Of a stretch of DNA of 64,000 nt, positions 1 through 64,000 are shown piece after piece. This DNA is from Chloroflexota bacterium. Lineage in GTDB: Bacteria > Chloroflexota > Chloroflexia > Chloroflexales > Roseiflexaceae. A program made the translations under genes and the position numbers. The DNA is taken from NCBI GenBank assembly GCA_013388755.1, contig JACAEQ010000094.1, forward strand, positions 1 to 64,000. The letters are read 5' to 3'. Within the stretch, counting starts at the first letter, position 1. Each line of letters starts with the position of its first letter. The notes beneath the pieces are model-generated. The model saw nothing but the letters and a program-made list of their open reading frames with translations, ran no database searches and was not told the DNA's origin.

Positions 1-228
1 ACGGTAGAGTTCGATATCGAGATGGTGAAGGGGTTCAGGAACATCCTGCTCGGTGGCGAAGGGCTGTTCCTGACAACGCTGCGCGGCCCCGGGCGCGTCT
101 GGTTGCAGACCATGCCGACCGCCAATCTTGCGAAGGCGATCGCCGGGTATCTGCCTCTAACCGGCAGGAGTAGCAGCGGCAGCAGTAGTACGCTCGGCAA
201 CGTGATTGGCGGTCTCCTCGACTCATAG
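1..228 (+). CDS. AIM24-family protein, C-terminal part
   Basis: The reading frame is open from the first base of the window, so only the last 75 residues are seen. They contain the run [20 protein letters not shown], which is typical of the C-terminal end of the AIM24 (TIGR00266) family: beta-rich proteins of unclear biochemical role, often membrane- or envelope-associated. A glycine/serine-rich tail (about residues 57-66) and a final GLLDS follow. The start and most of the domain lie outside the window. The family assignment rests on this short but characteristic motif. A homology search with the full gene would settle it. Confidence 0.72.
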
Positions 229-231
229 CCA

Positions 232-240
232 TGCTATAAT
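232..240 (+). promoter_or_regulatory. Extended -10 promoter for ppa
   Basis: TGCTATAAT is a perfect TATAAT with the extended -10 TG element. No good -35 is present 17 bases upstream. It lies about 50 bases before the ppa start, just after the stop of the preceding gene, which gives a leader of about 43 bases. Confidence 0.5.
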
Positions 241-289
241 TCGAAAGGGATCAATCAATAGTGTAGCCTGCAGCACGCCGGGAGCATTG

Positions 290-844
290 ATGACCATGAA
301 TCTCTGGCACGAGCTTGAATCCGGCCCAAATACGCCGGATGTTGTCCATGTCATCGTCGAAATACCCAAAGGCTCGCGCAATAAATATGAATACCACAAG
401 AATACCGGGGCGTTCAAGCTTGACCGCGTACTCTACTCGGCAGTCCATTACCCCGGTGATTACGGCTTTATCCCACAGACGTATTACGATGACGGCGACC
501 CGCTCGATGTCCTCGTGATGACCAACCTGCCGACGTTCACCGGCTGTATCGTTGAAGCGCGCCCGATTGGCATGTTCCGTATGACCGACCGCGGCGAGTC
601 AGACGATAAGATCCTCGCTGTGCTGCACTACGATCCGTTCTTCGCGGATTTCAGCGATTATACGCAGCTTCCCGCGCACTATCTCAAAGAAGTGGAACAT
701 TTCTTTACGGTGTACAAGGATCTTGAGGGTGCGCGTGTTGAGCCGATTGGCTGGGAAAATGCAATGGTCGCGAAAGATCGTATTCGCTATGCGGTCAACC
801 ATTACTGGGACATGCGAGCCGGCCGCCTGCCGAAGCGCGCATAG
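290..844 (+). CDS. ppa: Inorganic pyrophosphatase (family I)
   Basis: Cytoplasmic enzyme that hydrolyses pyrophosphate to two phosphates and pulls biosynthetic reactions forward. The 184-residue product has the length of bacterial family I enzymes. The metal-binding signature DDGDPLDVLV is at residues 67-76 (Asp68, Asp70 and Asp73 are the expected ligands). Other family motifs are IPKGSRNKYEY near residue 25 and HYPGDYGFIP near residue 53. I chose the ATG at 290, preceded by a GGGAG-like ribosome site at 280-284. A longer in-frame reading from 206 overlaps the previous gene and adds no conserved sequence. The Nudix gene follows with overlapping stop/start, so the two are probably co-transcribed. 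Confidence 0.95.
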   Translation: MTMNLWHELESGPNTPDVVHVIVEIPKGSRNKYEYHKNTGAFKLDRVLYSAVHYPGDYGFIPQTYYDDGDPLDVLVMTNLPTFTGCIVEARPIGMFRMTDRGESDDKILAVLHYDPFFADFSDYTQLPAHYLKEVEHFFTVYKDLEGARVEPIGWENAMVAKDRIRYAVNHYWDMRAGRLPKRA

Positions 845-1320
845 TGCAGTATCATGACAGAATGACGCACAACGACCGCGCATCACCATCCGAGCAGCGA
901 GTTGCCTATTCAGCAGGCGGCGTGATTTATCGCACAAGCGGTGCTCGTTGTGAGGTGGCCCTGATTGCCACGAATGAGGGTCGCCGGTGGGGGTTGCCGA
1001 AAGGGCACGTTCGCCGCGGTGAAACTGCCGAGGCGGCGGCTGTACGTGAGATTGCCGAGGAGACAGGGCTGCGCGGCGCGATCGAGCGCCACCTGGCGAC
1101 CATTGAATACTGGTTCCGCGCCGGCCCTACCCGAATTCATAAATATGTCGATCTTTTCCTGGTGCGCTACACCGATGGCGTACTGATGCCGCAGGTAGCT
1201 GAAGTTGATGACGTGCGCTGGTTTGCGCTACACGAAGCTCTTGAACTGGCGAGTTTCGCTCGTGAGCGCGACGTGCTTGATCAGGTGCGCAAGTTGCTCG
1301 AAGCCGGCGATCTCCGTTGA
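844..1320 (+). CDS. Nudix hydrolase
   Basis: MutT/Nudix-fold hydrolase of a nucleoside diphosphate linked to another moiety. The Nudix box GX5EX7REUXEEXGU is complete at about residues 54-76 (GHVRRGE...REIAEETGL), so the enzyme should be active. The basic start IYRTSGARCEVALIAT and the later KYVDLFLVRY resemble diadenosine-polyphosphate/MutT-like members, but the substrate cannot be read from sequence. The GTG at 844 overlaps the last base of the ppa stop; an ATG at 862 is an equally reasonable start. A strong hairpin terminator follows directly. Pairing with pyrophosphatase fits a pyrophosphate/nucleotide housekeeping role (inference). Confidence 0.85.
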   Translation: MQYHDRMTHNDRASPSEQRVAYSAGGVIYRTSGARCEVALIATNEGRRWGLPKGHVRRGETAEAAAVREIAEETGLRGAIERHLATIEYWFRAGPTRIHKYVDLFLVRYTDGVLMPQVAEVDDVRWFALHEALELASFARERDVLDQVRKLLEAGDLR

Positions 1321-1343
1321 TCGTCGTCACATGGGCCAACAAA

Positions 1344-1379
1344 ATCGGGGGTGCGCAAGTATGCGCGCCCCCGATCTTT
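1344..1379 (+). terminator. Rho-independent terminator of ppa-nudix
   Basis: A 14-bp stem (1344-1357 with 1362-1375, one G-U pair) closes a four-base loop and is followed by CTTTG. It sits 24 bases after the Nudix stop. The same hairpin could also act on the opposite strand. Confidence 0.75.
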
Positions 1380-1424
1380 GTTTGACCGCCGCTGGTTCAC
1401 GAATCAGCGGCGGCGTTGTCACGG

Positions 1425-2150
1425 CTACGTCGTGCTCGATGGCGTCGCGGTCGGCGCCGGTATCGCAGGCATCATTCCCCGCCCACGATTACCGAACCTG
1501 GGGCCGCGCCGTGTGAAGAGCTGGAGACCCTTCTGTTCGAATTGCGCGTAGACGGCGTCAGCCTGGGCCCGCGTCAGGGTGCCGTCGGTAACCGCCTGAT
1601 CGAGCCGGGTCTTTGCGGCTGCGAGCGCGGCGCTGGTGACTGCCTGCTCGGTTGTGCCCTTCTCCGTCGCGATCTGGGCCAGGGTCTTCCCGCTGCGCAA
1701 TTGCGCGAATAACTCGTCGGTGGTGATGCCGAGTTTCTGGGCAACAGCGTCAAGCATTGCCTGGTGGACATCAGCCAGAACCGGCATACCCGGTCCTCTG
1801 CCGCGCCCGCCGCCCCACAGCGCGCCGAGGTCGCCGGCCTGGATCCGCGCTTTGAGCGCATCGCCCTGCGCCTGTGTCAGGTTGCCCTGCTGCACGGCTG
1901 AATCAATCGTGTTGTTCCCTGCGGTCACGATCGCGCTGTCAAGGGTTGTGCGCTGAATGTTCAGTGCCGCGGCAAGCTGGTCGAGAAACGTGTTCCAGAA
2001 TGGCGCACTCCCTGGACCGGTCCGTGTTTGCTCCAGTCGTGCCGTTTGTGCGCTGGTGGTCGTAGCGTAGAATGCCGGGCCGATGGCGATGCCGAGCGCC
2101 AGGCCGAGGGCGATGGCGCCGGCGATGGTAACTCGTGTCCATTTCATCAT
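1425..2150 (-). CDS. Secreted helical-repeat protein of unknown function
   Basis: 241-residue exported protein. It begins with a lysine followed by a hydrophobic stretch (about residues 6-28) ending in TTTSAQT, a probable signal peptide. The mature part is alanine/glutamine-rich and helical, with a repeated pattern of the type LDxAVxxGxLTxAQADA near residues 80-105 and 180-205. The central segment LGITTDELFAQLRSGKTLAQIA resembles repeats of YckD/DUF2680-like secreted proteins. The C-terminal tail is rich in Gly/Arg and then Pro/Ala/Thr. The ATG at 2150 is preceded by GGGGAG with about 7 bases spacing; upstream in-frame codons lack such a site. Function is unknown. An envelope or stress role is only a guess. 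Confidence 0.7.
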   Translation of the reverse strand: MMKWTRVTIAGAIALGLALGIAIGPAFYATTTSAQTARLEQTRTGPGSAPFWNTFLDQLAAALNIQRTTLDSAIVTAGNNTIDSAVQQGNLTQAQGDALKARIQAGDLGALWGGGRGRGPGMPVLADVHQAMLDAVAQKLGITTDELFAQLRSGKTLAQIATEKGTTEQAVTSAALAAAKTRLDQAVTDGTLTRAQADAVYAQFEQKGLQLFTRRGPRFGNRGRGMMPAIPAPTATPSSTT

Positions 2151-2310
2151 ATGTGTCTCCCCTGTATGATGCGTAGATGGCCAATCACTCTGGCGGTGAT
2201 GGCGTTTTTGCCGTGCTGCCAGCATAGCCGGAAGATGTTAGGAAATTATGCAGATGATATTGGGAGAGGATGAGTGGGTCTGGTGCCAATCTTCCGGTAG
2301 CGAACCAGAT

Positions 2311-2344
2311 AAAAGCGCCCGATAGCACTGCGATGCTCGGGCGC
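2311..2344 (-). terminator. Terminator of the tRNA operon
   Basis: On the minus strand GCGCCCGA pairs with TCGGGCGC (2337-2344 and 2315-2322), followed by TTTT (2314-2311). It lies 5 bases after the last tRNA of the operon. Confidence 0.8.
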
Positions 2345-2348
2345 CTGC

Positions 2349-2439
2349 TGGCGGGGAGGGAGGGATTCGAACCCTCGAGGGGGTTGCCCCCCTAGCGGTT
2401 TAGCAAACCGCCGCACTAGGCCAACTATGCGACCTCCCC
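2349..2439 (-). tRNA. tRNA-Ser (GCU)
   Basis: 91-nt class II tRNA including an encoded CCA. The acceptor stem is GGGGAGG/CCTCCCC with discriminator G. The anticodon stem GCGGT/ACCGC closes loop TTGCTAA, giving anticodon GCU. A long variable arm GGGGGGCAACCCCCTC and the T-loop TTCGAAT are present. It is the last gene of the Trp-Ser-Ser tRNA operon. Confidence 0.95.
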
Positions 2440-2463
2440 GTGCGGAGTGACTGGTTGTTCTGG

Positions 2464-2555
2464 TGGCGGAGGGGGTGGGATTCGAACCCACGGGCCTTGT
2501 TGAAGGGCCGGCCGCTTTCAAGGCGGCTGCATTACAACCACTCTGCCACCCCTCC
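2464..2555 (-). tRNA. tRNA-Ser (UGA)
   Basis: 92-nt class II tRNA with encoded CCA. The acceptor is GGAGGGG/CCCCTCC. The anticodon stem GCCGC/GCGGC closes loop CTTGAAA, so the anticodon is UGA. A long variable arm and a GTGGG/CCCAC T-stem are present. Confidence 0.95.
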
Positions 2556-2628
2556 AGATGTTATGGTGTGCGGATGCTACAGCCTGGCTGCGTGCATACG
2601 GCCACGCAAGAACACCTGCCTGACAAAG

Positions 2629-2704
2629 TGGCAGGCGGGACAGGAATCGAACCTGCAACCTGCGGATTTGGAGGCCGCTGCTCTGCCAATTGAGCTACCC
2701 GCCT
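2629..2704 (-). tRNA. tRNA-Trp (CCA)
   Basis: 76-nt tRNA with encoded CCA. The acceptor AGGCGGG/CCCGCCT is fully paired. The anticodon loop CTCCAAA gives CCA. The pair closing the anticodon stem is a C-U mismatch (positions 31/39), while the other four pairs are intact. It is the first gene of the operon, 12 bases after the -10 element. Confidence 0.94.
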
Positions 2705-2716
2705 TTATCGCCGCTA

Positions 2717-2745
2717 ATAATAGCATACCGGTGCGACTTGTGCAA
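2717..2745 (-). promoter_or_regulatory. Promoter of the tRNA operon
   Basis: On the minus strand TTGCAC (2745-2740), a 17-bp spacer and TATTAT (2722-2717) form a good sigma-70-type promoter. It ends 12 bases before the tRNA-Trp gene and directly follows the GlcE-like stop. Confidence 0.7.
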
Positions 2746-2747
2746 GC

Positions 2748-3980
2748 TCAGACAATGAAGCGTCCGCGATTAAGAATACCCGCAGGATCCCAACGTTGCC
2801 GCAGCGCCTGCATCAGTGGGAGGGCGGCGGGTGATGGTCCCCAGAGGTTGAGCTGCGCGCGCAGCGCTTCCGGTGCTCGCTCGACGACGGCATAGCCGCC
2901 GAGGTTGCCCAGCGATGCGCGCAGGCCATCAAGCGCGCGCATCGCTGCGTGCGCCTCGATTTCTTGCCACCATGCATGGGCCAGCCCGACGCCGGCGTGG
3001 CCGGCGATACGCACGCTGTCGCCAGGAGCATGGCGCTGTAGTGCGTTCATGGCGTCGTGCAGGGCGGATGGGGGTACCCCGACACGCAGAAGGAGGGTCC
3101 GATCATGATCGGGAGGTGCGCCGATCGTGCTGATCCGCCGCCATACGCTGGTATCCAGGTCCCCGGTGTGCGTGCTCGCATTGAGGTTGTGCAGCGCTGC
3201 GATGCTCAGCGCTGCGCTGATCTGCCGCGCGACGCCGCCGGCAGCGCCGGCGAAGCGAGCCGCCAGCAGTACGCTGCCACGCGCCGCGTTGCCATTTGCT
3301 GGTTCGCTGACGATTGCCAGGCTCACCGGTGCGAGCGGCCGTTCACGCAGTTGCGCGGCAAGCCGACAGGCCTGCGCAAGATCGTCGCACTCAACCGTGA
3401 TCGTTGTCATGCTGTCGGGCAGCGGTGCGAGCTTGAATGTGACCTCAACGATGACCCCCAGAGTGCCAAGCGCGCCCAGGTGCAATTTGTGCAGATCATA
3501 CCCGGCAACGTTCTTGACCACGCGCCCGCCGCTCTTGACGAGTCGTCCGTCGCCGAGCGCCACACGCATGCCGAGTGTCCAGTCACGCGGCGATCCGTAT
3601 CCCAGGCGCAGCGGCCCGCCTGCGCCGGAGGCCAGCAACCCGCCAATGGTTGCCGTGCCCGGCGCGGGCGGATCCCAGGGTAGCCACTGGCGGTGGGTGG
3701 CAAGCGTCCGGCGCACGTCGTCGAGTGTGATGCCTGCTTCAGTTGTGAGCGTCAGATCTGCCGGGTTGTACTCGATGATCCGGTTCAGTGCCCGTGTTGA
3801 CAGTTGTAGCGCTTCGGGTGCTGCCGCGTACCCGAGATACTGGTGAAGCCCGGCGCCCCAGGGTGTCACTGGCCGGCGGTCGTTTGTGGCATCACGCAGG
3901 ACGCCGGCGAGGGCGGCGGCAGTATGCGGGACTATTTCATGTGTCATCGTCGAGTGAACAGGAGGGCGTGCCTGCTGCAT
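2748..3980 (-). CDS. glcE: GlcE-like FAD-binding oxidase subunit
   Basis: 410-residue flavoprotein of the FAD_binding_4 (PCMH) family, matching the GlcE subunit of glycolate oxidase. The FAD-binding part is visible: PWGAGLHQYLGY, then PPAPGTATIGGLLASGAGG and YGSPRDWTLGMRVALGDG. The motif KNVAGYDLHKLHLGALGTLG at about residues 157-176 is very characteristic of GlcE. GlcE works with GlcD and the iron-sulphur subunit GlcF to oxidise glycolate to glyoxylate. A GlcD-like gene lies upstream on the same strand (4885-6408), but no GlcF is present here. Start alternatives are ATG 3980 and ATG 3947; neither has a clear ribosome site. The tRNA operon begins right after its stop. Confidence 0.85.
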   Translation of the reverse strand: MQQARPPVHSTMTHEIVPHTAAALAGVLRDATNDRRPVTPWGAGLHQYLGYAAAPEALQLSTRALNRIIEYNPADLTLTTEAGITLDDVRRTLATHRQWLPWDPPAPGTATIGGLLASGAGGPLRLGYGSPRDWTLGMRVALGDGRLVKSGGRVVKNVAGYDLHKLHLGALGTLGVIVEVTFKLAPLPDSMTTITVECDDLAQACRLAAQLRERPLAPVSLAIVSEPANGNAARGSVLLAARFAGAAGGVARQISAALSIAALHNLNASTHTGDLDTSVWRRISTIGAPPDHDRTLLLRVGVPPSALHDAMNALQRHAPGDSVRIAGHAGVGLAHAWWQEIEAHAAMRALDGLRASLGNLGGYAVVERAPEALRAQLNLWGPSPAALPLMQALRQRWDPAGILNRGRFIV

Positions 3981-4074
3981 AGGAGGAGATAAGGCAGAAA
4001 CGTGTCATTGAGCTACAACGCCAGAACCGCGCCAGGCGTTGCTGAGCGCCCGGCGCGATCCTGCCGCTCTGAGC

Positions 4075-4227
4075 GCCTATCCGAACAACGGTTGGTTGGA
4101 TGTCATTGCGAGCGAAGCGAAGCAATCTACCGGCGCGAGAAGAGATTGCTTCAGCCACGCTTCGCTCGCTGCAAGCTGTCGCTAGCGCTCCGCGCAATGA
4201 CAGGAGGCGTAGCGTTATTCGGATAGG
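4075..4227. repeat. MITE-like palindromic repeat, family A, copy 1
   Basis: A 153-bp element bounded by imperfect inverted termini GCCTATCCGAACAACG (4075-4090) and CGTTATTCGGATAGGC (4212-4227, 15 of 16 matching). A second inner inverted pair is GTCATTGCG (4102-4110) and CGCAATGAC (4193-4201). It contains GCGAGCGAAGCGAAGCAATC, a motif shared with the other copies at 6441, 29156, 58014 and 62314. It carries no coding capacity and fills the gap between the GlcE-like gene and the next gene. Confidence 0.8.
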
Positions 4228-4250
4228 CCCTAAGCGGGAGCACGATGGTA

Positions 4251-4736
4251 TCAGGTGAAGCCAAGCTGGCCACGCGGCCCGTTACGGTGCATGGTATCGA
4301 TCGTCGTCTGGGAAATACTACGAACGATGCGCACGGTGGCGGCCTCGAGGAGTGCCAGTGGCCGGCGATCGGTGCGCTCAGGCGGCGCAAATCGCCGTGC
4401 TGCTTCGAAGTACCAGCGTACGTGCGCGAGCAGGTGCGACTGGCCGATATTGTACCGTTGCAGGATGGGCCAGCCCCAGCGATACTCACGTTCAATAACG
4501 ACAACCGATTGCAGGCGCAATACAACCTGTATCAGGCGATGAAAGCGGCGTGGCGTCCGATCGTAGACCAGTTGCTGAAACGCAAGTGCATCAGGGCGTA
4601 AGGGATCATAGCACAATGATGGAAACGTAGCCGCCAGCCGTTCAGTGACTACGCGACACACCTGCTCGCGGCGCTCCTCAAGCACTGCCGCATACTGCTC
4701 ACCGCGTATCGCCAGCCACTCATCAAGTGGAACCAT
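4251..4736 (-). CDS. Orphan helical protein, paralogue 1
   Basis: 161-residue cytoplasmic protein with no signal peptide or membrane segment; I do not recognise the family. It is clearly paralogous to the gene at 41553-42032. Shared blocks are an N-terminal W-L-x2-R-G, LAA-x-FP-x-LC near residue 34, TPRRFH near residue 61, V-x-EREYRW near residue 80 and HLL-x2-V-x2-YFEAAR near residue 100. The pattern suggests an all-helical bundle. It lies between the GlcE- and GlcD-like genes on the same strand and is preceded by AAGGGG before the ATG. A distant relation to helical sensor domains such as RsbRD_N is possible but unproven. Confidence 0.75.
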   Translation of the reverse strand: MVPLDEWLAIRGEQYAAVLEERREQVCRVVTERLAATFPSLCYDPLRPDALAFQQLVYDRTPRRFHRLIQVVLRLQSVVVIEREYRWGWPILQRYNIGQSHLLAHVRWYFEAARRFAPPERTDRRPLALLEAATVRIVRSISQTTIDTMHRNGPRGQLGFT

Positions 4737-4884
4737 GGCGCACCCCTTGTGTCATGTACGTCTGTTGATACGGTCGTTGACCGCGTCACCTGTCACCGAT
4801 CTGGTCCGCAAGGCACACAGATGCACACACGCTCCAGCGTCTGTTATTGGCGCTCTGCGCAGGTGACCGCATCTGTTGCTCCCA

Positions 4885-6408
4885 TCAGACCCATGCCCCG
4901 GCGGCGATCGCGCGTTGTGCACCACGAGCGTGCTTCACATCACCGCACGATGCGCCGGTTGGTAGCTGTTTGCATGGATTCATCACATTGTATGGATCGA
5001 ACGCTGCGCGCAGTTCAAGCATCGCACAGATATCATCAGGATCATAGATCCAGGTCATGTAATCGCGCTTTTCCAGGCCGATGCCATGCTCACCGCTAAT
5101 GGTTCCACCCGCCGCCACACAGGCGTACAGGATTTCCTCCCCCGCCGCCATCGCGCGGTCGAGTACTCCTGGTTCGCGCAAATCGAACAAGAGCAGCGGG
5201 TGCAGGTTGCCGTCACCGGCGTGGAAGATATTGACGATCACAAGATTGTAGCGTGCGGCAACGTCTTTCGTCAGGCGCAGCACCTCGGTCAGGCGCGATC
5301 GGGGCACCACGCCGTCCTGAATATGGTAATGCGGCCTGATACGCCCACACGCAGCAAGCGCGCCTTTGCGCCCGGCCCACAATCTGGCGCGCTGCGCCTC
5401 GTCACGTGCCGTGTGCAGGTCACGCGCGCCACATGCACGGCAGATCGCCTCGATTCGCCCGGCCTGTTCGTCGAGATCGTCGCGCAAGCCATCGATCTCG
5501 ATGAGCAGCACGGCTTCGGCATCGGTCGGATAGCCCGCATGCACCGATTCCTCAATGACGCGGATCCCTTCGCCTTCGAGCATTTCCAGCGCTGCGGGAA
5601 CGATGCCAGCGGCAATAATTGCCGAGACACTGTCGGCTGCCGGTTCCAGGTCATCATAGATGGCGAGGAACGTGCGAACATCTTCCGGGTCCGGCGTCAG
5701 GCGCACCGTCAGTTCAGTAACGATGCCCAGGGTTCCCTCGCTCCCCACAAAGGCGCCGAGCAGGTCGTAACCGGGCGCATCGGGCGCTTCGCTGCCGAGC
5801 CGGACGATACTGCCATCCGAGAGTACAATGGTTGCCGCGATCACATGGTTGGTTGTCACACCATATTTCAGGCAGTGTGGCCCACCAGCATTTTCAGCAG
5901 CATTGCCGCCGATCGTGGATGACTTCTGGCTACTCGGGTCAGGGGCGAAATGCAGGCCATAGTGCGCGGCGGCGACACTGAGATCGGCGTTGACGACACC
6001 GGGTTGCACGACCGCGAGGCGGTTCTCCGGGTCAATATGCACAATCCGGTTGAGACGGGCCAGCGAAACGACCACCCCGCCAAGCGCCGGCACTGACCCT
6101 CCCGAAAGCCCGGTGCCAGCACCGCGGGCGATGATTGGCCAGCCGGCTTCACCGGCAATGCGCACAGCAGTTGCCACATCGGCTGTACTCCCTGGTACGA
6201 CAACCACATCCGGCTCAGCCATATCGAGTGCACTGCCATCATATTCATACAGCAGCAGTTCCTCGCGCCGATGCAACACGGCACGAGGCCCGATCGCATC
6301 GCTCAGTCGCGCAATCAGTTCGATGCGTGTCAGCCGCCGAACGGGATCGTGCTGCGAATCAAATGCTGCCACTGTGTTGCTCCGGGCAGGGCCTGTGATC
6401 GCGCTCAT
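4885..6408 (-). CDS. glcD: GlcD-like FAD-linked oxidase
   Basis: 507-residue FAD-linked oxidase with an N-terminal FAD_binding_4 domain (about residues 60-240) and a C-terminal FAD-oxidase_C domain. Visible motifs are GAGTGLSGGSVP, PDPSSQKSSTIGGNAAENAGG and GAFVGSEGTLGIVTE. The C-terminal HAGDGNLHPL and GGTISGEHGIGLEKRDY form the substrate/metal site typical of GlcD and D-lactate dehydrogenases. Likely substrate is glycolate or D-lactate. It belongs with the GlcE-like gene downstream, separated from it by the orphan gene and a repeat. No iron-sulphur GlcF partner is encoded nearby, so the electron acceptor is unknown. Confidence 0.9.
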   Translation of the reverse strand: MSAITGPARSNTVAAFDSQHDPVRRLTRIELIARLSDAIGPRAVLHRREELLLYEYDGSALDMAEPDVVVVPGSTADVATAVRIAGEAGWPIIARGAGTGLSGGSVPALGGVVVSLARLNRIVHIDPENRLAVVQPGVVNADLSVAAAHYGLHFAPDPSSQKSSTIGGNAAENAGGPHCLKYGVTTNHVIAATIVLSDGSIVRLGSEAPDAPGYDLLGAFVGSEGTLGIVTELTVRLTPDPEDVRTFLAIYDDLEPAADSVSAIIAAGIVPAALEMLEGEGIRVIEESVHAGYPTDAEAVLLIEIDGLRDDLDEQAGRIEAICRACGARDLHTARDEAQRARLWAGRKGALAACGRIRPHYHIQDGVVPRSRLTEVLRLTKDVAARYNLVIVNIFHAGDGNLHPLLLFDLREPGVLDRAMAAGEEILYACVAAGGTISGEHGIGLEKRDYMTWIYDPDDICAMLELRAAFDPYNVMNPCKQLPTGASCGDVKHARGAQRAIAAGAWV

Positions 6409-6911
6409 GACACCACTTAAGATGGGCAGTATTGCGTGTCTGTACTGCTTCGGAACGTTTGCGCACCCGTGTCCTCCACGTCATTGCGAGCGAAGCAATT
6501 CCCTACTGGAGACAGGAGATGGCTTCCGCCACGCGTCGCTCGCTGCACGCGGTCGCTTGCGCTCCGCGCAATAACCGTTCCGTGGGCGATGGTGCGTCAA
6601 CACGATGAAGCAGTCTATGTATCTTCTAGCCTACCACAAAGCGCGGTGGATTAAAAGCCCGAACTTGGCGTCGAACGGTGCTCCGTCTTTTCGCTCGTCT
6701 ATCGTACCGCACCGAAGAATCACACGACGTGCATGCTATTGATATAGAACAGAACCCGCGGGTGTGTTATCTTCACTCTGGATACACAGATCATAGCAAT
6801 AGTATGCACGATACCGGCGTGCTACGAAAGGAGGATGTAAGGGCACCTCAATTGCATTCCTGTTCCTGGTGTCTCTCATTCTATACCAACGTCGCAATCC
6901 AGGAGATGACC
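6409..6911. other. 503-bp intergenic region with a repeat
   Basis: Gap between the divergent GlcD-like and subtilase genes. It holds family A repeat copy 2 at 6441-6575. The rest is AT-richer than its surroundings and must carry the subtilase promoter, but I find no convincing -35/-10 pair. An AAGGAGG at 6833-6839 precedes only an ATG-stop, so I do not call a gene there. Confidence 0.6.
6441..6575. repeat. Family A repeat, copy 2
   Basis: Contains GTCATTGCGAGCGAAGCAAT from 6480 and ends in GCTCCGCGCAATAAC at 6575. The body matches copy 1 (for example CGCTCGCTGCA and GCGCTCCGCGCAAT). The left flank, from TGTACTGCTTCGG onward, is shared with the fragments at 58014 and 37411 rather than with copy 1. 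Confidence 0.7.
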
Positions 6912-8507
6912 ATGCATGACCATTCATCCCAGGTACACCCTCCACCAGTCAGGCGCATCGCTAACTGGGCGCGATTATTGACCGCCCTGGTGTTGATCTC
7001 GCTGATGGCGAGCAGCCTGGCGCCGGGGTTTGCGCAGGCGGCTTCCAGTGAAGATCGGGTGAACCCGCTGCTGTTGCAGGAAGCCACTGCCAACCCCAAC
7101 AGAACGTTTCGGGTCATTATCCAGCGCGTCCAGCGTAATCGCAGCATTGACAATACGGTTGTCGTCAACCGCGGGCGCAAACTGCGCGATATGCGGATCG
7201 ATGGATTCGTGGCCGAATTGCCAGGTCGCCTGATCACCGCCCTCGCACGCAGCCGCAACGTTCGTACCATCACATACGATGTGCCGATGGTCTCCACAGG
7301 CGTTTCGTCAGATTACCTGGCGACAGCGTTCCCGTACGCGGTGGAGGCTCATTCGGTCTGGTTTTCCGGTGCGACTGGCGCCGGCATTGGCGTTGGGGTT
7401 GTTGATAGCGGCATTGATACGACACGGCCGGACTGGTGCGGGCCGAATGGCACGTCGCGCCTGGTCGCGCGCCAGGTATTCGGTTCCGGCGCCTCCGCGA
7501 AGGTGACCGATCTGTACGGTCACGGTACGCATGTTGCCGGTATTATCGCCGGTAATGCGTGGTGCCATACCGATCCCGAAGTACGGGGAAAGTATATCGG
7601 TATTGCGCCGGAAGCCAACCTGATTGACCTTGTGGTCTCCGACGCGCACGGCGTTTCATACACGTCGGATGTTATTGATGCAATCGAGTGGGCGATTGCC
7701 AATCGCACAGAGTATAACATCCGCGTGTTGAACCTGTCCCTTGTGTCGAGTGTTGCCGAGAGTTACAGGACCAGCGTGCTCAGCGCGGCAGTGGAACGCG
7801 CCTGGTTCAGTGGCATCTTTGTCGTTGTGGCGGCCGGCAATGCCGGCGCCAACACTATGGTGTATCCGCCGGCGAACGATCCTTTTGTCCTCACGGTCGG
7901 TGCGGCCGATCCGAAGGGGACCGGCTCGCGTCTGGACGACGGCATGGCACCCTGGTCAAGTTATGGCCTGACCCAGGATGGCTATACCAAGCCCGATCTC
8001 GTCGCGCCCGGTCGGCTTATGCCAGGTCCACGCGCATCTGACTCGACGTGGGCGACGGTCTATCCGGATCGCGTGATTGAACCAGGTCAGCGGTACCTCT
8101 GGATGTCGGGTACGTCAATGGCCGCGCCAGTTGTCGCGGGTATTGCGGCGCTGGCGTTCCAGCAGCATCCGGAATGGACCAACGATCAACTCAAGTGGCT
8201 CCTGACCAGTACAGCGTACCAGTTGACCTCGCCTTCGGTGTGGCCTGGACAGGGCTCCGGCCAGGCAGATGCGGCCGCAGTCGTTTTGTACAATGAAACA
8301 CCGGCCTTCGCGAACCAGGGTCTGACAATAAGTAACATGCTGGTCATGGGCGATGGCGCCACGACATATGCCAGCGCCAACTGGTCAACGGCCAACTGGT
8401 CAACGGCCAACTGGTCAACATCGAGCCTGGTATCGACCACACTGGACGGCGAGATGGTATATCAGCCACCATCCGATGGAAGTAGCGTCGCATCTCCAAC
8501 GCCATAG
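6912..8507 (+). CDS. Secreted subtilisin-like serine peptidase (S8)
   Basis: 531-residue exported protease. A basic N-terminus and hydrophobic stretch (about residues 20-43, ending FAQA) form a signal peptide. A propeptide-like region (about 50-130) precedes the peptidase S8 domain. The catalytic triad is complete: Asp165 in VVDSGID, His204 in GHGTHVAG and Ser402 in GTSMAAP, with oxyanion Asn310 in AAGN. Near the C-terminus, residues 490-503 are three Asn-Trp-Ser-Thr repeats, a tail seen on subtilases of filamentous Chloroflexia, possibly a surface-anchoring or linker segment (inference). I chose ATG 6912 because AGGAG at 6901-6905 gives a 6-base spacing; ATG 6906 touches it. No protease inhibitor or export gene is adjacent. 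Confidence 0.93.
   Translation: MHDHSSQVHPPPVRRIANWARLLTALVLISLMASSLAPGFAQAASSEDRVNPLLLQEATANPNRTFRVIIQRVQRNRSIDNTVVVNRGRKLRDMRIDGFVAELPGRLITALARSRNVRTITYDVPMVSTGVSSDYLATAFPYAVEAHSVWFSGATGAGIGVGVVDSGIDTTRPDWCGPNGTSRLVARQVFGSGASAKVTDLYGHGTHVAGIIAGNAWCHTDPEVRGKYIGIAPEANLIDLVVSDAHGVSYTSDVIDAIEWAIANRTEYNIRVLNLSLVSSVAESYRTSVLSAAVERAWFSGIFVVVAAGNAGANTMVYPPANDPFVLTVGAADPKGTGSRLDDGMAPWSSYGLTQDGYTKPDLVAPGRLMPGPRASDSTWATVYPDRVIEPGQRYLWMSGTSMAAPVVAGIAALAFQQHPEWTNDQLKWLLTSTAYQLTSPSVWPGQGSGQADAAAVVLYNETPAFANQGLTISNMLVMGDGATTYASANWSTANWSTANWSTSSLVSTTLDGEMVYQPPSDGSSVASPTP
8376..8420 (+). repeat. 15-bp tandem repeat x3 inside the subtilase
   Basis: GCCAACTGGTCAACG is repeated three times in register with the codons (last base differs in the third unit), encoding the Asn-Trp-Ser-Thr tail repeats. 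Copy number could change by slippage. Confidence 0.9.
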
Positions 8508-8532
8508 GAGGTGGCTGTGCATGCCCGGCAGC

Positions 8533-8565
8533 GTGTCATCGTGTGGTGCACCCGCGCGATGACAC
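8533..8565 (+). terminator. Probable terminator after the subtilase
   Basis: A perfect 9-bp stem GTGTCATCG/CGATGACAC with a 15-base loop is followed by CCTGTTT, 25 bases after the subtilase stop. The T-tract is weak. A second hairpin of lower quality lies at about 8597-8623. Confidence 0.45.
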
Positions 8566-8673
8566 CCTGTTTCTGCGAGGGCTGACGCGGCAGGTCATTA
8601 CGCGGAGTGTGGCCGGGTAATGGCGCTCACGCCGATGCTCAGGGGTAGTGTGCCTGACGTACCGGTTATAGAT

Positions 8674-9360
8674 TCAGTAGCCCGGCGTGGTATCTGCTGT
8701 TGTCGCGTCTGCTATTTCGCGCACGATAGCCACACCTGCACTGGTTCCGATACGTGATGCACCTGCCGTGATCATGGCCCTGGCATCCGCAAGCGTGCGA
8801 ATACCGCCTGCCGCCTTAACCGCCGCCCGCTCACCGACAACCTCGCGCATCAGGGCCACATCCGCTACCGTTGCGCCACCGGACGCAAAGCCGGTTGAGG
8901 TCTTAACAAAATCGGCTTCGACCTCGACTGCCAGGAGGCATGCGCGGCGTTTTTCAGCGTCTGTCAGCAGCGCCGTTTCGATGATGACCTTGCAGATGGC
9001 CCCATGGGCATGCGCCTCTGCGACCACCTGGCGGATATCCTCGCGCACATAGGTGTCATCACCACTCTTGAGATGACCGACACTGATCACCATATCGACT
9101 TCACGCGCACCATCGGCGATTGCCCGGCGCGTTTCGAACACTTTCACGGCTGTGGTGGCCGCTCCTAGCGGGAATCCGATCACGGTGCAGACGGCGGTGG
9201 CGCTTCCGGCGAGAAGTGTCGCGGCCTGGACGACGTGGACCGGATTGACGCAGACTGCGGCGAAGCGGTGGTCGCGTGCCTCGGCGCAGAGTTGTGCGAT
9301 CTGTTGCGGTGTTGCTTCGGGTTTGAGTAATGTGTGGTCGATCAGACTGGCAATGTTCAT
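8674..9360 (-). CDS. deoC: Deoxyribose-phosphate aldolase
   Basis: 228-residue class I aldolase that splits 2-deoxyribose-5-phosphate into glyceraldehyde-3-phosphate and acetaldehyde in deoxynucleoside catabolism. The Schiff-base lysine is Lys153 in FVKTSTGF. The proton-relay lysine is Lys182 in VKAAGGIR. Asp89 lies in EVDM. The N-terminal IDHTLLKP and the CVNP motif are typical, and the length matches the short bacterial form. The ATG at 9360 follows GAGGGAG with good spacing. The LarA-like gene lies 75 bp upstream on the same strand, so co-transcription is likely, though a functional link is not obvious. No other deo genes are nearby. Confidence 0.95.
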
Positions 9361-9435
9361 GATCTCCCTCTGCTGTGTCCATTCGGGTGTTCGGTGGCCA
9401 GGCCCATTCTGTTATTGTCGTCCGCCACTCGTGCT

Positions 9436-10689
9436 TCATGCCAGGCGCGGTAACGTCAACAGGGCGTGTGGCACGTCGAGAAATGTCAGTGGCTCGTGAG
9501 GCGCCAGGTTGAACGCATCGCGCGCCAGCCGGTCCGCCAGTTTTATTCCCGCCTCCATATCGGGGGCGGCGTGCATATGGCACGCGCGTACCACATCAGG
9601 GTGTTGAGCGCCTACCACAATCATCGGGTGGCGTACAAGCACCTGTGCCAGGATGTAGGCACGTTGCGCTCCAGCCGCGAAGCCGGTGCGGCGCAACTGG
9701 TCGAGCAACTGGTGTGGTGACGTGGCATGCGACAGGACCTCAAAGAATCGTCGTTCGCCGGCCCCTTCGCCGGCCCCTTCAGGGATTGGTGCCGGCAACA
9801 GGATTGGTGCACCAGGGAGCAATGGGGTACGCTCGGCCAGCGCCAGGTAGGTTGCCGCACGACTCGCCTGGTACAGATTTGCGGCTTTGGGCCCTTCGAC
9901 GCCAGCGCAGGCGACGTGCGCCGGTTGCAGCACCGGCGCTTCGTACAGGGCGCGCGCTTGCGCCACCAGATGATCATGGACCGCGGCGGGCGCGCCAGCG
10001 GCGATCTCACAGATCTCGCCAGCATCACTGAGAACGGTATTGATCACATAGCGCAGCCCACTACGCTCACCACCGGCGCGCACGAATGCCTGGAACGGAT
10101 TGCCTGCAATTGCGCCCAGTCGGGTGCCGGGCGCATCGAGCATGGCCGGGCCGTGTGTGGCGCTGATTGTCGCTTCGCCGCCGCAGCCGATAACCACCGT
10201 TTTGGCGCCGCCTGAATAACCGGCATACTGGTGTGGTTCGACGACGCCGGTCGCCAGCAACAGATCGCACTCGACGCAACGACGGTTGATGACCAGGGGG
10301 CGCCCATCAACGACGCCAAGATCGACGAGGCCGGCCGGGTCGAGTGCATCGTGGTCAACAATACGGTAGCGGGCGACGATGGCCTCGCCGAGTTTCGCCA
10401 CCCGTTCCGCATGGGTCGAGGGGCGATGCAGGCCGGTGGCGCACAGCAATGTGATGCTATCGGGCGCTACGCCTGCCGTTGCCAGATCGGCGAGAAGTTC
10501 ACCGACGAGGCGTTCATCAGGACAGGCGCGGGTCGCGTCGGTGAACGCAATTGTCACACGCATGCCGGGGCGCGCGATGCGGGCAAGCTGTACCTCACCG
10601 ATGTATGTTGTCGTGTTTTGCCGCCTGGCTGGAGTCTTGCTGATCGCACGGATGACGCGCCAGGATAGCGGGATCACAGGGTCATGCAT
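9436..10689 (-). CDS. larA: LarA-family nickel-pincer racemase/epimerase
   Basis: 417-residue member of the LarA (DUF2088) family, of which nickel-dependent lactate racemase is the founder. The active-site residues are all conserved at the correct spacing: His88 in GLHRP, His153 in EPHQYAGYSGGAK, Lys163 (the covalent attachment site of the nickel-pincer cofactor) and His179 in SATHG. The true substrate may be another alpha-hydroxyacid, as the family is diverse. The cofactor-making genes larB, larC and larE are not in this window. A short tandem EGAGEGAGE is encoded near 9765-9785. The gene starts 13 bp after a Rieske protein gene and probably forms an operon with it and deoC. Confidence 0.85.
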   Translation of the reverse strand: MHDPVIPLSWRVIRAISKTPARRQNTTTYIGEVQLARIARPGMRVTIAFTDATRACPDERLVGELLADLATAGVAPDSITLLCATGLHRPSTHAERVAKLGEAIVARYRIVDHDALDPAGLVDLGVVDGRPLVINRRCVECDLLLATGVVEPHQYAGYSGGAKTVVIGCGGEATISATHGPAMLDAPGTRLGAIAGNPFQAFVRAGGERSGLRYVINTVLSDAGEICEIAAGAPAAVHDHLVAQARALYEAPVLQPAHVACAGVEGPKAANLYQASRAATYLALAERTPLLPGAPILLPAPIPEGAGEGAGERRFFEVLSHATSPHQLLDQLRRTGFAAGAQRAYILAQVLVRHPMIVVGAQHPDVVRACHMHAAPDMEAGIKLADRLARDAFNLAPHEPLTFLDVPHALLTLPRLA

Positions 10690-10702
10690 GGCAACTGCTT
10701 AC

Positions 10703-11026
10703 TCAATCCGGCCAATCAATCAGGACGAAGATATCGCCCCCCTGGAGCAGCACATCGTACACCGGAACCCGAATACCGACAGGCGGAACAAGCGCTTTTC
10801 CCGTGCGAACGTTGTACGTCCAGCCGTGCCAGGGGCAGGTGACCATGTCGCCGATAAGCACGCCAGACGACAACGGGCCGCCTTCGTGGCGGCATGAGTC
10901 GCCAAAGGCATAGATGGTTCCATCAACATTCGCGAGCGCTACAGGCAACCCGCTGATGTCAACATAGGCCATCCGTCCGGGCGGAATGTCGCCGAGTGCG
11001 GCGACGCGAACCATCTCTCGAGCCAT
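10703..11026 (-). CDS. Rieske [2Fe-2S] ferredoxin-like protein
   Basis: 107-residue stand-alone Rieske domain. The cluster ligands are Cys45 and His47 in CRHEGGPL and Cys64 and His67 in CPWHGW. There is no transmembrane helix, so it is a soluble small electron carrier of the type that serves oxygenases, or a nitrite-reductase small-subunit-like protein. ATG 11026 (MAREMVRVAAL) is preferred because the region before it overlaps promoter-like and tRNA sequence; ATG 11014 is also possible. Neither has a strong ribosome site. It is 13 bp upstream of the LarA-family gene. No oxygenase partner is encoded nearby, so its redox partner is unknown. Confidence 0.88.
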   Translation of the reverse strand: MAREMVRVAALGDIPPGRMAYVDISGLPVALANVDGTIYAFGDSCRHEGGPLSSGVLIGDMVTCPWHGWTYNVRTGKALVPPVGIRVPVYDVLLQGGDIFVLIDWPD

Positions 11027-11113
11027 ATCGCCATTAATAGTACCATATGCCTTGCGTGAACCTGCCAGGAGCGAGCTTCCGGGAAGCTGTTCATTTCGTG
11101 GCTTCGAGTAGTG

Positions 11114-11119
11114 TATAAT
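11114..11119 (+). promoter_or_regulatory. -10 element of tRNA-Ser(GGA)
   Basis: A perfect TATAAT lies 9 bases before the tRNA 5' end. The -35 region 17-18 bases upstream (TTCATT/TCATTT) is a weak match. Confidence 0.6.
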
Positions 11120-11128
11120 ACAGGCAAG

Positions 11129-11219
11129 GGGGAGGTCGCATAGTGGCCTAGTGCGCGGCACTGGAAATGCCGTAGGGGGTTACACCTCCTCGCGGGTTCA
11201 AATCCCGCCCTCCCCGCCA
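11129..11219 (+). tRNA. tRNA-Ser (GGA)
   Basis: 91-nt class II tRNA with encoded CCA. The acceptor GGGGAGG/CCTCCCC and anticodon stem CGGCA/TGCCG close loop CTGGAAA, giving anticodon GGA. A long variable arm and a GCGGG/CCCGC T-stem are present. It is a single-gene unit with its own promoter and terminator. Confidence 0.96.
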
Positions 11220-11224
11220 GCGTC

Positions 11225-11254
11225 GAAGGGGGTCGCGCCAGCGCGACCCCCTTC
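11225..11254. terminator. Hairpin between tRNA-Ser and the convergent transporter gene
   Basis: A perfect 14-bp stem (11225-11238 with 11241-11254) encloses only two bases. It lies 5 bases after the tRNA and 28 bases from the stop of the leftward gene, so it could stop transcription from both sides. No T-run follows on either strand. Confidence 0.55.
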
Positions 11255-11281
11255 TGATTCATTCCGCGCAGGTGAGAGGCA

Positions 11282-12790
11282 TCACGGCTGTCCAATGGCA
11301 ACCGAGGCCGTCATGTTCCAGCGCAGGCGCGCGTCTTGCTGGGCCGGTGTGACAATCACGCGATAGGTGATATCACCCTGGCGATTCTCGCCAAGCTCGC
11401 GGATACGGGTCACGCGCCCCTGCATCTCGACGCCTGGCAACGCATCGAATGTGATGGTTACCGGGGCTTCAGGCTGAACCTTGACGATACTGAGTTCGGT
11501 CAGATCGGTGGTCTCGATCTGCCAGGCGCTCGGATCGCCCAGGTTGATAACCGTTGCTCCCGGGCTCACATACTCACCCGGGCGAACATCCACGGCAGCG
11601 ATCAGGCCGGCAAACGGCGCGCGCAGGCTCAGTTCATCGAGTTGCGTCTGTGCCGCCTGCAATGCCGCTGTGGCGCGTTGCACCTCGGCCCGGGCCTCGG
11701 CGATCTGCGTTTCCGACGCCCCTGCTTTGAGCCTGGCCAGGTTGGCTCTGGCTTCTGCCACTGCCGCCTCGGCGACGGCGATTGCGCCGGCGCGTTCGTC
11801 GCCGCGCAGCTTGTCGAGGCGCGCCTGCGCATCGGCGACTTCGGCGCGCGCCGCAGCAAGTTCATCGTTGTCAGTCGTCTTGAGCGCCCGATCATACGCT
11901 GCTGCCGCATCAGCGACTCGTTGTTCGGCAGCGGTCACGCCGGTTTGTTCGGCCTGGCGCGCCGCGTCGTAGGCCACACGCGCCTGTTCGACGCCACTTT
12001 CGGCGCTGCGCAGGTTGGCCTCGGCCTGGACGAGGGCATCGTAGAACTTGCGCTTCTCGGCATCACCCAGCCGATAACCCATCGTCGGGTGCTTGCCGTC
12101 GCCGAGGATACTATCCCAGTCGTTTCTGGCCACCACCCAGGCCGACTGGGCCTGGGTCAGTGAGTCGACGGCCTGTTGCATACGGAGCTGGGCATCGGTT
12201 TTGGCTGCCGAGAGCCGGTCCTTTTCCGTCTGCAGATTGGCACGCGCTTCTTCAAGACGCGCACGGGCCTGTTCAGTGTCGCTGCGACTGCCGGTACGTT
12301 CCAGTTCGGCCAGTCGCGCGCGAGCCTGTTGCACCCGCGCCTCAGCCGCAAGGATATCGCGGTCGGTCACGCTGCCGCGAGTCTGTTGCAATTGCGCTTC
12401 AGCGCGCGCCAGCTGGGCCTCGGCGACCACGATTTCCTCCTCGGTTGCGCCAGCCAGAAGCTTCGCCAGAGATGCGTCGGCCCGTGCCTTATCCGCTTCT
12501 GCCTGGGCAACGATCGCTTCCTGGCGGCGCGAGTCAAGCCGGAGCAATACCTGATCGGCCTGGACCGTCTCACCCTCAGCGACCAGTACTTCCGCCGCAA
12601 TGCCGCCGCTATTCATTGCCAGCGCAGCGCTCCGTACCGGAACCACGCGCGCCTCGGCCACAACACGTTCATCGGCGCGGACGGGTGGAATGGCGGTTGG
12701 CTGGACATTTGCCGCCTGGCCACCGCACGCTGCCAGCGCCAGGCCAGCCATCACGACCGCAACCGCCAGTCTGGTGGGAAACCTGATCAT
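11282..12790 (-). CDS. HlyD-type membrane-fusion lipoprotein
   Basis: 502-residue periplasmic-adaptor-like protein. A lipoprotein signal peptide ends in LAAC (Cys22). A split biotinyl-lipoyl (barrel-sandwich) domain surrounds a very long alanine/glutamate-rich coiled coil (about residues 95-380) with several heptad-repeat helices. The second lipoyl half reads RAPFAGLIAAVDVRPGEYVSPG, followed by a beta-barrel domain. Such proteins connect an inner-membrane ABC or RND pump to the outside. It is 47 bp downstream of an ABC ATPase gene on the same strand and should be co-transcribed. The permease of a MacB-like system is missing from the neighbourhood. Confidence 0.88.
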   Translation of the reverse strand: MIRFPTRLAVAVVMAGLALAACGGQAANVQPTAIPPVRADERVVAEARVVPVRSAALAMNSGGIAAEVLVAEGETVQADQVLLRLDSRRQEAIVAQAEADKARADASLAKLLAGATEEEIVVAEAQLARAEAQLQQTRGSVTDRDILAAEARVQQARARLAELERTGSRSDTEQARARLEEARANLQTEKDRLSAAKTDAQLRMQQAVDSLTQAQSAWVVARNDWDSILGDGKHPTMGYRLGDAEKRKFYDALVQAEANLRSAESGVEQARVAYDAARQAEQTGVTAAEQRVADAAAAYDRALKTTDNDELAAARAEVADAQARLDKLRGDERAGAIAVAEAAVAEARANLARLKAGASETQIAEARAEVQRATAALQAAQTQLDELSLRAPFAGLIAAVDVRPGEYVSPGATVINLGDPSAWQIETTDLTELSIVKVQPEAPVTITFDALPGVEMQGRVTRIRELGENRQGDITYRVIVTPAQQDARLRWNMTASVAIGQP

Positions 12791-12837
12791 GCGCCTACCT
12801 CACTCTCTCCGTGGACGCATATGCTATGCTCCTCTAG

Positions 12838-14001
12838 TTACACGGCGCCGGCTTCGGCGGCACGCGTGCGCGCGTCGCGTTCGGCGACGACGCGATCGAT
12901 GGCGTGCCTTGTCGCTTCCGACTCGGCGAGCAATGTATTGAATTCGTTCTGGTCGAGCATGACGACTTCGCAGCCGGTTGCAAAACTGGCGCGCACGCTT
13001 GCCGTGCGCTGCCCGCCGCGCAACAGCCCGATTTCACCGAAGTATGCGCCGCGGCTCAGATGATTCACAATAATCTCACCGCCATCGGGATGCTCGATAA
13101 ACACCTCGACATCGCCACTGGTGATTATGTAGAAGGTATCGGCGGCGCTGCCCTGCTCAAGGATGACTTCGCCGGGAGCATACTTACGCGCTTCGAGCTG
13201 GCGCGTGACCCGGCCAAGTTGCTCGACCGTCAGTGTCGAGAGCGCCCGGGCTACGTACTCATTGACAATCTCGCCGTCGGCAACAATGATGGCACGAGTA
13301 ACACGCCGGGCCATGTCGCTGTCGTGGGTGACCATGACGATTGTCTTGCCCTGATCCACCAGCGTTTCAAAGAGGGTAAACACCTGTTGTGCCGTCTTCG
13401 AGTCCAGGTTACCGGTTGGCTCGTCGGCCATCAGGATCGGTGGATCATTGGCAAGGGCGCGCGCAATGGCGACTCGCTGCTGCTGCCCGCCCGACACTGC
13501 AGAAGGCAGTTTGTCGGCCTGATCGGCCATGCCCACCTGGTCGAGCAGCATCATGGCACGTTCGCGCCGTTCGCGTGGCGTGTACATGTTGCAGAAGTCC
13601 ATCGGCAACATGACGTTCTCGACCAGCGAGAGCGCCGGTAGCAACTGGAAGAACTGGAACACGATCCCCAGGTTGCGCCCGCGCCAGACGGCCATGTCAC
13701 TCTCGTTCAGCGTATGCACGGCTGTGTCGCCAACATACACTTCACCTGAGGTTGGCCGGTCAATGCCTGAGATCATGTTCATCAGGGTAGACTTGCCGCT
13801 GCCCGACTTGCCGATGATCGCCACGAACTCGCCGCGGTCAACCTCAAGCGTGATGTTTTTCAGCGCTGTAAAGGGGCCAGCAGCGGTCTCAAACGTCTTG
13901 ACAACATTGCGCAACTCAATGAGGCAGTCGTTCCCATGGCGGTAGACGCCGCTGGCTGGCGCTGCCGCACGTGGCTTACGCTGGAACCAGCCCTTGAACA
14001 C
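12838..14001 (-). CDS. ABC ATPase fused to a cyclic-nucleotide-binding-type domain
   Basis: 387 residues. Residues 27-250 form a MacB/LolD-type ABC ATPase: Walker A GKSGSGKS at 64-71, Q-loop near 116, signature SGGQQQR at 170-176, Walker B ILMADEP at 189-195, and an H-loop His at 226. Residues 255-370 form a cNMP-binding-like beta-roll with FGEIGLL at 321-327 and RTASVRA at 332-338, resembling a phosphate-binding cassette. The fusion suggests regulation of transport by a ligand, but cyclic nucleotide binding is not proven. Start choice: GTG 14001 has GGAGGAGG 7 bases upstream; a longer frame begins with TTG and has no ribosome site. The HlyD-like gene follows. No permease gene is adjacent. 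Confidence 0.88.
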
Positions 14002-14123
14002 AACAACCTCCTCCTCGAACCGAATGTGCCGGAATGCGGCTATTGTCAGCTCTGGTTGGTTGGACGCTGCTGATGCCGGATTGTTGCGAGCAGGTCCATC
14101 CTGCCTGTGGCAGACGTGAGGCA

Positions 14124-14152
14124 ACTATAGCATGGCGCGGATGCCCCGTCAT
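14124..14152 (-). promoter_or_regulatory. Promoter of the ABC-HlyD operon
   Basis: On the minus strand ATGACG (14152-14147), a 17-bp spacer and TATAGT (14129-14124) with an extended -10 TGC. It gives a leader of about 115 bases before the GTG at 14001. Confidence 0.5.
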
Positions 14153-14183
14153 TGAGCGAAAGACGGATCATTGAGGTGGAGGA

Positions 14184-14207
14184 GATCTCCGCCAAAGGGC
14201 GGAGATC
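14184..14207 (-). terminator. Hairpin downstream of the M24 gene
   Basis: A perfect 10-bp stem GATCTCCGCC/GGCGGAGATC with an AAAG loop lies 13 bases after the stop of the leftward M24 peptidase gene. No U-run follows, so terminator function is uncertain. Confidence 0.4.
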
Positions 14208-14220
14208 GACGAACCCTGCC

Positions 14221-15399
14221 TCACACGAGTTTCAGGCGTTGCTGGAAACTGGAGAGAAACTCAACGCCATGCTCGGTCACAAGCACATCTTCTTCGATAC
14301 CGACGTATCCGGCGGATGTGACGACACCGAGTTCGAGGGTGTAGACATTGCCCGCCTCGACCAGCATATCGGGCGTGGCGCCGTAGCGCGGCCAGCGCGG
14401 GCCAAGTAATGGCCCGCCGTCATGGCAGGCGCGCCCGAGGCCATGGCCGAAGGCGTGCTTATACTCTTCGTAGCCGGCGTCAACGATGACCTGGCGCGCC
14501 GCCGCGTCCACTTCGTGGCCACGAACCCCCGGGCGCAGCACGGCTGCGCCGGCCTCAATCGCCTGGATGACCGTATTGAAGGCTCGCTGGATGTCGGGTG
14601 GTGGCGCCTCTTCACCGGCGCGGCGCACGTACCACATGCGCTGAATGTCGGAGCAATAGCCGTTCAGTTGCACTCCCAGATCCATGTGCACCAGATGACC
14701 GGGCTGGACGATGATGTCATCGCGTGGCCCGCCGTGGCCAGGCTCCGACTCCGGGCCGCTGTTGACGATCGGGCAGGCGTCCCAGGCCCAGGCGCTCGGC
14801 AGGTGACGGCGGCGGAACTCGTCGTGGACGAAGGCACCGATCTGAGCTTCGCTCATGCCGGGCCGGATCTGTTCTTCCGCAAGTGCAACGATCTCTTCAG
14901 TGACGGCGATCGCGGCGCGGATACGCTCGATTTCGGCGGGCGTCTTGCGCGCGCGCAGTTTTGCCAGGAGTGGCGCGGCGCTCACGAACCGCGCCGGGAA
15001 CGGCGTGTCGGCCAGCAGTTCGTTCAGGTGCAGAAACATGCCATAGGTCAGCCCATCGGCGGTCGGATCGTCAAGACTGTAATTCAGGCCGATCGTGAGC
15101 GGATCGAGCTGATGCAATGTTTCGACGAGGTGCCTGTGGATGCTTTCGTCATAGCCGATGACGTCGTCGAACAGCCCGGAGGCGCGGACCCCGGCGGCGT
15201 CATAGCGCCCCACAATGGCGATACGGCGCCCGTTCCGGCTGAAGATGAATGCCGAGTCCCAGGTGACGTCCACGCCGATCGCAAGTTCAATGCCGGGGTC
15301 AGGGCGAACGATACTCTCGCGAGCGAAGATGAGCCAGGCGTCAATGCCGACTTCTGTGAGCAACGCCCGGGCCTGCGCGGCTTTTTGCTGGTAGAGCAT
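14221..15399 (-). CDS. M24 family Xaa-Pro peptidase
   Basis: 392-residue metallopeptidase with an N-terminal creatinase-like domain and a C-terminal pita-bread M24 domain. The five metal ligands are in place: Asp240 in HMDLG, Asp251 in CSDIQR, His319 in FGHGLG, Glu356 in LELG and Glu370 (or 369) in GIEED. It should remove N-terminal residues before proline or hydrolyse Xaa-Pro dipeptides in the cytoplasm. ATG 15399 follows GAGGAG with 5-6 bases spacing. An open frame continues upstream to 15831 but only as a shadow of the DUF72 gene. It ends a leftward run with DUF72, amidase and M61 genes. Confidence 0.92.
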   Translation of the reverse strand: MLYQQKAAQARALLTEVGIDAWLIFARESIVRPDPGIELAIGVDVTWDSAFIFSRNGRRIAIVGRYDAAGVRASGLFDDVIGYDESIHRHLVETLHQLDPLTIGLNYSLDDPTADGLTYGMFLHLNELLADTPFPARFVSAAPLLAKLRARKTPAEIERIRAAIAVTEEIVALAEEQIRPGMSEAQIGAFVHDEFRRRHLPSAWAWDACPIVNSGPESEPGHGGPRDDIIVQPGHLVHMDLGVQLNGYCSDIQRMWYVRRAGEEAPPPDIQRAFNTVIQAIEAGAAVLRPGVRGHEVDAAARQVIVDAGYEEYKHAFGHGLGRACHDGGPLLGPRWPRYGATPDMLVEAGNVYTLELGVVTSAGYVGIEEDVLVTEHGVEFLSSFQQRLKLV

Positions 15400-15457
15400 A
15401 GCGACTCCTCTGCCTGTACAGATTGTGTCGCAAGGATACCAGATAAATCGGCACGTG

Positions 15458-16378
15458 TTAGCCGTGGGTGCCAGGCCAGAGCAGCATCTGCTGCTCGTCG
15501 TCCGCCGCGCTATCCCATGGCAGCGGCGGTACGCCGGGGGCGCCGTCGAGGCGTTGTTGCAGCGCGCGACACAACAGGGGCGACTCGCGCTCAACGGGGC
15601 AATGCATGAAGAAGAAGACCTCGGTTCCCTCCGCGATCCAGTCGCGCACACGCGCGGCCCATTCGTTGAGCAATTCGTCGTTGCGCGCGACGTCGGGGTG
15701 GCCAATATACCGCACCAGCGTGAAAGGCGCGCTGCGCAGCGGATGGAGCGGCACGTCGGGCTTATTGTCGCGCGCGCGCCGAAGATCCTCTTCCGCCCCC
15801 GGTAGTGGCCCGAGGTCGAGCGGGCGCACATCCATCAACACCCGTCCGGCGCCATAGCGCTCCAGCAGCGCCATGAACGCGGTTTCACCCTGCGGCGCAT
15901 ACCAGTCGAGGTGACGCACCTCAACCGCCAGGCGCAACGGCAACGTCGGCGACTCACCGGCCACCAGCGTGCACCAGCCGTCCAGCCAGCGCTCCAGGTC
16001 GGTGCGCTGCCGTGGCGAGTAGCCGGGCGGAAGTTGAAGAAAGAATGGACCGAGACGTTCACCAAGCGGTGCCATGCGCCGGATGAATGACACCGTCTCT
16101 GGCAGACGCGCGGCAAGCGATCCCTGGTGGCTAACATCGCGTGGCAATTTGAAACAGAAGCGGAACGTCGCCGGCGTTTCCTCGGCCCAGCGACGCACGG
16201 TCTCTGTCGCCGGCACGGCATAGAACGTCGTGTTCCCTTCGACCGTTGTCAATCGCCGGCTATAGAGGCGCAGGTAGTCGCCGCTGCGACTGGCGCGCGG
16301 AAAGAGGACACCGGGCCATGAGGGATGGGCCCAGACGGCGCAGCCCAGGTAGAAGCGCTGATGATCCGCTGCACTCAT
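15458..16378 (-). CDS. DUF72 family protein (YecE-like)
   Basis: 306-residue TIM-barrel-like protein of the DUF72/YecE family. Typical motifs are YLGCAVWAHPSWPG at the start, LTTVEGNTTFYAVP near residue 44, FCFKLPRDVSH near residue 74, LGPFFLQLPPGY near residue 108 and LAVEVRHLDWY near residue 149. The C-terminal VFFFMHCPVE is also typical. No biochemical function is firmly established for the family. The ATG overlaps the amidase stop as ATGA, so translation is coupled to the amidase. Confidence 0.88.
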   Translation of the reverse strand: MSAADHQRFYLGCAVWAHPSWPGVLFPRASRSGDYLRLYSRRLTTVEGNTTFYAVPATETVRRWAEETPATFRFCFKLPRDVSHQGSLAARLPETVSFIRRMAPLGERLGPFFLQLPPGYSPRQRTDLERWLDGWCTLVAGESPTLPLRLAVEVRHLDWYAPQGETAFMALLERYGAGRVLMDVRPLDLGPLPGAEEDLRRARDNKPDVPLHPLRSAPFTLVRYIGHPDVARNDELLNEWAARVRDWIAEGTEVFFFMHCPVERESPLLCRALQQRLDGAPGVPPLPWDSAADDEQQMLLWPGTHG

Positions 16379-17775
16379 GAAGCCAGCGCCTCAAGAGGAG
16401 CGACCCGGTTCCACGAGGTTGCATCCTCAAATGCCCTGCCGGCCTGCAGCGCCTTCGCTTCGTTCCAGGCGGACGTAATCACCTGCAACCCGATCGGCAA
16501 TCCGGCGGGGCTGAAGCCACACGGCAGCGACAGCGCGGGGAGGCCGGCAAGATTGAACGGCGCGGTGAAACGCGTCAACTGGCGCGCGGCCTCGATGGCA
16601 TCCGCGCCTTCGATCAACGGCGCGGTGATTGGCGTGGCGGGTGTGAGCAACACGTCGAACGTGCCCAGCAGACGTTCGAGGCGCCTGCGCCATTCGCTCT
16701 GAAAACGGCGTGCCAGGACGTACTCGGTTGACGAGAACATTGCGCCGCGTTCCAGGCGCGCCAGGACGTCGGCGCCGAACCCTTCGGGATGGGCCTGGAG
16801 CCGTTCACGATGAAACGCTGCTGCATCACTGGTGGTCATCAGCGCATTCATCTGTGCCGCTTCGCGGCCTGTTTCCAGATCGACTTCCTCGACATGCGCG
16901 CCAAGCTCCTCAAATACGGCGGCTGCGCGCCGCACGGCTGCAATGACATCCGGATCGGCATCACCAAAGTGCGAATCGCGTGCCAGCGCAACTCGCCACC
17001 CGGCAACGCCGGCATTGATCGTTGCCAGGAAGTCGCCAACCGGCGCATCCACGCTCGCCGGGTCGTCAGGGTCATAGCCGGCGATCGCCTGAAGCAAGAG
17101 GGCTGTGTCTGTGACGTTGCGCGCCATTGGCCCGGCATGGTCCAGGTTCCAGCTCAGCGGCACGACGCCATGCAGGCTGACCCGGCCATAGGTTGGTTTG
17201 AGGCCGACGATACCGCACAGTGATGACGGAATGCGAATACTGCCGCCGGTGTCGCTCCCCAGCGCACCCATGCAGAATCCGGCCACCAGCGCCGCACCGG
17301 CGCCGCCAGAGGAGCCACCGGTGACATGTGCGCGATTCCAGGGGTTGCGGCATGGGCCGTAGTGCGGATTGTCATTCGTGACGCCAAGCGCCCACTCGTG
17401 CATGTTCAGTTTGCCGAGTATCACGGCGCCGGCGGAGTGCAGCGAGGTGACGGCACGTGCATCGGCGGCGGGCACACGATCGGCGAAAAACGTCGTGCCT
17501 GCCGTGGTGCGAATACCAGCCGTGTCATAGAGATCTTTCAGGGCAATCGGAATACCGTGGAGTGGGCCGCGCCGCATACCGCGCGCCAGATACGCATCGG
17601 CGGCGCGCGCCTGCGCGAGTGCATGGTCGGTCGCCACGGTGATGAAACTATTGATGTGCGGGTCATAGGCAGCGATTCTCGCGAGGTGCGCTTCAGTCAG
17701 TTCGACCGCTGTTATCTCGCCGCGTGCAATCAGCTCGGCGGCGGCGGTTATCGAGAGGTGGGTGAGATCCGGCAC
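16375..17775 (-). CDS. Amidase-signature family amidohydrolase
   Basis: 466-residue amidase-signature enzyme related to GatA and broad-specificity amidases. The Ser-cisSer-Lys triad regions are complete: the lysine in IALKDLYDT near residue 85, the first serine in VTGGSSGGAGAALVAG near residue 160 and the nucleophile in GSDTGGSIRIPSS near residue 180. No gatB or gatC is nearby, so it is more likely a free amidase than the tRNA amidotransferase subunit. GTG 17775 is chosen because AGGAG lies 6 bases upstream; the longer frame to 17940 lacks such a site. It is followed by the overlapping DUF72 gene. Confidence 0.88.
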   Translation of the reverse strand: MPDLTHLSITAAAELIARGEITAVELTEAHLARIAAYDPHINSFITVATDHALAQARAADAYLARGMRRGPLHGIPIALKDLYDTAGIRTTAGTTFFADRVPAADARAVTSLHSAGAVILGKLNMHEWALGVTNDNPHYGPCRNPWNRAHVTGGSSGGAGAALVAGFCMGALGSDTGGSIRIPSSLCGIVGLKPTYGRVSLHGVVPLSWNLDHAGPMARNVTDTALLLQAIAGYDPDDPASVDAPVGDFLATINAGVAGWRVALARDSHFGDADPDVIAAVRRAAAVFEELGAHVEEVDLETGREAAQMNALMTTSDAAAFHRERLQAHPEGFGADVLARLERGAMFSSTEYVLARRFQSEWRRRLERLLGTFDVLLTPATPITAPLIEGADAIEAARQLTRFTAPFNLAGLPALSLPCGFSPAGLPIGLQVITSAWNEAKALQAGRAFEDATSWNRVAPLEALAS

Positions 17776-17881
17776 TGGTTTCTCCTGAGGATTAACTCGA
17801 CTACCTTGCAACATACGGCTCAACGCACCGCCGTTCCTGATCGCCGCGTACCCCACCGGGGCGCACGGTTGGTGCACATTG

Positions 17882-19675
17882 CTATAACCATTCTTCCAAC
17901 CGGCGTTTTTGTTCATCTGTCGGATTCTCGATCGGCGCAATGGTCAGCGTGTCAGGGGGAGCCTCCCCGAGCAGGAGCGGGATATGCAGCAGATCGTCGC
18001 GACGGAAGAGGCTCAGGGTGACAACCTGCCCGGGGAGGCGCTCCGCGATGCGCGTCTTGAGGCGCTCCTCGTCGACACGAATGCCATCGAGCGCCACGAT
18101 TTCATCGCCGGTATACACACCCGCGGCTTCGCCAGGGCCACCGGCCAGCACGACTGCCACCTTGAGGCGCCCATGTTCGGTTTTCATGCGTAAGCCATGC
18201 CAGGCTGGCGGGCGGCCATTGTCGGTTTCGACCGAATATCCCCAGACAAGTTGCATCCCCACCGTGTTGAATGCGCGCGCATAGTCAAGCTCGCGTGTGC
18301 CGGCCACTGCATGCGCCAGAAACTCGCGGTAGGCTCCCCCGGCCGTACCGGCGATCGCCTCGACACTTCTGCAAAAGCCATCGTCTTCATCAAATCCAGG
18401 GCGCGCGGCGTTGCTGCCGCTGTAGAGCTCATGCACCCTATCGCCGGCATGTTCCGCATAGAGGTGGCGCATCACATCATCGAGTGAGCGCCAGCCATCG
18501 GTGCGGCAACGAATCTCGAGGTCGAGCAAAAGCGCAACCAGGCTCCCCTTCAAGTAGTACGAAACGCTACTGTTGGGGCTGTGTTCATCGGGGCGATAGA
18601 ACTTGATCCAGGCGTCGAAACTACTCTGCTCGAGGGTTTGCAGCGCGCGGCCCGGCTGGCTCTGCAACAACTTGATGTCGTCAGCCAGCGTCTCGAAATA
18701 GCGCTCACGGCTGATCAGGCCGGCACGCAGCAGGATAAGGTGATCATAATAGCTGGTAATGCCTTCCATGGTCCAGAGCTGGCGAGTATAGTTTTCGGCG
18801 GCATAGTCGAATGGCCCCAGCGGCGCGGGCCGGATGCGTTTGACGTTCCAGACGTGAAAAAACTCGTGAGCGGTGAGCGCCAGAAACTTCTCATACGATC
18901 GCGCCGGTCGAAATCCCCAGCGATCAATGATATTCGTCACACTGTTACGGTGCTCAAGGCCGCCATAGCCGTTTTCGACGAGGTGCACGATGAACACATA
19001 ACGCCGGTAGGGCAAACTGCCGAACATTGCGCGGGTTGTTTCGACAATCGTGCGCGTGTCAGCGACGATGCGCTGTTCGTCTTCGTTGCCATGGCCCCAG
19101 AGCGCGATTTCGTGCGGGACGCCGTCGACCTCGAAGGTCAGCAACCGATGTATACCGCATTCGAATGGCGAGTCGGCCAGTTCATCATAATCGTGCGCCA
19201 TGAAACTGTGCCACGTTCCTTCGGCATCGGCAGGCTCGGCGCGTTCCAGGCCGGTTGTGACATGCCATGCCGCAGGCGTCTCGACCCTGACCTGGCATGG
19301 CTCGTGGGTTCTGGCCCGCTGGTACATGAACACGGTACCGGGATTGAAATACCCGTGACTTCCGTCAAGATGGCTGGTGCGAACGCTCAATTCGAAGGCG
19401 TAGACCTGATAGCTCACCCTGATGCGGCGCGCACCGTTTGACTCGATGCGCCAGGTCGTCTTATCCGTCTTGCGCCATGGCAGCGGCGCGCCATGCTCGC
19501 TGGTTGCTGCAAAACACTGGACGTGCCGTGCATAATCGCGGATCAGGTAAGAACCGGGGGTCCATGCCGGCAGGGCCAGATCGAGCACCGGTGCGTCGAT
19601 GTCGGAGATATCCAGGGCAACATCGTACAGGTGGGTGTGGGGGCGGAGCATCGAGATATGATAAACGATTGACAT
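17882..19675 (-). CDS. M61 family glycyl aminopeptidase with PDZ domain
   Basis: 597-residue metallopeptidase of the M61 family. An N-terminal beta-sandwich domain comes first (about residues 1-170). The zinc site is HEFFH at 270-274 with Glu304 in WTMEG as third ligand. GYGGLEHRNS near residue 237 and FFHVWNVKRIRP are M61 hallmarks. A PDZ domain (about residues 500-580, with AAGVYTGDEIVALDGIRV) closes the protein. Known members prefer N-terminal glycine, but the substrate here is inferred only. No signal peptide is visible. It is likely in the same leftward transcript as the amidase gene (106-bp gap). Confidence 0.93.
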   Translation of the reverse strand: MSIVYHISMLRPHTHLYDVALDISDIDAPVLDLALPAWTPGSYLIRDYARHVQCFAATSEHGAPLPWRKTDKTTWRIESNGARRIRVSYQVYAFELSVRTSHLDGSHGYFNPGTVFMYQRARTHEPCQVRVETPAAWHVTTGLERAEPADAEGTWHSFMAHDYDELADSPFECGIHRLLTFEVDGVPHEIALWGHGNEDEQRIVADTRTIVETTRAMFGSLPYRRYVFIVHLVENGYGGLEHRNSVTNIIDRWGFRPARSYEKFLALTAHEFFHVWNVKRIRPAPLGPFDYAAENYTRQLWTMEGITSYYDHLILLRAGLISRERYFETLADDIKLLQSQPGRALQTLEQSSFDAWIKFYRPDEHSPNSSVSYYLKGSLVALLLDLEIRCRTDGWRSLDDVMRHLYAEHAGDRVHELYSGSNAARPGFDEDDGFCRSVEAIAGTAGGAYREFLAHAVAGTRELDYARAFNTVGMQLVWGYSVETDNGRPPAWHGLRMKTEHGRLKVAVVLAGGPGEAAGVYTGDEIVALDGIRVDEERLKTRIAERLPGQVVTLSLFRRDDLLHIPLLLGEAPPDTLTIAPIENPTDEQKRRLEEWL

Positions 19676-19750
19676 GGAAGTGTGGCACCCTGCCGTGCCC
19701 GGTGGGAACGGCAGGCATAGACGGGCGCGCGGGGGCGCGCCCTGGCGGTA

Positions 19751-21685
19751 TCAAGCCGTATAGGGGGCAAACAGGCGCACGAACAGGCGCTCGAACTGCG
19801 GCGACTCGACATCGATTTGATCGTAGAGGTCAACGACCCGCGCCACCTGGTCGCGGCGCCGCCACATCTCGCGGGCGAACCGGTCATCGGCAATCTGCTC
19901 CATGCGGAGGAAGCTGTAGAACTGCTTGAGCGACGTGCAAAGCTCGCGTGCACCCCGTGGTGAGCTATTGGCGACTCGCCGCGGATAGAAGAAGAAGAGG
20001 CACTCATCCAGGGTGGTGTAATTGCCCTCGGCCAGCGTCTGCGCATAATAACTGGCGAGGAAGTCGGCGTAAATCCACAGATCGCCGGTACGGCTAGCGG
20101 CTGTCGCCTCGCTTTTTCCCTGCGCGATCAGGTACGCGTAGAAGCGTTCCATCAGTTCATGGCTGGCGGTCAGCGCCTCATCATGCACGGTCGGCTGGTC
20201 GTCAATGTCATCGTCCCATTCCTCGTCCTCGTCCGCTTCCCAGGGTTCGGACGTGAAGGGCGATTCGCTGTCGCCTGTACTATCTTCAAGTTCCGGCGGG
20301 CCGCCGGCGAAATCCGGCGCGCTCGCTGTGGGGGCGGTATAGCGAACCAGGGTTGCGAACAGATCGGGATTGTCCGGAAGGATGCGATGGAAGCGAGCTG
20401 CCAGAACGTTCTGCACATCCGTACTACTCTGCGCGTGCTGCAATCGCTCGAAGTCTTCGGCGCTGAGCGCGGCCATGAGCCGGCGAGCCGCGGCGGCAAG
20501 CTCGGGCCGTTCGGCAATGAAGCCGCGCAGATCCTCGATCAGCGGAACCTCCGCCAGTTCCTCGTGGTCAAGATCAAGAGTACCGAACAGCGGATCCTCA
20601 TCCTCCAGCATGTCCCATGCGTCATCGTCATATCCGCCGTTACGCAAACGTTCCTCGATCTGATCGGTATAATCGCACAGAGCATCGATCGGTTCTGGCT
20701 GGATGACAGTCGACTCGCCGGATTGCGAGTCGAAGACAACACGGGCGGTTGAGATGCGCGGTGCGACGCCGTTCCAGAGTTCCTGCGTCGCCGCCTCGCG
20801 GCGGCTTTCGAGGAGCTCGTGCTGAATGCCAGCAATCGCTGCCAGCAATTCGGTGTCACGCTCTTCCCAGGCCCGGGCGTCGTGCATGCCGTCAATCAGA
20901 TCATCAATCGGGCGGCGGTAAGCATGGTCGCCGATCAATACGCCATCAATTAACCGGAGCCGCCGGTCGCTCGCCACCAGATCCTGCCAGCAGCGGCCTG
21001 GATATGCCGTGCGCCAGGGAGCGCGCGCATACACCGGCAACACCGCTTCATCGGCGGTCAGCGGGCGACTCCGGCTGGCTGCCACCCGCGCGACGATGCC
21101 ATCGAGCAACTCGCGCTCCTGGTGCAGCACCTCATCGAGATGAAATGCAGCGCGTGGCTCGTGCTCGAGGCGCAGCGTCAACGGCGCCGCGCGCTCAATC
21201 GTGACCAGTATGCTATCACCCCGGCGAATCTTCATACGTGCCATCCACGGGCCAGGGTGCAGGGCGGCCAGTTGAAACGGGCCAAACATCGCATCATTGG
21301 CAGTGATGGTTGTCACAGCCACCGGCAGGGTACTACCCTCGGCATCGGTCAGTACAATATCCTTACGTGTCATCGGGACGAACGGGATCAGCCGGGTACG
21401 GAGCAGCGCGCCGGCAGCCAGTTCATCATCACCTGGCGTGATGCGAAAACGCAGCCCGGTAAGCGCGACATGCAGCGGTAACAGCGTACCGTCACCCATG
21501 CGTACCCAGCCCACCTCGGCTGCTTCAAAGCGGAGACGTTCACGAATGCTGGCAAATGGATCACGCGCCTGGCTGGGGCGCCGATCAAGGACACGCTGGT
21601 AGATTTCACGCTCGGCGACGACATCGTCGTATTCCACGGCCAGTTCCTGGAGAATGCTGGCGATCGTCGGTTCGCGTTGCGCCAT
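19751..21685 (-). CDS. Unknown 644-aa protein with recombinase-core-like C-terminus
   Basis: I do not recognise the full protein. Residues 1-50 (ILQELAVEYDDVVAEREIY, then a basic RRPSQ segment) look like a HARE/HB1-type or other winged-helix domain. The middle is long, acidic and without motif. Residues about 475-500 are an Asp/Glu-rich linker. The C-terminal 110 residues (MERFYAYLIAQGKSEATAAS, then DLWIYADFLASYYAQTL and TSLKQFYSFLRMEQ) have the rhythm of the SAM-like core-binding domain of tyrosine recombinases. The catalytic Arg/His/Tyr domain is absent. ATG 21685 follows AGGAG by 10 bases. It is divergent from the threonine operon and heads the peptidase run. A DNA-binding role is possible. 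Confidence 0.6.
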   Translation of the reverse strand: MAQREPTIASILQELAVEYDDVVAEREIYQRVLDRRPSQARDPFASIRERLRFEAAEVGWVRMGDGTLLPLHVALTGLRFRITPGDDELAAGALLRTRLIPFVPMTRKDIVLTDAEGSTLPVAVTTITANDAMFGPFQLAALHPGPWMARMKIRRGDSILVTIERAAPLTLRLEHEPRAAFHLDEVLHQERELLDGIVARVAASRSRPLTADEAVLPVYARAPWRTAYPGRCWQDLVASDRRLRLIDGVLIGDHAYRRPIDDLIDGMHDARAWEERDTELLAAIAGIQHELLESRREAATQELWNGVAPRISTARVVFDSQSGESTVIQPEPIDALCDYTDQIEERLRNGGYDDDAWDMLEDEDPLFGTLDLDHEELAEVPLIEDLRGFIAERPELAAAARRLMAALSAEDFERLQHAQSSTDVQNVLAARFHRILPDNPDLFATLVRYTAPTASAPDFAGGPPELEDSTGDSESPFTSEPWEADEDEEWDDDIDDQPTVHDEALTASHELMERFYAYLIAQGKSEATAASRTGDLWIYADFLASYYAQTLAEGNYTTLDECLFFFYPRRVANSSPRGARELCTSLKQFYSFLRMEQIADDRFAREMWRRRDQVARVVDLYDQIDVESPQFERLFVRLFAPYTA

Positions 21686-21722
21686 GGCTGGGATGCTCCT
21701 GTCGTGTGGACTATCGTGAACA

Positions 21723-21731
21723 ATTATAGCA
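21723..21731 (-). promoter_or_regulatory. Extended -10 promoter for the 644-aa gene
   Basis: On the minus strand TGCTATAAT (21731-21723) is a perfect extended -10, about 38 bases before the ATG at 21685. No clear -35. It lies back-to-back with the threonine operon promoter, 25 bp away. Confidence 0.5.
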
Positions 21732-21753
21732 CAGCGGTTGCCGGGGTGGGCGC

Positions 21754-21782
21754 TTGACAGCCCGTGGCGTCGCGGGTATAGT
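21754..21782 (+). promoter_or_regulatory. Promoter of the threonine operon
   Basis: TTGACA (21754-21759), a 17-bp spacer and TATAGT (21777-21782): a near-consensus sigma-70 promoter. The predicted transcript start near 21789 leaves a leader of about 190 bases that holds the leader peptide and attenuator. Confidence 0.8.
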
Positions 21783-21819
21783 AGCGGCGCAGTGAGTGCT
21801 GCACACGTGGACAACGACC

Positions 21820-21912
21820 ATGCGCCTGCTGGATAACAACACGGCGACCACGACCATGACCTCGGTCACGACTACCGGGGAGCATGGTTGTGGGAGGGTC
21901 TCCCGGCGCTGA
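21820..21912 (+). CDS. Threonine-operon leader peptide
   Basis: A 30-codon frame reading MRLLDNNTATTTMTSVTTTG followed by a ten-residue tail and TGA. Eight of its codons are threonine (ACG, ACC, ACG, ACC, ACC, ACG, ACT, ACC), seven of them within eleven codons (21850-21876 region). No isoleucine codon is present, so the sensor would respond to threonyl-tRNA alone. It lies between a strong promoter and a hairpin terminator in front of thrC, exactly where a classic attenuation leader is expected. The ribosome site is weak (GTGGA). Confidence 0.78.
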   Translation: MRLLDNNTATTTMTSVTTTGEHGCGRVSRR

Positions 21913-21960
21913 TGGCCGGAACGCGATGATTGCCCCCTCCCGAAAGGGACGGGGGCTTTT
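21892..21960 (+). promoter_or_regulatory. Transcription attenuator of the thrC-lysC-asd operon
   Basis: The terminator hairpin is GCCCCCTCCC (21932-21941), loop GAAA, GGGA, a bulged C, then GGGGGC (21951-21956), followed by TTTT. The segment GGGAGGG at 21892-21898, inside the end of the leader peptide frame, is complementary to CCCTCCC (21935-21941) and can form an antiterminator. A ribosome stalled on the Thr codons leaves 21892-21898 free. One that reaches the stop codon covers it and lets the terminator form. A small hairpin GGGAG/CTCCC (21878-21882 with 21900-21904) and CCGGC/GCCGG (21904-21920) offer further alternatives. Confidence 0.75.
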
Positions 21961-21978
21961 CCGTTTCAGGGAGGTGCT

Positions 21979-23019
21979 ATGCTGTTCGATCGTTACCGCG
22001 CGTTCCTGCCGCTCAGCGAGCATACGCCGGCGTTGACCCTCGGCGAAGGTGACACGCCGCTGGTCGCTGCGCCGCGCCTGGCAAGCGCCATCGGCGTGCG
22101 TGAGCTGTTCCTGAAGTATGAGGGTGCCAATCCTACCGGCTCGTTCAAAGATCGCGGTATGGTTGTAGCGGTCGCCAAGGCGATGGAAGCCGGCGCAACG
22201 TCGGTCATTTGCGCTTCAACCGGCAATACATCGGCCAGTGCGGCGGCCTATGCGGCGCATGCCGGCATCGAGTCGATCGTTGTGGTGCCGGCCGGCAAGA
22301 TCGCGCTTGGCAAACTGGCGCAGGCGCTCATGTATGGCGCGCGATTGCTGGTGATTGACGGGAACTTCGACGCGGCGCTCCATATCGTGCGTGAATTGTC
22401 GGATGAGTTCCCGGTCACGCTGGTGAATTCGGTCAACCCGCATCGCCTGGAAGGGCAGGCGACCGCCGCGTATGAAATTTGCGACACGCTTGGCGGCCCA
22501 CCTGATGCGCTCTGCTTGCCGGTAGGCAATGCCGGCAATATTACTGCCTACTGGCTTGGCTTTCGTCGCTACCACGAAGCCGGCAGGATTGACCGGCTAC
22601 CGAAGATGCTCGGTTTTCAGGCCGCCGGCGCTGCGCCGATTGTGCTCGGCCACCCCGTCGAACACCCGGAAACCATTGCGACCGCGATTCGTATTGGTAA
22701 CCCGGCAAGCTGGTGCTATGCGCTCGATGCGCGCGATCAATCGGGCGGGTTGATCGAGATGGTCACCGATGAGCAGATCCTGCAGAGCTGGCGCGATCTG
22801 GCGCGACTGGAAGGGGTCTTCGTCGAACCAGCCTCGGCAGCCGGCGTCGCCGGCCTGCGTATGCTGGCGAGCCAGGGTCGCGCCGAACCGGATGCGCGCT
22901 ATGTGGCAGTGCTCACCGGCCACGGCCTGAAGGATCCCGGCCTGGCGGTTGAGCAGTTCGCAGCACCAGCGCCGGTCAAGGCGGAGATGAGCGCCATTCT
23001 CGGCTGGCTTGGATGGTGA
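21979..23019 (+). CDS. thrC: Threonine synthase
   Basis: 346-residue PLP enzyme that converts O-phosphohomoserine to threonine. The PLP lysine is Lys57 in NPTGSFKDRG. The phosphate-binding loop region is CASTGNTSASAAAYAAHAG near residue 78, and PVGNAGNITAYW near residue 176 is a threonine-synthase hallmark. The length matches the short bacterial/archaeal form. ATG 21979 follows GGGAGG by 6 bases. It is the first structural gene behind the Thr leader and attenuator, and aspartokinase and aspartate-semialdehyde dehydrogenase follow. Homoserine dehydrogenase and kinase are not in the window. Confidence 0.95.
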   Translation: MLFDRYRAFLPLSEHTPALTLGEGDTPLVAAPRLASAIGVRELFLKYEGANPTGSFKDRGMVVAVAKAMEAGATSVICASTGNTSASAAAYAAHAGIESIVVVPAGKIALGKLAQALMYGARLLVIDGNFDAALHIVRELSDEFPVTLVNSVNPHRLEGQATAAYEICDTLGGPPDALCLPVGNAGNITAYWLGFRRYHEAGRIDRLPKMLGFQAAGAAPIVLGHPVEHPETIATAIRIGNPASWCYALDARDQSGGLIEMVTDEQILQSWRDLARLEGVFVEPASAAGVAGLRMLASQGRAEPDARYVAVLTGHGLKDPGLAVEQFAAPAPVKAEMSAILGWLGW

Positions 23020-23034
23020 AGAAAAAGGTGTCGT

Positions 23035-24441
23035 ATGCCTCTCCTCGTGATGAAATTTGGCGGCACGTCGGTCGGCGGCACGGCGGCGATTCAGGCGGTA
23101 GCCGCGATCACTGAAGCGCAACGTGCAATCTGGGGGCGCGTGGTGCTTGTGGTCTCGGCGATGAGTGGTGTGACCGATATGCTGATCCGCGGCGCGACCA
23201 CCGCTGCAACTGGTGATCAGCGAACCTTTCGCGACCTGGAGCATGCCCTGCGTGAGAAACACGCAACGGTCCTGGCCGGGCTCGTGCCCGATGGCGATGA
23301 GCGCGCGGCGGTTGGCGCCCAGGTCATGCAATTGATCGACGAGTTCGGCGTGCTCTGCCACAGTGTGGCAGTGCTCGGCGAGGCGTCGCCGCGCGCGCAC
23401 GACGCAATCTCCAGCCTTGGTGAGCGCATGAGTGCGCGGATCGTTGCTGCGGCATTGCGGGCGCGCGGTATTCCCGCCGAAGCGCTTGATGCGACCGAGT
23501 TCGTCGTTACAACGCCGCATTTTGGCGATGCGCGCCCGGTGCAAGATCTCACGCGCGATCGTACCCGTGCTCGCCTGCTGCCGCTGCTCGATCAAGGGGT
23601 CGTTCCGGTGGTCACCGGGTTCATCGGCGCAACCGAAAGTGGCGCGACAACGACGCTCGGTCGCGGCGGTAGCGACTATAGCGGTGCGATTGTCGGCGCG
23701 GCGCTCGATGCCGATGAGGTCGCGATCTACACCGACGTTGATGGCGTGATGACCACTGATCCGCGCCTGGCTCCCGATGCGCGTGTCATTCCGGTACTGT
23801 CCTATTCCGAAATGGGTGAACTGGCCTATTTCGGCGCCAAGGTACTGCACCCGCGCACGATTCGCCCGGTGGTCGAACGAGGCACACCGTTACGCATTCG
23901 TAATACGTTCAACCCGTCGCATCCCGGTACACTGGTGGTGCGCGACGTGGAGGCGAACGGCCAGGCAGTGAAGGCGGTGACGGCCATACGCGCGATGAGT
24001 CTGGTGACGGTCGAAGGGCGCGGCATGATCGGCGTGCCTGGCGTGGCGGCGCGCACGTTCGGCGCGGTTGCAAGTGCCGGCGCGAACGTCCTCATGATCT
24101 CGCAGGCTTCGTCGGAACAGAGTATCTGCTTTGTTGTGCCGTCCAGCACGGTGCCGGAGGTAACGCACGCGCTGGAGCAGGGCCTGGCAGCTGAACTGGC
24201 GCGGCGCGACATTGATCGTATCTGGGCGCGCGAAGAGGTCGCGATTGTGACCGCCGTCGGAGCGGGAATGCGCGATACGCCGGGTGTGGCGGCGCAGGTA
24301 TTCGGTGTTCTGGCAGCCCACCATATTAATGTCATCGCCATCGCGCAGGGGTCGTCGGAGTGTGCCATCAGTATCGTGGTGGCGGCGTCTGAATGCGATG
24401 AGTCGGTGCGCGCCATTCATGGGTTGACGGCGGGACTGTGA
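23035..24441 (+). CDS. lysC: Aspartate kinase
   Basis: 468-residue aspartokinase that phosphorylates aspartate, the first step to Lys, Thr, Met and diaminopimelate. KFGGTSVG at residues 5-12 binds ATP. The TTLGRGGSDYSGAIVGAAL region near residue 205 and FGAKVLHPRTIRP near residue 263 are typical. Two ACT domains (about residues 315-465) end the protein, so feedback inhibition by an amino acid is expected; the leader suggests threonine. It starts 15 bp after thrC. There is no fused homoserine dehydrogenase. The symbol lysC is the generic name. Confidence 0.95.
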   Translation: MPLLVMKFGGTSVGGTAAIQAVAAITEAQRAIWGRVVLVVSAMSGVTDMLIRGATTAATGDQRTFRDLEHALREKHATVLAGLVPDGDERAAVGAQVMQLIDEFGVLCHSVAVLGEASPRAHDAISSLGERMSARIVAAALRARGIPAEALDATEFVVTTPHFGDARPVQDLTRDRTRARLLPLLDQGVVPVVTGFIGATESGATTTLGRGGSDYSGAIVGAALDADEVAIYTDVDGVMTTDPRLAPDARVIPVLSYSEMGELAYFGAKVLHPRTIRPVVERGTPLRIRNTFNPSHPGTLVVRDVEANGQAVKAVTAIRAMSLVTVEGRGMIGVPGVAARTFGAVASAGANVLMISQASSEQSICFVVPSSTVPEVTHALEQGLAAELARRDIDRIWAREEVAIVTAVGAGMRDTPGVAAQVFGVLAAHHINVIAIAQGSSECAISIVVAASECDESVRAIHGLTAGL

Positions 24442-24467
24442 ATTGAGTATTGAGAAAAGGAGATGCT

Positions 24468-25526
24468 ATGGCTCAGAGACGTCTGCCAGTCGCCATTCTC
24501 GGCGCGACGGGCGCCGTTGGCCAGCGGATGGTGCAATTGCTGGCCAGCCATCCATGGTTTGAAGTCGCGGTGCTTACCGGCTCGGATCGCACGATTGGCA
24601 AGCCGTATGGTGAGCTGGTGCGCTGGATCCTCGATACCCCCATCCCGGAGCGCGTGGCGCGTATGGTCGTCCAGCCGACCGAAGATGTCGCTGATGTAGC
24701 GATTGCGCTGTCGGCGCTACCGACGGACGTGGCGCGCGAGGCTGAGCCGCTCTGGGCCGCGCGAACCGCCGTCTGCTCGAATGCCTCGGCGTACCGGGCC
24801 GTCGCCGATGTGCCGCTGCTCATCCCTGAAGTCAACCCCGGCCACCTGGCGATGCTGGATCGCCAGCGCGCCGAGCGTGGCTGGAAGGGGTGCCTGGTCA
24901 CCAACCCGAACTGTGCCACGATCAGCGCGGTGATGCCGCTCAAGCCGTTGCATGATGCATTTGGTCTGCAAAAAGCGCATATCAGCACACTGCAGGCCGT
25001 TTCCGGCGCCGGCTACCCGGGTGTCGCATCGCTTGATATTCTTGACAATATCATCCCCAATATTGCGGATGGTGGCGAAGAGTCGAAGATCGAGGCCGAG
25101 CCGCGCAAATTGCTGGGACGGATCGAGGATGGCCGGGTGATCGAAGCGCCGTTGACGATCAGCGCGCAGGTGACGCGTGTGCCGATCATTGATGGCCATA
25201 CGGCGCTGATTGCAGCCTCGTTCGCGCAGCGGCCATCGCCGGAGGAGGCCATTGCCGTGCTGGAGACATATGCGCCGCCTGAGATTGTTCGCAGCCTGCC
25301 GAGCTCGCCGGAACGCGCCCTGATCGTTCACCGCGCCGGCGACCGCCCACAACCGCGGCGTGACCGCGATGCCGGGCGCGGCATGAGCGCCAGCGTCGGG
25401 CGCGTGCGCGCCTGCCCGGTGCTGGATCTGCGCCTGGTTGCGCTGTCGCACAATACGATCCGCGGCGCCGCCGGCGGGGCGATCCTCAATGCGGAGTTGC
25501 TGGTGGCATCCGGTGTCGTATCATAG
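24468..25526 (+). CDS. asd: Aspartate-semialdehyde dehydrogenase
   Basis: 352-residue NADP enzyme that reduces aspartyl phosphate to aspartate semialdehyde. The NADP loop is LGATGAVGQR at residues 11-20. The nucleophile is Cys149 in TNPNCATIS. SGAGYPGV and the DGHTALI histidine complete the site. The motif LIPEVNPGHL near residue 118 marks the archaeal/fungal-type branch rather than the E. coli type. ATG 24468 is preceded by AGGAG with 7 bases spacing. Its 3' end overlaps the convergent murJ gene by 41 bp. Confidence 0.95.
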   Translation: MAQRRLPVAILGATGAVGQRMVQLLASHPWFEVAVLTGSDRTIGKPYGELVRWILDTPIPERVARMVVQPTEDVADVAIALSALPTDVAREAEPLWAARTAVCSNASAYRAVADVPLLIPEVNPGHLAMLDRQRAERGWKGCLVTNPNCATISAVMPLKPLHDAFGLQKAHISTLQAVSGAGYPGVASLDILDNIIPNIADGGEESKIEAEPRKLLGRIEDGRVIEAPLTISAQVTRVPIIDGHTALIAASFAQRPSPEEAIAVLETYAPPEIVRSLPSSPERALIVHRAGDRPQPRRDRDAGRGMSASVGRVRACPVLDLRLVALSHNTIRGAAGGAILNAELLVASGVVS

Positions 25527-27144
25527 TGCCGGCGCGCTCCAGCAATCCTCTCCCGCGGGCCAGCGTGGCGTTCAGTTCCGGCAGGCGCAGGGCGCCGGCG
25601 ATTCCGGTGTAGATCGTGCCGCTCAGTATGGTTGCGCCGGTAAGCCACGCCAGCAAGGGGAGAAAGTCGTCTGGCCAGCGGTAGGCGTCGCCCGGGGCGA
25701 CAATCGGCAACGCGTGCCGGGAGAAGCGCACCAGCAGTGTGAGCACGACGGCGCTGGCAAGGGTCGCGAGCGCCATTGTTGCGACAGCGCGCCGGAAGTC
25801 GCTGCCGAGACGGCCCAGCCGCTGGCGGAGGAGCAGGAGCAGTGTTGCGGCTTCAAACAGGTTGGCCAGGCTGAAGGCAAGCCCGAGGCCGGCGAGACCC
25901 ATGCCCAGGCGCAGGAACGTCCAGCCGATGCCGATATTCAATGCCACCGCCGCAATGCCAACGAACACCGGTGTGCGCGTATCCTGCATGGCAAAGAATG
26001 CGCGCACGATAATTTCAGCGGCGGCGAAGCCGGTCAGCCCCAACGCATAGGCCGCCAGCGCATCGGCGGTCAGCGCGGCAGAAACGGAGTCGAAGGCGCC
26101 GCGCTGGTAGAGGGCGCGGAGGAGCGGCAGCGCGAGCAGGCCGAGCAGTGCTGACGCCGGCAGTGCCAGGAAGAGCACGGTGCGTATGCCACCGAGTGCA
26201 GTGGCGCGGAGGCCATCGCGATCCTCTGCCGCGAACTGGCGCGCCATCTGGGGGAAAAGTACTGTCGCCAGGCTCAGCGCAATCAAGCCATGCGGCAACA
26301 TCATGAGTTGTAGCGCATAGGCATTGGCCGCCAGTGCTGCGCTGCCAAGGGTCGAAGCCAGGCTCACAATTGCGATCATATTGATCTGCCAGGCCGACTG
26401 GCCGAACAGGCGTGGCCCGAGCAGTCGTAGCACCTGCCCGACACCCTCGGCAACCAGGAACGACCTGATACGCGCACCCTGCGTCTGTGCTTCTATCCCG
26501 TGGAGGCGGTACGTTGCCCCGACCGCGTGCAGGCCCGGTACCTGGACCAGGAGAAACAGCGCCGCGCCGATGTTGACGCCCCAGACAAGGCCATAAATGC
26601 CGAGCCAGGGCCCGAGCAACGCTCCGCCGATAATACCAAGGTTATACAGATTCGCACCGATTGCCGGTAGCGTGAAACGGCTGAATGATTCGAGTGCTGC
26701 CTTGGCCAGGCCGCCAATGCCTAGCAAGAACGGCTGGATGAGCATCCAGCGCAACACATCAACCGTGAGCGCGCGTTCGGTATCGCTCAGGCCACGCCCG
26801 ACTGTCAGAGCGACGAGCGGGACGGCTGCCAGCCACACGAGGGCGCACGCGATCACAAGCGCCAGCAACGTAAGGTTCAGTACGACCGACGCAAGGCGCC
26901 ATGCATCGCGCCGCTGTTCAAGCGCAGCCGAAAAGACCGGAATAAACGCCGAGCCGAGCGCGCCTCCGGCGATCACCAGGTAGATCAGGTCGAGAATACC
27001 GAATGACGCGCGAAACGCCGCCAGTTCAGCGCCGGTGCCGTACTGGTGCGAGATGATGATATCGCGGGCCAGGCCAAGCAGCCGGCTGGCCAGATAGCCT
27101 CCGGCCACTATCAGTGTGTTGAGCAGCGCGCGCGAGCGAGTCAT
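25486..27144 (-). CDS. murJ: MurJ lipid II flippase
   Basis: 552-residue integral membrane protein of the MOP superfamily (MurJ/MviN). About 14 hydrophobic helices are visible. The N-terminal helix pair with SRLLGLARDIIISHQYG near residue 20 is the MurJ signature, including the conserved arginines. It flips lipid II across the cytoplasmic membrane for peptidoglycan synthesis. ATG 27144 is chosen because the extension to 27255 adds a polar, non-conserved segment. The last 41 bp overlap the end of asd on the other strand. Confidence 0.9.
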   Translation of the reverse strand: MTRSRALLNTLIVAGGYLASRLLGLARDIIISHQYGTGAELAAFRASFGILDLIYLVIAGGALGSAFIPVFSAALEQRRDAWRLASVVLNLTLLALVIACALVWLAAVPLVALTVGRGLSDTERALTVDVLRWMLIQPFLLGIGGLAKAALESFSRFTLPAIGANLYNLGIIGGALLGPWLGIYGLVWGVNIGAALFLLVQVPGLHAVGATYRLHGIEAQTQGARIRSFLVAEGVGQVLRLLGPRLFGQSAWQINMIAIVSLASTLGSAALAANAYALQLMMLPHGLIALSLATVLFPQMARQFAAEDRDGLRATALGGIRTVLFLALPASALLGLLALPLLRALYQRGAFDSVSAALTADALAAYALGLTGFAAAEIIVRAFFAMQDTRTPVFVGIAAVALNIGIGWTFLRLGMGLAGLGLAFSLANLFEAATLLLLLRQRLGRLGSDFRRAVATMALATLASAVVLTLLVRFSRHALPIVAPGDAYRWPDDFLPLLAWLTGATILSGTIYTGIAGALRLPELNATLARGRGLLERAGTMIRHRMPPATPH

Positions 27145-27563
27145 GGTATACCCTTGTGATGTGACGGTGCGCACTTCTCCGCGACATGGTGTTGTTGCGA
27201 CGTCGGGGTGACGTGAACTGGCGCCTGCGGGCGCCTTCCCGCCAGGCGCGATCATGTCGCCTGCATCAGGCGGAAGCAGGCCGCAGGTACTGCCAGCGCA
27301 ACCGGCAGACCCGGCTACCCGCAGTGTTTACCCGAACAGCATGTTTGCGCAGCAGAATGCTTTCTGCTATAATCTGTACCCATCCGAGCGGCGCGCGAGC
27401 GACCGCTCGCATCGTGCGCAGCATACCACGGATGGTCCGCCGCTGGCGCTGGCAGGGCTGACGCGATGGGCCGGGCGCCACTCTGCCGAAGGCAAAAGAA
27501 CCAGGTATGCGCTTCGCAAGGGAGCAACCGCGTAACTCGCGTGATATAAGGAGAATCTGAGCT
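27145..27563. other. Intergenic region between murJ and rpsT
   Basis: 419 bp without a gene. The left part must hold the murJ promoter, which I cannot pinpoint. The right part contains the rpsT promoter (27345-27373) and a GC-rich 5' leader of roughly 180 bases with several short hairpins. The open frames here are short and lack ribosome sites. Confidence 0.5.
27345..27373 (+). promoter_or_regulatory. Promoter of rpsT
   Basis: TTGCGC (27345-27350), a 17-bp spacer and a perfect TATAAT (27368-27373). The predicted leader to the TTG start is about 180 bases long. Confidence 0.7.
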
Positions 27564-27830
27564 TTGGCGAACACGAAGTCTGCCGAGAAGCGCATCCGGG
27601 CAAACGCGCGCCGCGCTGCGCGCAACAAGATGTACCGGTCGCGCGTCAAGACGGCGATCAAGAAGGCGGAGCAGTTGATCTTCGCCGGGAAGGCCAGCGA
27701 CCAGGCGGTACGCGAGGCAATGAGTACACTGGATCGCGCTGCCGTCAAGGGCATTATCCACAAGAACAATGCCGCGCGGCGCAAGTCGCGGCTGGCGAAG
27801 AAGCTTGCAAAGATCGCCGGAGTATCCTGA
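27564..27830 (+). CDS. rpsT: Ribosomal protein S20
   Basis: 88-residue, very basic protein of the small ribosomal subunit that binds 16S r[23 protein letters not shown] at the N-terminus and [19 protein letters not shown] at the C-terminus are diagnostic of S20. The start is TTG at 27564, with AAGGAG at 27548-27553; no ATG or GTG fits. A non-ATG start is also known for S20 in other bacteria and fits autoregulation of its translation (inference). It has its own promoter and a long leader. Confidence 0.96.
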
Positions 27831-27884
27831 GCACCTGGCGGTGCCTGACCGATTAAGCAGGCAAACGCCCGTGTGCGGTGCTAC

Positions 27885-28832
27885 TCAGGAACACATTTCC
27901 GCAACCAGCAATTCCAGTCCTGCCTCAGCGTCGGCGCGCCCCGTTTTTGAGGCATGATCCAGCTCAAGCAGGCGCTGATGGAGCAGGCGCAAGTCGGCAT
28001 CGCTGAAGCCGCGCGCCTGCTCGATTGCCTTGCGCACTACAAAGGGCTTCTGGCCGAGTTGCGTTGCGATGTCGTCCGGTCGCAGGCGCCGGGTTGCCAG
28101 TTCCTTGACCCCCAGCAGGATACGCACCTGGCGCGCAATCATAAACAGGATGTACTGGGCGGCCTGGCCGTCATCGAAGAGGCGCCGCAGGCTGGCAAGC
28201 GCCGAACGACGCTGGCGCGCGCTGAGTTCGTTAATAAACTCGAACAGGTTCTGCTCCTGATCGTCGGCGACCAGGAGATCCACCTCGCGCACGGTAATGC
28301 GCCCCCCCTTCCCGACATACGCCGCCAGTTTGCCAAGCTCATTCACCAGCGAGCGTCCGTCGCTTCCTGCCAGCATGGCGAGGCGTTGCGCCGCAGCGTT
28401 GTCGAGCGTGACCTGCATATCCCTTGCGCGCTCGCCGAGCCAGCGCAGCAGGTCAGCCCCCTCACGTGGCGTGAACTCACGCACCTCAGCCGCCTTTTTC
28501 AAGAACGTAAACAGCGAACTGCGCCGGTCAAACTCCTCGCTTTCGACCAGCACCAGATCACAATACGCCGGTATCCGCTCCAGATAGGCGCGCAGTTCAT
28601 CTCTGCCTTTGCCGGCCTTCTGATGTTTGAGTAGATCGCGGATGATCACCATGCGCCGATCGGCAAGGAACGGCAGCGCCTCACACGCCGCTGCCAGTCC
28701 GTCAACCGTTATCCGCCGCCCGTCGAGCACGCTGATATTGAGGTCGGCGACCTCAGCAGGAATGCGGGCCTTGAGCGCGGCCAGCGCTTCGCTGCGTGCG
28801 TATTCATCCGGCCCATGGTAGAGGTAGAGCAT
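27885..28832 (-). CDS. holA: DNA polymerase III delta subunit
   Basis: 315-residue clamp-loader subunit that opens the beta clamp. Family features are the N-terminal MLYLYHGPDEYARSEAL, the LPFLADRRMVIIRDL segment near residue 60, LVNELGKLAAYVG near residue 170, DDQEQNLFEFINEL near residue 195 and the helical C-terminal collar with LLELDHASKTGR. ATG 28832 gives the usual N-terminus; an in-frame GTG at 28847 adds five residues. No ribosome site is clear for either. It is convergent with rpsT, the common arrangement of these two genes in many bacteria. Confidence 0.92.
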   Translation of the reverse strand: MLYLYHGPDEYARSEALAALKARIPAEVADLNISVLDGRRITVDGLAAACEALPFLADRRMVIIRDLLKHQKAGKGRDELRAYLERIPAYCDLVLVESEEFDRRSSLFTFLKKAAEVREFTPREGADLLRWLGERARDMQVTLDNAAAQRLAMLAGSDGRSLVNELGKLAAYVGKGGRITVREVDLLVADDQEQNLFEFINELSARQRRSALASLRRLFDDGQAAQYILFMIARQVRILLGVKELATRRLRPDDIATQLGQKPFVVRKAIEQARGFSDADLRLLHQRLLELDHASKTGRADAEAGLELLVAEMCS

Positions 28833-29438
28833 TGTCTGACGTTCCACGTGTAATAAACCCTACCGCCGGCGTGGAACGGCTTTGTTTCGAACCTGCACCA
28901 GGCAGGTGGGTGCCGGCCCGTGGGCCTCTGCGGCCCGCCGCATAGCCCATTGAATCCGGAGCGCGGCTCCCTTCGAAACTGTGTTGGCTCGAAACAACAC
29001 ACCGCCCTCGACCGGGGTAGGGCCGCCTGATCGTACCACTATGCACTATTTCTGGCAACTGGCTTTTTTTCCACGCCGGGTGTGCGGGCGGCCCGCATGC
29101 GTACCCGGGTTCGCCAGGAGTATCGTGCAAAGCAGGTAGGGCCAGCCCTGGACCACGAGGAGCGCGAGCGACAGCGTGTAGCGAGCGATGCGTGGCTGAA
29201 GTATGAGCGGCGCGAGCGGCACTCGATTGCGTCGCTTTGCTCGCATGGTATGCACACCCAGGGTGCATGGTACAATGCGTGCAGATGGCTTCTCGACGGG
29301 CGATTGCATGTCGTCCAGGGATCGCCACAGAGTGATATCGGCTTCACCTTCGTTTCTGTGATCACTCTGTCAGCTAATGAACATTCAGCATTAAAACCGG
29401 TAGACGCTCCGCCGTGGCCCTGAAGGAGTCTCTTTCAT
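28833..29438. other. 606-bp intergenic region with possible RNA structure and a repeat
   Basis: Lies between the divergent holA and MEMO-like genes. TTGTTTCGAACC (28882-28893) and GGCTCGAAACAA (28986-28997) form an 11-of-12 inverted repeat enclosing GC-rich hairpins, which could be a structured RNA or only the holA leader. A degenerate family A repeat occupies 29156-29256. A TACAAT at 29271-29276 may be the -10 for the rightward gene. No protein gene is supported. Confidence 0.5.
29156..29256 (-). repeat. Family A repeat, degenerate inverted copy
   Basis: Read on the plus strand it matches the reverse complement of copy 1: AGCGACAGC, AGCGAGCGATGCGTGGCTGA, GAGCGGCGCGA and GATTGCGTCGCTTTGCTCGC occur in the same order with scattered changes. 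The outer inverted termini are not recognisable. Confidence 0.6.
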
Positions 29439-30314
29439 ATGGACTATGATCTCGACAGGCTGCGCGCCGAGATTCACGAGTTGTATCGGCGCGAGCATGA
29501 TGCCATGGGTGAGCATGGCACGCTCGAACGGTTGGAACAGGCGCGCCAGTGGGATCTTGCCCCCACCCTGCGCGCCGGCGGTGTTCTGGTGTTTCCTCAC
29601 GCCGGCGTGCTCGACTGTGGGCATCAGATTGCCGCCGTCGTCAATGCCTGTCTCGACAGTGGTGCTGACCGGGTGCTGGTGATCAGTGTGCTCCATGCCT
29701 TTACGAACGAGATGGAACAGGCGCGCCGCCGGGTTGCGGCGGGTGAGGACCCGGCGCAATGGCCCTTCTGGGGCGTCCAGGGGCCGGGAATACCTGGCCG
29801 TGATGAATGGCGCGGCGACCACGTGTTGATCAGTTTTCGTCATTTCTGGCATGCTGAGACGAAACGTCGCGGCAGACGCGGGCCGGAGGTGATCGAGCGG
29901 TACCCGTACCTGGTGGGCGGGAAGCCAGAACGATTGCCGGGGATCGACGAACTTGCCCGGCTTGCCGAGGATGCGGTCGTCGTCTCCACTGCCGATGCAT
30001 TTCATCACGGGCTTGGGTATGGTGATCCACCCGAGCGTTCATTCCATCCGCACGAAGGTGGCCTGGAACTGGCGCGCCGCACGATCGAAGAAGGTATGGA
30101 CATCCTTGCGCGCGGCGATTACTGGGGGTATAACCAGCACTGCGTGAGCGCGAAGAGTGATGCGCGCGATGCGGGCCAGGTGTTTCGCTACCTGCGTGGC
30201 CCGATGCACGGGCGCATTCTTGACCTTACCTACAGCGATGCTGCCGACCTTTACCACCATCCCAGGCCGACCTGGGTGGCTGCTGCGTTGATGGAGTGGC
30301 AACTCGATCATTAA
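29439..30314 (+). CDS. MEMO/AmmeMemoRadiSam B-like protein
   Basis: 291-residue soluble protein. The segment VFPHAGVLDCGHQIAAVVNA near residue 52, the following ADRVLVISVLHAF and VVVSTADAFHHGLGYG near residue 185 resemble the MEMO family (AmmeMemoRadiSam system protein B), which is related to class III extradiol dioxygenases. The histidines (His54, His63, His197, His198) could be metal ligands. The middle is unlike typical MEMO proteins, so the assignment is tentative. ATG 29439 is preceded by AAGGAG with 9 bases spacing. No AMMECR1 or radical SAM partner is adjacent. It may be alone in its transcript. Confidence 0.5.
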   Translation: MDYDLDRLRAEIHELYRREHDAMGEHGTLERLEQARQWDLAPTLRAGGVLVFPHAGVLDCGHQIAAVVNACLDSGADRVLVISVLHAFTNEMEQARRRVAAGEDPAQWPFWGVQGPGIPGRDEWRGDHVLISFRHFWHAETKRRGRRGPEVIERYPYLVGGKPERLPGIDELARLAEDAVVVSTADAFHHGLGYGDPPERSFHPHEGGLELARRTIEEGMDILARGDYWGYNQHCVSAKSDARDAGQVFRYLRGPMHGRILDLTYSDAADLYHHPRPTWVAAALMEWQLDH

Positions 30315-30416
30315 TTGTTGTGTTCTCGCAATTCGGCGATGTTAAACGTTTCGTGTGTGCCCGACGCGGTGAGGATATGATGGCGCCAGCATATCTCCTC
30401 GTGCGGGAGGCGCACT

Positions 30417-33400
30417 ATGTCCGACGTTCGATCTTCGCCCCCTTCACTGGCTGTGTGTCCTGCCTGTGGCGCGTCCCATCGCCAGGGTGTCAGGTTCTGC
30501 CCTCGGTGTGGCCGCCCCTGCGCCGATCCGTCGCCAGCTTACGAACTCCAGATTCTCAGTGGCGCGGCGGTTACTGCTCGCATGCCATTGCCGGCAGCGA
30601 CCGTCACTATCGGGCGCGCGCCCGATAGCACGATTCTGCTGAGCGATCCAAAGGTTTCGCGCTACCATCTGCGCCTGACGTGGGATGGCACAGGGTTCTC
30701 CGCCGAAGACCTGGGCAGTCGGGGTGGAACATTGCTCAATGGCGCGCCGTTGCGTGGAGTCGCGCGGCTGGGTTCTGGCGATATGCTGGCGCTGGGCGAT
30801 GTGGTGCTCCGTCTGGCGCTCGCGGCGCAGGCGGATCCGGGGGTGGCGCCTGGCCCCGTGCAGCCGGCTGCACCGGTCGCCGGTGGATACGTTGCGCCGC
30901 TGCCGGCCCCCCCGACGGCCCCGCCGTCTCCGCTGCCATATGTGCCTTCCGGCCAGGGTGCGTCACCTCCGCCGCCACAGGCGTTGTATGCGCAGCAGGC
31001 GCCCTTCCAGGCCGTGCCTGCTCAAGGAATGCCCGCGGCGCCGGTTACCGCCGTGGGCACGCCTGCGCGTGGTCGCAACCGGGCCGGCATGCTTGTGCTC
31101 GGTGGTGGCGGCCTCCTGCTGATCATGGCCACGTGCGCTGCACTGCTATTCTTCTACGTTCCATGGCGCGGCGTGGTCGGTGGGGTGCTTCCTCCCGGCA
31201 CGACGGCTGAAAGCAGCCAGCCGCCCGTGCAGCAGGGCACAACACCGGCGCCGGAGCCGACGACACCGGCGGAACCGGTCACGTTGACGGTGATCGAACA
31301 GGCGAGTATCGTCGTTTCGCCTGATGGGCAGCCGCATGCCGATGGCAATGGTGTGAGCCTGGCGGCATCACCTGACCTGTTCGAGGAGCCGGCCGGCATC
31401 GACCTTGTCGCCGGTGATGCGAACGGGCCGCTGGCCGAGGAGCTTGCCCGCTACTTTACCATTGAGACGCCCTTCTACTCGGTCATAGCCGAGCAGGATG
31501 GGCGAGGCCGCGCCGAGATGACCTTCCCCGCCGCCAGCCCCGACTCGCGGATCGGCGTCGTGGTTGACGGTGAGTATATCGCACTGCTCGACACCCCACC
31601 GGTTGATGGCAAACTGCGTGTGAGTGCATTTGTTGCGCCCAGGCAACTGCCCGATCCACCGCCCTTCGGTGTGGCGCGTGCGGGGTCGCTGCACTATGTC
31701 GTGCTCGGAGCGAAACGCGGCAGTGCCATGATCCCGGGCGGTACAGACCCATTCGGTTCACTGTTCTCCGCCAGCACGGCCCACGCCGCCGATACCTACC
31801 GTGAGTGTATGCAATACACGACCACAACCAGGTGCCGTACAAATGGTACAGTGTACGTCATGTGGCGCCTGGCGGTTCCCTTGAAAGCCGCGGATGCCGA
31901 TGCGATCATCGCGCAGGTGGCGTCGTTGATGGCCGCGTATGCCAACAAAGGGTTCACTGCCGCGAAGCTCAGTGCGTCAAATACGGTGAGCGTGATTGTC
32001 GATCCGTCAATTACCACGCCTGTGTACAGCTCCAAGAATGGCATGGTCTATCTGCCGGTTGACAGTGCAAGCAAAATCACGGCTGATGAAGGGCGGCGCG
32101 AACTGGCGCACGAACTGTTCCACTGGATTCAGGACGAAGAGTATGTGATGACGCTGGCCGCAGTTTCCGGAGCGAAAACGTGGTGGCTGGAAGTTGCGGC
32201 TGAGAATGGCGTCTTTCTGATCGATGATGGTGCGCTTGAGTACAACCTGAAGCACTATGGTCAGGTGACCGTGGATGGCGTGGCATTCCTGGGGCTGCAG
32301 GCTGCGCCGTATACGTGGGCATCATCAGAGGAGGCGCGCTACGTGCAGGCGCAGTTGCTCAAGGTCAACATGTGCGATGGCGACGCCTGCGCGATCAGTA
32401 TGAAAGGCTTCGTAGAGGCGATCAATGGCGGAACGTACCCGCTTGCTTCAGGCGAGGCGCAGGCCAGATTACACGCGAACCTCGACGACTACGCGCGGTA
32501 CCTGCTGGGAGTCGCGCCGGAACGGGCAAACAGCGCCATTACGCTTGGCAGCGTGGTGCGCGACGGCGACGCGTTCGGCGATACGATCCAGGTCTATCGT
32601 ACCGAGAAAAGCGAGTTCGAGTTGAAGACGAGCTCGTATCCGCCGCAGATCGTGAAGGAGACACCGCAGGATCGGCCGCCTGGCCTGGTGATTGCGGCCA
32701 GGATCGACACAGATGGTGTGTATCCGTTGCGCATCAGCAGTGCCGACGATCGCCGCTTGCCGAGCCGGCCGGTAATGCTGACGGTTGAGCCTGGAGTGGA
32801 ACTCTATTACCGGCTTGGCGACGATCCGCCAGTGCACCATCCTGGCGATAAGCAACTGGTTCTCGGCCCGATCCACAAAACCATGGGATACCAGGTGTTG
32901 CGGCTGGTAGCCATCGGGCGGCAACCAGGCGTCTTCAAGGCAACCGTGCAGGTGGTTGATCTCCAGGGTGACTGGTTACTGATTCCAGGGAAGGTGACCG
33001 GCAATTCAGTTGTCTGCAGTGGTGAGGGTGCGACAAGCGACCCGGAAGAGCTGAAAAACTTCGCCACGTTCATCTCAATGACACTCGCACCCAAAGGCTC
33101 ATACGTCACGAGTGGGATGAATGAATTGACCTTCACGTTCGATCCTGGCGCCACGTTAAGTGATGACCCGGACGACCGCACCGAGATGTCTGCAAGTGGC
33201 CTGATCGGCCCGGATAATATTCAGGGTATGCAGCGACTCTACGCTCCGCCGGCGGCGAGTAGCAATCCAGGCCCGCTGGCGCTGGCGCTGATGCCGCTGG
33301 GGATTGTGGCCTGGCGATCGCGGCGGCGGGTCGCGCGCCTGGCGGCGATTCTCCTTGCCGGTCTGTTACTGGCCGGATGCGTCGGGATTGAAATCACGGG

Positions 33401-33659
33401 CAGCTTTGATACACGGTATGTCCTTGGCAAGCTGGAATATGTTGGCAAAGGCGACGCGATGGGCGAGCCGATCTGGCGTATCAGCCAGGGAAACGCCACC
33501 ACTGACGTGGATATGACAATTACCGTGACGACTGCGACGCTTGATGAGTCCGCACCGGAGGAGCCACAGGTGACGACGTGCCGAGGACGGATCGATCATG
33601 AGATGGTCGTTGAGATCTACAAGGAGGGCGTGGTTCAGCCTCCAGCCGAAGATGAATAG
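30417..33659 (+). CDS. Zinc-ribbon/FHA membrane protein with gluzincin-like domain
   Basis: 1080 residues. A zinc ribbon (Cys14, Cys17, Cys28, Cys31) is followed by an FHA phosphothreonine-binding domain (about 45-120, with TIGRAPDS and VSRYHLRL). A Pro-rich linker and one transmembrane helix (about 223-246) come next. The outer part has HELFH at 565-569 with WWLEVAAE at 589-596, as in peptidase-MA-like gluzincins (Glu592 or 596 as third ligand). Near the end, a hydrophobic stretch and RSRRR are followed by another hydrophobic stretch ending LLAGC (Cys988), which looks like the start of a lipoprotein fused in frame. Start ATG 30417 follows GGGAGG. The next gene encodes a zinc-ribbon/FHA transporter. 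Function of the pair is unknown. Confidence 0.8.
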   Translation: MSDVRSSPPSLAVCPACGASHRQGVRFCPRCGRPCADPSPAYELQILSGAAVTARMPLPAATVTIGRAPDSTILLSDPKVSRYHLRLTWDGTGFSAEDLGSRGGTLLNGAPLRGVARLGSGDMLALGDVVLRLALAAQADPGVAPGPVQPAAPVAGGYVAPLPAPPTAPPSPLPYVPSGQGASPPPPQALYAQQAPFQAVPAQGMPAAPVTAVGTPARGRNRAGMLVLGGGGLLLIMATCAALLFFYVPWRGVVGGVLPPGTTAESSQPPVQQGTTPAPEPTTPAEPVTLTVIEQASIVVSPDGQPHADGNGVSLAASPDLFEEPAGIDLVAGDANGPLAEELARYFTIETPFYSVIAEQDGRGRAEMTFPAASPDSRIGVVVDGEYIALLDTPPVDGKLRVSAFVAPRQLPDPPPFGVARAGSLHYVVLGAKRGSAMIPGGTDPFGSLFSASTAHAADTYRECMQYTTTTRCRTNGTVYVMWRLAVPLKAADADAIIAQVASLMAAYANKGFTAAKLSASNTVSVIVDPSITTPVYSSKNGMVYLPVDSASKITADEGRRELAHELFHWIQDEEYVMTLAAVSGAKTWWLEVAAENGVFLIDDGALEYNLKHYGQVTVDGVAFLGLQAAPYTWASSEEARYVQAQLLKVNMCDGDACAISMKGFVEAINGGTYPLASGEAQARLHANLDDYARYLLGVAPERANSAITLGSVVRDGDAFGDTIQVYRTEKSEFELKTSSYPPQIVKETPQDRPPGLVIAARIDTDGVYPLRISSADDRRLPSRPVMLTVEPGVELYYRLGDDPPVHHPGDKQLVLGPIHKTMGYQVLRLVAIGRQPGVFKATVQVVDLQGDWLLIPGKVTGNSVVCSGEGATSDPEELKNFATFISMTLAPKGSYVTSGMNELTFTFDPGATLSDDPDDRTEMSASGLIGPDNIQGMQRLYAPPAASSNPGPLALALMPLGIVAWRSRRRVARLAAILLAGLLLAGCVGIEITGSFDTRYVLGKLEYVGKGDAMGEPIWRISQGNATTDVDMTITVTTATLDESAPEEPQVTTCRGRIDHEMVVEIYKEGVVQPPAEDE

Positions 33660-33686
33660 TTGAAGCCGGTAGTCTGGAGTATTCGT

Positions 33687-33737
33687 GGCTGGTTCGTTGC
33701 AGCGGCCTGGCTGTCGCAGCGAACCAGCCGTCATTTT
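33687..33737 (+). terminator. Terminator after the FHA/zincin gene
   Basis: A 14-bp stem (33687-33700 with 33716-33729, one G-U) closes a 15-base loop and is followed by GTCATTTT. It separates the two FHA genes, so they are not simply co-transcribed. Confidence 0.6.
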
Positions 33738-33770
33738 GCCGGCCCTGCTTGCTTCCGGGCTGCGGGAATG

Positions 33771-33779
33771 TGCTAGAAT
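33771..33779 (+). promoter_or_regulatory. Possible extended -10 promoter of the FHA-ABC gene
   Basis: TGCTAGAAT at 33771-33779 matches an extended -10. The -35 region is poor. It lies after the terminator and 33 bases before the GTG start. Confidence 0.4.
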
Positions 33780-33812
33780 CAGCCGATTCATCCAGCAGAG
33801 GGGGCATCCGCC

Positions 33813-36461
33813 GTGTCGAGCTCAACGACCTGCATCCACTGCGGTGCGCAACTCAATCGCCCTGGCGCGAAGTTTTGCACCCGTTGCGGTAAATCTCAGG
33901 ATGGCGCCATGGTGCAACCTGCGACGCCCATGGCCGCCGCTCCGGCGCCGATCAGCGCGCCACCGACGGTGGCTACCGGCGGCGAGGGCGTCGGTGGGCC
34001 GCCAGGTGTGGCACTCATCATTCAGGATATCGGGCGAACCTTCGAGGCCGCGCTTGGTGACCGGGTGGTGACCCTGGGGCGCGCGCCTGACAATGATATC
34101 GTTCTCGCCTCACGCTTCGTCTCCGGTCGCCACGCGCGGATCGAGCCGCACGGATCGGCGCACCAGATCGTGGACGTCGGTAGTACCAATGGCCTGCTGT
34201 ATGAAGGTCGGCGCCTCAATACCAATGCGCCGCATCTGCTCGCCGATGGCGATGTGTTGCGCATCGGCGACCCGGCGACCGGCAATTTCGTAACGCTGGC
34301 GTACCGTAATCCCCTGGCGCAGAAGGTTCAGCAGGCCGCAACCGTCGCGCGCAGCTACCGGCTCGACCCGACCGATCCGCAGATTACGATCGGCCGTGAA
34401 GGGTGCGAGATCACGCTTGATAACCCGCAGGTTTCACGCCACCACGCGGTGATCGATCGCGTGGATGGGCGCCACGTATTGCGTGATGTCGGCAGCACGA
34501 ACGGAACCTTCGTCAATGGCGGGCGGATCACGCAACATACTCTTGTGCGCGGCGACATCATTCAGATCGGGGCATTCAAACTGGTCTACACCGGCGAGAG
34601 TCTCGACCAGTACGACCAGCGCGGCGCGCTGCGCATTGATGCGCGCAACCTGTGGCGCGAGGTTGCGCGCGGCGGCAAAACGCGCATGATCCTGAAGGAT
34701 GTCTCGCTCTCAATCGCGCCACGCGAGTTCGTTGCGCTCGTCGGGGGTAGTGGCACCGGCAAAAGCACGCTGCTCAACGCGCTCTCGGGCTTTGCGCAGG
34801 CGACGCATGGCAGTGTGCTGGTCAACGGCGATGATTACTACCGGAACTTCGACGCATACCGTTCGGTGCTCGGTTATGTGCCGCAAGACGACATCCTGCA
34901 TCGCGGATTGCCGGTTGAACGCGCGCTGGGGTATGCTGCCGAGTTACGCCTGCCGGCTGACACCGTGCCTGCCGAAATCACACAGCGCATCAGCCGGGTG
35001 CTCGACGATGTCGAGATGGCGCCGCACCGCGATAAACCCATCGAGAATCTCTCGGGCGGGCAGCGCAAACGGGTCAGCATTGGCGCCGAGTTGCTGGCTG
35101 ATCCATCGCTCTTCTTTCTCGACGAACCGACGTCCGGTCTTGATCCAGGCCTCGAAAAAAAGATGATGTATACCTTGCGCCGTCTGGCCGACAGCGGGCG
35201 CACGGTGGTGCTGGTCACCCATGCGACGGCCAATATCAACGTCTGTGATCACGTGGCGTTCATGTCTGATGGGCGCATGGTCTTCTTCGGGCCACCGGCT
35301 GAGGCGTTGAACTTCTTCGGCGTGGCGAGCGGCGATTTTGCCGATATTTACACGCGAATCGACGGCATGGCGGATCAGCATGACCCGGAACGGTGGGCGA
35401 TCGTGCAGCGCGATCTTCAGGGTGAATATGCTGCATGGCAGCAGCATACGCAGGCATCTGCCACCGGCGGAGCCGCCAGACCGGCAATACCAGCGCTTGC
35501 CGAACTCTGGGAAATGAAGTTCCGCGCATCGCCGCAGTTTGCCACCCATGTCGCCGGGCGTCTGGCGCAGGCGCCGGCTGGCCCGGTAGCCGGGAGTAGT
35601 GAGGTGACCGGCGGGGCAAAACGGCCGCGTGTGTCATCACTCCGCCAGTTCGGTATTCTGGTGCGGCGTTATTTTGATCTCACCTTGCAGGATCGACGCA
35701 ACCTGATGATCCTGTTGCTGCAGGCGCCGATCATTGGCGTCTTGCTCATGCTGGTGGCCAAACCTGATGCGATTGTGGGTGAGCATGCGTTCGCCAACGA
35801 GGCGAAGAAGGTGCTCTTTATGCTGGCGACCGTGGGCGTCTGGTTTGGCATTATTAATGCTGCGCGCGAGATTACCAAGGAGGCGCCGATCTACCGTCGT
35901 GAGCGACTGGCGAACCTGCGTATCGGCCCATATGTGTTGTCGAAGGTGCTGGTGCTGCTGGCGCTGGTTGTCCTTCAGAGCGCTGCGCTGCTGGTACTCG
36001 TGGGTCTGCGGGTGCAGTTCCCGGCACAGGGAGTGATGCTGCCGATTCAGCTCGAGCTGTTTGTCACTGCGTTGCTGACGTCGCTGGCGGGCCTGGCGAT
36101 GGGCCTGGCGATCTCAGCGTTTGCTTCAACACCCGACCGATCCATTTCGCTGGTGCCGCTGGCGCTCATCCCGCAGATCCTGTTCGCCGGTGTGATATTC
36201 AGCCTCGGCGATGGTATCACGGCGCAGCGCGTCCTCTCCTGGCTGACGATCAGTCGCTGGGCGATGGATGCGTATGGTACGTCGGTCAATCTGAACGATT
36301 TGCCGTTGCAACCCGGCATGCTGCGCCTGCCGAACCCGCCTGAGGAATATACCTTTACACCGGCGCATCTCCTGTCGCGCTGGGGCATTCTACTCGGATA
36401 TATGACGATCTGCATTCTGCTGACCGCCTGGCAACTCTATCGCCGCGATCGCCAGCGCTAG
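33813..36461 (+). CDS. Zinc-ribbon/FHA ABCG-type transporter
   Basis: 882-residue fusion. A zinc ribbon (Cys7, Cys10, Cys22, Cys25) is followed by two FHA domains (about 68-140 with LGRAPDNDIVLASRFVSGRH, and about 178-255 with NPQVSRHHAVIDR). The ABC ATPase (about 270-510) has Walker A GGSGTGKST near 311, signature LSGGQRKR near 413 and Walker B LFFLDEPTSGLDPG near 431. An ABC-2 permease with about six helices (620-880) follows. The order ATPase-then-membrane is that of ABCG half transporters, which work as dimers. The FHA domains imply control by Ser/Thr kinases (inference). Start is GTG 33813 with AGGGGG upstream. The transported substrate is unknown. Confidence 0.9.
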   Translation: MSSSTTCIHCGAQLNRPGAKFCTRCGKSQDGAMVQPATPMAAAPAPISAPPTVATGGEGVGGPPGVALIIQDIGRTFEAALGDRVVTLGRAPDNDIVLASRFVSGRHARIEPHGSAHQIVDVGSTNGLLYEGRRLNTNAPHLLADGDVLRIGDPATGNFVTLAYRNPLAQKVQQAATVARSYRLDPTDPQITIGREGCEITLDNPQVSRHHAVIDRVDGRHVLRDVGSTNGTFVNGGRITQHTLVRGDIIQIGAFKLVYTGESLDQYDQRGALRIDARNLWREVARGGKTRMILKDVSLSIAPREFVALVGGSGTGKSTLLNALSGFAQATHGSVLVNGDDYYRNFDAYRSVLGYVPQDDILHRGLPVERALGYAAELRLPADTVPAEITQRISRVLDDVEMAPHRDKPIENLSGGQRKRVSIGAELLADPSLFFLDEPTSGLDPGLEKKMMYTLRRLADSGRTVVLVTHATANINVCDHVAFMSDGRMVFFGPPAEALNFFGVASGDFADIYTRIDGMADQHDPERWAIVQRDLQGEYAAWQQHTQASATGGAARPAIPALAELWEMKFRASPQFATHVAGRLAQAPAGPVAGSSEVTGGAKRPRVSSLRQFGILVRRYFDLTLQDRRNLMILLLQAPIIGVLLMLVAKPDAIVGEHAFANEAKKVLFMLATVGVWFGIINAAREITKEAPIYRRERLANLRIGPYVLSKVLVLLALVVLQSAALLVLVGLRVQFPAQGVMLPIQLELFVTALLTSLAGLAMGLAISAFASTPDRSISLVPLALIPQILFAGVIFSLGDGITAQRVLSWLTISRWAMDAYGTSVNLNDLPLQPGMLRLPNPPEEYTFTPAHLLSRWGILLGYMTICILLTAWQLYRRDRQR

Positions 36462-36535
36462 CGCGACCAGCAGCGACAAGCTGTGGTACCATTGACGGCA
36501 CTGTGTTCGTCTACGTATGCTGGAGGAGAAACCTG

Positions 36536-37402
36536 ATGCGTCTGGTGACCTACCGCGATGGCGAGGGGGTTCATCCGGGAGTGCTGCGCGGCGACGAGGT
36601 CGTCTCGCTCGCGGGAATTGCACCCGATCTGCTGGGCCTGATAGACGCCGGCTCGCCCGGGCTGGACGCTGCGCGCACCATGCTGGAGCGTGGCGCTGGC
36701 GTGCCGTTGAGCGCGGTGACGTTGCTTGCGCCGATCCCGCGACCCCGCCAGAATGTGATCTGCCTGGGTATGAACTATGTCGCCCACGCGATCGAGTCGG
36801 ATCGTGCGCGTGGCCGCGAACCCAGACTGCCAAAGTTCCCGGTCTTCTTTACCAAAGCGGCGCACACGGTCTGCGGGCCGGAAGATGATGTTCCACTCGA
36901 TCCAAAGGTAACGAGCGAACTGGATTATGAAGTGGAGCTGGCATTTGTCATCGGGCGTGCGGGCATGAATATTACACGTGCCGAAGCGTTTCAGTATGTG
37001 TTCGGTTATACGATCGTCAACGACATCTCGGCGCGCGATCTGCAAAGCCGCCACCTGCAGTTCTTCAAGGGCAAGAGCCTGCAGCGTGCCTGCCCGATGG
37101 GGCCGTGCATTGTGACGGCCGACGAGATTCCCGATCCGGCACAACTCGGCATCCGCCTGCGGCTGAATGGTGAGACACGCCAGGACTCGCACGTGGGTGA
37201 CCTGATCTTCGACATTCCGGCGATTATTGAGTTCTTTTCGCTGGGAACACCCCTGGAGCCCGGTATGGTGTTCGCCACCGGAACACCGGCCGGTGTTGGT
37301 CTGGGCCGCACGCCACCTGAGTATATGCGCCCTGGCGATGTGATGGAAGCGGAGATCGACTCGATTGGCGTCCTGCGCAACCGGGTTGTTGCGGCGACAT
37401 AG
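36536..37402 (+). CDS. Fumarylacetoacetate hydrolase family protein
   Basis: 288-residue FAH-fold enzyme. The catalytic and metal region reads NVICLGMNYVAHAIE near residue 75, FPVFFTKAAHTVCGP near residue 100 and SELDYEVELAFVIG near residue 125 (the two glutamates and the later Asp in VNDISARDLQ bind Mg or Ca). GDLIFDIPAIIEFFS and GTPAGVGLG near the C-terminus are typical. Members are 2-hydroxyhepta-diene-dioate isomerases, acylpyruvases or oxaloacetate decarboxylases; the substrate cannot be read here. ATG 36536 is preceded by GGAGGAG. A fragment of a repeat flank lies just after the stop (37411-37437). Confidence 0.9.
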   Translation: MRLVTYRDGEGVHPGVLRGDEVVSLAGIAPDLLGLIDAGSPGLDAARTMLERGAGVPLSAVTLLAPIPRPRQNVICLGMNYVAHAIESDRARGREPRLPKFPVFFTKAAHTVCGPEDDVPLDPKVTSELDYEVELAFVIGRAGMNITRAEAFQYVFGYTIVNDISARDLQSRHLQFFKGKSLQRACPMGPCIVTADEIPDPAQLGIRLRLNGETRQDSHVGDLIFDIPAIIEFFSLGTPLEPGMVFATGTPAGVGLGRTPPEYMRPGDVMEAEIDSIGVLRNRVVAAT

Positions 37403-37410
37403 TGCCTGCC

Positions 37411-37437
37411 TGTACTGCCTCGCGAGGTTAGCGTACC
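37411..37437. repeat. Fragment of family A repeat flank
   Basis: TGTACTGCCTCGCGAGGTTAGCGTACC matches the left flank of copies at 6441 and 58014 with a few changes; the core repeat is absent here. Confidence 0.4.
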
Positions 37438-37513
37438 TTGATGGCATGCCGGCATCGCTATGCCAGGGGAGCCGGCATTGCGCGCATTCCCGGGAAGCTG
37501 GAATGGTGCCATT

Positions 37514-38176
37514 ATGGATGTGGTTATTGTCGCGAACGCTCCGGGGTTGCGCCTGGCGCCGTACCACGAGTTACTGATCGGCGCGGACATGGTGATTGCT
37601 GCCGATGGCGGCGCCGCAGCATTGCTGCATGCAGGGCTCCAGCCAGCGCAGGTGCTCGGCGATCTTGACTCGCTCGACCAGGCGCAACTTGATGCGCTCA
37701 ATAATCTCGGAGTCGTGGTACACCGTTTTCCACGTGCCAAGGATGAGACCGACCTGGAACTGGCGTTGTTGCATGCCGCAGCCGCTGGCGCTGATCGAAT
37801 CGATGTGCTTGGCGCGCTGGGTGGGCGCTGGGATCATACGCTCGCCAATGTCGCCATGCTGGCGATGCCTGAACTGCGTGGCCGGCATGTCTGCCTGCGC
37901 GATGAACGCCAGCGATTGTTCCTGGTACGCGACCAGGCAGTGCTCGACGGCCGGCACGGCGATACGCTCTCGCTCCTGCCGCTGACGCCCGAGGTGCGCG
38001 GTATCACGACTCGTGGATTGCTCTATGCCCTCGAGGACGCCACGTTATATTTCGAACGGGCGCGTGGCGTCAGCAACGTGTTGCTCGATCCGCCCGGGGC
38101 AGTGACACTGCGCGATGGGTTGTTGCTGGTGGTGCACCACGATGACGGCGGCGCGTTGCAGTGGAACATTCGGTAA
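37514..38176 (+). CDS. Thiamine pyrophosphokinase
   Basis: 220-residue enzyme that transfers pyrophosphate from ATP to thiamine. VIAADGGAAALLHAG at about residues 27-41 and QVLGDLDSLD near residue 46 carry the metal-binding aspartates. KDETDLELAL near residue 76 and LGALGGRWDHTLANV near residue 98 are diagnostic. The C-terminal thiamine-binding part has GITTRGLLYALEDATL and RGVSN. ATG 37514 gives the usual N-terminus; upstream in-frame sequence is not conserved. The next gene starts 18 bp later. No thi riboswitch is visible. Confidence 0.92.
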   Translation: MDVVIVANAPGLRLAPYHELLIGADMVIAADGGAAALLHAGLQPAQVLGDLDSLDQAQLDALNNLGVVVHRFPRAKDETDLELALLHAAAAGADRIDVLGALGGRWDHTLANVAMLAMPELRGRHVCLRDERQRLFLVRDQAVLDGRHGDTLSLLPLTPEVRGITTRGLLYALEDATLYFERARGVSNVLLDPPGAVTLRDGLLLVVHHDDGGALQWNIR

Positions 38177-38194
38177 CTGGTGTACAATAGAGGC

Positions 38195-38647
38195 ATGAAC
38201 GATCATCGCCAACAACGAAAGATCAACTGGAGTTCGCTGATCGGCTGGCTTATCTTCTTGCTGGTGATTGCCGGCGGCCCGCTGCTTAACGCGCTGCAGC
38301 ATGCGTTCGGCGGCGCGGTGCGCATTCCGGCGGGCGCATTGCCGCTCATCGTCCTGGGCCTCGTCGTGTTAAGCGCGCTGGTGTCGGTGTTGCGCGGGCT
38401 TGGCAGCAGAGATGGCAGGAGCCGGCCGTCAGGAGCGGCACGATCGCCGTTCCAACCGGCGCCGCTGCCGCAATCGCCTACGATGCAGCCGTATCGTGCG
38501 CCTGCGCCTGGCGAGGACCTGTCGCGCCACGCGCCGCGCTATGAACCCATCATCAGCCCGCTCGGGTTGGCGTTCGGCGTGATTGGTCTGCTGATGCTGA
38601 TCGCAATGGCGTTCTACGTCTTCAGCGGGCCTGCACCCCTACCCTGA
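38195..38647 (+). CDS. Small membrane protein of unknown function
   Basis: 150 residues with three predicted helices: about 13-33 (LIGWLIFLLVIAGGPLLN), 46-67 and 124-143. A proline/serine-rich loop (about 72-112) lies between the second and third. It has no recognised domain. It lies 18 bp after the thiamine pyrophosphokinase gene and 13 bp before a methyltransferase gene, so it is probably co-transcribed with both. No ribosome site is obvious before ATG 38195. Confidence 0.65.
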   Translation: MNDHRQQRKINWSSLIGWLIFLLVIAGGPLLNALQHAFGGAVRIPAGALPLIVLGLVVLSALVSVLRGLGSRDGRSRPSGAARSPFQPAPLPQSPTMQPYRAPAPGEDLSRHAPRYEPIISPLGLAFGVIGLLMLIAMAFYVFSGPAPLP

Positions 38648-38660
38648 TGTACAGGCTTGC

Positions 38661-39440
38661 ATGAGCGACTACGATGCCGTTGCCCGTTACTACGACGCCG
38701 ATCATAGCGATTTTGCCGATGATCTGCCGTTCTATCGCGAACTGGCGCGGCGAACAGGTGGGCGTGTGCTCGAGGCGATGTGCGGGAGCGGGCGTTTGCT
38801 TGTTCCGCTGGCTGAAGCGGGGTTCCGCCTGACTGGTATCGACTCCTCGCCGATGATGATTGAGCGGGCACGGTCACGCATCGCGGCAGCCGGCCTTGGC
38901 GAGCGGATCGCGCTGCACTATGGTGACGTCCGGCGCGAGATACCTCCTGGCCGGCATCGCCTTGCGATTGTGGCGCTGAACAGTTTCATGCACCTGACCT
39001 CAGTTGCGGATCAACTGGCTGCGCTTGAGCGCATCCATCGCGCGCTGGAACCGGATGGCCTGCTGGCGATTGATGTGTTCAACCCCCACGCGCGCTCCCT
39101 TGCCGACTCTCATGGCGAACTGGCGCTTGATCGTACGTTCCGTCTCGAAGATGGCACGCGGGTTCAGAAGTTTGTGGCCCAGCGCGCCAACCTCGCCGAG
39201 CAGCTCAACCACGTCACCTTCATCTATGATGAAATTGACGGCGCGGATCAGGTTCACCGCACCACGCAGTGTATGATACTGCGCTGGTTCTATCGCTATG
39301 AGATCGAGCATTTGATGGAACGAGCCGGATTTGCGGTTGAGGCGATCTATGGCTCGTATGACCTTGACCCTTTTCGCGGCGACAGCGATATTATGCTGAC
39401 GGTGGCACAGCGCCGGTTACGGCGCCGGCATAGACTGTAG
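38661..39440 (+). CDS. SAM-dependent methyltransferase
   Basis: 259-residue class I methyltransferase. Motif I is [19 protein letters not shown] near residue 36 and the acidic residue of motif II is in [15 protein letters not shown]. The motif IV region is [15 protein letters not shown] near residue 96. LRRIHR-like [22 protein letters not shown] follows. The fold is clear but the methyl acceptor is unknown. No ribosome site is evident, consistent with tight coupling to the preceding gene. The last 50 bp overlap the 3' end of the convergent proS gene. Confidence 0.85.
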
Positions 39441-41139
39441 TAATGATCTCCTCGCGCCGAACCTTGACGGCGGCTGCGGAGGCGCGCGACTTCAGTTCCA
39501 CCATCCCTTCAGCAAGAAGCCGATCACCAATGACCAGTCGTAACGGTAGACCGATCAAGTCGGCGTCATTGAACTTGACCCCGGCGGTCTCGTCGCGATC
39601 ATCGTACAGCACGGAGATACCGGCGGCGCGTAGTTCCTCGTAGAGCGCGTCGGCGGCGATGCGCGTGGCGTCCTGCTTGCCGAGCCGCACCAGGTACACC
39701 TGCAGCGGCGCGACTGCCGCCGGCCAGACGATCCCGGCAGCATCGCAGTGTTGTTCAACGATTACCTGCAGCAGGCGTTCGATACCAATGCCATACGATC
39801 CCATGACAATCGGGCGCATGCTTCCGCTCTGGTCGAGATAGGTTGCGCCGATGGCCTCAGCATAGCGTGTACCGAGCTTGAAGATATGCCCGATCTCGAT
39901 GCCTGCCGCGTGCCGGAGTGGCGCGCCACAGCGGGCACACGGCTCTCCCGGCTGCGCCAGGCCAATGTCGGCGACGACCGTCGCCTGCCAGTCGCGGCCG
40001 TAAACAACATTGCGCAGATGGTAACCTGCCCGGTTTGCACCTGCGATGAGTGGCATGCCCGTGGTTACCGACGGATCGGCGACGACGTAGACACCGCCGG
40101 AGTCATACGGGCGTAACCCTACCGGCGAGGCATAACCGGGAACGGCGCCGGCAGCGACGATCTGTTCGGCGGTGGCGGGTACCGTGGTCGAGACGCCGGC
40201 CACGGCACGCAGTTTGTGCTCATTGACGTCGCGATCACCGCGGATGACGGCGAAGATCAGGCCGCGCTCGGGCGTATCAAAGAACACCGCCTTGGCCGTC
40301 GCCGTCTGCGGCACGCCAAAGAAACGCGCCAGGTCGGCGATCGTTGCGCAGCCTGGAGTAGCCACCTCTTCCGGATGGTCCGGTTCTTCGGCGGGAACGG
40401 CACCGGCAGCCTGGTTCGCTGTGGCGGCACATGCTACTTCCAGGTTGGCAGCGTAGCCGCAGGCATCACAGATGGCGAGGGTGTCTTCGCCGGCCTGCGA
40501 GATTGCCATGTACTCGCGCGCCTCGCGCCCGCCCATCTCGCCGCCACTCGCTTCGACCGCGACAGAGCGGACGCCGCAGCGCGTAAAGATGCGCTCGAAA
40601 GCTGTGCCGACACGCGCATACGCTTCATCAAGCCCGGCGCTATCACCGTCCAGTGAATAGGCATCCAGCATCGTGAACTCACGCAGACGCATCAGGCCAC
40701 CGCGTGGCCGGAGTTCATCGCGATACTTGGTGTGCACCTGGTAGACCAGCGCCGGCAACTGGCGATAGGATGCGATCTCGCCGGCGGCCAGGCCTGCAAT
40801 CGCCTCCTCATGCGTTGGTGCAACGATCAGGGCGCGGCCGGCGCGGTCGGTCAGGCGCAGCATTTGCGGGCCGTATGAGGCATAGCGGCCGGATTGCTCC
40901 CAGGGGGCGGCGGCCTGCACGACGGGTGTGCGGAGTTCCTGAGCGCCGAGACGCTCCATTTCTTCGTGGATGATGGCCTCGATACGTCGCATGGCGCGCA
41001 TGCCAAGCGGCAGCAGCGCAAAGCTCCCGGCGTGCATCGCGCGTGCCAGGCCGGCGCGCAGCAGGAGACGGTGCGCAATGGATTCGGCATCGGCCGGTGC
41101 CTCGCGCAGCGTGCGGCCAAACAGGGTCGAAAGTCGCAT
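39391..41139 (-). CDS. proS: Prolyl-tRNA synthetase (bacterial type)
   Basis: 582-residue class II aminoacyl-tRNA synthetase that charges tRNA-Pro. It has class II motifs 1-3 ([15 protein letters not shown], then [17 protein letters not shown] in motif 2, and [11 protein letters not shown] in motif 3). An inserted editing (INS/YbaK-like) domain occupies about residues 225-385, and a C-terminal anticodon-binding domain includes [16 protein letters not shown]. This is the bacterial, not the eukaryote-like, form. ATG 41139 is chosen; the longer frame runs into the leader terminator. Expression should be controlled by the T-box just upstream. The end overlaps the methyltransferase gene by 50 bp. 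Confidence 0.96.
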
Positions 41140-41175
41140 GGTTTTGATGTCCTTCCCCGGCAATCGATTGCCAAC

Positions 41176-41497
41176 AAAAAACGCCCCTGAGCATATGCTC
41201 AGGGACGGATCACTGAATCCGCGGTACCACCCCGGTTGGCGCACGATGCGCCCCACTCTCCCGCCGCAGCTCACCTGGTGAGCAACGACGCGCCCGGGTA
41301 ACGGTGGGCCACCGGCCAGTCTTAGGCGCCGCAGCGACGGCGATTGCGACGGCGATTGGCATCACACGCAGTCGTGCGGTGGTGACGCCCGGCGCAGGGG
41401 GTTCAGCGCATGTCTTCCGGTCGAGCTCCCACCATCCTCGACTCGCTGATGTCCAACACGGTGCCTACTCGTCTGCGCACATCATTCAACTATTGTG
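41176..41497 (-). promoter_or_regulatory. T-box riboswitch for proline
   Basis: On the minus strand the T-box core GGTGGTACCGCGG lies at 41231-41219. It is followed by a terminator with a 10-bp stem CCCTGAGCAT/ATGCTCAGGG (41204-41185) and a run of T (41181-41176). The upstream Stem I has AGTA near 41468 and GAA at 41404-41402, the two halves of a specifier-loop S-turn. CCC follows at 41400-41398, a proline codon in the expected specifier position. Uncharged tRNA-Pro would stabilise the antiterminator and allow proS transcription. Confidence 0.85.
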
Positions 41498-41503
41498 AGT
41501 GGC

Positions 41504-41532
41504 AGCATACCACGGCGCAATGTGCCGGTCAA
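41504..41532 (-). promoter_or_regulatory. Promoter of the T-box/proS transcript
   Basis: On the minus strand TTGACC (41532-41527), a 17-bp spacer and TATGCT (41509-41504). The start near 41497 precedes Stem I of the T-box. Confidence 0.65.
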
Positions 41533-41552
41533 TACGACGCAAGGTGGAGGTG

Positions 41553-42032
41553 TCAGGCGGATCGGACGACGGCATGCTCGTAGGCCGGCTGGGAGAAGGG
41601 CGTTGAAGTGACACTCAGGACGATCTGGGTGATCATCGACTCAAGCAGTTCGAGCCAGGTATGGTCCTCACTCGAAAGTTGTGCATGGGTTCGCGCCGCT
41701 TCGAAATACAGGTGCACCTGCTGTAACAGGTGGTTGCGCTCGACGCCGAAGCGCTGCACAATGCCCCAGAGCCAGCGATATTCGCGTTCGACCACAACCA
41801 GCGCGCGGAACCGCAAAGCAGCGAGGAGCATAACATGAAAACGGCGTGGCGTTTGCTGGAACATCATCAGTTGCGAGAGTTCGGGATCCTCTTCAGAGAG
41901 CGCAGGGCACAGAGCAGGAAACGCTGCGGCCAGACTGCGCGTCACCTGATCGCAGATCGTGTCGCGCCGGGCATCGAGTGCCTGGGCGAGCACTGGACCA
42001 CGTGTGCCAAGCCAGGTTTCGAATGATTGCAT
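41553..42032 (-). CDS. Orphan helical protein, paralogue 2
   Basis: 159-residue soluble protein of unrecognised family, paralogous to the gene at 4251-4736. Identical or near-identical blocks are WLGTRG near residue 7, LAAAFPALC near residue 34, QTPRRFH near residue 60, VVVEREYRWLW near residue 78 and HLLQQVHLYFEAAR near residue 100. The two diverge at the C-terminus. ATG 42032 follows GGAGGAG by 8 bases; the frame before it is not conserved in the paralogue. It is divergent from the DUF255 gene and lies just upstream of the proS promoter. Confidence 0.78.
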   Translation of the reverse strand: MQSFETWLGTRGPVLAQALDARRDTICDQVTRSLAAAFPALCPALSEEDPELSQLMMFQQTPRRFHVMLLAALRFRALVVVEREYRWLWGIVQRFGVERNHLLQQVHLYFEAARTHAQLSSEDHTWLELLESMITQIVLSVTSTPFSQPAYEHAVVRSA

Positions 42033-42220
42033 CGCGCCACTCCTCCGGAGGTGCACAGATACACCCATACCCGATCGCTCCGGTTCACGGGCTGAGTATA
42101 GCACGCAGCGCCGCTGCTGAGGAGTTGACAAGTCGGTGACAGAAGCTGTGGATTTGCTCGAACTGTGTTAGACTTTGATGAGACGATACCGATGATACAC
42201 AGAAGCGAGTGACGATCGTG

Positions 42221-44308
<2,088 letters not shown>

Positions 44309-44336
44309 TGCGTCGTTGCTATTGCTCCTGGCGCGA

Positions 44337-45107
44337 TCAGAATGTGATGGTCAGGCCGCCGTCCACCACCAGTGTATGGCCCGTGATATACGTTGTGCGT
44401 GGTGAGGCCAGGAAGAGTACCGCTTCGGCGATCTCTTCCGGCATCGCTGGCCGCGCCAGCGGGATGCGCCGCCGCCGCACGTAGAACTCCTGAAACTCGG
44501 GTGTTTCGTGCTCGTTGACACCGTTTACCACCGCCATTGGCGTTTCCACGAAACCGGGAGCGACGCTGTTGACCAGGATGCCATGGGGTGCAAGTTCGAC
44601 CGCCATACAGCGCGTCAACTGGTCAATCGCACCTTTCGCCGAATTGTAGTGGCTGGACTGTGCCATGCCGAGGAAGGCATTGACCGACGAAATATTGACG
44701 ATCCTCCCGCCATCTCCCTGGCGTACCATCTGGCGCGCAGCGGCCTGGCTGCAGCGAAATGTTCCCAGGTACATTACATCAACGGCGCGCATCCATTCGT
44801 CGAATGCGATGTCCAGTAGATCGGCGGGGTAGAAGATACCGGCGTTATTCACCAGGATGTCGAGTCGACCGAAGTGTGCGACGGATGCATCAACCATCGC
44901 TACTGCGTCGCGGGTGACGTCGGCATGCACAAACAGTGCCTGCCCGCCGGTATCATTCAGCATCCCGACCACGATCGGCCCATGGGTAGCATCGCGGTCG
45001 GCGATCACGACCGTGGCTCCTTCGCGCGTCAGCGCATGCGCCGTTGCACGCCCGATGCCGCTTGCGGCGCCGGTCACCAGGGCGACCTTTCCTGCCAGCA
45101 GCGTCAT
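44337..45107 (-). CDS. Short-chain dehydrogenase/reductase
   Basis: 256-residue classical SDR. The NAD(P) loop is TGAASGIG at residues 13-20. NNAG is near residue 87, and the catalytic Ser in NISSVNAF and Tyr-x3-Lys in YNSAKG are present. An Asp in VVIADRD after beta-2 favours NAD. It is the last gene of the alpha-galactoside cluster and its ATG overlaps the stop of the epimerase-like gene (ATGA). A sugar dehydrogenase, for example galactose to galactonolactone, is the attractive role from context, but this is not shown by sequence. Confidence 0.9.
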   Translation of the reverse strand: MTLLAGKVALVTGAASGIGRATAHALTREGATVVIADRDATHGPIVVGMLNDTGGQALFVHADVTRDAVAMVDASVAHFGRLDILVNNAGIFYPADLLDIAFDEWMRAVDVMYLGTFRCSQAAARQMVRQGDGGRIVNISSVNAFLGMAQSSHYNSAKGAIDQLTRCMAVELAPHGILVNSVAPGFVETPMAVVNGVNEHETPEFQEFYVRRRRIPLARPAMPEEIAEAVLFLASPRTTYITGHTLVVDGGLTITF

Positions 45108-46093
45108 TGTACCTCTCCATCACGACTGATGCGCGTTACTGCGTTGATGCCGCGGTAGAGTACAGCAGTGACTTCGGTGTCGAGTTCGCCGCCTGCTCCG
45201 AGCCGTCCGGCATGGCCGTGCGCGATCGCCTCTTCGAGCCGGTACGGGTAGCCTGTGCAGGGTTCAAGGATCGTTGTGTACAGGCCACGCCAGCCGCCGT
45301 ATGCACCGAAGACCCACACCGAACTGAACACCGACCGGTCGAATGCCAGGCCGAAACCGGTAGCGCTGGCCGTATCCGTCAGTGCGCACCAGCCCTCGTC
45401 AAGCTCGATCGCGTAGAAGAAATCGCATGTCGCGGCAGATTGGGGCGGCACACAGCGCATGTCAATCGCCTCACCCGCCAGAGACGGCGCCAGCGGCCAG
45501 GTGAAGCGTTCGACATCGGCGCCGAGCCTGGCGCGGAATCCCTCGTCAACCAGCACCATACGCGCCGGGAGATCAATGCGGCAGGTGGGTGAGATCGTGA
45601 GCGCGGGGTGCAGTTTCAGCAGGTAATCGAGCGGCGCCGCGCCCACGTTGCGGATGCGGTAGCGAATACGGAGTGACGGCTCATCTGCGCGCAGAGTGAT
45701 CCATTTCTCGATATGCGTTGGTGTGACGACACCGCTCCGGCTCAGCCGCACGACAACTTCGTTGCCAGTCCCATCGGCCTGCCACTCGAACGGCATCGAC
45801 CAGAGCTCGCCATGATCAGGATAGGTATCGCCATTGATCAGCGCTGGCGCATCATTCGGGAAGAGTTCGTCCCATCCGCCGCAGAACCAGTCGTCGTAGG
45901 CGGCGCCATAGGCCACCGGCCGCGGCGGAACACGCGGGTTGTGCCAGAGGATCTCGCGATCGGCTGCCTTGTCGATCAGCGACCAGATCTTTGCGCCGTG
46001 TTCGGGCAGTATCACGGCACGCAGATGCCGGTTTTCGAGAACCAGCGCGCGGAATCCGCGATAGGTCCAGTGGGGATCGTAATGAATCGCCAT
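45104..46093 (-). CDS. Aldose-1-epimerase-like protein
   Basis: 329-residue protein with a galactose-mutarotase-like beta-sandwich pattern: LRAVILPEHGAKIWSLIDK near residue 25, LWHNPRV, GGWDELFPNDAP near residue 72 and DHGELWSMPFEW near residue 93 with the likely catalytic histidine. It lacks the exact signature of GalM and resembles the broader aldose-epimerase/DUF5107-like group. ATG 46093 follows AGGAG. It overlaps the SDR gene downstream and follows a GH36-like gene after a 265-bp gap containing a long palindrome. It may equilibrate anomers of the released sugar. Confidence 0.72.
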   Translation of the reverse strand: MAIHYDPHWTYRGFRALVLENRHLRAVILPEHGAKIWSLIDKAADREILWHNPRVPPRPVAYGAAYDDWFCGGWDELFPNDAPALINGDTYPDHGELWSMPFEWQADGTGNEVVVRLSRSGVVTPTHIEKWITLRADEPSLRIRYRIRNVGAAPLDYLLKLHPALTISPTCRIDLPARMVLVDEGFRARLGADVERFTWPLAPSLAGEAIDMRCVPPQSAATCDFFYAIELDEGWCALTDTASATGFGLAFDRSVFSSVWVFGAYGGWRGLYTTILEPCTGYPYRLEEAIAHGHAGRLGAGGELDTEVTAVLYRGINAVTRISRDGEVQ

Positions 46094-46312
46094 GATCTGC
46101 TCCTGTTGCCCTCCCTGACGCATCCTGAGGAGCCGTGCAGCGGCGTAGCGAAGGGTACATGCCGTTGCTCCTGACGGTTGTATGTCTCAATGCAACCGGG
46201 TATAACGCCCGCACAGCGGCATGCGCCCGCCGGCGGAGCGACAAGCTCTGCCGTCTGTGGCAGCCCTTCCGCCGCCGGCTCGTGATTCCGGGGCATGTTC
46301 CGGACCTCATAG

Positions 46313-46348
46313 TGCACTGTCGCTGGAAACGTTTACCGCGACTGTGCA
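46313..46348. promoter_or_regulatory. 36-bp palindrome centred on AAACGTTT
   Basis: Fifteen of 18 base pairs match across a centre within AAACGTTT (46327-46334). It lies 10 bp after the stop of the GH36-like gene and 220 bp before the epimerase-like start. It could be a LacI-family-type operator or a terminator stem lacking a U-run. Confidence 0.45.
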
Positions 46349-46358
46349 TGGTTGCCCA

Positions 46359-48383
46359 TTACACTTGCTCGATCCACACAATCTCCGAGCCGGATTCGTC
46401 CAGCGCCACTGAAAACCCCTCACTCTCCAGTTGCGCGCCACTGTACTGCACGGTTGTGCCGGCATCAACGAAGCGCACCGTATAGGTCGCATCCGCCAGC
46501 AACCCGCGCGGCCTGAAGGTGCGCTCGGCGCTATCACCTATGGCGCGGTAGATCATGACCACGCTGCGCGACCGGTCTGGCGCGACGGCCTGGATGGCGT
46601 CCCATCCCCAGCCGATCCCATCCACGTTGTGCAGCGGTGGTTTCAGGTGGATGACTTTCGCGTTGCGCACAAGTCGGCGCAGTTCTTTGTACTGCGCGAT
46701 CGCCTGCCTTGTTTCCGCCACCTGCATTGTGTCCCATTCAGTGATTCGCTGCATCAAAATAAGCGGCCCGCCGAAGATGGCACTGCGCAGCGTATAACGG
46801 GTCGGGTCGTCCTGCATGTAGCGCACACTGTAGCGTGGCGAGAAGGGGTATGATGCGCCGTAGATTCCCTGGCGTGTCGCGTAGGTGGCAATATTGTCAA
46901 CCGTAATGGTCGTATGGTAGAGCCGCGCCATCTTATACGTCAGCATACATCCGCCGTCCTCGCAGTTTTCCACCACCAGGTGCGGCCGGGCGCGGCGGAC
47001 CGAGTCGATCACAAGATCGAGCCCATATTGCGAGTTTGCATAATTGCTGTCACCGGGCGCGTGCGTATGGTCGGTACGCTCGCAGTGCTTGACCATGTCC
47101 TCGCCATCTTGAATAATGTAGTCAATGCCTTCTTCATCCACCAGGCGCACCAGTTGCTCAATCAGCCAGGTACGGCACGGCGCATGGCCGAGACAGATCG
47201 GTCCTGCGCCATAGTAATCGTCACCGGTATGGATGAGCCACTCGGGATGTTGCCTGGCGATCGGCGCTTCAGGATTGCACTGCGCCAGGGCGATATGGAC
47301 GCCAAAACGCATACCGTGCGATCGGGCGCGTTCGGCGAGCGGGCGTAGCCCGCGCGGGAACTTCGCCGGGTCGGGGCGCCAGTCGCCGATCATGCGCGCC
47401 CAGCCGAGATCCATCACGGCCAGTTCGATGCCGAGCTCGGCGCAGCGATCGATTGCTGCCAGTTGTTGCGCTTCGTCAATTGCCTGCCCATATCCCCACG
47501 AATTGTACTGCGCCCATGGATAGCGCTCATCCGGCGCAGGCGGGTAGACATGCGTTTCGGCGAAGCGTTGTGTCACATACCCGGCCTCATCCCAGTCGCC
47601 CTCGAATCGCCCGATGAAATGCGCCGGGATCTCGAATACTGCACCGGGCGCCAGAAGATGCGCCAGGTCGTCAATCTGGCTGACAACATGGGCCTGGCCG
47701 GGCGTGGCCCAGGCGCGCACCCGGCTCTTGCCGTTGAACTCGATGCCACACACAATGCCGCGTGCCCTTTTCGGCGGATCCGCCCCCCAGTCCGGCGGGG
47801 CGGCGCGCAGCGCGAACCAGGCGCAACTGGTCGGCCCCCAGTAGTGCGACGGGTACGCGCCCATGCGGATCTCATGCGGAGCGCGGCCCGGTGTGAGCCA
47901 TACCTCGTGCTGGCTGAAGAAGTCGCGCCGGTAAGCCCAGCTGAATTGCTCGACATGGAAGAGATAGAGCGGCGGCGCGGGAACCGGCGCCAGCGCCAGA
48001 ATCGCGCAACCGCCAACCAGCGCTGGAGCTGCGCCAGTATTCTCCAGTGTTCCCCAGGCGCGCACAAACGGGTGATCGCCGAACACCTGGATGTGTTGCG
48101 TCAGGCGCAATGTGCCGGTTGAATCGTCAACCACGATTGTCAGCATCCTGCCGCCGCCGGCCATCGCCGACTCAAGCGCCTCGTGAGGCCTGTGCCAGGA
48201 AGGCGACTGGCCGTTCACTGTCAGTGTTGCCAGGCTTGATGGCCCGATATCCAGGCCGGCCTGCGTCCCGCCGATCGCCCACGCGAGACAACCATCGGCC
48301 AGCAATATCGTGACTGTCGTGCCCCCCGCCGTGATCGACCATGCACCCGGCTGTGCGACCGGCGCCGGTGTCGTGTGTTGCAT
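46359..48383 (-). CDS. GH36-like glycoside hydrolase
   Basis: 674-residue protein with the layout of GH36/GH31-clan alpha-galactosidases: an N-terminal beta-supersandwich (about 1-270), a TIM barrel (about 290-560) and a small C-terminal beta domain. The barrel begins with YPWAQYNSWGYGQAIDEAQQ and GIELAVMDLGWA. YIIQDGEDMVKH is in the place of the usual nucleophile strand, and VVENCEDGGC corresponds to ENCSSGG of classical GH36. Because these key stretches deviate, specificity may differ from a plain alpha-galactosidase. AAGGA precedes ATG 48383. It is 18 bp after the binding-protein gene. No signal peptide, so it acts in the cytoplasm. Confidence 0.78.
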   Translation of the reverse strand: MQHTTPAPVAQPGAWSITAGGTTVTILLADGCLAWAIGGTQAGLDIGPSSLATLTVNGQSPSWHRPHEALESAMAGGGRMLTIVVDDSTGTLRLTQHIQVFGDHPFVRAWGTLENTGAAPALVGGCAILALAPVPAPPLYLFHVEQFSWAYRRDFFSQHEVWLTPGRAPHEIRMGAYPSHYWGPTSCAWFALRAAPPDWGADPPKRARGIVCGIEFNGKSRVRAWATPGQAHVVSQIDDLAHLLAPGAVFEIPAHFIGRFEGDWDEAGYVTQRFAETHVYPPAPDERYPWAQYNSWGYGQAIDEAQQLAAIDRCAELGIELAVMDLGWARMIGDWRPDPAKFPRGLRPLAERARSHGMRFGVHIALAQCNPEAPIARQHPEWLIHTGDDYYGAGPICLGHAPCRTWLIEQLVRLVDEEGIDYIIQDGEDMVKHCERTDHTHAPGDSNYANSQYGLDLVIDSVRRARPHLVVENCEDGGCMLTYKMARLYHTTITVDNIATYATRQGIYGASYPFSPRYSVRYMQDDPTRYTLRSAIFGGPLILMQRITEWDTMQVAETRQAIAQYKELRRLVRNAKVIHLKPPLHNVDGIGWGWDAIQAVAPDRSRSVVMIYRAIGDSAERTFRPRGLLADATYTVRFVDAGTTVQYSGAQLESEGFSVALDESGSEIVWIEQV

Positions 48384-48401
48384 GTCTTTCCTTCTATCGC
48401 G

Positions 48402-49787
48402 CTACTGATTGCCCCTGGCGAGCAACGCGTTGGCTTCCTCGTCAATCTTCTTCGCTGCCTCTTCCGGCGTCAGTTCATCGGTGAACATCAGATCAAACGT
48501 GGGCAACAGAACTTCGGAGAAGATCTGCTGATTATTGCGGGCATAGAAGTCACCGAGGCGCGCGTCCTGAATCGTGTCGAGCACCTTGCGCAGCCCTGCC
48601 GGCTGCCCGACATACATCTCGTCGGATTCGCGCGCCGAACGGGCAATCGGTATCCAGTCGTGCTTTGATGCCATCGTCGGCTGATAGGTCGAAGCGGACC
48701 AGCGGGTGAAGGCGAAAGACGCATCAATCACCTTCGAGTCTTTCGGAATGACCGCGCCGCCGAACCAGTAGGCCGACGCACGCGTATCCTGCCACCTGGG
48801 CAACGGCGCCATGTCCCATTTGAAGGGCACATCCTGGAACCCGCTGATTGACCAGCTGCCGTCAAAGAACATGGCGACCTTGCCGGTCTGGAAGATACCG
48901 ATGTCCTGTGCAGTCGCCGACCGCTGCGTTTTGGTTGGAGCGACCTTATGCACGAAGATCAGATCGCGCAGGAAGGTAAGCGCCTTGATGTTCACCGGAT
49001 CGCTCACCTGGAATCTGGTCGGCTCGACGATTTTGTCAAAGAACCCGCCGCCCATTGCCCACGCCAGCGTTTGCGCCCCCCACCAGATGTCCATCACGCC
49101 GATATCCATGCCCCATTGTATCGTTTGGTCGCCATCGCGCCTGGTGAGTTTTGTCGCCGCATCAAGCACGTTGTCCCATGTCCAGGTCTCGTCGGGATAC
49201 GGCACCCCTGCGGCATCGAACAGGTCGCGATTGTAATAGAGCGCAAGCACCTGGAGATTTTCGGGGTTGCCGTAGAGGTTGCTGCCGTCGAAACGCCAGG
49301 CATCGTAGAGCTTCACCGGGTACTCATCGGCATTCGACAGTTCTGGAGCAATGTCGAAGTAGGGCTGCAGGTTCGCCAGCAGGCCGGCCTTGTAGTGACC
49401 ATACGCCTGAACGTCGAAGTAGTACAGGTCGTACGGTGTTTTTGATCCATAGGCCAGGTCGATGCGCGGCCAGTACTGGTCGTATGGCAACAGTTGCAGA
49501 TCGACCTCGTACTGACCTTTGAACTGCTCATTGAACATCTGCGCCCGGTTCTTGAAGTTATCATCAATGACCGGGCCATTACTCCACATAAGCGCACGAA
49601 TCTTCGCCGGCTCGGCAGGAGCCTGCGCCGGCGCGGTCGTGGATGCCTGGCCTGCCGGCGTCGCCGGCGACGAACCACAGGCGGCAAGCATGCCGGCCGT
49701 CAATGCGGCGCCACCAAGCGCCGCGTGACGCAGGAACTGCCTGCGTGTCAGATGAACCTGGTGCCGTTCAGGTCTTGACTTCGTCAT
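48402..49787 (-). CDS. Sugar ABC transporter substrate-binding lipoprotein
   Basis: 461-residue extracellular binding protein of the carbohydrate family 1 (MalE/UgpB-like). A twin-arginine-like leader (Arg15-Arg16 in TRRQFLRHA) runs into a lipobox LAAC with Cys37, followed by a Ser/Pro/Thr/Ala linker. PYDQYWPRIDLAYGSKTPYD, LALYYNRDLFDAAGVPYPDETWTWD and TGKVAMFFDGSW are typical. ATG 49787 is preceded by AGGAGG. It belongs with the two permeases upstream (50149-51974), from which it is separated by 361 bp with palindromic repeats. The ATPase is not encoded here and is probably shared. Confidence 0.92.
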   Translation of the reverse strand: MTKSRPERHQVHLTRRQFLRHAALGGAALTAGMLAACGSSPATPAGQASTTAPAQAPAEPAKIRALMWSNGPVIDDNFKNRAQMFNEQFKGQYEVDLQLLPYDQYWPRIDLAYGSKTPYDLYYFDVQAYGHYKAGLLANLQPYFDIAPELSNADEYPVKLYDAWRFDGSNLYGNPENLQVLALYYNRDLFDAAGVPYPDETWTWDNVLDAATKLTRRDGDQTIQWGMDIGVMDIWWGAQTLAWAMGGGFFDKIVEPTRFQVSDPVNIKALTFLRDLIFVHKVAPTKTQRSATAQDIGIFQTGKVAMFFDGSWSISGFQDVPFKWDMAPLPRWQDTRASAYWFGGAVIPKDSKVIDASFAFTRWSASTYQPTMASKHDWIPIARSARESDEMYVGQPAGLRKVLDTIQDARLGDFYARNNQQIFSEVLLPTFDLMFTDELTPEEAAKKIDEEANALLARGNQ

Positions 49788-49926
49788 GGATGACCTCCTG
49801 TACACGATGTCGAACCACGTCACTCGTCTGCTATATATCGGGGCTGCGGCAGCAATGTCTGATCCTACAATCACCATCATCAGCGTGGTCAATCACTCGA
49901 ACCAATACCTTTCAAATAAGCTCTTC

Positions 49927-49995
49927 GCCCCCACCCCAGCCCGCCCCCGCTGGAGGCGGGAGACCGGCTTCTCCCCCAGCGGGGGAGTTGGGGTG
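49927..49995. repeat. Family B palindromic repeat, copy 1
   Basis: Nested inverted arms GCCCCCACCCC...GGGGTG and CCCCCGCTGG...CCAGCGGGGG. A related element with the same order of blocks is at 62511-62587. Confidence 0.65.
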
Positions 49996-50046
49996 TATCG
50001 CGCCTTATTTGCAAGGTATTGCCACTAGAACAATGGTAGAGTATTC

Positions 50047-50089
50047 GGTTTCTGATGCGGCGCGGCGAAGCCGCGCCGCATCAGAAACC
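50047..50089. repeat. Perfect 20-bp stem hairpin
   Basis: GGTTTCTGATGCGGCGCGGC (50047-50066) pairs without mismatch with 50070-50089 around the loop GAA. It lies 60 bp after the end of the leftward permease gene and may act as a terminator or RNA-end stabiliser for that transcript. No U-run follows on either strand. Confidence 0.7.
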
Positions 50090-50148
50090 AGAGTCCCTAT
50101 AGGCCGACGGCCTGAAATACCTAAAAGATGGAGTACTCTGCCGGCGCT

Positions 50149-51024
50149 CTAGCCTTTGATGCCGGTCATGACGATTCCGCGCACAAAATAGCGTTGCGCC
50201 GCGACGAACAGGATGAGCGGCGGCAGAATCGAGATAGTGACGGCTGCCATCAGTAAATGCATCTGCGGGCCGATTCGCGGCGAACCCTGAAAATAGGAGA
50301 GTGCCACGGCGATGGTGCGTTTACTCTCATCCGAGAGATAGATCAATGGTGTAAAGAAGTCATTGTAGGTGCCGACGAAGGTGAAAACGACGACGGTAGC
50401 CAGCACGGGATAACTGAGCGGCATCATAATGTGCCACCAGATCTGGTAGACGCTGGCGCCGTCAATCGTTGCAGCTTCCTCCAGTTCGCGTGGGATGGTC
50501 AGGTAAAACTGGCGCAGGAGGAAGATAAAGAACGCATTGCCGAAGAATGCCGGCACGGTGAGCGGCAGATAAGAGTTGACCCAGCCAAGCGCATTGAACA
50601 ACAGGTAGGTCGGCACCAGCGTCACCGCGCCCGGCAGCATCAGAGTTGACAGCAACAGCATAAAGATAATGTTCTTACCCGGCGCCGCGAGCCGAGCGAA
50701 TCCATAGGCGCTAATGGAGCAGGAAAGCAGCGTTCCAACGGTGACCAGCGTCACGATCACCGACGTGTTCCATGCGTACAGGTGAAACGGTACACGGGTC
50801 ACGGCCTGGATGTAGTTCCCCCACTGTGGTGGGTTGGGAAACCAGATTGGCGGCGACAGATAGACTTCGCCAGCCTGTTTGAGCGACGTCGAGAGCATCC
50901 AGAAGAACGGGAGCAATACCAGCGTCGATCCGCTCAGGGCGATCAGCAGTACCAGCAACGAGGTGAGTTGTTCCTGCACGCGACGCGACTGCCAGAAGAC
51001 TCGCGGGTTCGTGTGCATGCTCAT
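50149..51024 (-). CDS. Sugar ABC transporter permease (MalG-like)
   Basis: 291-residue inner-membrane permease with six helices of the binding-protein-dependent transport family. The EAA loop that docks the ATPase reads EEAATIDGASVYQIWWHIMMPL near residue 185. STSLKQAGEVYLSPP near residue 45 is typical of the MalG/ThuG half. Its ATG overlaps the stop of the other permease (ATGA), so the two halves are translationally coupled. Substrate is presumably an alpha-galactoside oligosaccharide, from the neighbouring GH36 enzymes. Confidence 0.93.
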   Translation of the reverse strand: MSMHTNPRVFWQSRRVQEQLTSLLVLLIALSGSTLVLLPFFWMLSTSLKQAGEVYLSPPIWFPNPPQWGNYIQAVTRVPFHLYAWNTSVIVTLVTVGTLLSCSISAYGFARLAAPGKNIIFMLLLSTLMLPGAVTLVPTYLLFNALGWVNSYLPLTVPAFFGNAFFIFLLRQFYLTIPRELEEAATIDGASVYQIWWHIMMPLSYPVLATVVVFTFVGTYNDFFTPLIYLSDESKRTIAVALSYFQGSPRIGPQMHLLMAAVTISILPPLILFVAAQRYFVRGIVMTGIKG

Positions 51025-51974
51025 GCGTTCCTCCCGGGGCGTTCACTCTCGTAATAGACCCACAGCGGCGACGATTTGAACACCAGCAAGGTCAACGCAA
51101 GCACGATCAGGAACAGGATCCATGCCACGGCGGCGGCATAGCCGAAGTGCAGGAACTGGAACGCATGGCGGTAGAGATAGACCGAGAGGAACAGGGTTGC
51201 ATTATTCGGCCCGCCACCGGTCATCACATAGGCGTCGGTAAATACCTGTAGCGCGCCGATCACGCCGAGCACCAGGTTGAAGAACGTGACATGCGAGATC
51301 ATGGGCAGGGTGATGCTGCGGAACTGGCGCCAGCGCCCGGCCCCGTCGATTTCGGCAGCTTCGTAGAGTTCTTGCGGGATGCCCTGGAGCCCGGCAAGGA
51401 AGATCAGCATCGTTCCGCCAATGCCCCACAGGCTGGCAATGATCAGCGCGGCCAGCGCCCAGTTGGCGTCGAACAACCAGTTCGGCCCCTGGATGCCTAC
51501 GCGCCGCAGCAGCACGTTGATCAGGCCGAAATCGCCGTTGAAGAGCCAGCGCCACAGCATCGCCACGCCGACGCCGGAGATGACGGTCGGCAGATAATAG
51601 ACGGAGCGGAAGATCAGCATCCCGCGCATCTTATGATTCAGCAGGATGGCCAGCGCCAGAGCAACCGACAGGCCCAGCGGCACGCTGACGATCGAATAGA
51701 TGGCGCTCACGCGCAGCGATTGCCAGAAGAGCCTGTCATTGAAAAGCTCGACATAATTATCAATACCGATCCACTCAGGATCAGTGATGATGTTGTATTC
51801 GGTGAAACTTAGCAGGAGCGATGCTGCCATCGGGCCGAGGGTAAAGAGCAACAGGCCCAGAATCGCCGGTGACATAAAGATGTAGGCATGGATTGCTTCA
51901 CTGCGCCGTTTGCGACTGGTCGATCGCCCCAGGCGGCCCGTCGCGAGTTGTGGACTGGATGTCTGTGTTTCCAA
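51021..51974 (-). CDS. Sugar ABC transporter permease (MalF-like)
   Basis: 317-residue permease with a cytoplasmic N-terminal extension (about 1-28, rich in Arg/Ser) and six helices. The EAA motif reads YEAAEIDGAGRWRQFRSITLPM near residue 215. FSFTEYN-like LLLSFTEYNII near residue 53 marks the MalF/UgpA half. The start is TTG 51974, fixed by GAGGAG 7 bases upstream; no ATG is available nearby. It is followed by the MalG-like gene with a 4-bp overlap and preceded by the GH36 gene 73 bp upstream. Confidence 0.92.
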   Translation of the reverse strand: METQTSSPQLATGRLGRSTSRKRRSEAIHAYIFMSPAILGLLLFTLGPMAASLLLSFTEYNIITDPEWIGIDNYVELFNDRLFWQSLRVSAIYSIVSVPLGLSVALALAILLNHKMRGMLIFRSVYYLPTVISGVGVAMLWRWLFNGDFGLINVLLRRVGIQGPNWLFDANWALAALIIASLWGIGGTMLIFLAGLQGIPQELYEAAEIDGAGRWRQFRSITLPMISHVTFFNLVLGVIGALQVFTDAYVMTGGGPNNATLFLSVYLYRHAFQFLHFGYAAAVAWILFLIVLALTLLVFKSSPLWVYYESERPGRNA

Positions 51975-52047
51975 TGTCTATCTCCTCGTTGAGACATCGG
52001 TGTGACACCGGTACTCCACCCGATTTCCTGAACCTGTCGCCGTCGCG

Positions 52048-54099
52048 TTAGCGCAGCAATGCCAGTGCCGAACCTTCTTCGGGCAACCCGCGCACGATCA
52101 GCCCCGCGCGCATCAGTTCGTCTCCGCTGGCGTGTGCCTGGCGATCGTCATCTGTCCACGTGATCGTGTAACGGCGATCCGGTTGCAGACATTTCAGACG
52201 CAGCGTTCGCTCCGGTTCGGCGCCCGGCAGGCGAAATACCGCTACCAGGTGTTCGCTGCCGTCAGGCAGCGCGTATTGAAACCCGGCCCAGCGATCACCG
52301 CGCCCTTCACGTAGCGGTTGCCCGGTCAGGCGGTACAGATCGGCTTCGCGCACGAAACGCCGCATCACCGATGTGTAAAACGCGATGTGTTCTGCGTAGC
52401 GCCGCGCAACCTGGTCAGGCAGGTCGGGGAGGCGCTGCGAGAAGCCGAAGCGCCGCAACATGGAAATACGTGTGTAGAAATCTATCTGGTGCAGTTGCAG
52501 TGCGGGGTCGCGCGGGTTGAAACGCTGGTGCGGATGCTCGGCGAAGGCCCATTCGCCATATCCCCAGTGCAGACATGCATCCGCTGCCAGCATGCTGGTT
52601 GCGCCCCAGAAGAGTTGCAGGCTATGCTCCGGCCAGTCCGGGTCGCTCAGGAAGGCCATGTGTGTGCGGCGCGCAATGCCGAGATCGATCCGCAACCCGC
52701 CGGAGGAGCAGTTTTCCAACACAACCTGCGGGTGGGTTTCCCGCAGCCGGTCGAGCAGCGCATAATAGCCGCGATAATGCGCGTAGAGGCCGTCGCCCGC
52801 GCCGTGCCCGTGATCGGTACGATTGCAACCGGCGCCCGGGTCCAGGTTAAAATCAAGCTTGATCCAGTCGCACGCATAATCGCGGATGAGACGGTCGAGC
52901 GTCTCGAATGCCCATTGCTGGCCGGCAGGATTACCGAGGCACACATAGCCGAGCCGTTCGCCGTCGCGTGTCGCCGGTAGATCGGGGCGCGCCCCGGCCA
53001 GGCGTGCGCGCGTTCCCAGCCCTTCGATTTCGCACCACAGGCCGAACTGCATACCACGCGCATGGACATGATCGGCAAGCGTGCGGATGCCGGAAGGAAA
53101 ACGCACGCTGTTCAGCGTGTCCCAGTCGCCGCGTTGTTCGTACCAGTGGGTCCCGGCGTCAGCGGCGCCGAACCAGCCGGCATCCAGCGTGCATACCTCG
53201 ATCCCGAGCGTTGCAGCGGCATCAACATTGGCGCGGAATGTCGCTTCATCAATCGCCCGATCCTCGTAGGCCCACCAGTGGTTCCACTCGACCGGCAGCA
53301 TGTCGCTGAGCGGGCAGTGGGGGTACCAGTACCGTCGCCCGAGGCGAGCGAACTGTATTGCCGTCGCGTCAAGGTCATGCCCCGTAGCCAGCGCGAGCGC
53401 CAGCGGTGGCGCCTCGACCGATGCGCCAGGAGCGAGATCCATGGCGAACTGCCAGTCGTGCATGCCGCCGGAAAAGGCATAGCCGCCGTTGTCGTGCGGT
53501 GTGAAGCGTAATACCCAGTTGCCCGACCACGCGACGGCGCCCGAGAGGAGTGTCTGCCCGTCACGCAGCAACGTGAACCAGGGATGCTGACCGTGCGATG
53601 AACGCCCTGAACGGCTTTCGAGGACGATCGCATCGGTCAACGGCGCGCGCTGCGGCTCGAACTCCGCTCCCCACGCGCCGGAGAAGGCCAGCAGTTCATA
53701 CGAGCCGGCGGGAAGTTCCAGCGCCAGTGAGTCCAGACGTGTGACGCGTAGCGGTTGCGTGCCATTGTTACGCAGAACGATCCAGCTCTCGATCGCGGCC
53801 GCGCCCAGGTAGATCACCAGGTGGAACGTGATCGCGAATCCCCACTCCTCGTGAACCAGCTCGATCACAGCGTGACGCGCCCCCGGCACATCATCATGAA
53901 CGGCTACGCCGTGCACCACCATGCCGGGCGCGTGCGCATCACAACGCTGCCCGTCGATCTCGGCGCAGAACAGCCCGGATTCGGGCACTGCCCAGGAGGC
54001 CCCCGGCAACCCGAACGCTGCAAGCTCCAGCCGCCGGCTCGCTCCAAACACACACACGAGCAACTCGTGCGAAAGATCCAGCCTGCTTGGTGTACTCAC
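52048..54099 (-). CDS. GH36 alpha-galactosidase
   Basis: 683-residue family GH36 enzyme that removes terminal alpha-galactose. Domain order is an N-terminal beta-supersandwich, a TIM barrel and a C-terminal beta-sandwich. The nucleophile strand reads CDWIKLDFNLDPGAGC (Asp of KLDFN), and ENCSSGGLRIDLG and FLSDPDWPEHS form the acid/base side. TLDAGWFGA near residue 310 is also typical. No signal peptide, so the substrate is cleaved after import. Start is GTG 54099, overlapping the regulator stop (GTGA) with GGGGAGG 5-6 bases upstream. Confidence 0.93.
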   Translation of the reverse strand: MSTPSRLDLSHELLVCVFGASRRLELAAFGLPGASWAVPESGLFCAEIDGQRCDAHAPGMVVHGVAVHDDVPGARHAVIELVHEEWGFAITFHLVIYLGAAAIESWIVLRNNGTQPLRVTRLDSLALELPAGSYELLAFSGAWGAEFEPQRAPLTDAIVLESRSGRSSHGQHPWFTLLRDGQTLLSGAVAWSGNWVLRFTPHDNGGYAFSGGMHDWQFAMDLAPGASVEAPPLALALATGHDLDATAIQFARLGRRYWYPHCPLSDMLPVEWNHWWAYEDRAIDEATFRANVDAAATLGIEVCTLDAGWFGAADAGTHWYEQRGDWDTLNSVRFPSGIRTLADHVHARGMQFGLWCEIEGLGTRARLAGARPDLPATRDGERLGYVCLGNPAGQQWAFETLDRLIRDYACDWIKLDFNLDPGAGCNRTDHGHGAGDGLYAHYRGYYALLDRLRETHPQVVLENCSSGGLRIDLGIARRTHMAFLSDPDWPEHSLQLFWGATSMLAADACLHWGYGEWAFAEHPHQRFNPRDPALQLHQIDFYTRISMLRRFGFSQRLPDLPDQVARRYAEHIAFYTSVMRRFVREADLYRLTGQPLREGRGDRWAGFQYALPDGSEHLVAVFRLPGAEPERTLRLKCLQPDRRYTITWTDDDRQAHASGDELMRAGLIVRGLPEEGSALALLR

Positions 54100-55049
54100 G
54101 CATACCTCCCCGGGCGCAAGGTCGCTGTCGATTTGAGACGCGCAGCGCGAATACGTTCGCGGAGATACTCGATCGACTGATCATCAATGCGGAATTCGAT
54201 CACAACATCCGCGCGCCGGCCGGTCAATTCCTCAAGCGTCACTGCGCAGTTATGGGTTACTACCAGGTGATCGCATTCCTGTACCAGGCGGCGCACCGAG
54301 TCTGGCGAGTCGATCAGCGCGATGTCGACGCTGGCCTGCGGCTGATAACTGAGGATGATATGTTCCAGCATCTGCGCGGTGCCGGGCAATGTACACACCA
54401 GGCCAATCCGTGGCAGCGTCAGGCGCGCAATCCCCAGCCGCGACGTGGATGATGGGCGCGTATCAACACCGATGATCCGATCTCTGCAGATCGCCAGCAT
54501 GCGGGTAACTTCCGCAAGATGGTGGAACGTCGTGACTATCAGGTCATATGTTTGGGCAAATGCCTCAACATCTTGCGTCGCTTCGTCAAGCAGCCCGGCA
54601 CCGATCGGCACGCCCGTCAGCCGCGACAGATCCGCGCTGAGGGTGTCGCTGTCGTACGGGTTGCACTCAAGAAAACGGATCTTCAGGTCGGTGACGCCAT
54701 ACACCTCTTCCACCAACAGCGCCAGCTCCGCGCGCAACTGGTCGCGCCCGATCCCCGCGGACATGGCCTGCCACACCACGTCACGCGCCTGCGACCGAAC
54801 CAGATCCATGGCACTGGCGCCGTTCGCTATGTGTGCGACGACGGGTGAACGCCGCCCTGGTCGCGCGCCCAGGATGCCGAGTTGCTGGAGCGCACGGCAG
54901 GCCTTGTTCACCGTGTTGCGGTTCGCGCCGAACTCCTCGGCAAGCTGCCGCACGGGCGGCAATGGCTCACCAGCCTGGTACATGCCGGTATTGATCCGCC
55001 ACGTAAGCGCGCGCTTGACCTCTTCAGCAGTCACGCGATCTTTCATCAT
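54096..55049 (-). CDS. GntR-family transcriptional regulator
   Basis: 317-residue regulator. The N-terminal winged helix (about residues 1-75) has PLPPVRQLAEEFGANRNTVN followed by KACRALQQLG, the classic GntR helix-turn-helix. The C-terminal 230 residues are not the usual FCD, UTRA or aminotransferase domain; they alternate beta strands and helices (DLIVTTFHHLAEVTRML, RIGLVCTLPGTAQMLEHI), like the extended YtrA-type effector region. It is the first gene of the leftward galactoside operon and probably controls both arms from the shared promoter region. ATG 55049 or 55046 is likely; the frame upstream overlaps the palindromic operator region. Confidence 0.85.
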   Translation of the reverse strand: MMKDRVTAEEVKRALTWRINTGMYQAGEPLPPVRQLAEEFGANRNTVNKACRALQQLGILGARPGRRSPVVAHIANGASAMDLVRSQARDVVWQAMSAGIGRDQLRAELALLVEEVYGVTDLKIRFLECNPYDSDTLSADLSRLTGVPIGAGLLDEATQDVEAFAQTYDLIVTTFHHLAEVTRMLAICRDRIIGVDTRPSSTSRLGIARLTLPRIGLVCTLPGTAQMLEHIILSYQPQASVDIALIDSPDSVRRLVQECDHLVVTHNCAVTLEELTGRRADVVIEFRIDDQSIEYLRERIRAARLKSTATLRPGRYA

Positions 55050-55082
55050 CGGGTCACCGGTTGTGTCTGCGGTAAGGGCAGT

Positions 55083-55143
55083 CTGTCTTATTGCATATGA
55101 CATAGGACAGATGTATAGTACGCGGGAGTTGAGACTCTGTCAA
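55083..55143. promoter_or_regulatory. Overlapping divergent promoters and operator of the galactoside cluster
   Basis: Rightward: TTGCAT (55091-55096), 17 bp, TATAGT (55114-55119). Leftward: TTGACA (55143-55138), 17 bp, TACTAT (55120-55115). The two -10 elements occupy almost the same bases, so only one polymerase can bind at a time. A 28-bp palindrome centred on CATATG (55083-55110, 22 of 28 symmetric positions, ends CTGTC/GACAG) covers the rightward -35 and is a good candidate site for the adjacent GntR regulator. Confidence 0.65.
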
Positions 55144-55165
55144 GGATGCTCCACGAGGTGCGCGC

Positions 55166-56341
55166 ATGAAGATTGAGTCCGTCGAGTGGTTCTACGTTGC
55201 GATGCCGGAAGTCCAGGATATTGGTGATGGCAGCCAGGATGCGTTGCTGGTGCGTATTCAGGTTGGTGAGCATGTTGGTTGGGGGGAATGTGACGCATCG
55301 CCGTTGACCTCGATTGCAAGCTTCGTCTGCCCGATGTCGCACAGCGCCTGCAAGCCGGTTCGCGACTCAGTACTTGGCCAGCGCCTGGACGATCCGGCGG
55401 ACATCCGGCGGATCGTCGACCTGGTGCGGGCCAACAGCATGGATCTGCTGCAGGCGGATCACACATTGTCGGGCATTGACATAGCGCTCTGGGATGCGCT
55501 TGGCCGGCGCCTCGACGAGCCGGTTTTTCGCCTGCTGGGGCACCGCCATGCAACGCCGAAGTTGCCCTATGCTTCGCAGCTCTTTGGTGACACTGCCCAG
55601 GAAACGCTGCAGAAGGCGCAACGTGTGCGCGCTCTGGGTTTTCGCGCCGCCAAATTTGGCTGGGGGCCGTTCGGGAAGGGGGCGGTCGAAGCGGACATTG
55701 AACAGGTTGCCGCGGCGCGCGAAGGGCTCGGCCCGGATGGGGTGCTGCTGATTGATGCCGGCGCCATATGGCGCGATGATGTCGAACGCGCGGCGGCGCT
55801 CCTGCCTGTGCTGCAGCAATGCCGCGTCACATGGCTCGAAGAGCCGTTTACGTCCGGCGCGCTCGATGCCTACCGCCGGCTTGCGCAGCGCAGCGGCGAT
55901 GTGCGGCTGGCAGGCGGCGAAGGGTGCCACAACTACGCCATGGCCGAGCACATGCTGAAGTATGCCGGGATCGGTTACATTCAGATTGATGCCGGCCGTA
56001 TTGGCGGTATCAGCGTGGCGCGGCAGGTCGTAGATACAGCGCATGCCTGCGGCGTCACATATGTGAATCATACATTCACTTCCTATCTGGCGCTGAGCGC
56101 CTCACTGCAACCGTATGCCGGCAGCGAGGCTGACCTGATCTGCGAATACCCGGTCGAGGCATCATCGCTGGCGGTGGGGTTGACCCACGAACCAGTTGTG
56201 CCGGGGGCCGATGGCATGATCCGCGTTCCTGAACGACCGGGCCTGGGGGTTACGCCGAATCTTGACGTCCTGGCACGGTACCTGGTGGATGTCGAGATTC
56301 GCATCGGGCGACAGGTCGTGTACCGTACGCCGGCGCTGTAG
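55166..56341 (+). CDS. Enolase-superfamily sugar-acid dehydratase-like protein
   Basis: 391-residue mandelate racemase/muconate-lactonising-enzyme-type protein with an N-terminal capping domain and a C-terminal modified TIM barrel. HTLSGIDIALWDALGR near residue 98 is a family mark. The lysine of the second strand lies in FRAAKFGWGPFG near residue 165. Metal ligands are the Asp in VLLIDAGAIW, the Glu in WLEEPF and the Glu in LAGGEGC, and YVNHTF holds a possible base. Members dehydrate or racemise sugar acids. In this cluster galactonate or a related acid would fit (inference). It is expressed from the divergent promoter. Confidence 0.85.
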   Translation: MKIESVEWFYVAMPEVQDIGDGSQDALLVRIQVGEHVGWGECDASPLTSIASFVCPMSHSACKPVRDSVLGQRLDDPADIRRIVDLVRANSMDLLQADHTLSGIDIALWDALGRRLDEPVFRLLGHRHATPKLPYASQLFGDTAQETLQKAQRVRALGFRAAKFGWGPFGKGAVEADIEQVAAAREGLGPDGVLLIDAGAIWRDDVERAAALLPVLQQCRVTWLEEPFTSGALDAYRRLAQRSGDVRLAGGEGCHNYAMAEHMLKYAGIGYIQIDAGRIGGISVARQVVDTAHACGVTYVNHTFTSYLALSASLQPYAGSEADLICEYPVEASSLAVGLTHEPVVPGADGMIRVPERPGLGVTPNLDVLARYLVDVEIRIGRQVVYRTPAL

Positions 56342-56397
56342 TGGTATTATTGGGCATCCATTGCTCGCCCGATAGTCAACAGAACAGGAGCGCATCC

Positions 56398-57228
56398 ATG
56401 AGCAATGCCGGTCACGTCATGAGCATCCCCCTATGGCCAAGCGCTCCTCCCGGCACGGAGGATTGGTCGCATCAGGAGCAGGAGACCACCGGCGTCCCGC
56501 TGTTCGGCATCCGGGTCGTGCGTAATATCGTCCGGCCCGACCTGATCGCGTACCTGCCCGATCCTGCGACCGCGAGCGGAACCGCCGTGATTGTGTGCCC
56601 CGGCGGGGCGTTTCATATTCTCGCCATCGATCATGAAGGGCACGATGTGGCGCGCTGGCTGGCGACACGCGGCATGGCAGCGTTTATTCTGCGCTATCGT
56701 CTCCAGCCGACGGCAGTGGACGACGAGGAATTCGCGCGCGAGATGCAGGCGCGCATGAGCGACCCGGTACAGGTGCATCAACTGATGCGTCGCATTGCGC
56801 CACTCTCGATCGCCGATGGCCTGCAGGCAATCCGCGTCGTTCGCCGCCACGCCGCTGTGTGGGGCATCGCGCCAGAGCGGGTCGGCATCATGGGATTTTC
56901 GGCCGGCGGCGTGGTCACGACCGGCGTCGCAACCGGCTACGATACCGAGACGCGCCCCGCGTTCGCTGCGCCAATCTACACCGCGCCGTGGGAACATGGC
57001 GCCGTGCCCGCCGATGCGCCGCCACTCTTCCTTGCACTGGCCGCCGATGACGCCATGGCGGTTGGCGCCAGTCTGCCGCTGTTCAGTGCATGGCGAGCGG
57101 CAGGATGTCAGGCGGAACTGCACATCTATGCCGGTGGTGGCCATGGCTTCGGCATGTTCCGCCAGGGCATCCCGACCGATGATTGGATTGAGCGTTTCGG
57201 TGAGTGGCTGCGTGCACAGGGATGGTAG
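56398..57228 (+). CDS. Alpha/beta-hydrolase esterase
   Basis: 276-residue esterase/lipase-type alpha/beta hydrolase. The N-terminal IPLWPSAPPGTEDW and the oxyanion-hole region AVIVCPGGAFHILAIDHEG, then WLATRGMAAFILRYRL, are those of the BD-FAE/acetyl-xylan-esterase-like group. The nucleophile serine is in GIMGFSAGG near residue 165. The acid Asp is in ALAADDAMA and the histidine in GGGHGFG near residue 250. It may deacetylate sugars or open a lactone in this cluster (inference). ATG 56398 follows AGGAG. It starts 57 bp after the dehydratase gene and is followed by the DLH-family gene. Confidence 0.87.
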   Translation: MSNAGHVMSIPLWPSAPPGTEDWSHQEQETTGVPLFGIRVVRNIVRPDLIAYLPDPATASGTAVIVCPGGAFHILAIDHEGHDVARWLATRGMAAFILRYRLQPTAVDDEEFAREMQARMSDPVQVHQLMRRIAPLSIADGLQAIRVVRRHAAVWGIAPERVGIMGFSAGGVVTTGVATGYDTETRPAFAAPIYTAPWEHGAVPADAPPLFLALAADDAMAVGASLPLFSAWRAAGCQAELHIYAGGGHGFGMFRQGIPTDDWIERFGEWLRAQGW

Positions 57229-57256
57229 GAGTTCTGAACCAGAGGAAGGAAGCCCC

Positions 57257-57949
57257 ATGAGCATTGTGACCCGGTCGATCAGCTTCCCCGCCAATGGCGG
57301 CGAGGCACAGGGATTTCTGGCCGCGCCGGATGGCCCGGAGCCGCGTGGCGCGGTGGTTGTTATCCAGGAGTGGTGGGGCCTTGACGCGCACATCCAGGAT
57401 GTCGCGCGGCGCTTTGCCGCAGAAGGCTACGTGGCCCTCGCGCCCGACCTCTACCACGGTGCCGTGACCCACGAACCGGACGAAGCGCGCAAACTGGCCA
57501 TGGCGCTCCAGATCCCGGAAGCAGTGAAAGAAATGGCCGCTGCGGCGGCCTATCTTGCGGCGCGACCGGATATCCAGCCGCGTAAGGTTGGCGTGATCGG
57601 CTTCTGCATGGGAGGAAGCCTGGCGCTGGTGCTGGCGGCGAACTCACCGCATATCGGCGCCGTGGCGTCCTTCTATGGCGGTCGCGAGGTTCCGGAGGAT
57701 CAACTCCGCGCCATTACCGCGCCGGTGCTGGCAATCTTCGGTGAGGCCGACGAGGGCATCCCGCCCGAACGCCATGCGCTGCTGGATCGTGTGTTCACCG
57801 ATACCGGCCTGCTCCATGCGATCTATGTCTACCCTGGCGCGCCGCACGCCTTCTTCAACGATGCCCGTCCGGAGGTATATCGCCCGCTGGCGGCCCAGGA
57901 CGCCTGGGTGCGCACGCTGGCATGGTTCGAAAAGTACCTGCATGCGTGA
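57257..57949 (+). CDS. Dienelactone hydrolase family protein
   Basis: 230-residue alpha/beta hydrolase of the dienelactone hydrolase family. The nucleophile cysteine is in VIGFCMGGSLA near residue 116, with a Glu in VVIQEWWGL near residue 38, Asp in FGEADEGIP and His in PGAPHAF, the full DLH triad arrangement. Members hydrolyse dienelactone or other lactones and esters. ATG 57257 is preceded by GAAGGA. It starts 28 bp after the previous esterase gene and ends the rightward arm of the cluster. Confidence 0.93.
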   Translation: MSIVTRSISFPANGGEAQGFLAAPDGPEPRGAVVVIQEWWGLDAHIQDVARRFAAEGYVALAPDLYHGAVTHEPDEARKLAMALQIPEAVKEMAAAAAYLAARPDIQPRKVGVIGFCMGGSLALVLAANSPHIGAVASFYGGREVPEDQLRAITAPVLAIFGEADEGIPPERHALLDRVFTDTGLLHAIYVYPGAPHAFFNDARPEVYRPLAAQDAWVRTLAWFEKYLHA

Positions 57950-58013
57950 ACGGGATGCGCCATGACGGGAATCGCTGTCAGATACCCAGGGGCTCAACCG
58001 GCCACGTCTGCAC

Positions 58014-58080
58014 GTGTCCTGCTTCGCGAGGTTCGCGCACCGTGTGTCCTCCAGGTCATTGCGAGCGCAGCGAAGCAAGC
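58014..58080. repeat. Family A repeat, truncated copy
   Basis: The flank CCTGCTTCGCGAGGTTCGCG and the core start GTCATTGCGAGCGCAGCGAA (from 58055) match copy 2. The right half is missing. It lies in the 184-bp gap before the aminotransferase gene. Confidence 0.6.
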
Positions 58081-58133
58081 CCCCATCAGAGAGTGGAGAT
58101 TGATCATCGCACCGCGTTTCTTCCATCAGTAGT

Positions 58134-59420
58134 ATGACCATGACACGGAACACGGAACTTGCTGCGCGCGCCGCGCGGGTCATTCCCGGCGGCGTCAATT
58201 CCGGCCTGCGCCGGATGCCCTGGCCAATCGCGATTGCCAGCGCTCACGGCGCGCATTTCACAGACGCCGATGGCACAGAGTACCTCGATTATCACGCCGC
58301 GTTCGGGCCGGTGCTTCTGGGTCATAATCATCCGCGCGTCAACGCCGCTGTGCGCGCCGTGACCGGATGCCTGGACATTACCGGGATCGGCGTCACCGAG
58401 GGCGAGGTTGAACTGGCGGAAACGATTCAGCGCCATGTTCCCTCTGCCGAGCGTGTATTGCTCACCAACACCGGCAACGAGGCGACATTTGCCGCATTGC
58501 GCCTGGCCCGCGCCGTCACCGGGCGCACAAAGATCATCAAGTTTCAGGGGACATACCACGGCTGGCATGATGCTGTGGCGATGAACGTGCTCAGCCCGCC
58601 CGAAAAACTGGGTCGGCACGATCCGCTTACATCTGGCATGGCGCCCGGGATCGTCGAACAGACGATTGTATTGCCGTTCAACGACATCGAAGCCGTGGAC
58701 GGGGCCGTGCAACACCACGGCGAGCAGATCGCCGCGATGATCGTCGAAACCATCCCGCACAACATGGGATGCGTGCCACCACGCCCTGGGTTCCTCCATG
58801 CCCTGCGCGACATCTGTACGCGCCACGGCATCGTGTTGATCTTCGATGAAGTGATCACCGGGTTCCGTCATGGGATCGGCGGCTATCAGAAGATCGCCGG
58901 GGTGACACCCGATCTGAGTACCTTTGCCAAAGCCATGGCCAACGGTTACCCGATCGCCGCTATCGTCGGGCGCGCCGATATGATGGATCGCTTCGGCCCT
59001 GGCGGTGGTGTCTTCTTCGCCGGTACCTACAACGGCCATCCAGTTGGCGTCGCTGCTGCGCTCGCCACGATTGCCGAACTCGAAGACGGCAGTGTTCACC
59101 GCCATTGCTTCGCGCTCGCCGAACGCCTTGCCGCCGGTCTGCGCCAGATTGCGCACGATCTTGGCATCCCGCTGACCGTCGCGCAGTTCGGTTCAATCTT
59201 CACACCCTACTTCCTCGATGGCCCTGTCGAGCGCTATGACGACTTGCTGGCGAACCATACCGCGCGCGATCTCTATTTCCGCCGCGCCATGTGCGAACGC
59301 GGCATCTTCATGCTGCCGGTGGCGCTGAAGCGCAGCCATGTCAGCGCCGCCCATACCAACGCCGACATTGACCGGACGCTGGAGACAGCGCGTGATGTGC
59401 TGCGGGCGATGCCGGCGTAA
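58134..59420 (+). CDS. Class III aminotransferase (GSAM-like)
   Basis: 428-residue PLP enzyme of aminotransferase class III, closest in pattern to glutamate-1-semialdehyde aminomutase: RVIPGGVNSGLRR near residue 15, GPVLLGHNHPRVN near residue 61, TNTGNEATFAALRLARA near residue 106, FQGTYHGWHD near residue 136, LIFDEVITGFR near residue 237 and the PLP lysine in STFAKAMANGYP near residue 267. True HemL proteins conserve somewhat different N-terminal residues, so it could be a paralogue acting on another amino compound. ATG 58134 or 58140. No heme or other pathway gene is adjacent. Confidence 0.85.
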   Translation: MTMTRNTELAARAARVIPGGVNSGLRRMPWPIAIASAHGAHFTDADGTEYLDYHAAFGPVLLGHNHPRVNAAVRAVTGCLDITGIGVTEGEVELAETIQRHVPSAERVLLTNTGNEATFAALRLARAVTGRTKIIKFQGTYHGWHDAVAMNVLSPPEKLGRHDPLTSGMAPGIVEQTIVLPFNDIEAVDGAVQHHGEQIAAMIVETIPHNMGCVPPRPGFLHALRDICTRHGIVLIFDEVITGFRHGIGGYQKIAGVTPDLSTFAKAMANGYPIAAIVGRADMMDRFGPGGGVFFAGTYNGHPVGVAAALATIAELEDGSVHRHCFALAERLAAGLRQIAHDLGIPLTVAQFGSIFTPYFLDGPVERYDDLLANHTARDLYFRRAMCERGIFMLPVALKRSHVSAAHTNADIDRTLETARDVLRAMPA

Positions 59421-59561
59421 CTGTTCATGGCAGGGGCGCGGGGGAGGCCCCCGAAATGGTGAATCGGCGGCGGGAAGGACGCCACACGCGCCAGCATCGC
59501 CGCTCCGCCGATGGAAAAACACTCTTTCCGGGAAGAGTGTGACCGGTTGCAGCCCGACGGG

Positions 59562-59581
59562 ATATTGACAAACTTCAATAT
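59562..59581 (+). promoter_or_regulatory. ArsR operator before arsR
   Basis: ATATTGA (59562-59568), six bases, TCAATAT (59575-59581), a perfect inverted repeat. The same element with the same spacing is found before arsM. It overlaps a TTGACA that could be the -35 of arsR. It lies 32 bp before the arsR start. Confidence 0.8.
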
Positions 59582-59613
59582 GCATGATACCCTTCGCTTG
59601 CGGAGGAAGAGGT

Positions 59614-60063
59614 ATGGCAAGAGAATCGCTGGTTGAACGTATGCCGGGTACGCGCTGTTGCGCAGGCGACATCGCGCCACTACTCGATCCGGTGGAAGCG
59701 CAGCGGTTGAGCGATGATTTTCAGATCCTCGGGCATCCGGTGCGATTGCAGATCTTGGATGTGCTGGCGCGGCATGCCGGCCAGGTCTGCGTCTGTGATC
59801 TTGAGGCGGCGGTTCCGGTGAAACAACCCACGGTTTCGCACCACCTGCGCCTGTTGCGCGAGGCCGGGCTGGTTGATGCCGAGCGTCATGGCCAGTGGGT
59901 CTACTACTTTATTCGCCAGGATGTGTTTGCTGGCCTGCGTGCGCGCGTGGCGCGGGCGCTTGCCGCGCTATGCAACGTGCAACAACCTGGCGCTCCGGTG
60001 GTGCGTGCGGCAAACGGGAATGCAGGCGCGTCCCCGGATCACGGTTGCTGCTCGCCGCTGTAG
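59614..60063 (+). CDS. arsR: ArsR-family arsenite-responsive repressor
   Basis: 149-residue ArsR/SmtB winged-helix repressor. The helix alpha-3 metal site VCVCDL near residue 61 is the type 1 arsenite-binding motif (Cys-x-Cys). The recognition helix region is KQPTVSHHLRLLREAGLVDAER. Additional cysteines at the N-terminus (RCCAGD) and C-terminus (HGCCSPL) could add ligands. It binds its operators without arsenite and leaves when arsenite is bound. ATG 59614 follows GGAGG. It autoregulates through the operator at 59562 and should also repress arsM. Confidence 0.93.
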   Translation: MARESLVERMPGTRCCAGDIAPLLDPVEAQRLSDDFQILGHPVRLQILDVLARHAGQVCVCDLEAAVPVKQPTVSHHLRLLREAGLVDAERHGQWVYYFIRQDVFAGLRARVARALAALCNVQQPGAPVVRAANGNAGASPDHGCCSPL

Positions 60064-60081
60064 GCTGACCGGCGGTTTTTT
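60053..60081 (+). terminator. Terminator of arsR
   Basis: CGCCG (60053-60057) pairs with CGGCG (60070-60074), followed by G and six T (60076-60081). It overlaps the arsR stop, so arsM depends mainly on its own promoter. Confidence 0.6.
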
Positions 60082-60142
60082 GCGGCGAGCGCTTCCCGCT
60101 CGGTACTATTACGTCAGGCAGTATATTGAATATCTTCAATAT
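60080..60142 (+). promoter_or_regulatory. arsM promoter with ArsR operator
   Basis: TTGCGG (60080-60085), an 18-bp spacer and TACTAT (60104-60109). The inverted repeat ATATTGA-6-TCAATAT at 60123-60142 lies over the start of transcription and the ribosome site region, a classic repression position. Confidence 0.72.
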
Positions 60143-60155
60143 GAAGGAGGAACCC

Positions 60156-60989
60156 GTGTCGTTACCCGTTCAATCCCCCGATGCCGTCAAGGCGCAGGTG
60201 CGTGAACACTACGCGCAGCGCATCCAGACCGGTTCGTGCTGTGGATCGCCGGCGGCGTGCGGCGACAGCGTGGCGACCGAAATCGCCCTCTATGGTGCAG
60301 AGACGATTACGACCCTGGGCGAAGGTGTGATTACCACCTCATTCGGCTGTGGCAACCCGATTGCGCTGGCCTCGCTGACGCCGGGTGAAATCGTGCTCGA
60401 CCTGGGTTCGGGCGGCGGGCTTGATGTGCTCCTTGCGGCACAGCGGGTCGGTCCCGAAGGGTATGTGTACGGCCTTGACATGACCGATGAGATGCTGGTT
60501 GTTGCTCGCCGTAATGCTGAAAGGGCAGGCGCGACGAACGTCGAGTTTCTCAAGGGAGACATCGAGCATATCCCGCTGCCGGGCAACACCGTTGACGTCA
60601 TTATCTCGAATTGTGTCATTAACCTGAGCCCGGACAAGGGCCAGGTGCTGGGAGAGGCCTTTCGTGTACTCAAACCCGGCGGGCGGCTGGCCGTCTCCGA
60701 CATTGTGATCGACGGCGACCTGAGCGGTTTGCCGGTGAGCGAGGAGCAGATCCGCAGCGCTCTGAGCTGGGCCGGATGCATCGCCGGTGCGCTCACGATT
60801 GATGAATATCGCCGCTTCCTCACCGAAGCCGGCTTCAGCGACATCCGCGTGGAGATACAGCATCGCTACGCCGCTGAGGACTTTCTGAGCGATGCGCCGC
60901 AGGAACTGGCTTCATTGCCGGCGGATGCCATCGCACAGCTTGTGGAGCGCTTTACCAGCAGCAGCATCACTGCGCGCAAGCCACACTGA
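60156..60989 (+). CDS. arsM: Arsenite S-adenosylmethionine methyltransferase
   Basis: 277-residue ArsM that methylates arsenite with SAM. The SAM site is VLDLGSGGGLDVLLAAQRVG near residue 81. Conserved arsenite-binding cysteines appear in SCCGS near residue 26, SNCVINLSPDK near residue 151 and WAGCIAGALT near residue 203. GYVYGLDMTDEML is typical. Start is GTG 60156, with AAGGAGG just upstream; the longer frame begins inside the operator. It is convergent with arsJ, only 6 bp between the stops. Methylation gives volatile or exported methylarsenicals. Confidence 0.93.
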   Translation: MSLPVQSPDAVKAQVREHYAQRIQTGSCCGSPAACGDSVATEIALYGAETITTLGEGVITTSFGCGNPIALASLTPGEIVLDLGSGGGLDVLLAAQRVGPEGYVYGLDMTDEMLVVARRNAERAGATNVEFLKGDIEHIPLPGNTVDVIISNCVINLSPDKGQVLGEAFRVLKPGGRLAVSDIVIDGDLSGLPVSEEQIRSALSWAGCIAGALTIDEYRRFLTEAGFSDIRVEIQHRYAAEDFLSDAPQELASLPADAIAQLVERFTSSSITARKPH

Positions 60990-60995
60990 TACGCG

Positions 60996-62294
60996 CTACT
61001 CGCCGCCGTCGCCGAACGCCAGCGGCACGGCGGCGCCCACCGGGCGGCGTGGCAGCATGATCGAGATCAGCCCGGCCGCCACAACGAACCCGACTGCGAA
61101 CCATAGACAGCCGATCAGCCCCCAGACCTGGTAGACTGCGCCGGAGAGAACAGTGCCGGCCAGGCGACCGAGCGCGTTTGCCATGTAGTAGAAGCCGACC
61201 CCCATGGCGGCTTTGTCGCTGTCGGTGTAGGCCAGGATGAGGTAGGAATGTACCGATGAGTTCATCGCGAAAATGATGCCGAAGGCGATCAACCCGGCGA
61301 TGATCACGAGCGCCGGTTCGATGCCACTCGCGAGCGCGAGCGCGATCCCGGCGGGAAATGCTGCCAGGGCGAAGGCCAGCCACATTGCTGTCTGGCCATC
61401 CGGCACGGCGCCGTGGGCCATGCCTGCTGCGTCAACATGCATGCGCCGCTTGATCACACCCGGCGCGGCGGCCTGCACGATACCATAGCCGATGACCCAG
61501 ATTGCCAGGAAGCCGCCAACCTGCCAGAAGTTCCAGCCAAGCGCGCTGTAGAGAAACACCGGCAATCCGACGACGAACCAGACATCACGGGATGCGAAGA
61601 GGAACACACGCGCTGCCGCCAGGATGTTCACTGCGCGATTATGTGAAAACATCTGGCGGAACTTTGCCTTCTTATTGGCCGTACCCAGATCGCCGCGCAT
61701 CAGCACTGCCGCGACGATCAGCGCCGTCGCAACCAGGCCGGCCAGGATGAACAGCGCCGGGCGAAACCCGACCAGGTACAGGAGCAGGCCACCGACAAAG
61801 AAGCCGACCCCTTTGAGCGCATTCTTCGATCCGGTGAGGATCGCCACCCACTTGAACAACGTGGATTGCGCATCTTCCGCGACGACTACCTTGATCGCGC
61901 TCTTGCTGCTCATCTTGGTCAGATCCTTGGCGATGCCGGAGAGGGCCTGCGCCGCCATGACGTATGGCACCGTCAGCCATGCCGAGTCCGGCAGCGCGAG
62001 CATGCCCAGCGCCACGAACTGGGTGCCGAGGCCGGCGAACAGCGTGGTCTTGAGGCCCATGCGCGCCGCCAGGTACCCACCGAACAGGTTGGTGACGACG
62101 CCAAAGATCTCGTAGAACAGGAAGAGCATGGCCACTTGAAACGGCGTGTACCCGAGCTGGTTGAAATAGAGCAACACCAGCATGCGAATGGCGCCATCGG
62201 TCAGCGTATCGGCCCAGTAGGCGCCAGTGACCAGGATGTAATTGCGCAGGTTGCCAGTCTTTGCCGGCGCTGCTGCAACATGTGCGGTTGTCAT
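60996..62294 (-). CDS. arsJ: ArsJ organoarsenical efflux permease (MFS)
   Basis: 432-residue major-facilitator protein with about 12 helices. It begins with NYILVTGAYWADTLTDGAIR and includes GVVTNLFGGYLAARMGLK and ALSGIAKDLTKMSSKSAIK, sequences characteristic of ArsJ. ArsJ exports 1-arseno-3-phosphoglycerate, which is made from arsenate by a partner GAPDH; a GAPDH gene lies directly upstream on the same strand, the known arsJ-gapdh pairing. Export removes arsenate after the unstable product leaves the cell. The 318-bp gap to the GAPDH gene holds two repeats, so co-transcription is possible but not certain. Confidence 0.9.
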   Translation of the reverse strand: MTTAHVAAAPAKTGNLRNYILVTGAYWADTLTDGAIRMLVLLYFNQLGYTPFQVAMLFLFYEIFGVVTNLFGGYLAARMGLKTTLFAGLGTQFVALGMLALPDSAWLTVPYVMAAQALSGIAKDLTKMSSKSAIKVVVAEDAQSTLFKWVAILTGSKNALKGVGFFVGGLLLYLVGFRPALFILAGLVATALIVAAVLMRGDLGTANKKAKFRQMFSHNRAVNILAAARVFLFASRDVWFVVGLPVFLYSALGWNFWQVGGFLAIWVIGYGIVQAAAPGVIKRRMHVDAAGMAHGAVPDGQTAMWLAFALAAFPAGIALALASGIEPALVIIAGLIAFGIIFAMNSSVHSYLILAYTDSDKAAMGVGFYYMANALGRLAGTVLSGAVYQVWGLIGCLWFAVGFVVAAGLISIMLPRRPVGAAVPLAFGDGGE

Positions 62295-62313
62295 GGCATC
62301 TCCACGCTTAGCT

Positions 62314-62467
62314 GCCTATCCGAACACCTCTCCACCCCGTGTCATTGCGCGGAGCGTCAGCGACCGCCTGCGGCGAGCGACGTGTGGCTGACGCATGCTC
62401 CGCGCGCACCGGGAGCTTGCGTCGCGTCGCGCGCAATGCCACCCGACCATCCGTTCTTCGAATAGGC
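62314..62467. repeat. Family A repeat, copy with intact termini
   Basis: 154 bp bounded by GCCTATCCGAA (62314-62324) and TTCGAATAGGC (62457-62467), 10 of 11 inverted. Inner GTCATTGCGCGGAGCG and CGCGCAATG arms match copy 1. It is the same length as copy 1 within one base, which supports a discrete element. Confidence 0.75.
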
Positions 62468-62510
62468 ACGCAGTGCACTACCTTGCACAGAAGGCTTGAC
62501 GCACCGCACA

Positions 62511-62587
62511 GCCCCCGCCCAACCTCCCCCCGCTGGATGGAGGAGCCAGACTCTCTCCCCCGGCGGGGGAGGGCCGGGGTGGGGGCG
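62511..62587. repeat. Family B palindromic repeat, copy 2
   Basis: GCCCCCGCCC...GGGTGGGGGCG outer arms and CCCCCCGCTGG...CCGGCGGGGG inner arms. Same block order as the element at 49927-49995. Confidence 0.65.
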
Positions 62588-62612
62588 ACGGGCTTCTTCG
62601 AAACGTATTAGC

Positions 62613-63632
62613 TTAATGGGCCGCGCCCAGCGTTGCCGCTACGTGGCGCGCCAGTTCCGCGTACCGGTTGGCATATCCCCATTCGTTGTCATACCACGCC
62701 AGGATCTTCACCTGTGTGCCGTTGGTGACCATGGTCGAAGGTGCATCCACAATTGCCGAACGCGGGTCGTCCTTGAAGTCTACCGACACAAGCGGGCGCG
62801 TTTCATAGCCTAGAATACCGGCGAGCGGTCCCTCGGCGGCGGCGCGCAGCAGAGCGTTGACCTCTTCAATCGTGGTCGGGCGCTGCACCTCGAACACGCA
62901 GTCGGTGAGCGAAGCGTTCAGCAGCGGCACGCGCACGGCGATACCATCCAGCTTGCCCTGCAATTCGGGGAAAATCAGACCAATCGCAGTCGCCGAGCCG
63001 GTTGTCGTCGGGATGAGTGACAGGCTGGATGCGCGCGCCCGGCGCAGATCCTTGTGCGGGGTGTCGAGAATGCTCTGGGTGTTGGTCATGTCGTGAATCG
63101 TCGTGATCATGCCATGCACGATGCCGATACCCTCGTGGATCACCTTGACGACCGGTGCGAGACAATTGGTGGTGCAGGACGCCGCAGTCAGCAGGTGATG
63201 TTCATCGGGCCGGTACCAGTGGTCATTCACGCCCATCACGATATTGAGCGCACCGCTTTTGACCGGCGCAGCGACAATCACTTTGCGCACGCCGGCACCA
63301 GAATAGGGCTGTAATGTCTCGGGGGTGCGAAACTTGCCGGTCGCCTCGAGGACGATGTCCACGCCGGCGGCGCGCCATGGAACCGCACCTGGTTCCTTTA
63401 TGCTGCTGTAGCCGATCGCAACGCCGTCAACAATCAACTGGCCGTCTTCACTCTGAATGGTGTGCTGCCAGCGACCATGTACCGAGTCGAACTCCAGCAG
63501 GTGTGCGGCTGTCTCGACCGGCCCACCGATTTCATTGATGTGTGCGATGGTCAGGCCGGGCCATCCCCACATTGCGCGGAAAGCCAGGCGACCGATACGA
63601 CCGAACCCGTTGATTCCAACGCGCACAGGCAT
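62613..63632 (-). CDS. ArsJ-associated glyceraldehyde-3-phosphate dehydrogenase
   Basis: 339-residue GAPDH. The NAD loop is [11 protein letters not shown] at residues 5-15. The catalytic Cys153 is in ASCTTNC, and His180 is in [10 protein letters not shown], where central-metabolism GAPDHs usually have a HxYTxDQ form. [11 protein letters not shown] near the C-terminus is typical. Beside arsJ, its likely job is to use arsenate in place of phosphate, forming 1-arseno-3-phosphoglycerate for export. ATG 63632 gives the standard N-terminus; the frame extends upstream to 63716 without conservation. The arsC gene lies 80 bp upstream on the same strand. Confidence 0.92.
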
Positions 63633-63712
63633 AGGAACGTCTCCATGATTGCACTGACTGAACCGGGCCGTGGCGAAACAGACGCCGAACATCATGGGCG
63701 CCGGAGCGAGAT

Positions 63713-64000
63713 TCATGCGTGCACAGGTTGTTGGTTCCGGCGGCGCTCGATCAGAATGTGGAGATAGCGAATACGCGTCATCAGTTGAGTAGCGGCCTGT
63801 CGAAACGCGCGCCTGGCCTCGGCCGGGTCCTCAATGGCCGCCGGGTCAGGAATGCTCCAGTGAATGACCTGATTCTCGCCAGGAAAGACCGGACAGACCT
63901 CGCGCGCGCGGTCGCACACGGTGATGACGTAGTCAAACGAATCGTTAAGATACTCATCATAGTGTTTTGAGCGCTGGGCGCTGATATCAATATGCATCGC
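63713..64000 (-). CDS. arsC: Arsenate reductase, LMW-phosphatase type, N-terminus missing
   Basis: The frame is open to the window edge, so only the last 95 residues or so are seen. [13 protein letters not shown] and [19 protein letters not shown] match the thioredoxin-coupled ArsC family, including the two redox cysteines of the C-x6-C segment (VCDRAREVC). The catalytic P-loop cysteine lies beyond the window. The C-terminus ends with a basic, helical segment ILIERRRNQ. It reduces arsenate to arsenite, which would feed ArsM. It is the first visible gene of the leftward arsC-gapdh-arsJ group. Confidence 0.88.

Follow-up and report, generated by a model that had tools for sequence, protein, structure and literature searches.

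Most leader-peptide attenuators of amino-acid operons have been described from Proteobacteria and Actinobacteria; a few cases come from Firmicutes. In 2010, leader-peptide systems were known only in the first two groups, to which hisS of the Firmicutes was added (PMC2965389). According to a 2013 study with five Chloroflexi genomes, the attenuator motifs of Rfam may stem from gamma-proteobacteria (PMC3766115). The thrLABC attenuator of E. coli (Rfam family RF00506) combines a Thr-rich short ORF with alternative 1:2, 2:3 and 3:4 pairings and a terminator before genes of the threonine pathway. The His-leader attenuators of Firmicutes, which were found by comparative genomics, are leader-peptide systems outside Proteobacteria in bacteria that use T-boxes (PMC2965389, PMC9413887).

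We analysed a stretch of 64,000 nucleotides from a Chloroflexota bacterium (contig JACAEQ010000094.1), called the window in the following, in which the genes thrC-lysC-asd are preceded by a leader region of similar design. It shares with E. coli thrLABC the elements listed above and the same kind of ribosome-position profile. Unlike the E. coli system, it carries the segment GGGAGGG within the leader ORF, possesses no Ile codons, precedes thrC-lysC-asd instead of thrABC, belongs to another phylum and shows no match by sequence or Rfam model. The Firmicutes His-leaders differ from it by their histidine codons, their genes and their phylum. We concluded with a probability of roughly 0.87 that thrC-lysC-asd is under the control of a classical ribosome-mediated transcription attenuator sensing charged threonyl-tRNA. 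This kind of device is already known. As the initial annotation of the sequence had supposed, no described case of a Thr attenuator in Chloroflexota was found in the open-access literature, to which the search was confined; an earlier prediction for Roseiflexus may exist.

Leader region and threonine codons

The locus comprises the following features.

21754-21782, + strand: sigma-70-type promoter (TTGACA-17 bp-TATAGT), consensus at 11/12 positions
21754-21759 and 21777-21782, + strand: -35 hexamer TTGACA and -10 hexamer TATAGT of this promoter, with a 17-bp spacer
near 21789, + strand: transcript start as predicted from the promoter position
21820-21912, + strand: leader peptide ORF of 30 codons with 8 Thr (MRLLDNNTATTTMTSVTTTGEHGCGRVSRR*); Thr-rich orthologue in 16/16 Roseiflexaceae thrC loci
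21841-21876, + strand: run with the eight putative regulatory Thr codons (ACG/ACC/ACT); Thr mostly kept, synonymous third positions variable
21848-21893, + strand: 1:2 hairpin of the MFE fold, in which Thr codons (21848-21858) pair with CATGGTTGTGG (21883-21893)
21860-21866 with 21874-21880, + strand: inner helix of the 1:2 hairpin
21892-21898, + strand: candidate antiterminator strand GGGAGGG (region 2), within the leader ORF, 12-18 nt 5' of its stop codon
21910-21912, + strand: stop codon of the leader
21932-21960, + strand: predicted intrinsic terminator GCCCCCTCCC-GAAA-GGGACGGGGGC followed by TTTT (regions 3:4), about -21.8 kcal/mol; the hairpin itself occupies 21932-21956
21935-21941, + strand: CCCTCCC in the 5' arm of the terminator (region 3), complementary to GGGAGGG at 21892-21898
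21970-21974, + strand: Shine-Dalgarno sequence GGAGG of thrC, assigned by sequence
21979-23019, + strand: thrC, threonine synthase (NCBIfam TIGR00260, 313.9 bits, cut-off 167.1)
23035-24441, + strand: lysC, aspartate kinase with ACT domains; immediately follows thrC in all Roseiflexaceae loci examined
24465-25526, + strand: asd, aspartate-semialdehyde dehydrogenase (TIGR00978, 392 bits, cut-off 301.2)

Profile matches bore out the identities that the initial annotation had assigned to thrC, lysC and asd, an operon which makes threonine and its precursors. The 30-codon leader with eight Thr codons was likewise seen, and the consensus promoter described ahead of it proved to be near-consensus; its -35 hexamer is identical in all 16 loci of the family. 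The host had been correctly guessed to belong to the Chloroflexota, its family being Roseiflexaceae. Since the gene upstream is divergently oriented on the minus strand, the terminator cannot be the 3'-end of a neighbouring gene.

The composition of the window leader, with Thr in 8/30 codons and no Ile, agrees with the earlier description of a Thr-only leader; single Ile codons occur in the leaders of a few relatives. An in-frame GTG at 21796 gives an alternative leader of 38 codons with 12 Thr. As this extension in its Thr-rich form is not common to the relatives, the ATG at 21820 was kept and marked as uncertain. A clear Shine-Dalgarno sequence ahead of this ATG is lacking, which was counted against attenuation. 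The predicted 5' UTR of the window leader measures approximately 31 nt. In the lineage g9 (L017-L023), the predicted transcript start practically coincides with the leader ATG (5' UTR of 0-1 nt), and the mRNA looks leaderless. In this respect the g9 Thr leaders resemble S. meliloti trpL (PMC7298713), an ORF without a 5' UTR, which in contrast contains Trp codons; the window leader is set apart from trpL by its predicted 5' UTR as well.

In the 16 Roseiflexaceae leaders, ACN triplets numbered 7-12 in frame 0 versus 0-3 in the other frames. The codons at Thr positions varied among ACA, ACC, ACG and ACT across relatives, as expected if the amino acid, not the RNA sequence, matters. Only eight comparably Thr-rich small ORFs were detected on both strands of 1.53 Mb of other sequence, one of which was E. 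coli thrL.

These in-frame codons with free third positions bear on the idea that a leader-independent RNA switch, i.e., a threonine riboswitch, a T-box or a protein-bound antiterminator, operates here and that the Thr-rich ORF is incidental. While T-boxes do serve other genes in genomes of the family, an RNA aptamer would not require such codons, the length of the leader does not suffice for a T-box, and no Rfam family, T-box and Thr_leader included, exceeded the threshold on it. Even at E-values up to 10, the Rfam scan of the leader disclosed no leader, riboswitch or T-box match besides the negative outcome at the gathering score. We regard an RNA switch as very unlikely.

Membership in two Rfam families was considered and rejected. 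Thr_leader RF00506 gave no covariance-model match at the gathering score nor at E-values up to 10, and the family has Thr plus Ile codons before thrA, whereas the window leader is devoid of Ile codons and precedes thrC. T-box RF00230 did not match within 21740-21990, though a similar search found a T-box at 41198-41484.

Alternative pairings and the position of the ribosome

The initial annotation had proposed that GGGAGGG pairs with the 5'-half of the terminator. The ability to pair was confirmed, but the segment does not follow the leader ORF as had been stated; it lies within it (codons 25-27). Absent from that annotation was a strong hairpin (21848-21893) between the Thr codons and a segment overlapping GGGAGGG. 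The fold of the leader had a z-score of -4.73, and 0/200 shuffles were as stable. This stability is due to the Thr-codon hairpin, whose partner strand is situated just before GGGAGGG and overlaps it.

For the genus of the window and Roseiflexus (g1 and g7), seven leaders were compared. In them, the outer helix of the 1:2 hairpin was paired in 100% of cells, and 97.6% of cells were paired when the inner helix was included. Changes in this hairpin were one-sided only, none affecting both sides. The pairing of GGGAGGG with CCCTCCC was kept in all seven leaders. L010 contains GGAGGGG instead, which pairs in a shifted register. GGGAGGG occurs in g2 and g8 too, and all nine loci of g1, g2, g7 and g8 exhibit a G-rich segment able to pair with the terminator 5'-arm. 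Segments resembling GGTGAGGTGG with poorer pairing occur in g9, where L018-L020 and L023 have a weak antiterminator. As to the co-variation across relatives that had been suggested as a check, Thr codons and terminator were kept, and true two-sided covariation of the alternative pairings was scarce. This scarcity was counted against attenuation, as were the overlap of 1:2 and 2:3 by two bases only and the short U-tract (TTTTCC) in the window. Around the second Thr cluster of g9 (L017-L023), a hairpin with compensating changes was noticed by eye.

To model translation, a ribosome was set on each codon, the downstream RNA was folded up to a point before the terminator 3'-arm, and upstream pairing of region 3 was scored. 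In most of the 16 leaders, region 3 was mostly sequestered with the ribosome at the Thr codons and largely free with the ribosome at the stop codon. L013 and L018-L020 showed this release only weakly. The positive control, E. coli thrL, yielded the same profile. Because masking more RNA trivially lowers pairing, the part of the leader from the Thr run to the terminator was dinucleotide-shuffled, and the Thr-versus-stop contrast was set against that of the shuffles. In the window alone, GGGAGGG pairing was within chance (p ~0.13), while for seven representatives combined the contrast exceeded that of the shuffles (Fisher p ~1e-4). L014 and L017 each reached p ~0.01, and the E. coli thrL control p 0.002. 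No contrast signal was obtained with L011 and L013, and little with L019, whose predicted contrast was only 0.15.

Two other measures were discarded. The energy of the duplex between regions 2 and 3, calculated for single sequences, was mostly not significant against shuffles, because region 2 is G-rich in any order. Equilibrium folding was uninformative as a predictor of termination; apart from L014, the terminator prevailed for nearly all placements of the ribosome. Thus, any switch must act kinetically during transcription. Kinetic switching is usual for attenuators of this type.

According to the modelled geometry, GGGAGGG is masked by a ribosome that has reached the stop codon but not by one on the Thr codons. 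We infer the following course from transcription start and leader translation to stalling and regulatory outcome. RNA polymerase would start near 21789, and a ribosome would enter the leader ORF. With plentiful threonine, the ribosome would reach the stop codon and cover GGGAGGG, leaving region 3 free, so that the 3:4 terminator hairpin would end transcription. Under a shortage of threonyl-tRNA, stalling of the ribosome in the Thr run would block the 1:2 hairpin. GGGAGGG could then pair with CCCTCCC before the terminator 3'-arm is made, and this 2:3 pairing would allow transcription to continue into thrC-lysC-asd.

A translated and regulatory leader might also exert its control mainly at the level of translation or via coupling of ribosome and RNA polymerase. 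There is complementarity between region 3 (CCCCCTCCC) and the Shine-Dalgarno sequence GGGAGG preceding thrC, and GGGAGGG, itself Shine-Dalgarno-like, might make the ribosome pause close to the stop codon, to which its spacing is constant in g1 and g7. Yet a terminator hairpin with a T-run exists in every lineage though the distance to thrC varies between 42 and 113 nt, and g9 leaders lack GGGAGGG and show weaker thrC Shine-Dalgarno sequences. We deem this alternative unlikely and prefer transcription attenuation.

Conservation of the leader in the Roseiflexaceae

We searched for thrC in the family (26 genomes), the order (82 genomes), the phylum (400 sampled genomes) and further genome contigs. 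A promoter, a Thr-rich ORF and a terminator were present before thrC-lysC in 16/16 Roseiflexaceae loci with intact upstream DNA, which span five genus-level lineages (g1, g2, g7, g8 and g9). Each leader contained 7-12 Thr codons, and the terminator hairpin was kept throughout. Homologous leaders lacking both the Thr codons and the alternative pairing, by which the initial annotation had proposed to challenge its reading, did not turn up in the 16 loci.

Outside this set, none of 161 other thrC loci (91 in a first and 70 in a second set, some possibly duplicated between the two collections) had a Thr-rich leader ORF by the criterion of six Thr in ten residues. A Thr leader was also missing before homoserine dehydrogenase (0/30 loci, none of which reached five Thr in ten residues), before the different thrC of Chloroflexaceae and in other Chloroflexota. 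A covariance model, for which 13 leaders were used, identified a single copy in each of 16 Roseiflexaceae genomes. Every copy stood before thrC, and three of the loci (L017, L019 and L023) were outside the training set. Elsewhere in the 82 genomes of the order, the model revealed neither second copies nor any other match above noise (best 24.5 bits).

These results can be set against the assumption that the locus is not regulated at all and merely comprises a constitutive promoter, a leaky terminator-like hairpin and a Thr-rich ORF arisen by chance. Such a view would agree with the weak U-tract and with an alternative pairing that stays within chance in the window alone. It is at odds with a conservation of 16/16 in the family and zero elsewhere, and with the rarity of such ORFs in the background (~8 per 1.53 Mb), and we give it hardly any credence. 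The parts are present and conserved, they stand before a threonine operon, and the geometry is compatible. Taken together with their order and spacing, these conserved parts fit ribosome-mediated attenuation, as does an operon suited to control by threonine. The attenuation reading of the initial annotation is supported by these conserved parts and their geometry, from which we infer the regulation itself.

Other thrC loci were of different appearance. Chloroflexaceae-type genomes (order Chloroflexales, family f2, L176-L190) contain a more distant thrC (TIGR00260 ~210 bits versus 314 bits in Roseiflexaceae) without a Thr leader. Herpetosiphonaceae-type thrC-lysC loci (L110, L112, L113-L118) also have no Thr leader and keep a terminator-like hairpin near the predicted promoter, with the motif GGCGATGATGCCC(T/C)TTTCC...GGGAAGGGG. 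The GCGATGA part of this motif recurs ahead of the terminator in the window. GCGATGA was rejected as a genome-wide module, as its matches in the genomes searched were confined to thrC sites.

T-boxes in the same genomes and origin of the proposed attenuator

The window's genome gave nine T-box matches at E-values up to 0.001. By comparison of coordinates, a T-box adjoins thrS in ten genomes of the family, that of the window included. Its specifier apparently reads ACC in four aligned sequences, as deduced from the position of the Pro codon CCC in the proS T-box. In the genome of the window, this element (L246, 491-719; G000:C33:5921-6149; 85.4 bits) has an apparent ACC (Thr) specifier and precedes a small membrane-protein-like gene, which is followed by thrS. 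The window itself harbors a T-box at 41198-41484 on the minus strand (45.7 bits, E 9e-9, below the Rfam gathering score), immediately upstream of the gene for a prolyl-tRNA synthetase (39391-41274, minus strand) and with CCC at the specifier position.

The T-box of the thrS operon (RF00230) is also predicted to sense threonine supply; unlike the attenuator, it binds uncharged tRNA directly, without translation, and is an entirely different RNA. As the Thr attenuator and the ACC T-box occur in the same genomes, these bacteria probably monitor their supply of threonine with two devices that are unrelated to each other.

The Thr attenuator of the Roseiflexaceae probably arose independently, which appears likelier than transfer in view of the missing Thr_leader match, the lack of Ile codons in the window and the position of the antiterminator strand within the ORF. 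We lean, with some reserve, towards a wider picture in which Thr attenuation would have originated independently in this family, within a phylum in which T-boxes are otherwise the known RNA sensors of amino acids. Each genome would then possess two readouts of threonyl-tRNA: stalled ribosomes would govern thrC-lysC-asd, and the thrS operon would respond to tRNA that is bound directly. In one genus the mRNA of the leader peptide would also be leaderless. That a conserved Thr attenuator of unrelated make-up occurs in a deep phylum speaks for repeated evolution of the mechanism, and the same genomes allow a natural comparison of ribosome stalling with T-box sensing of the same tRNA.
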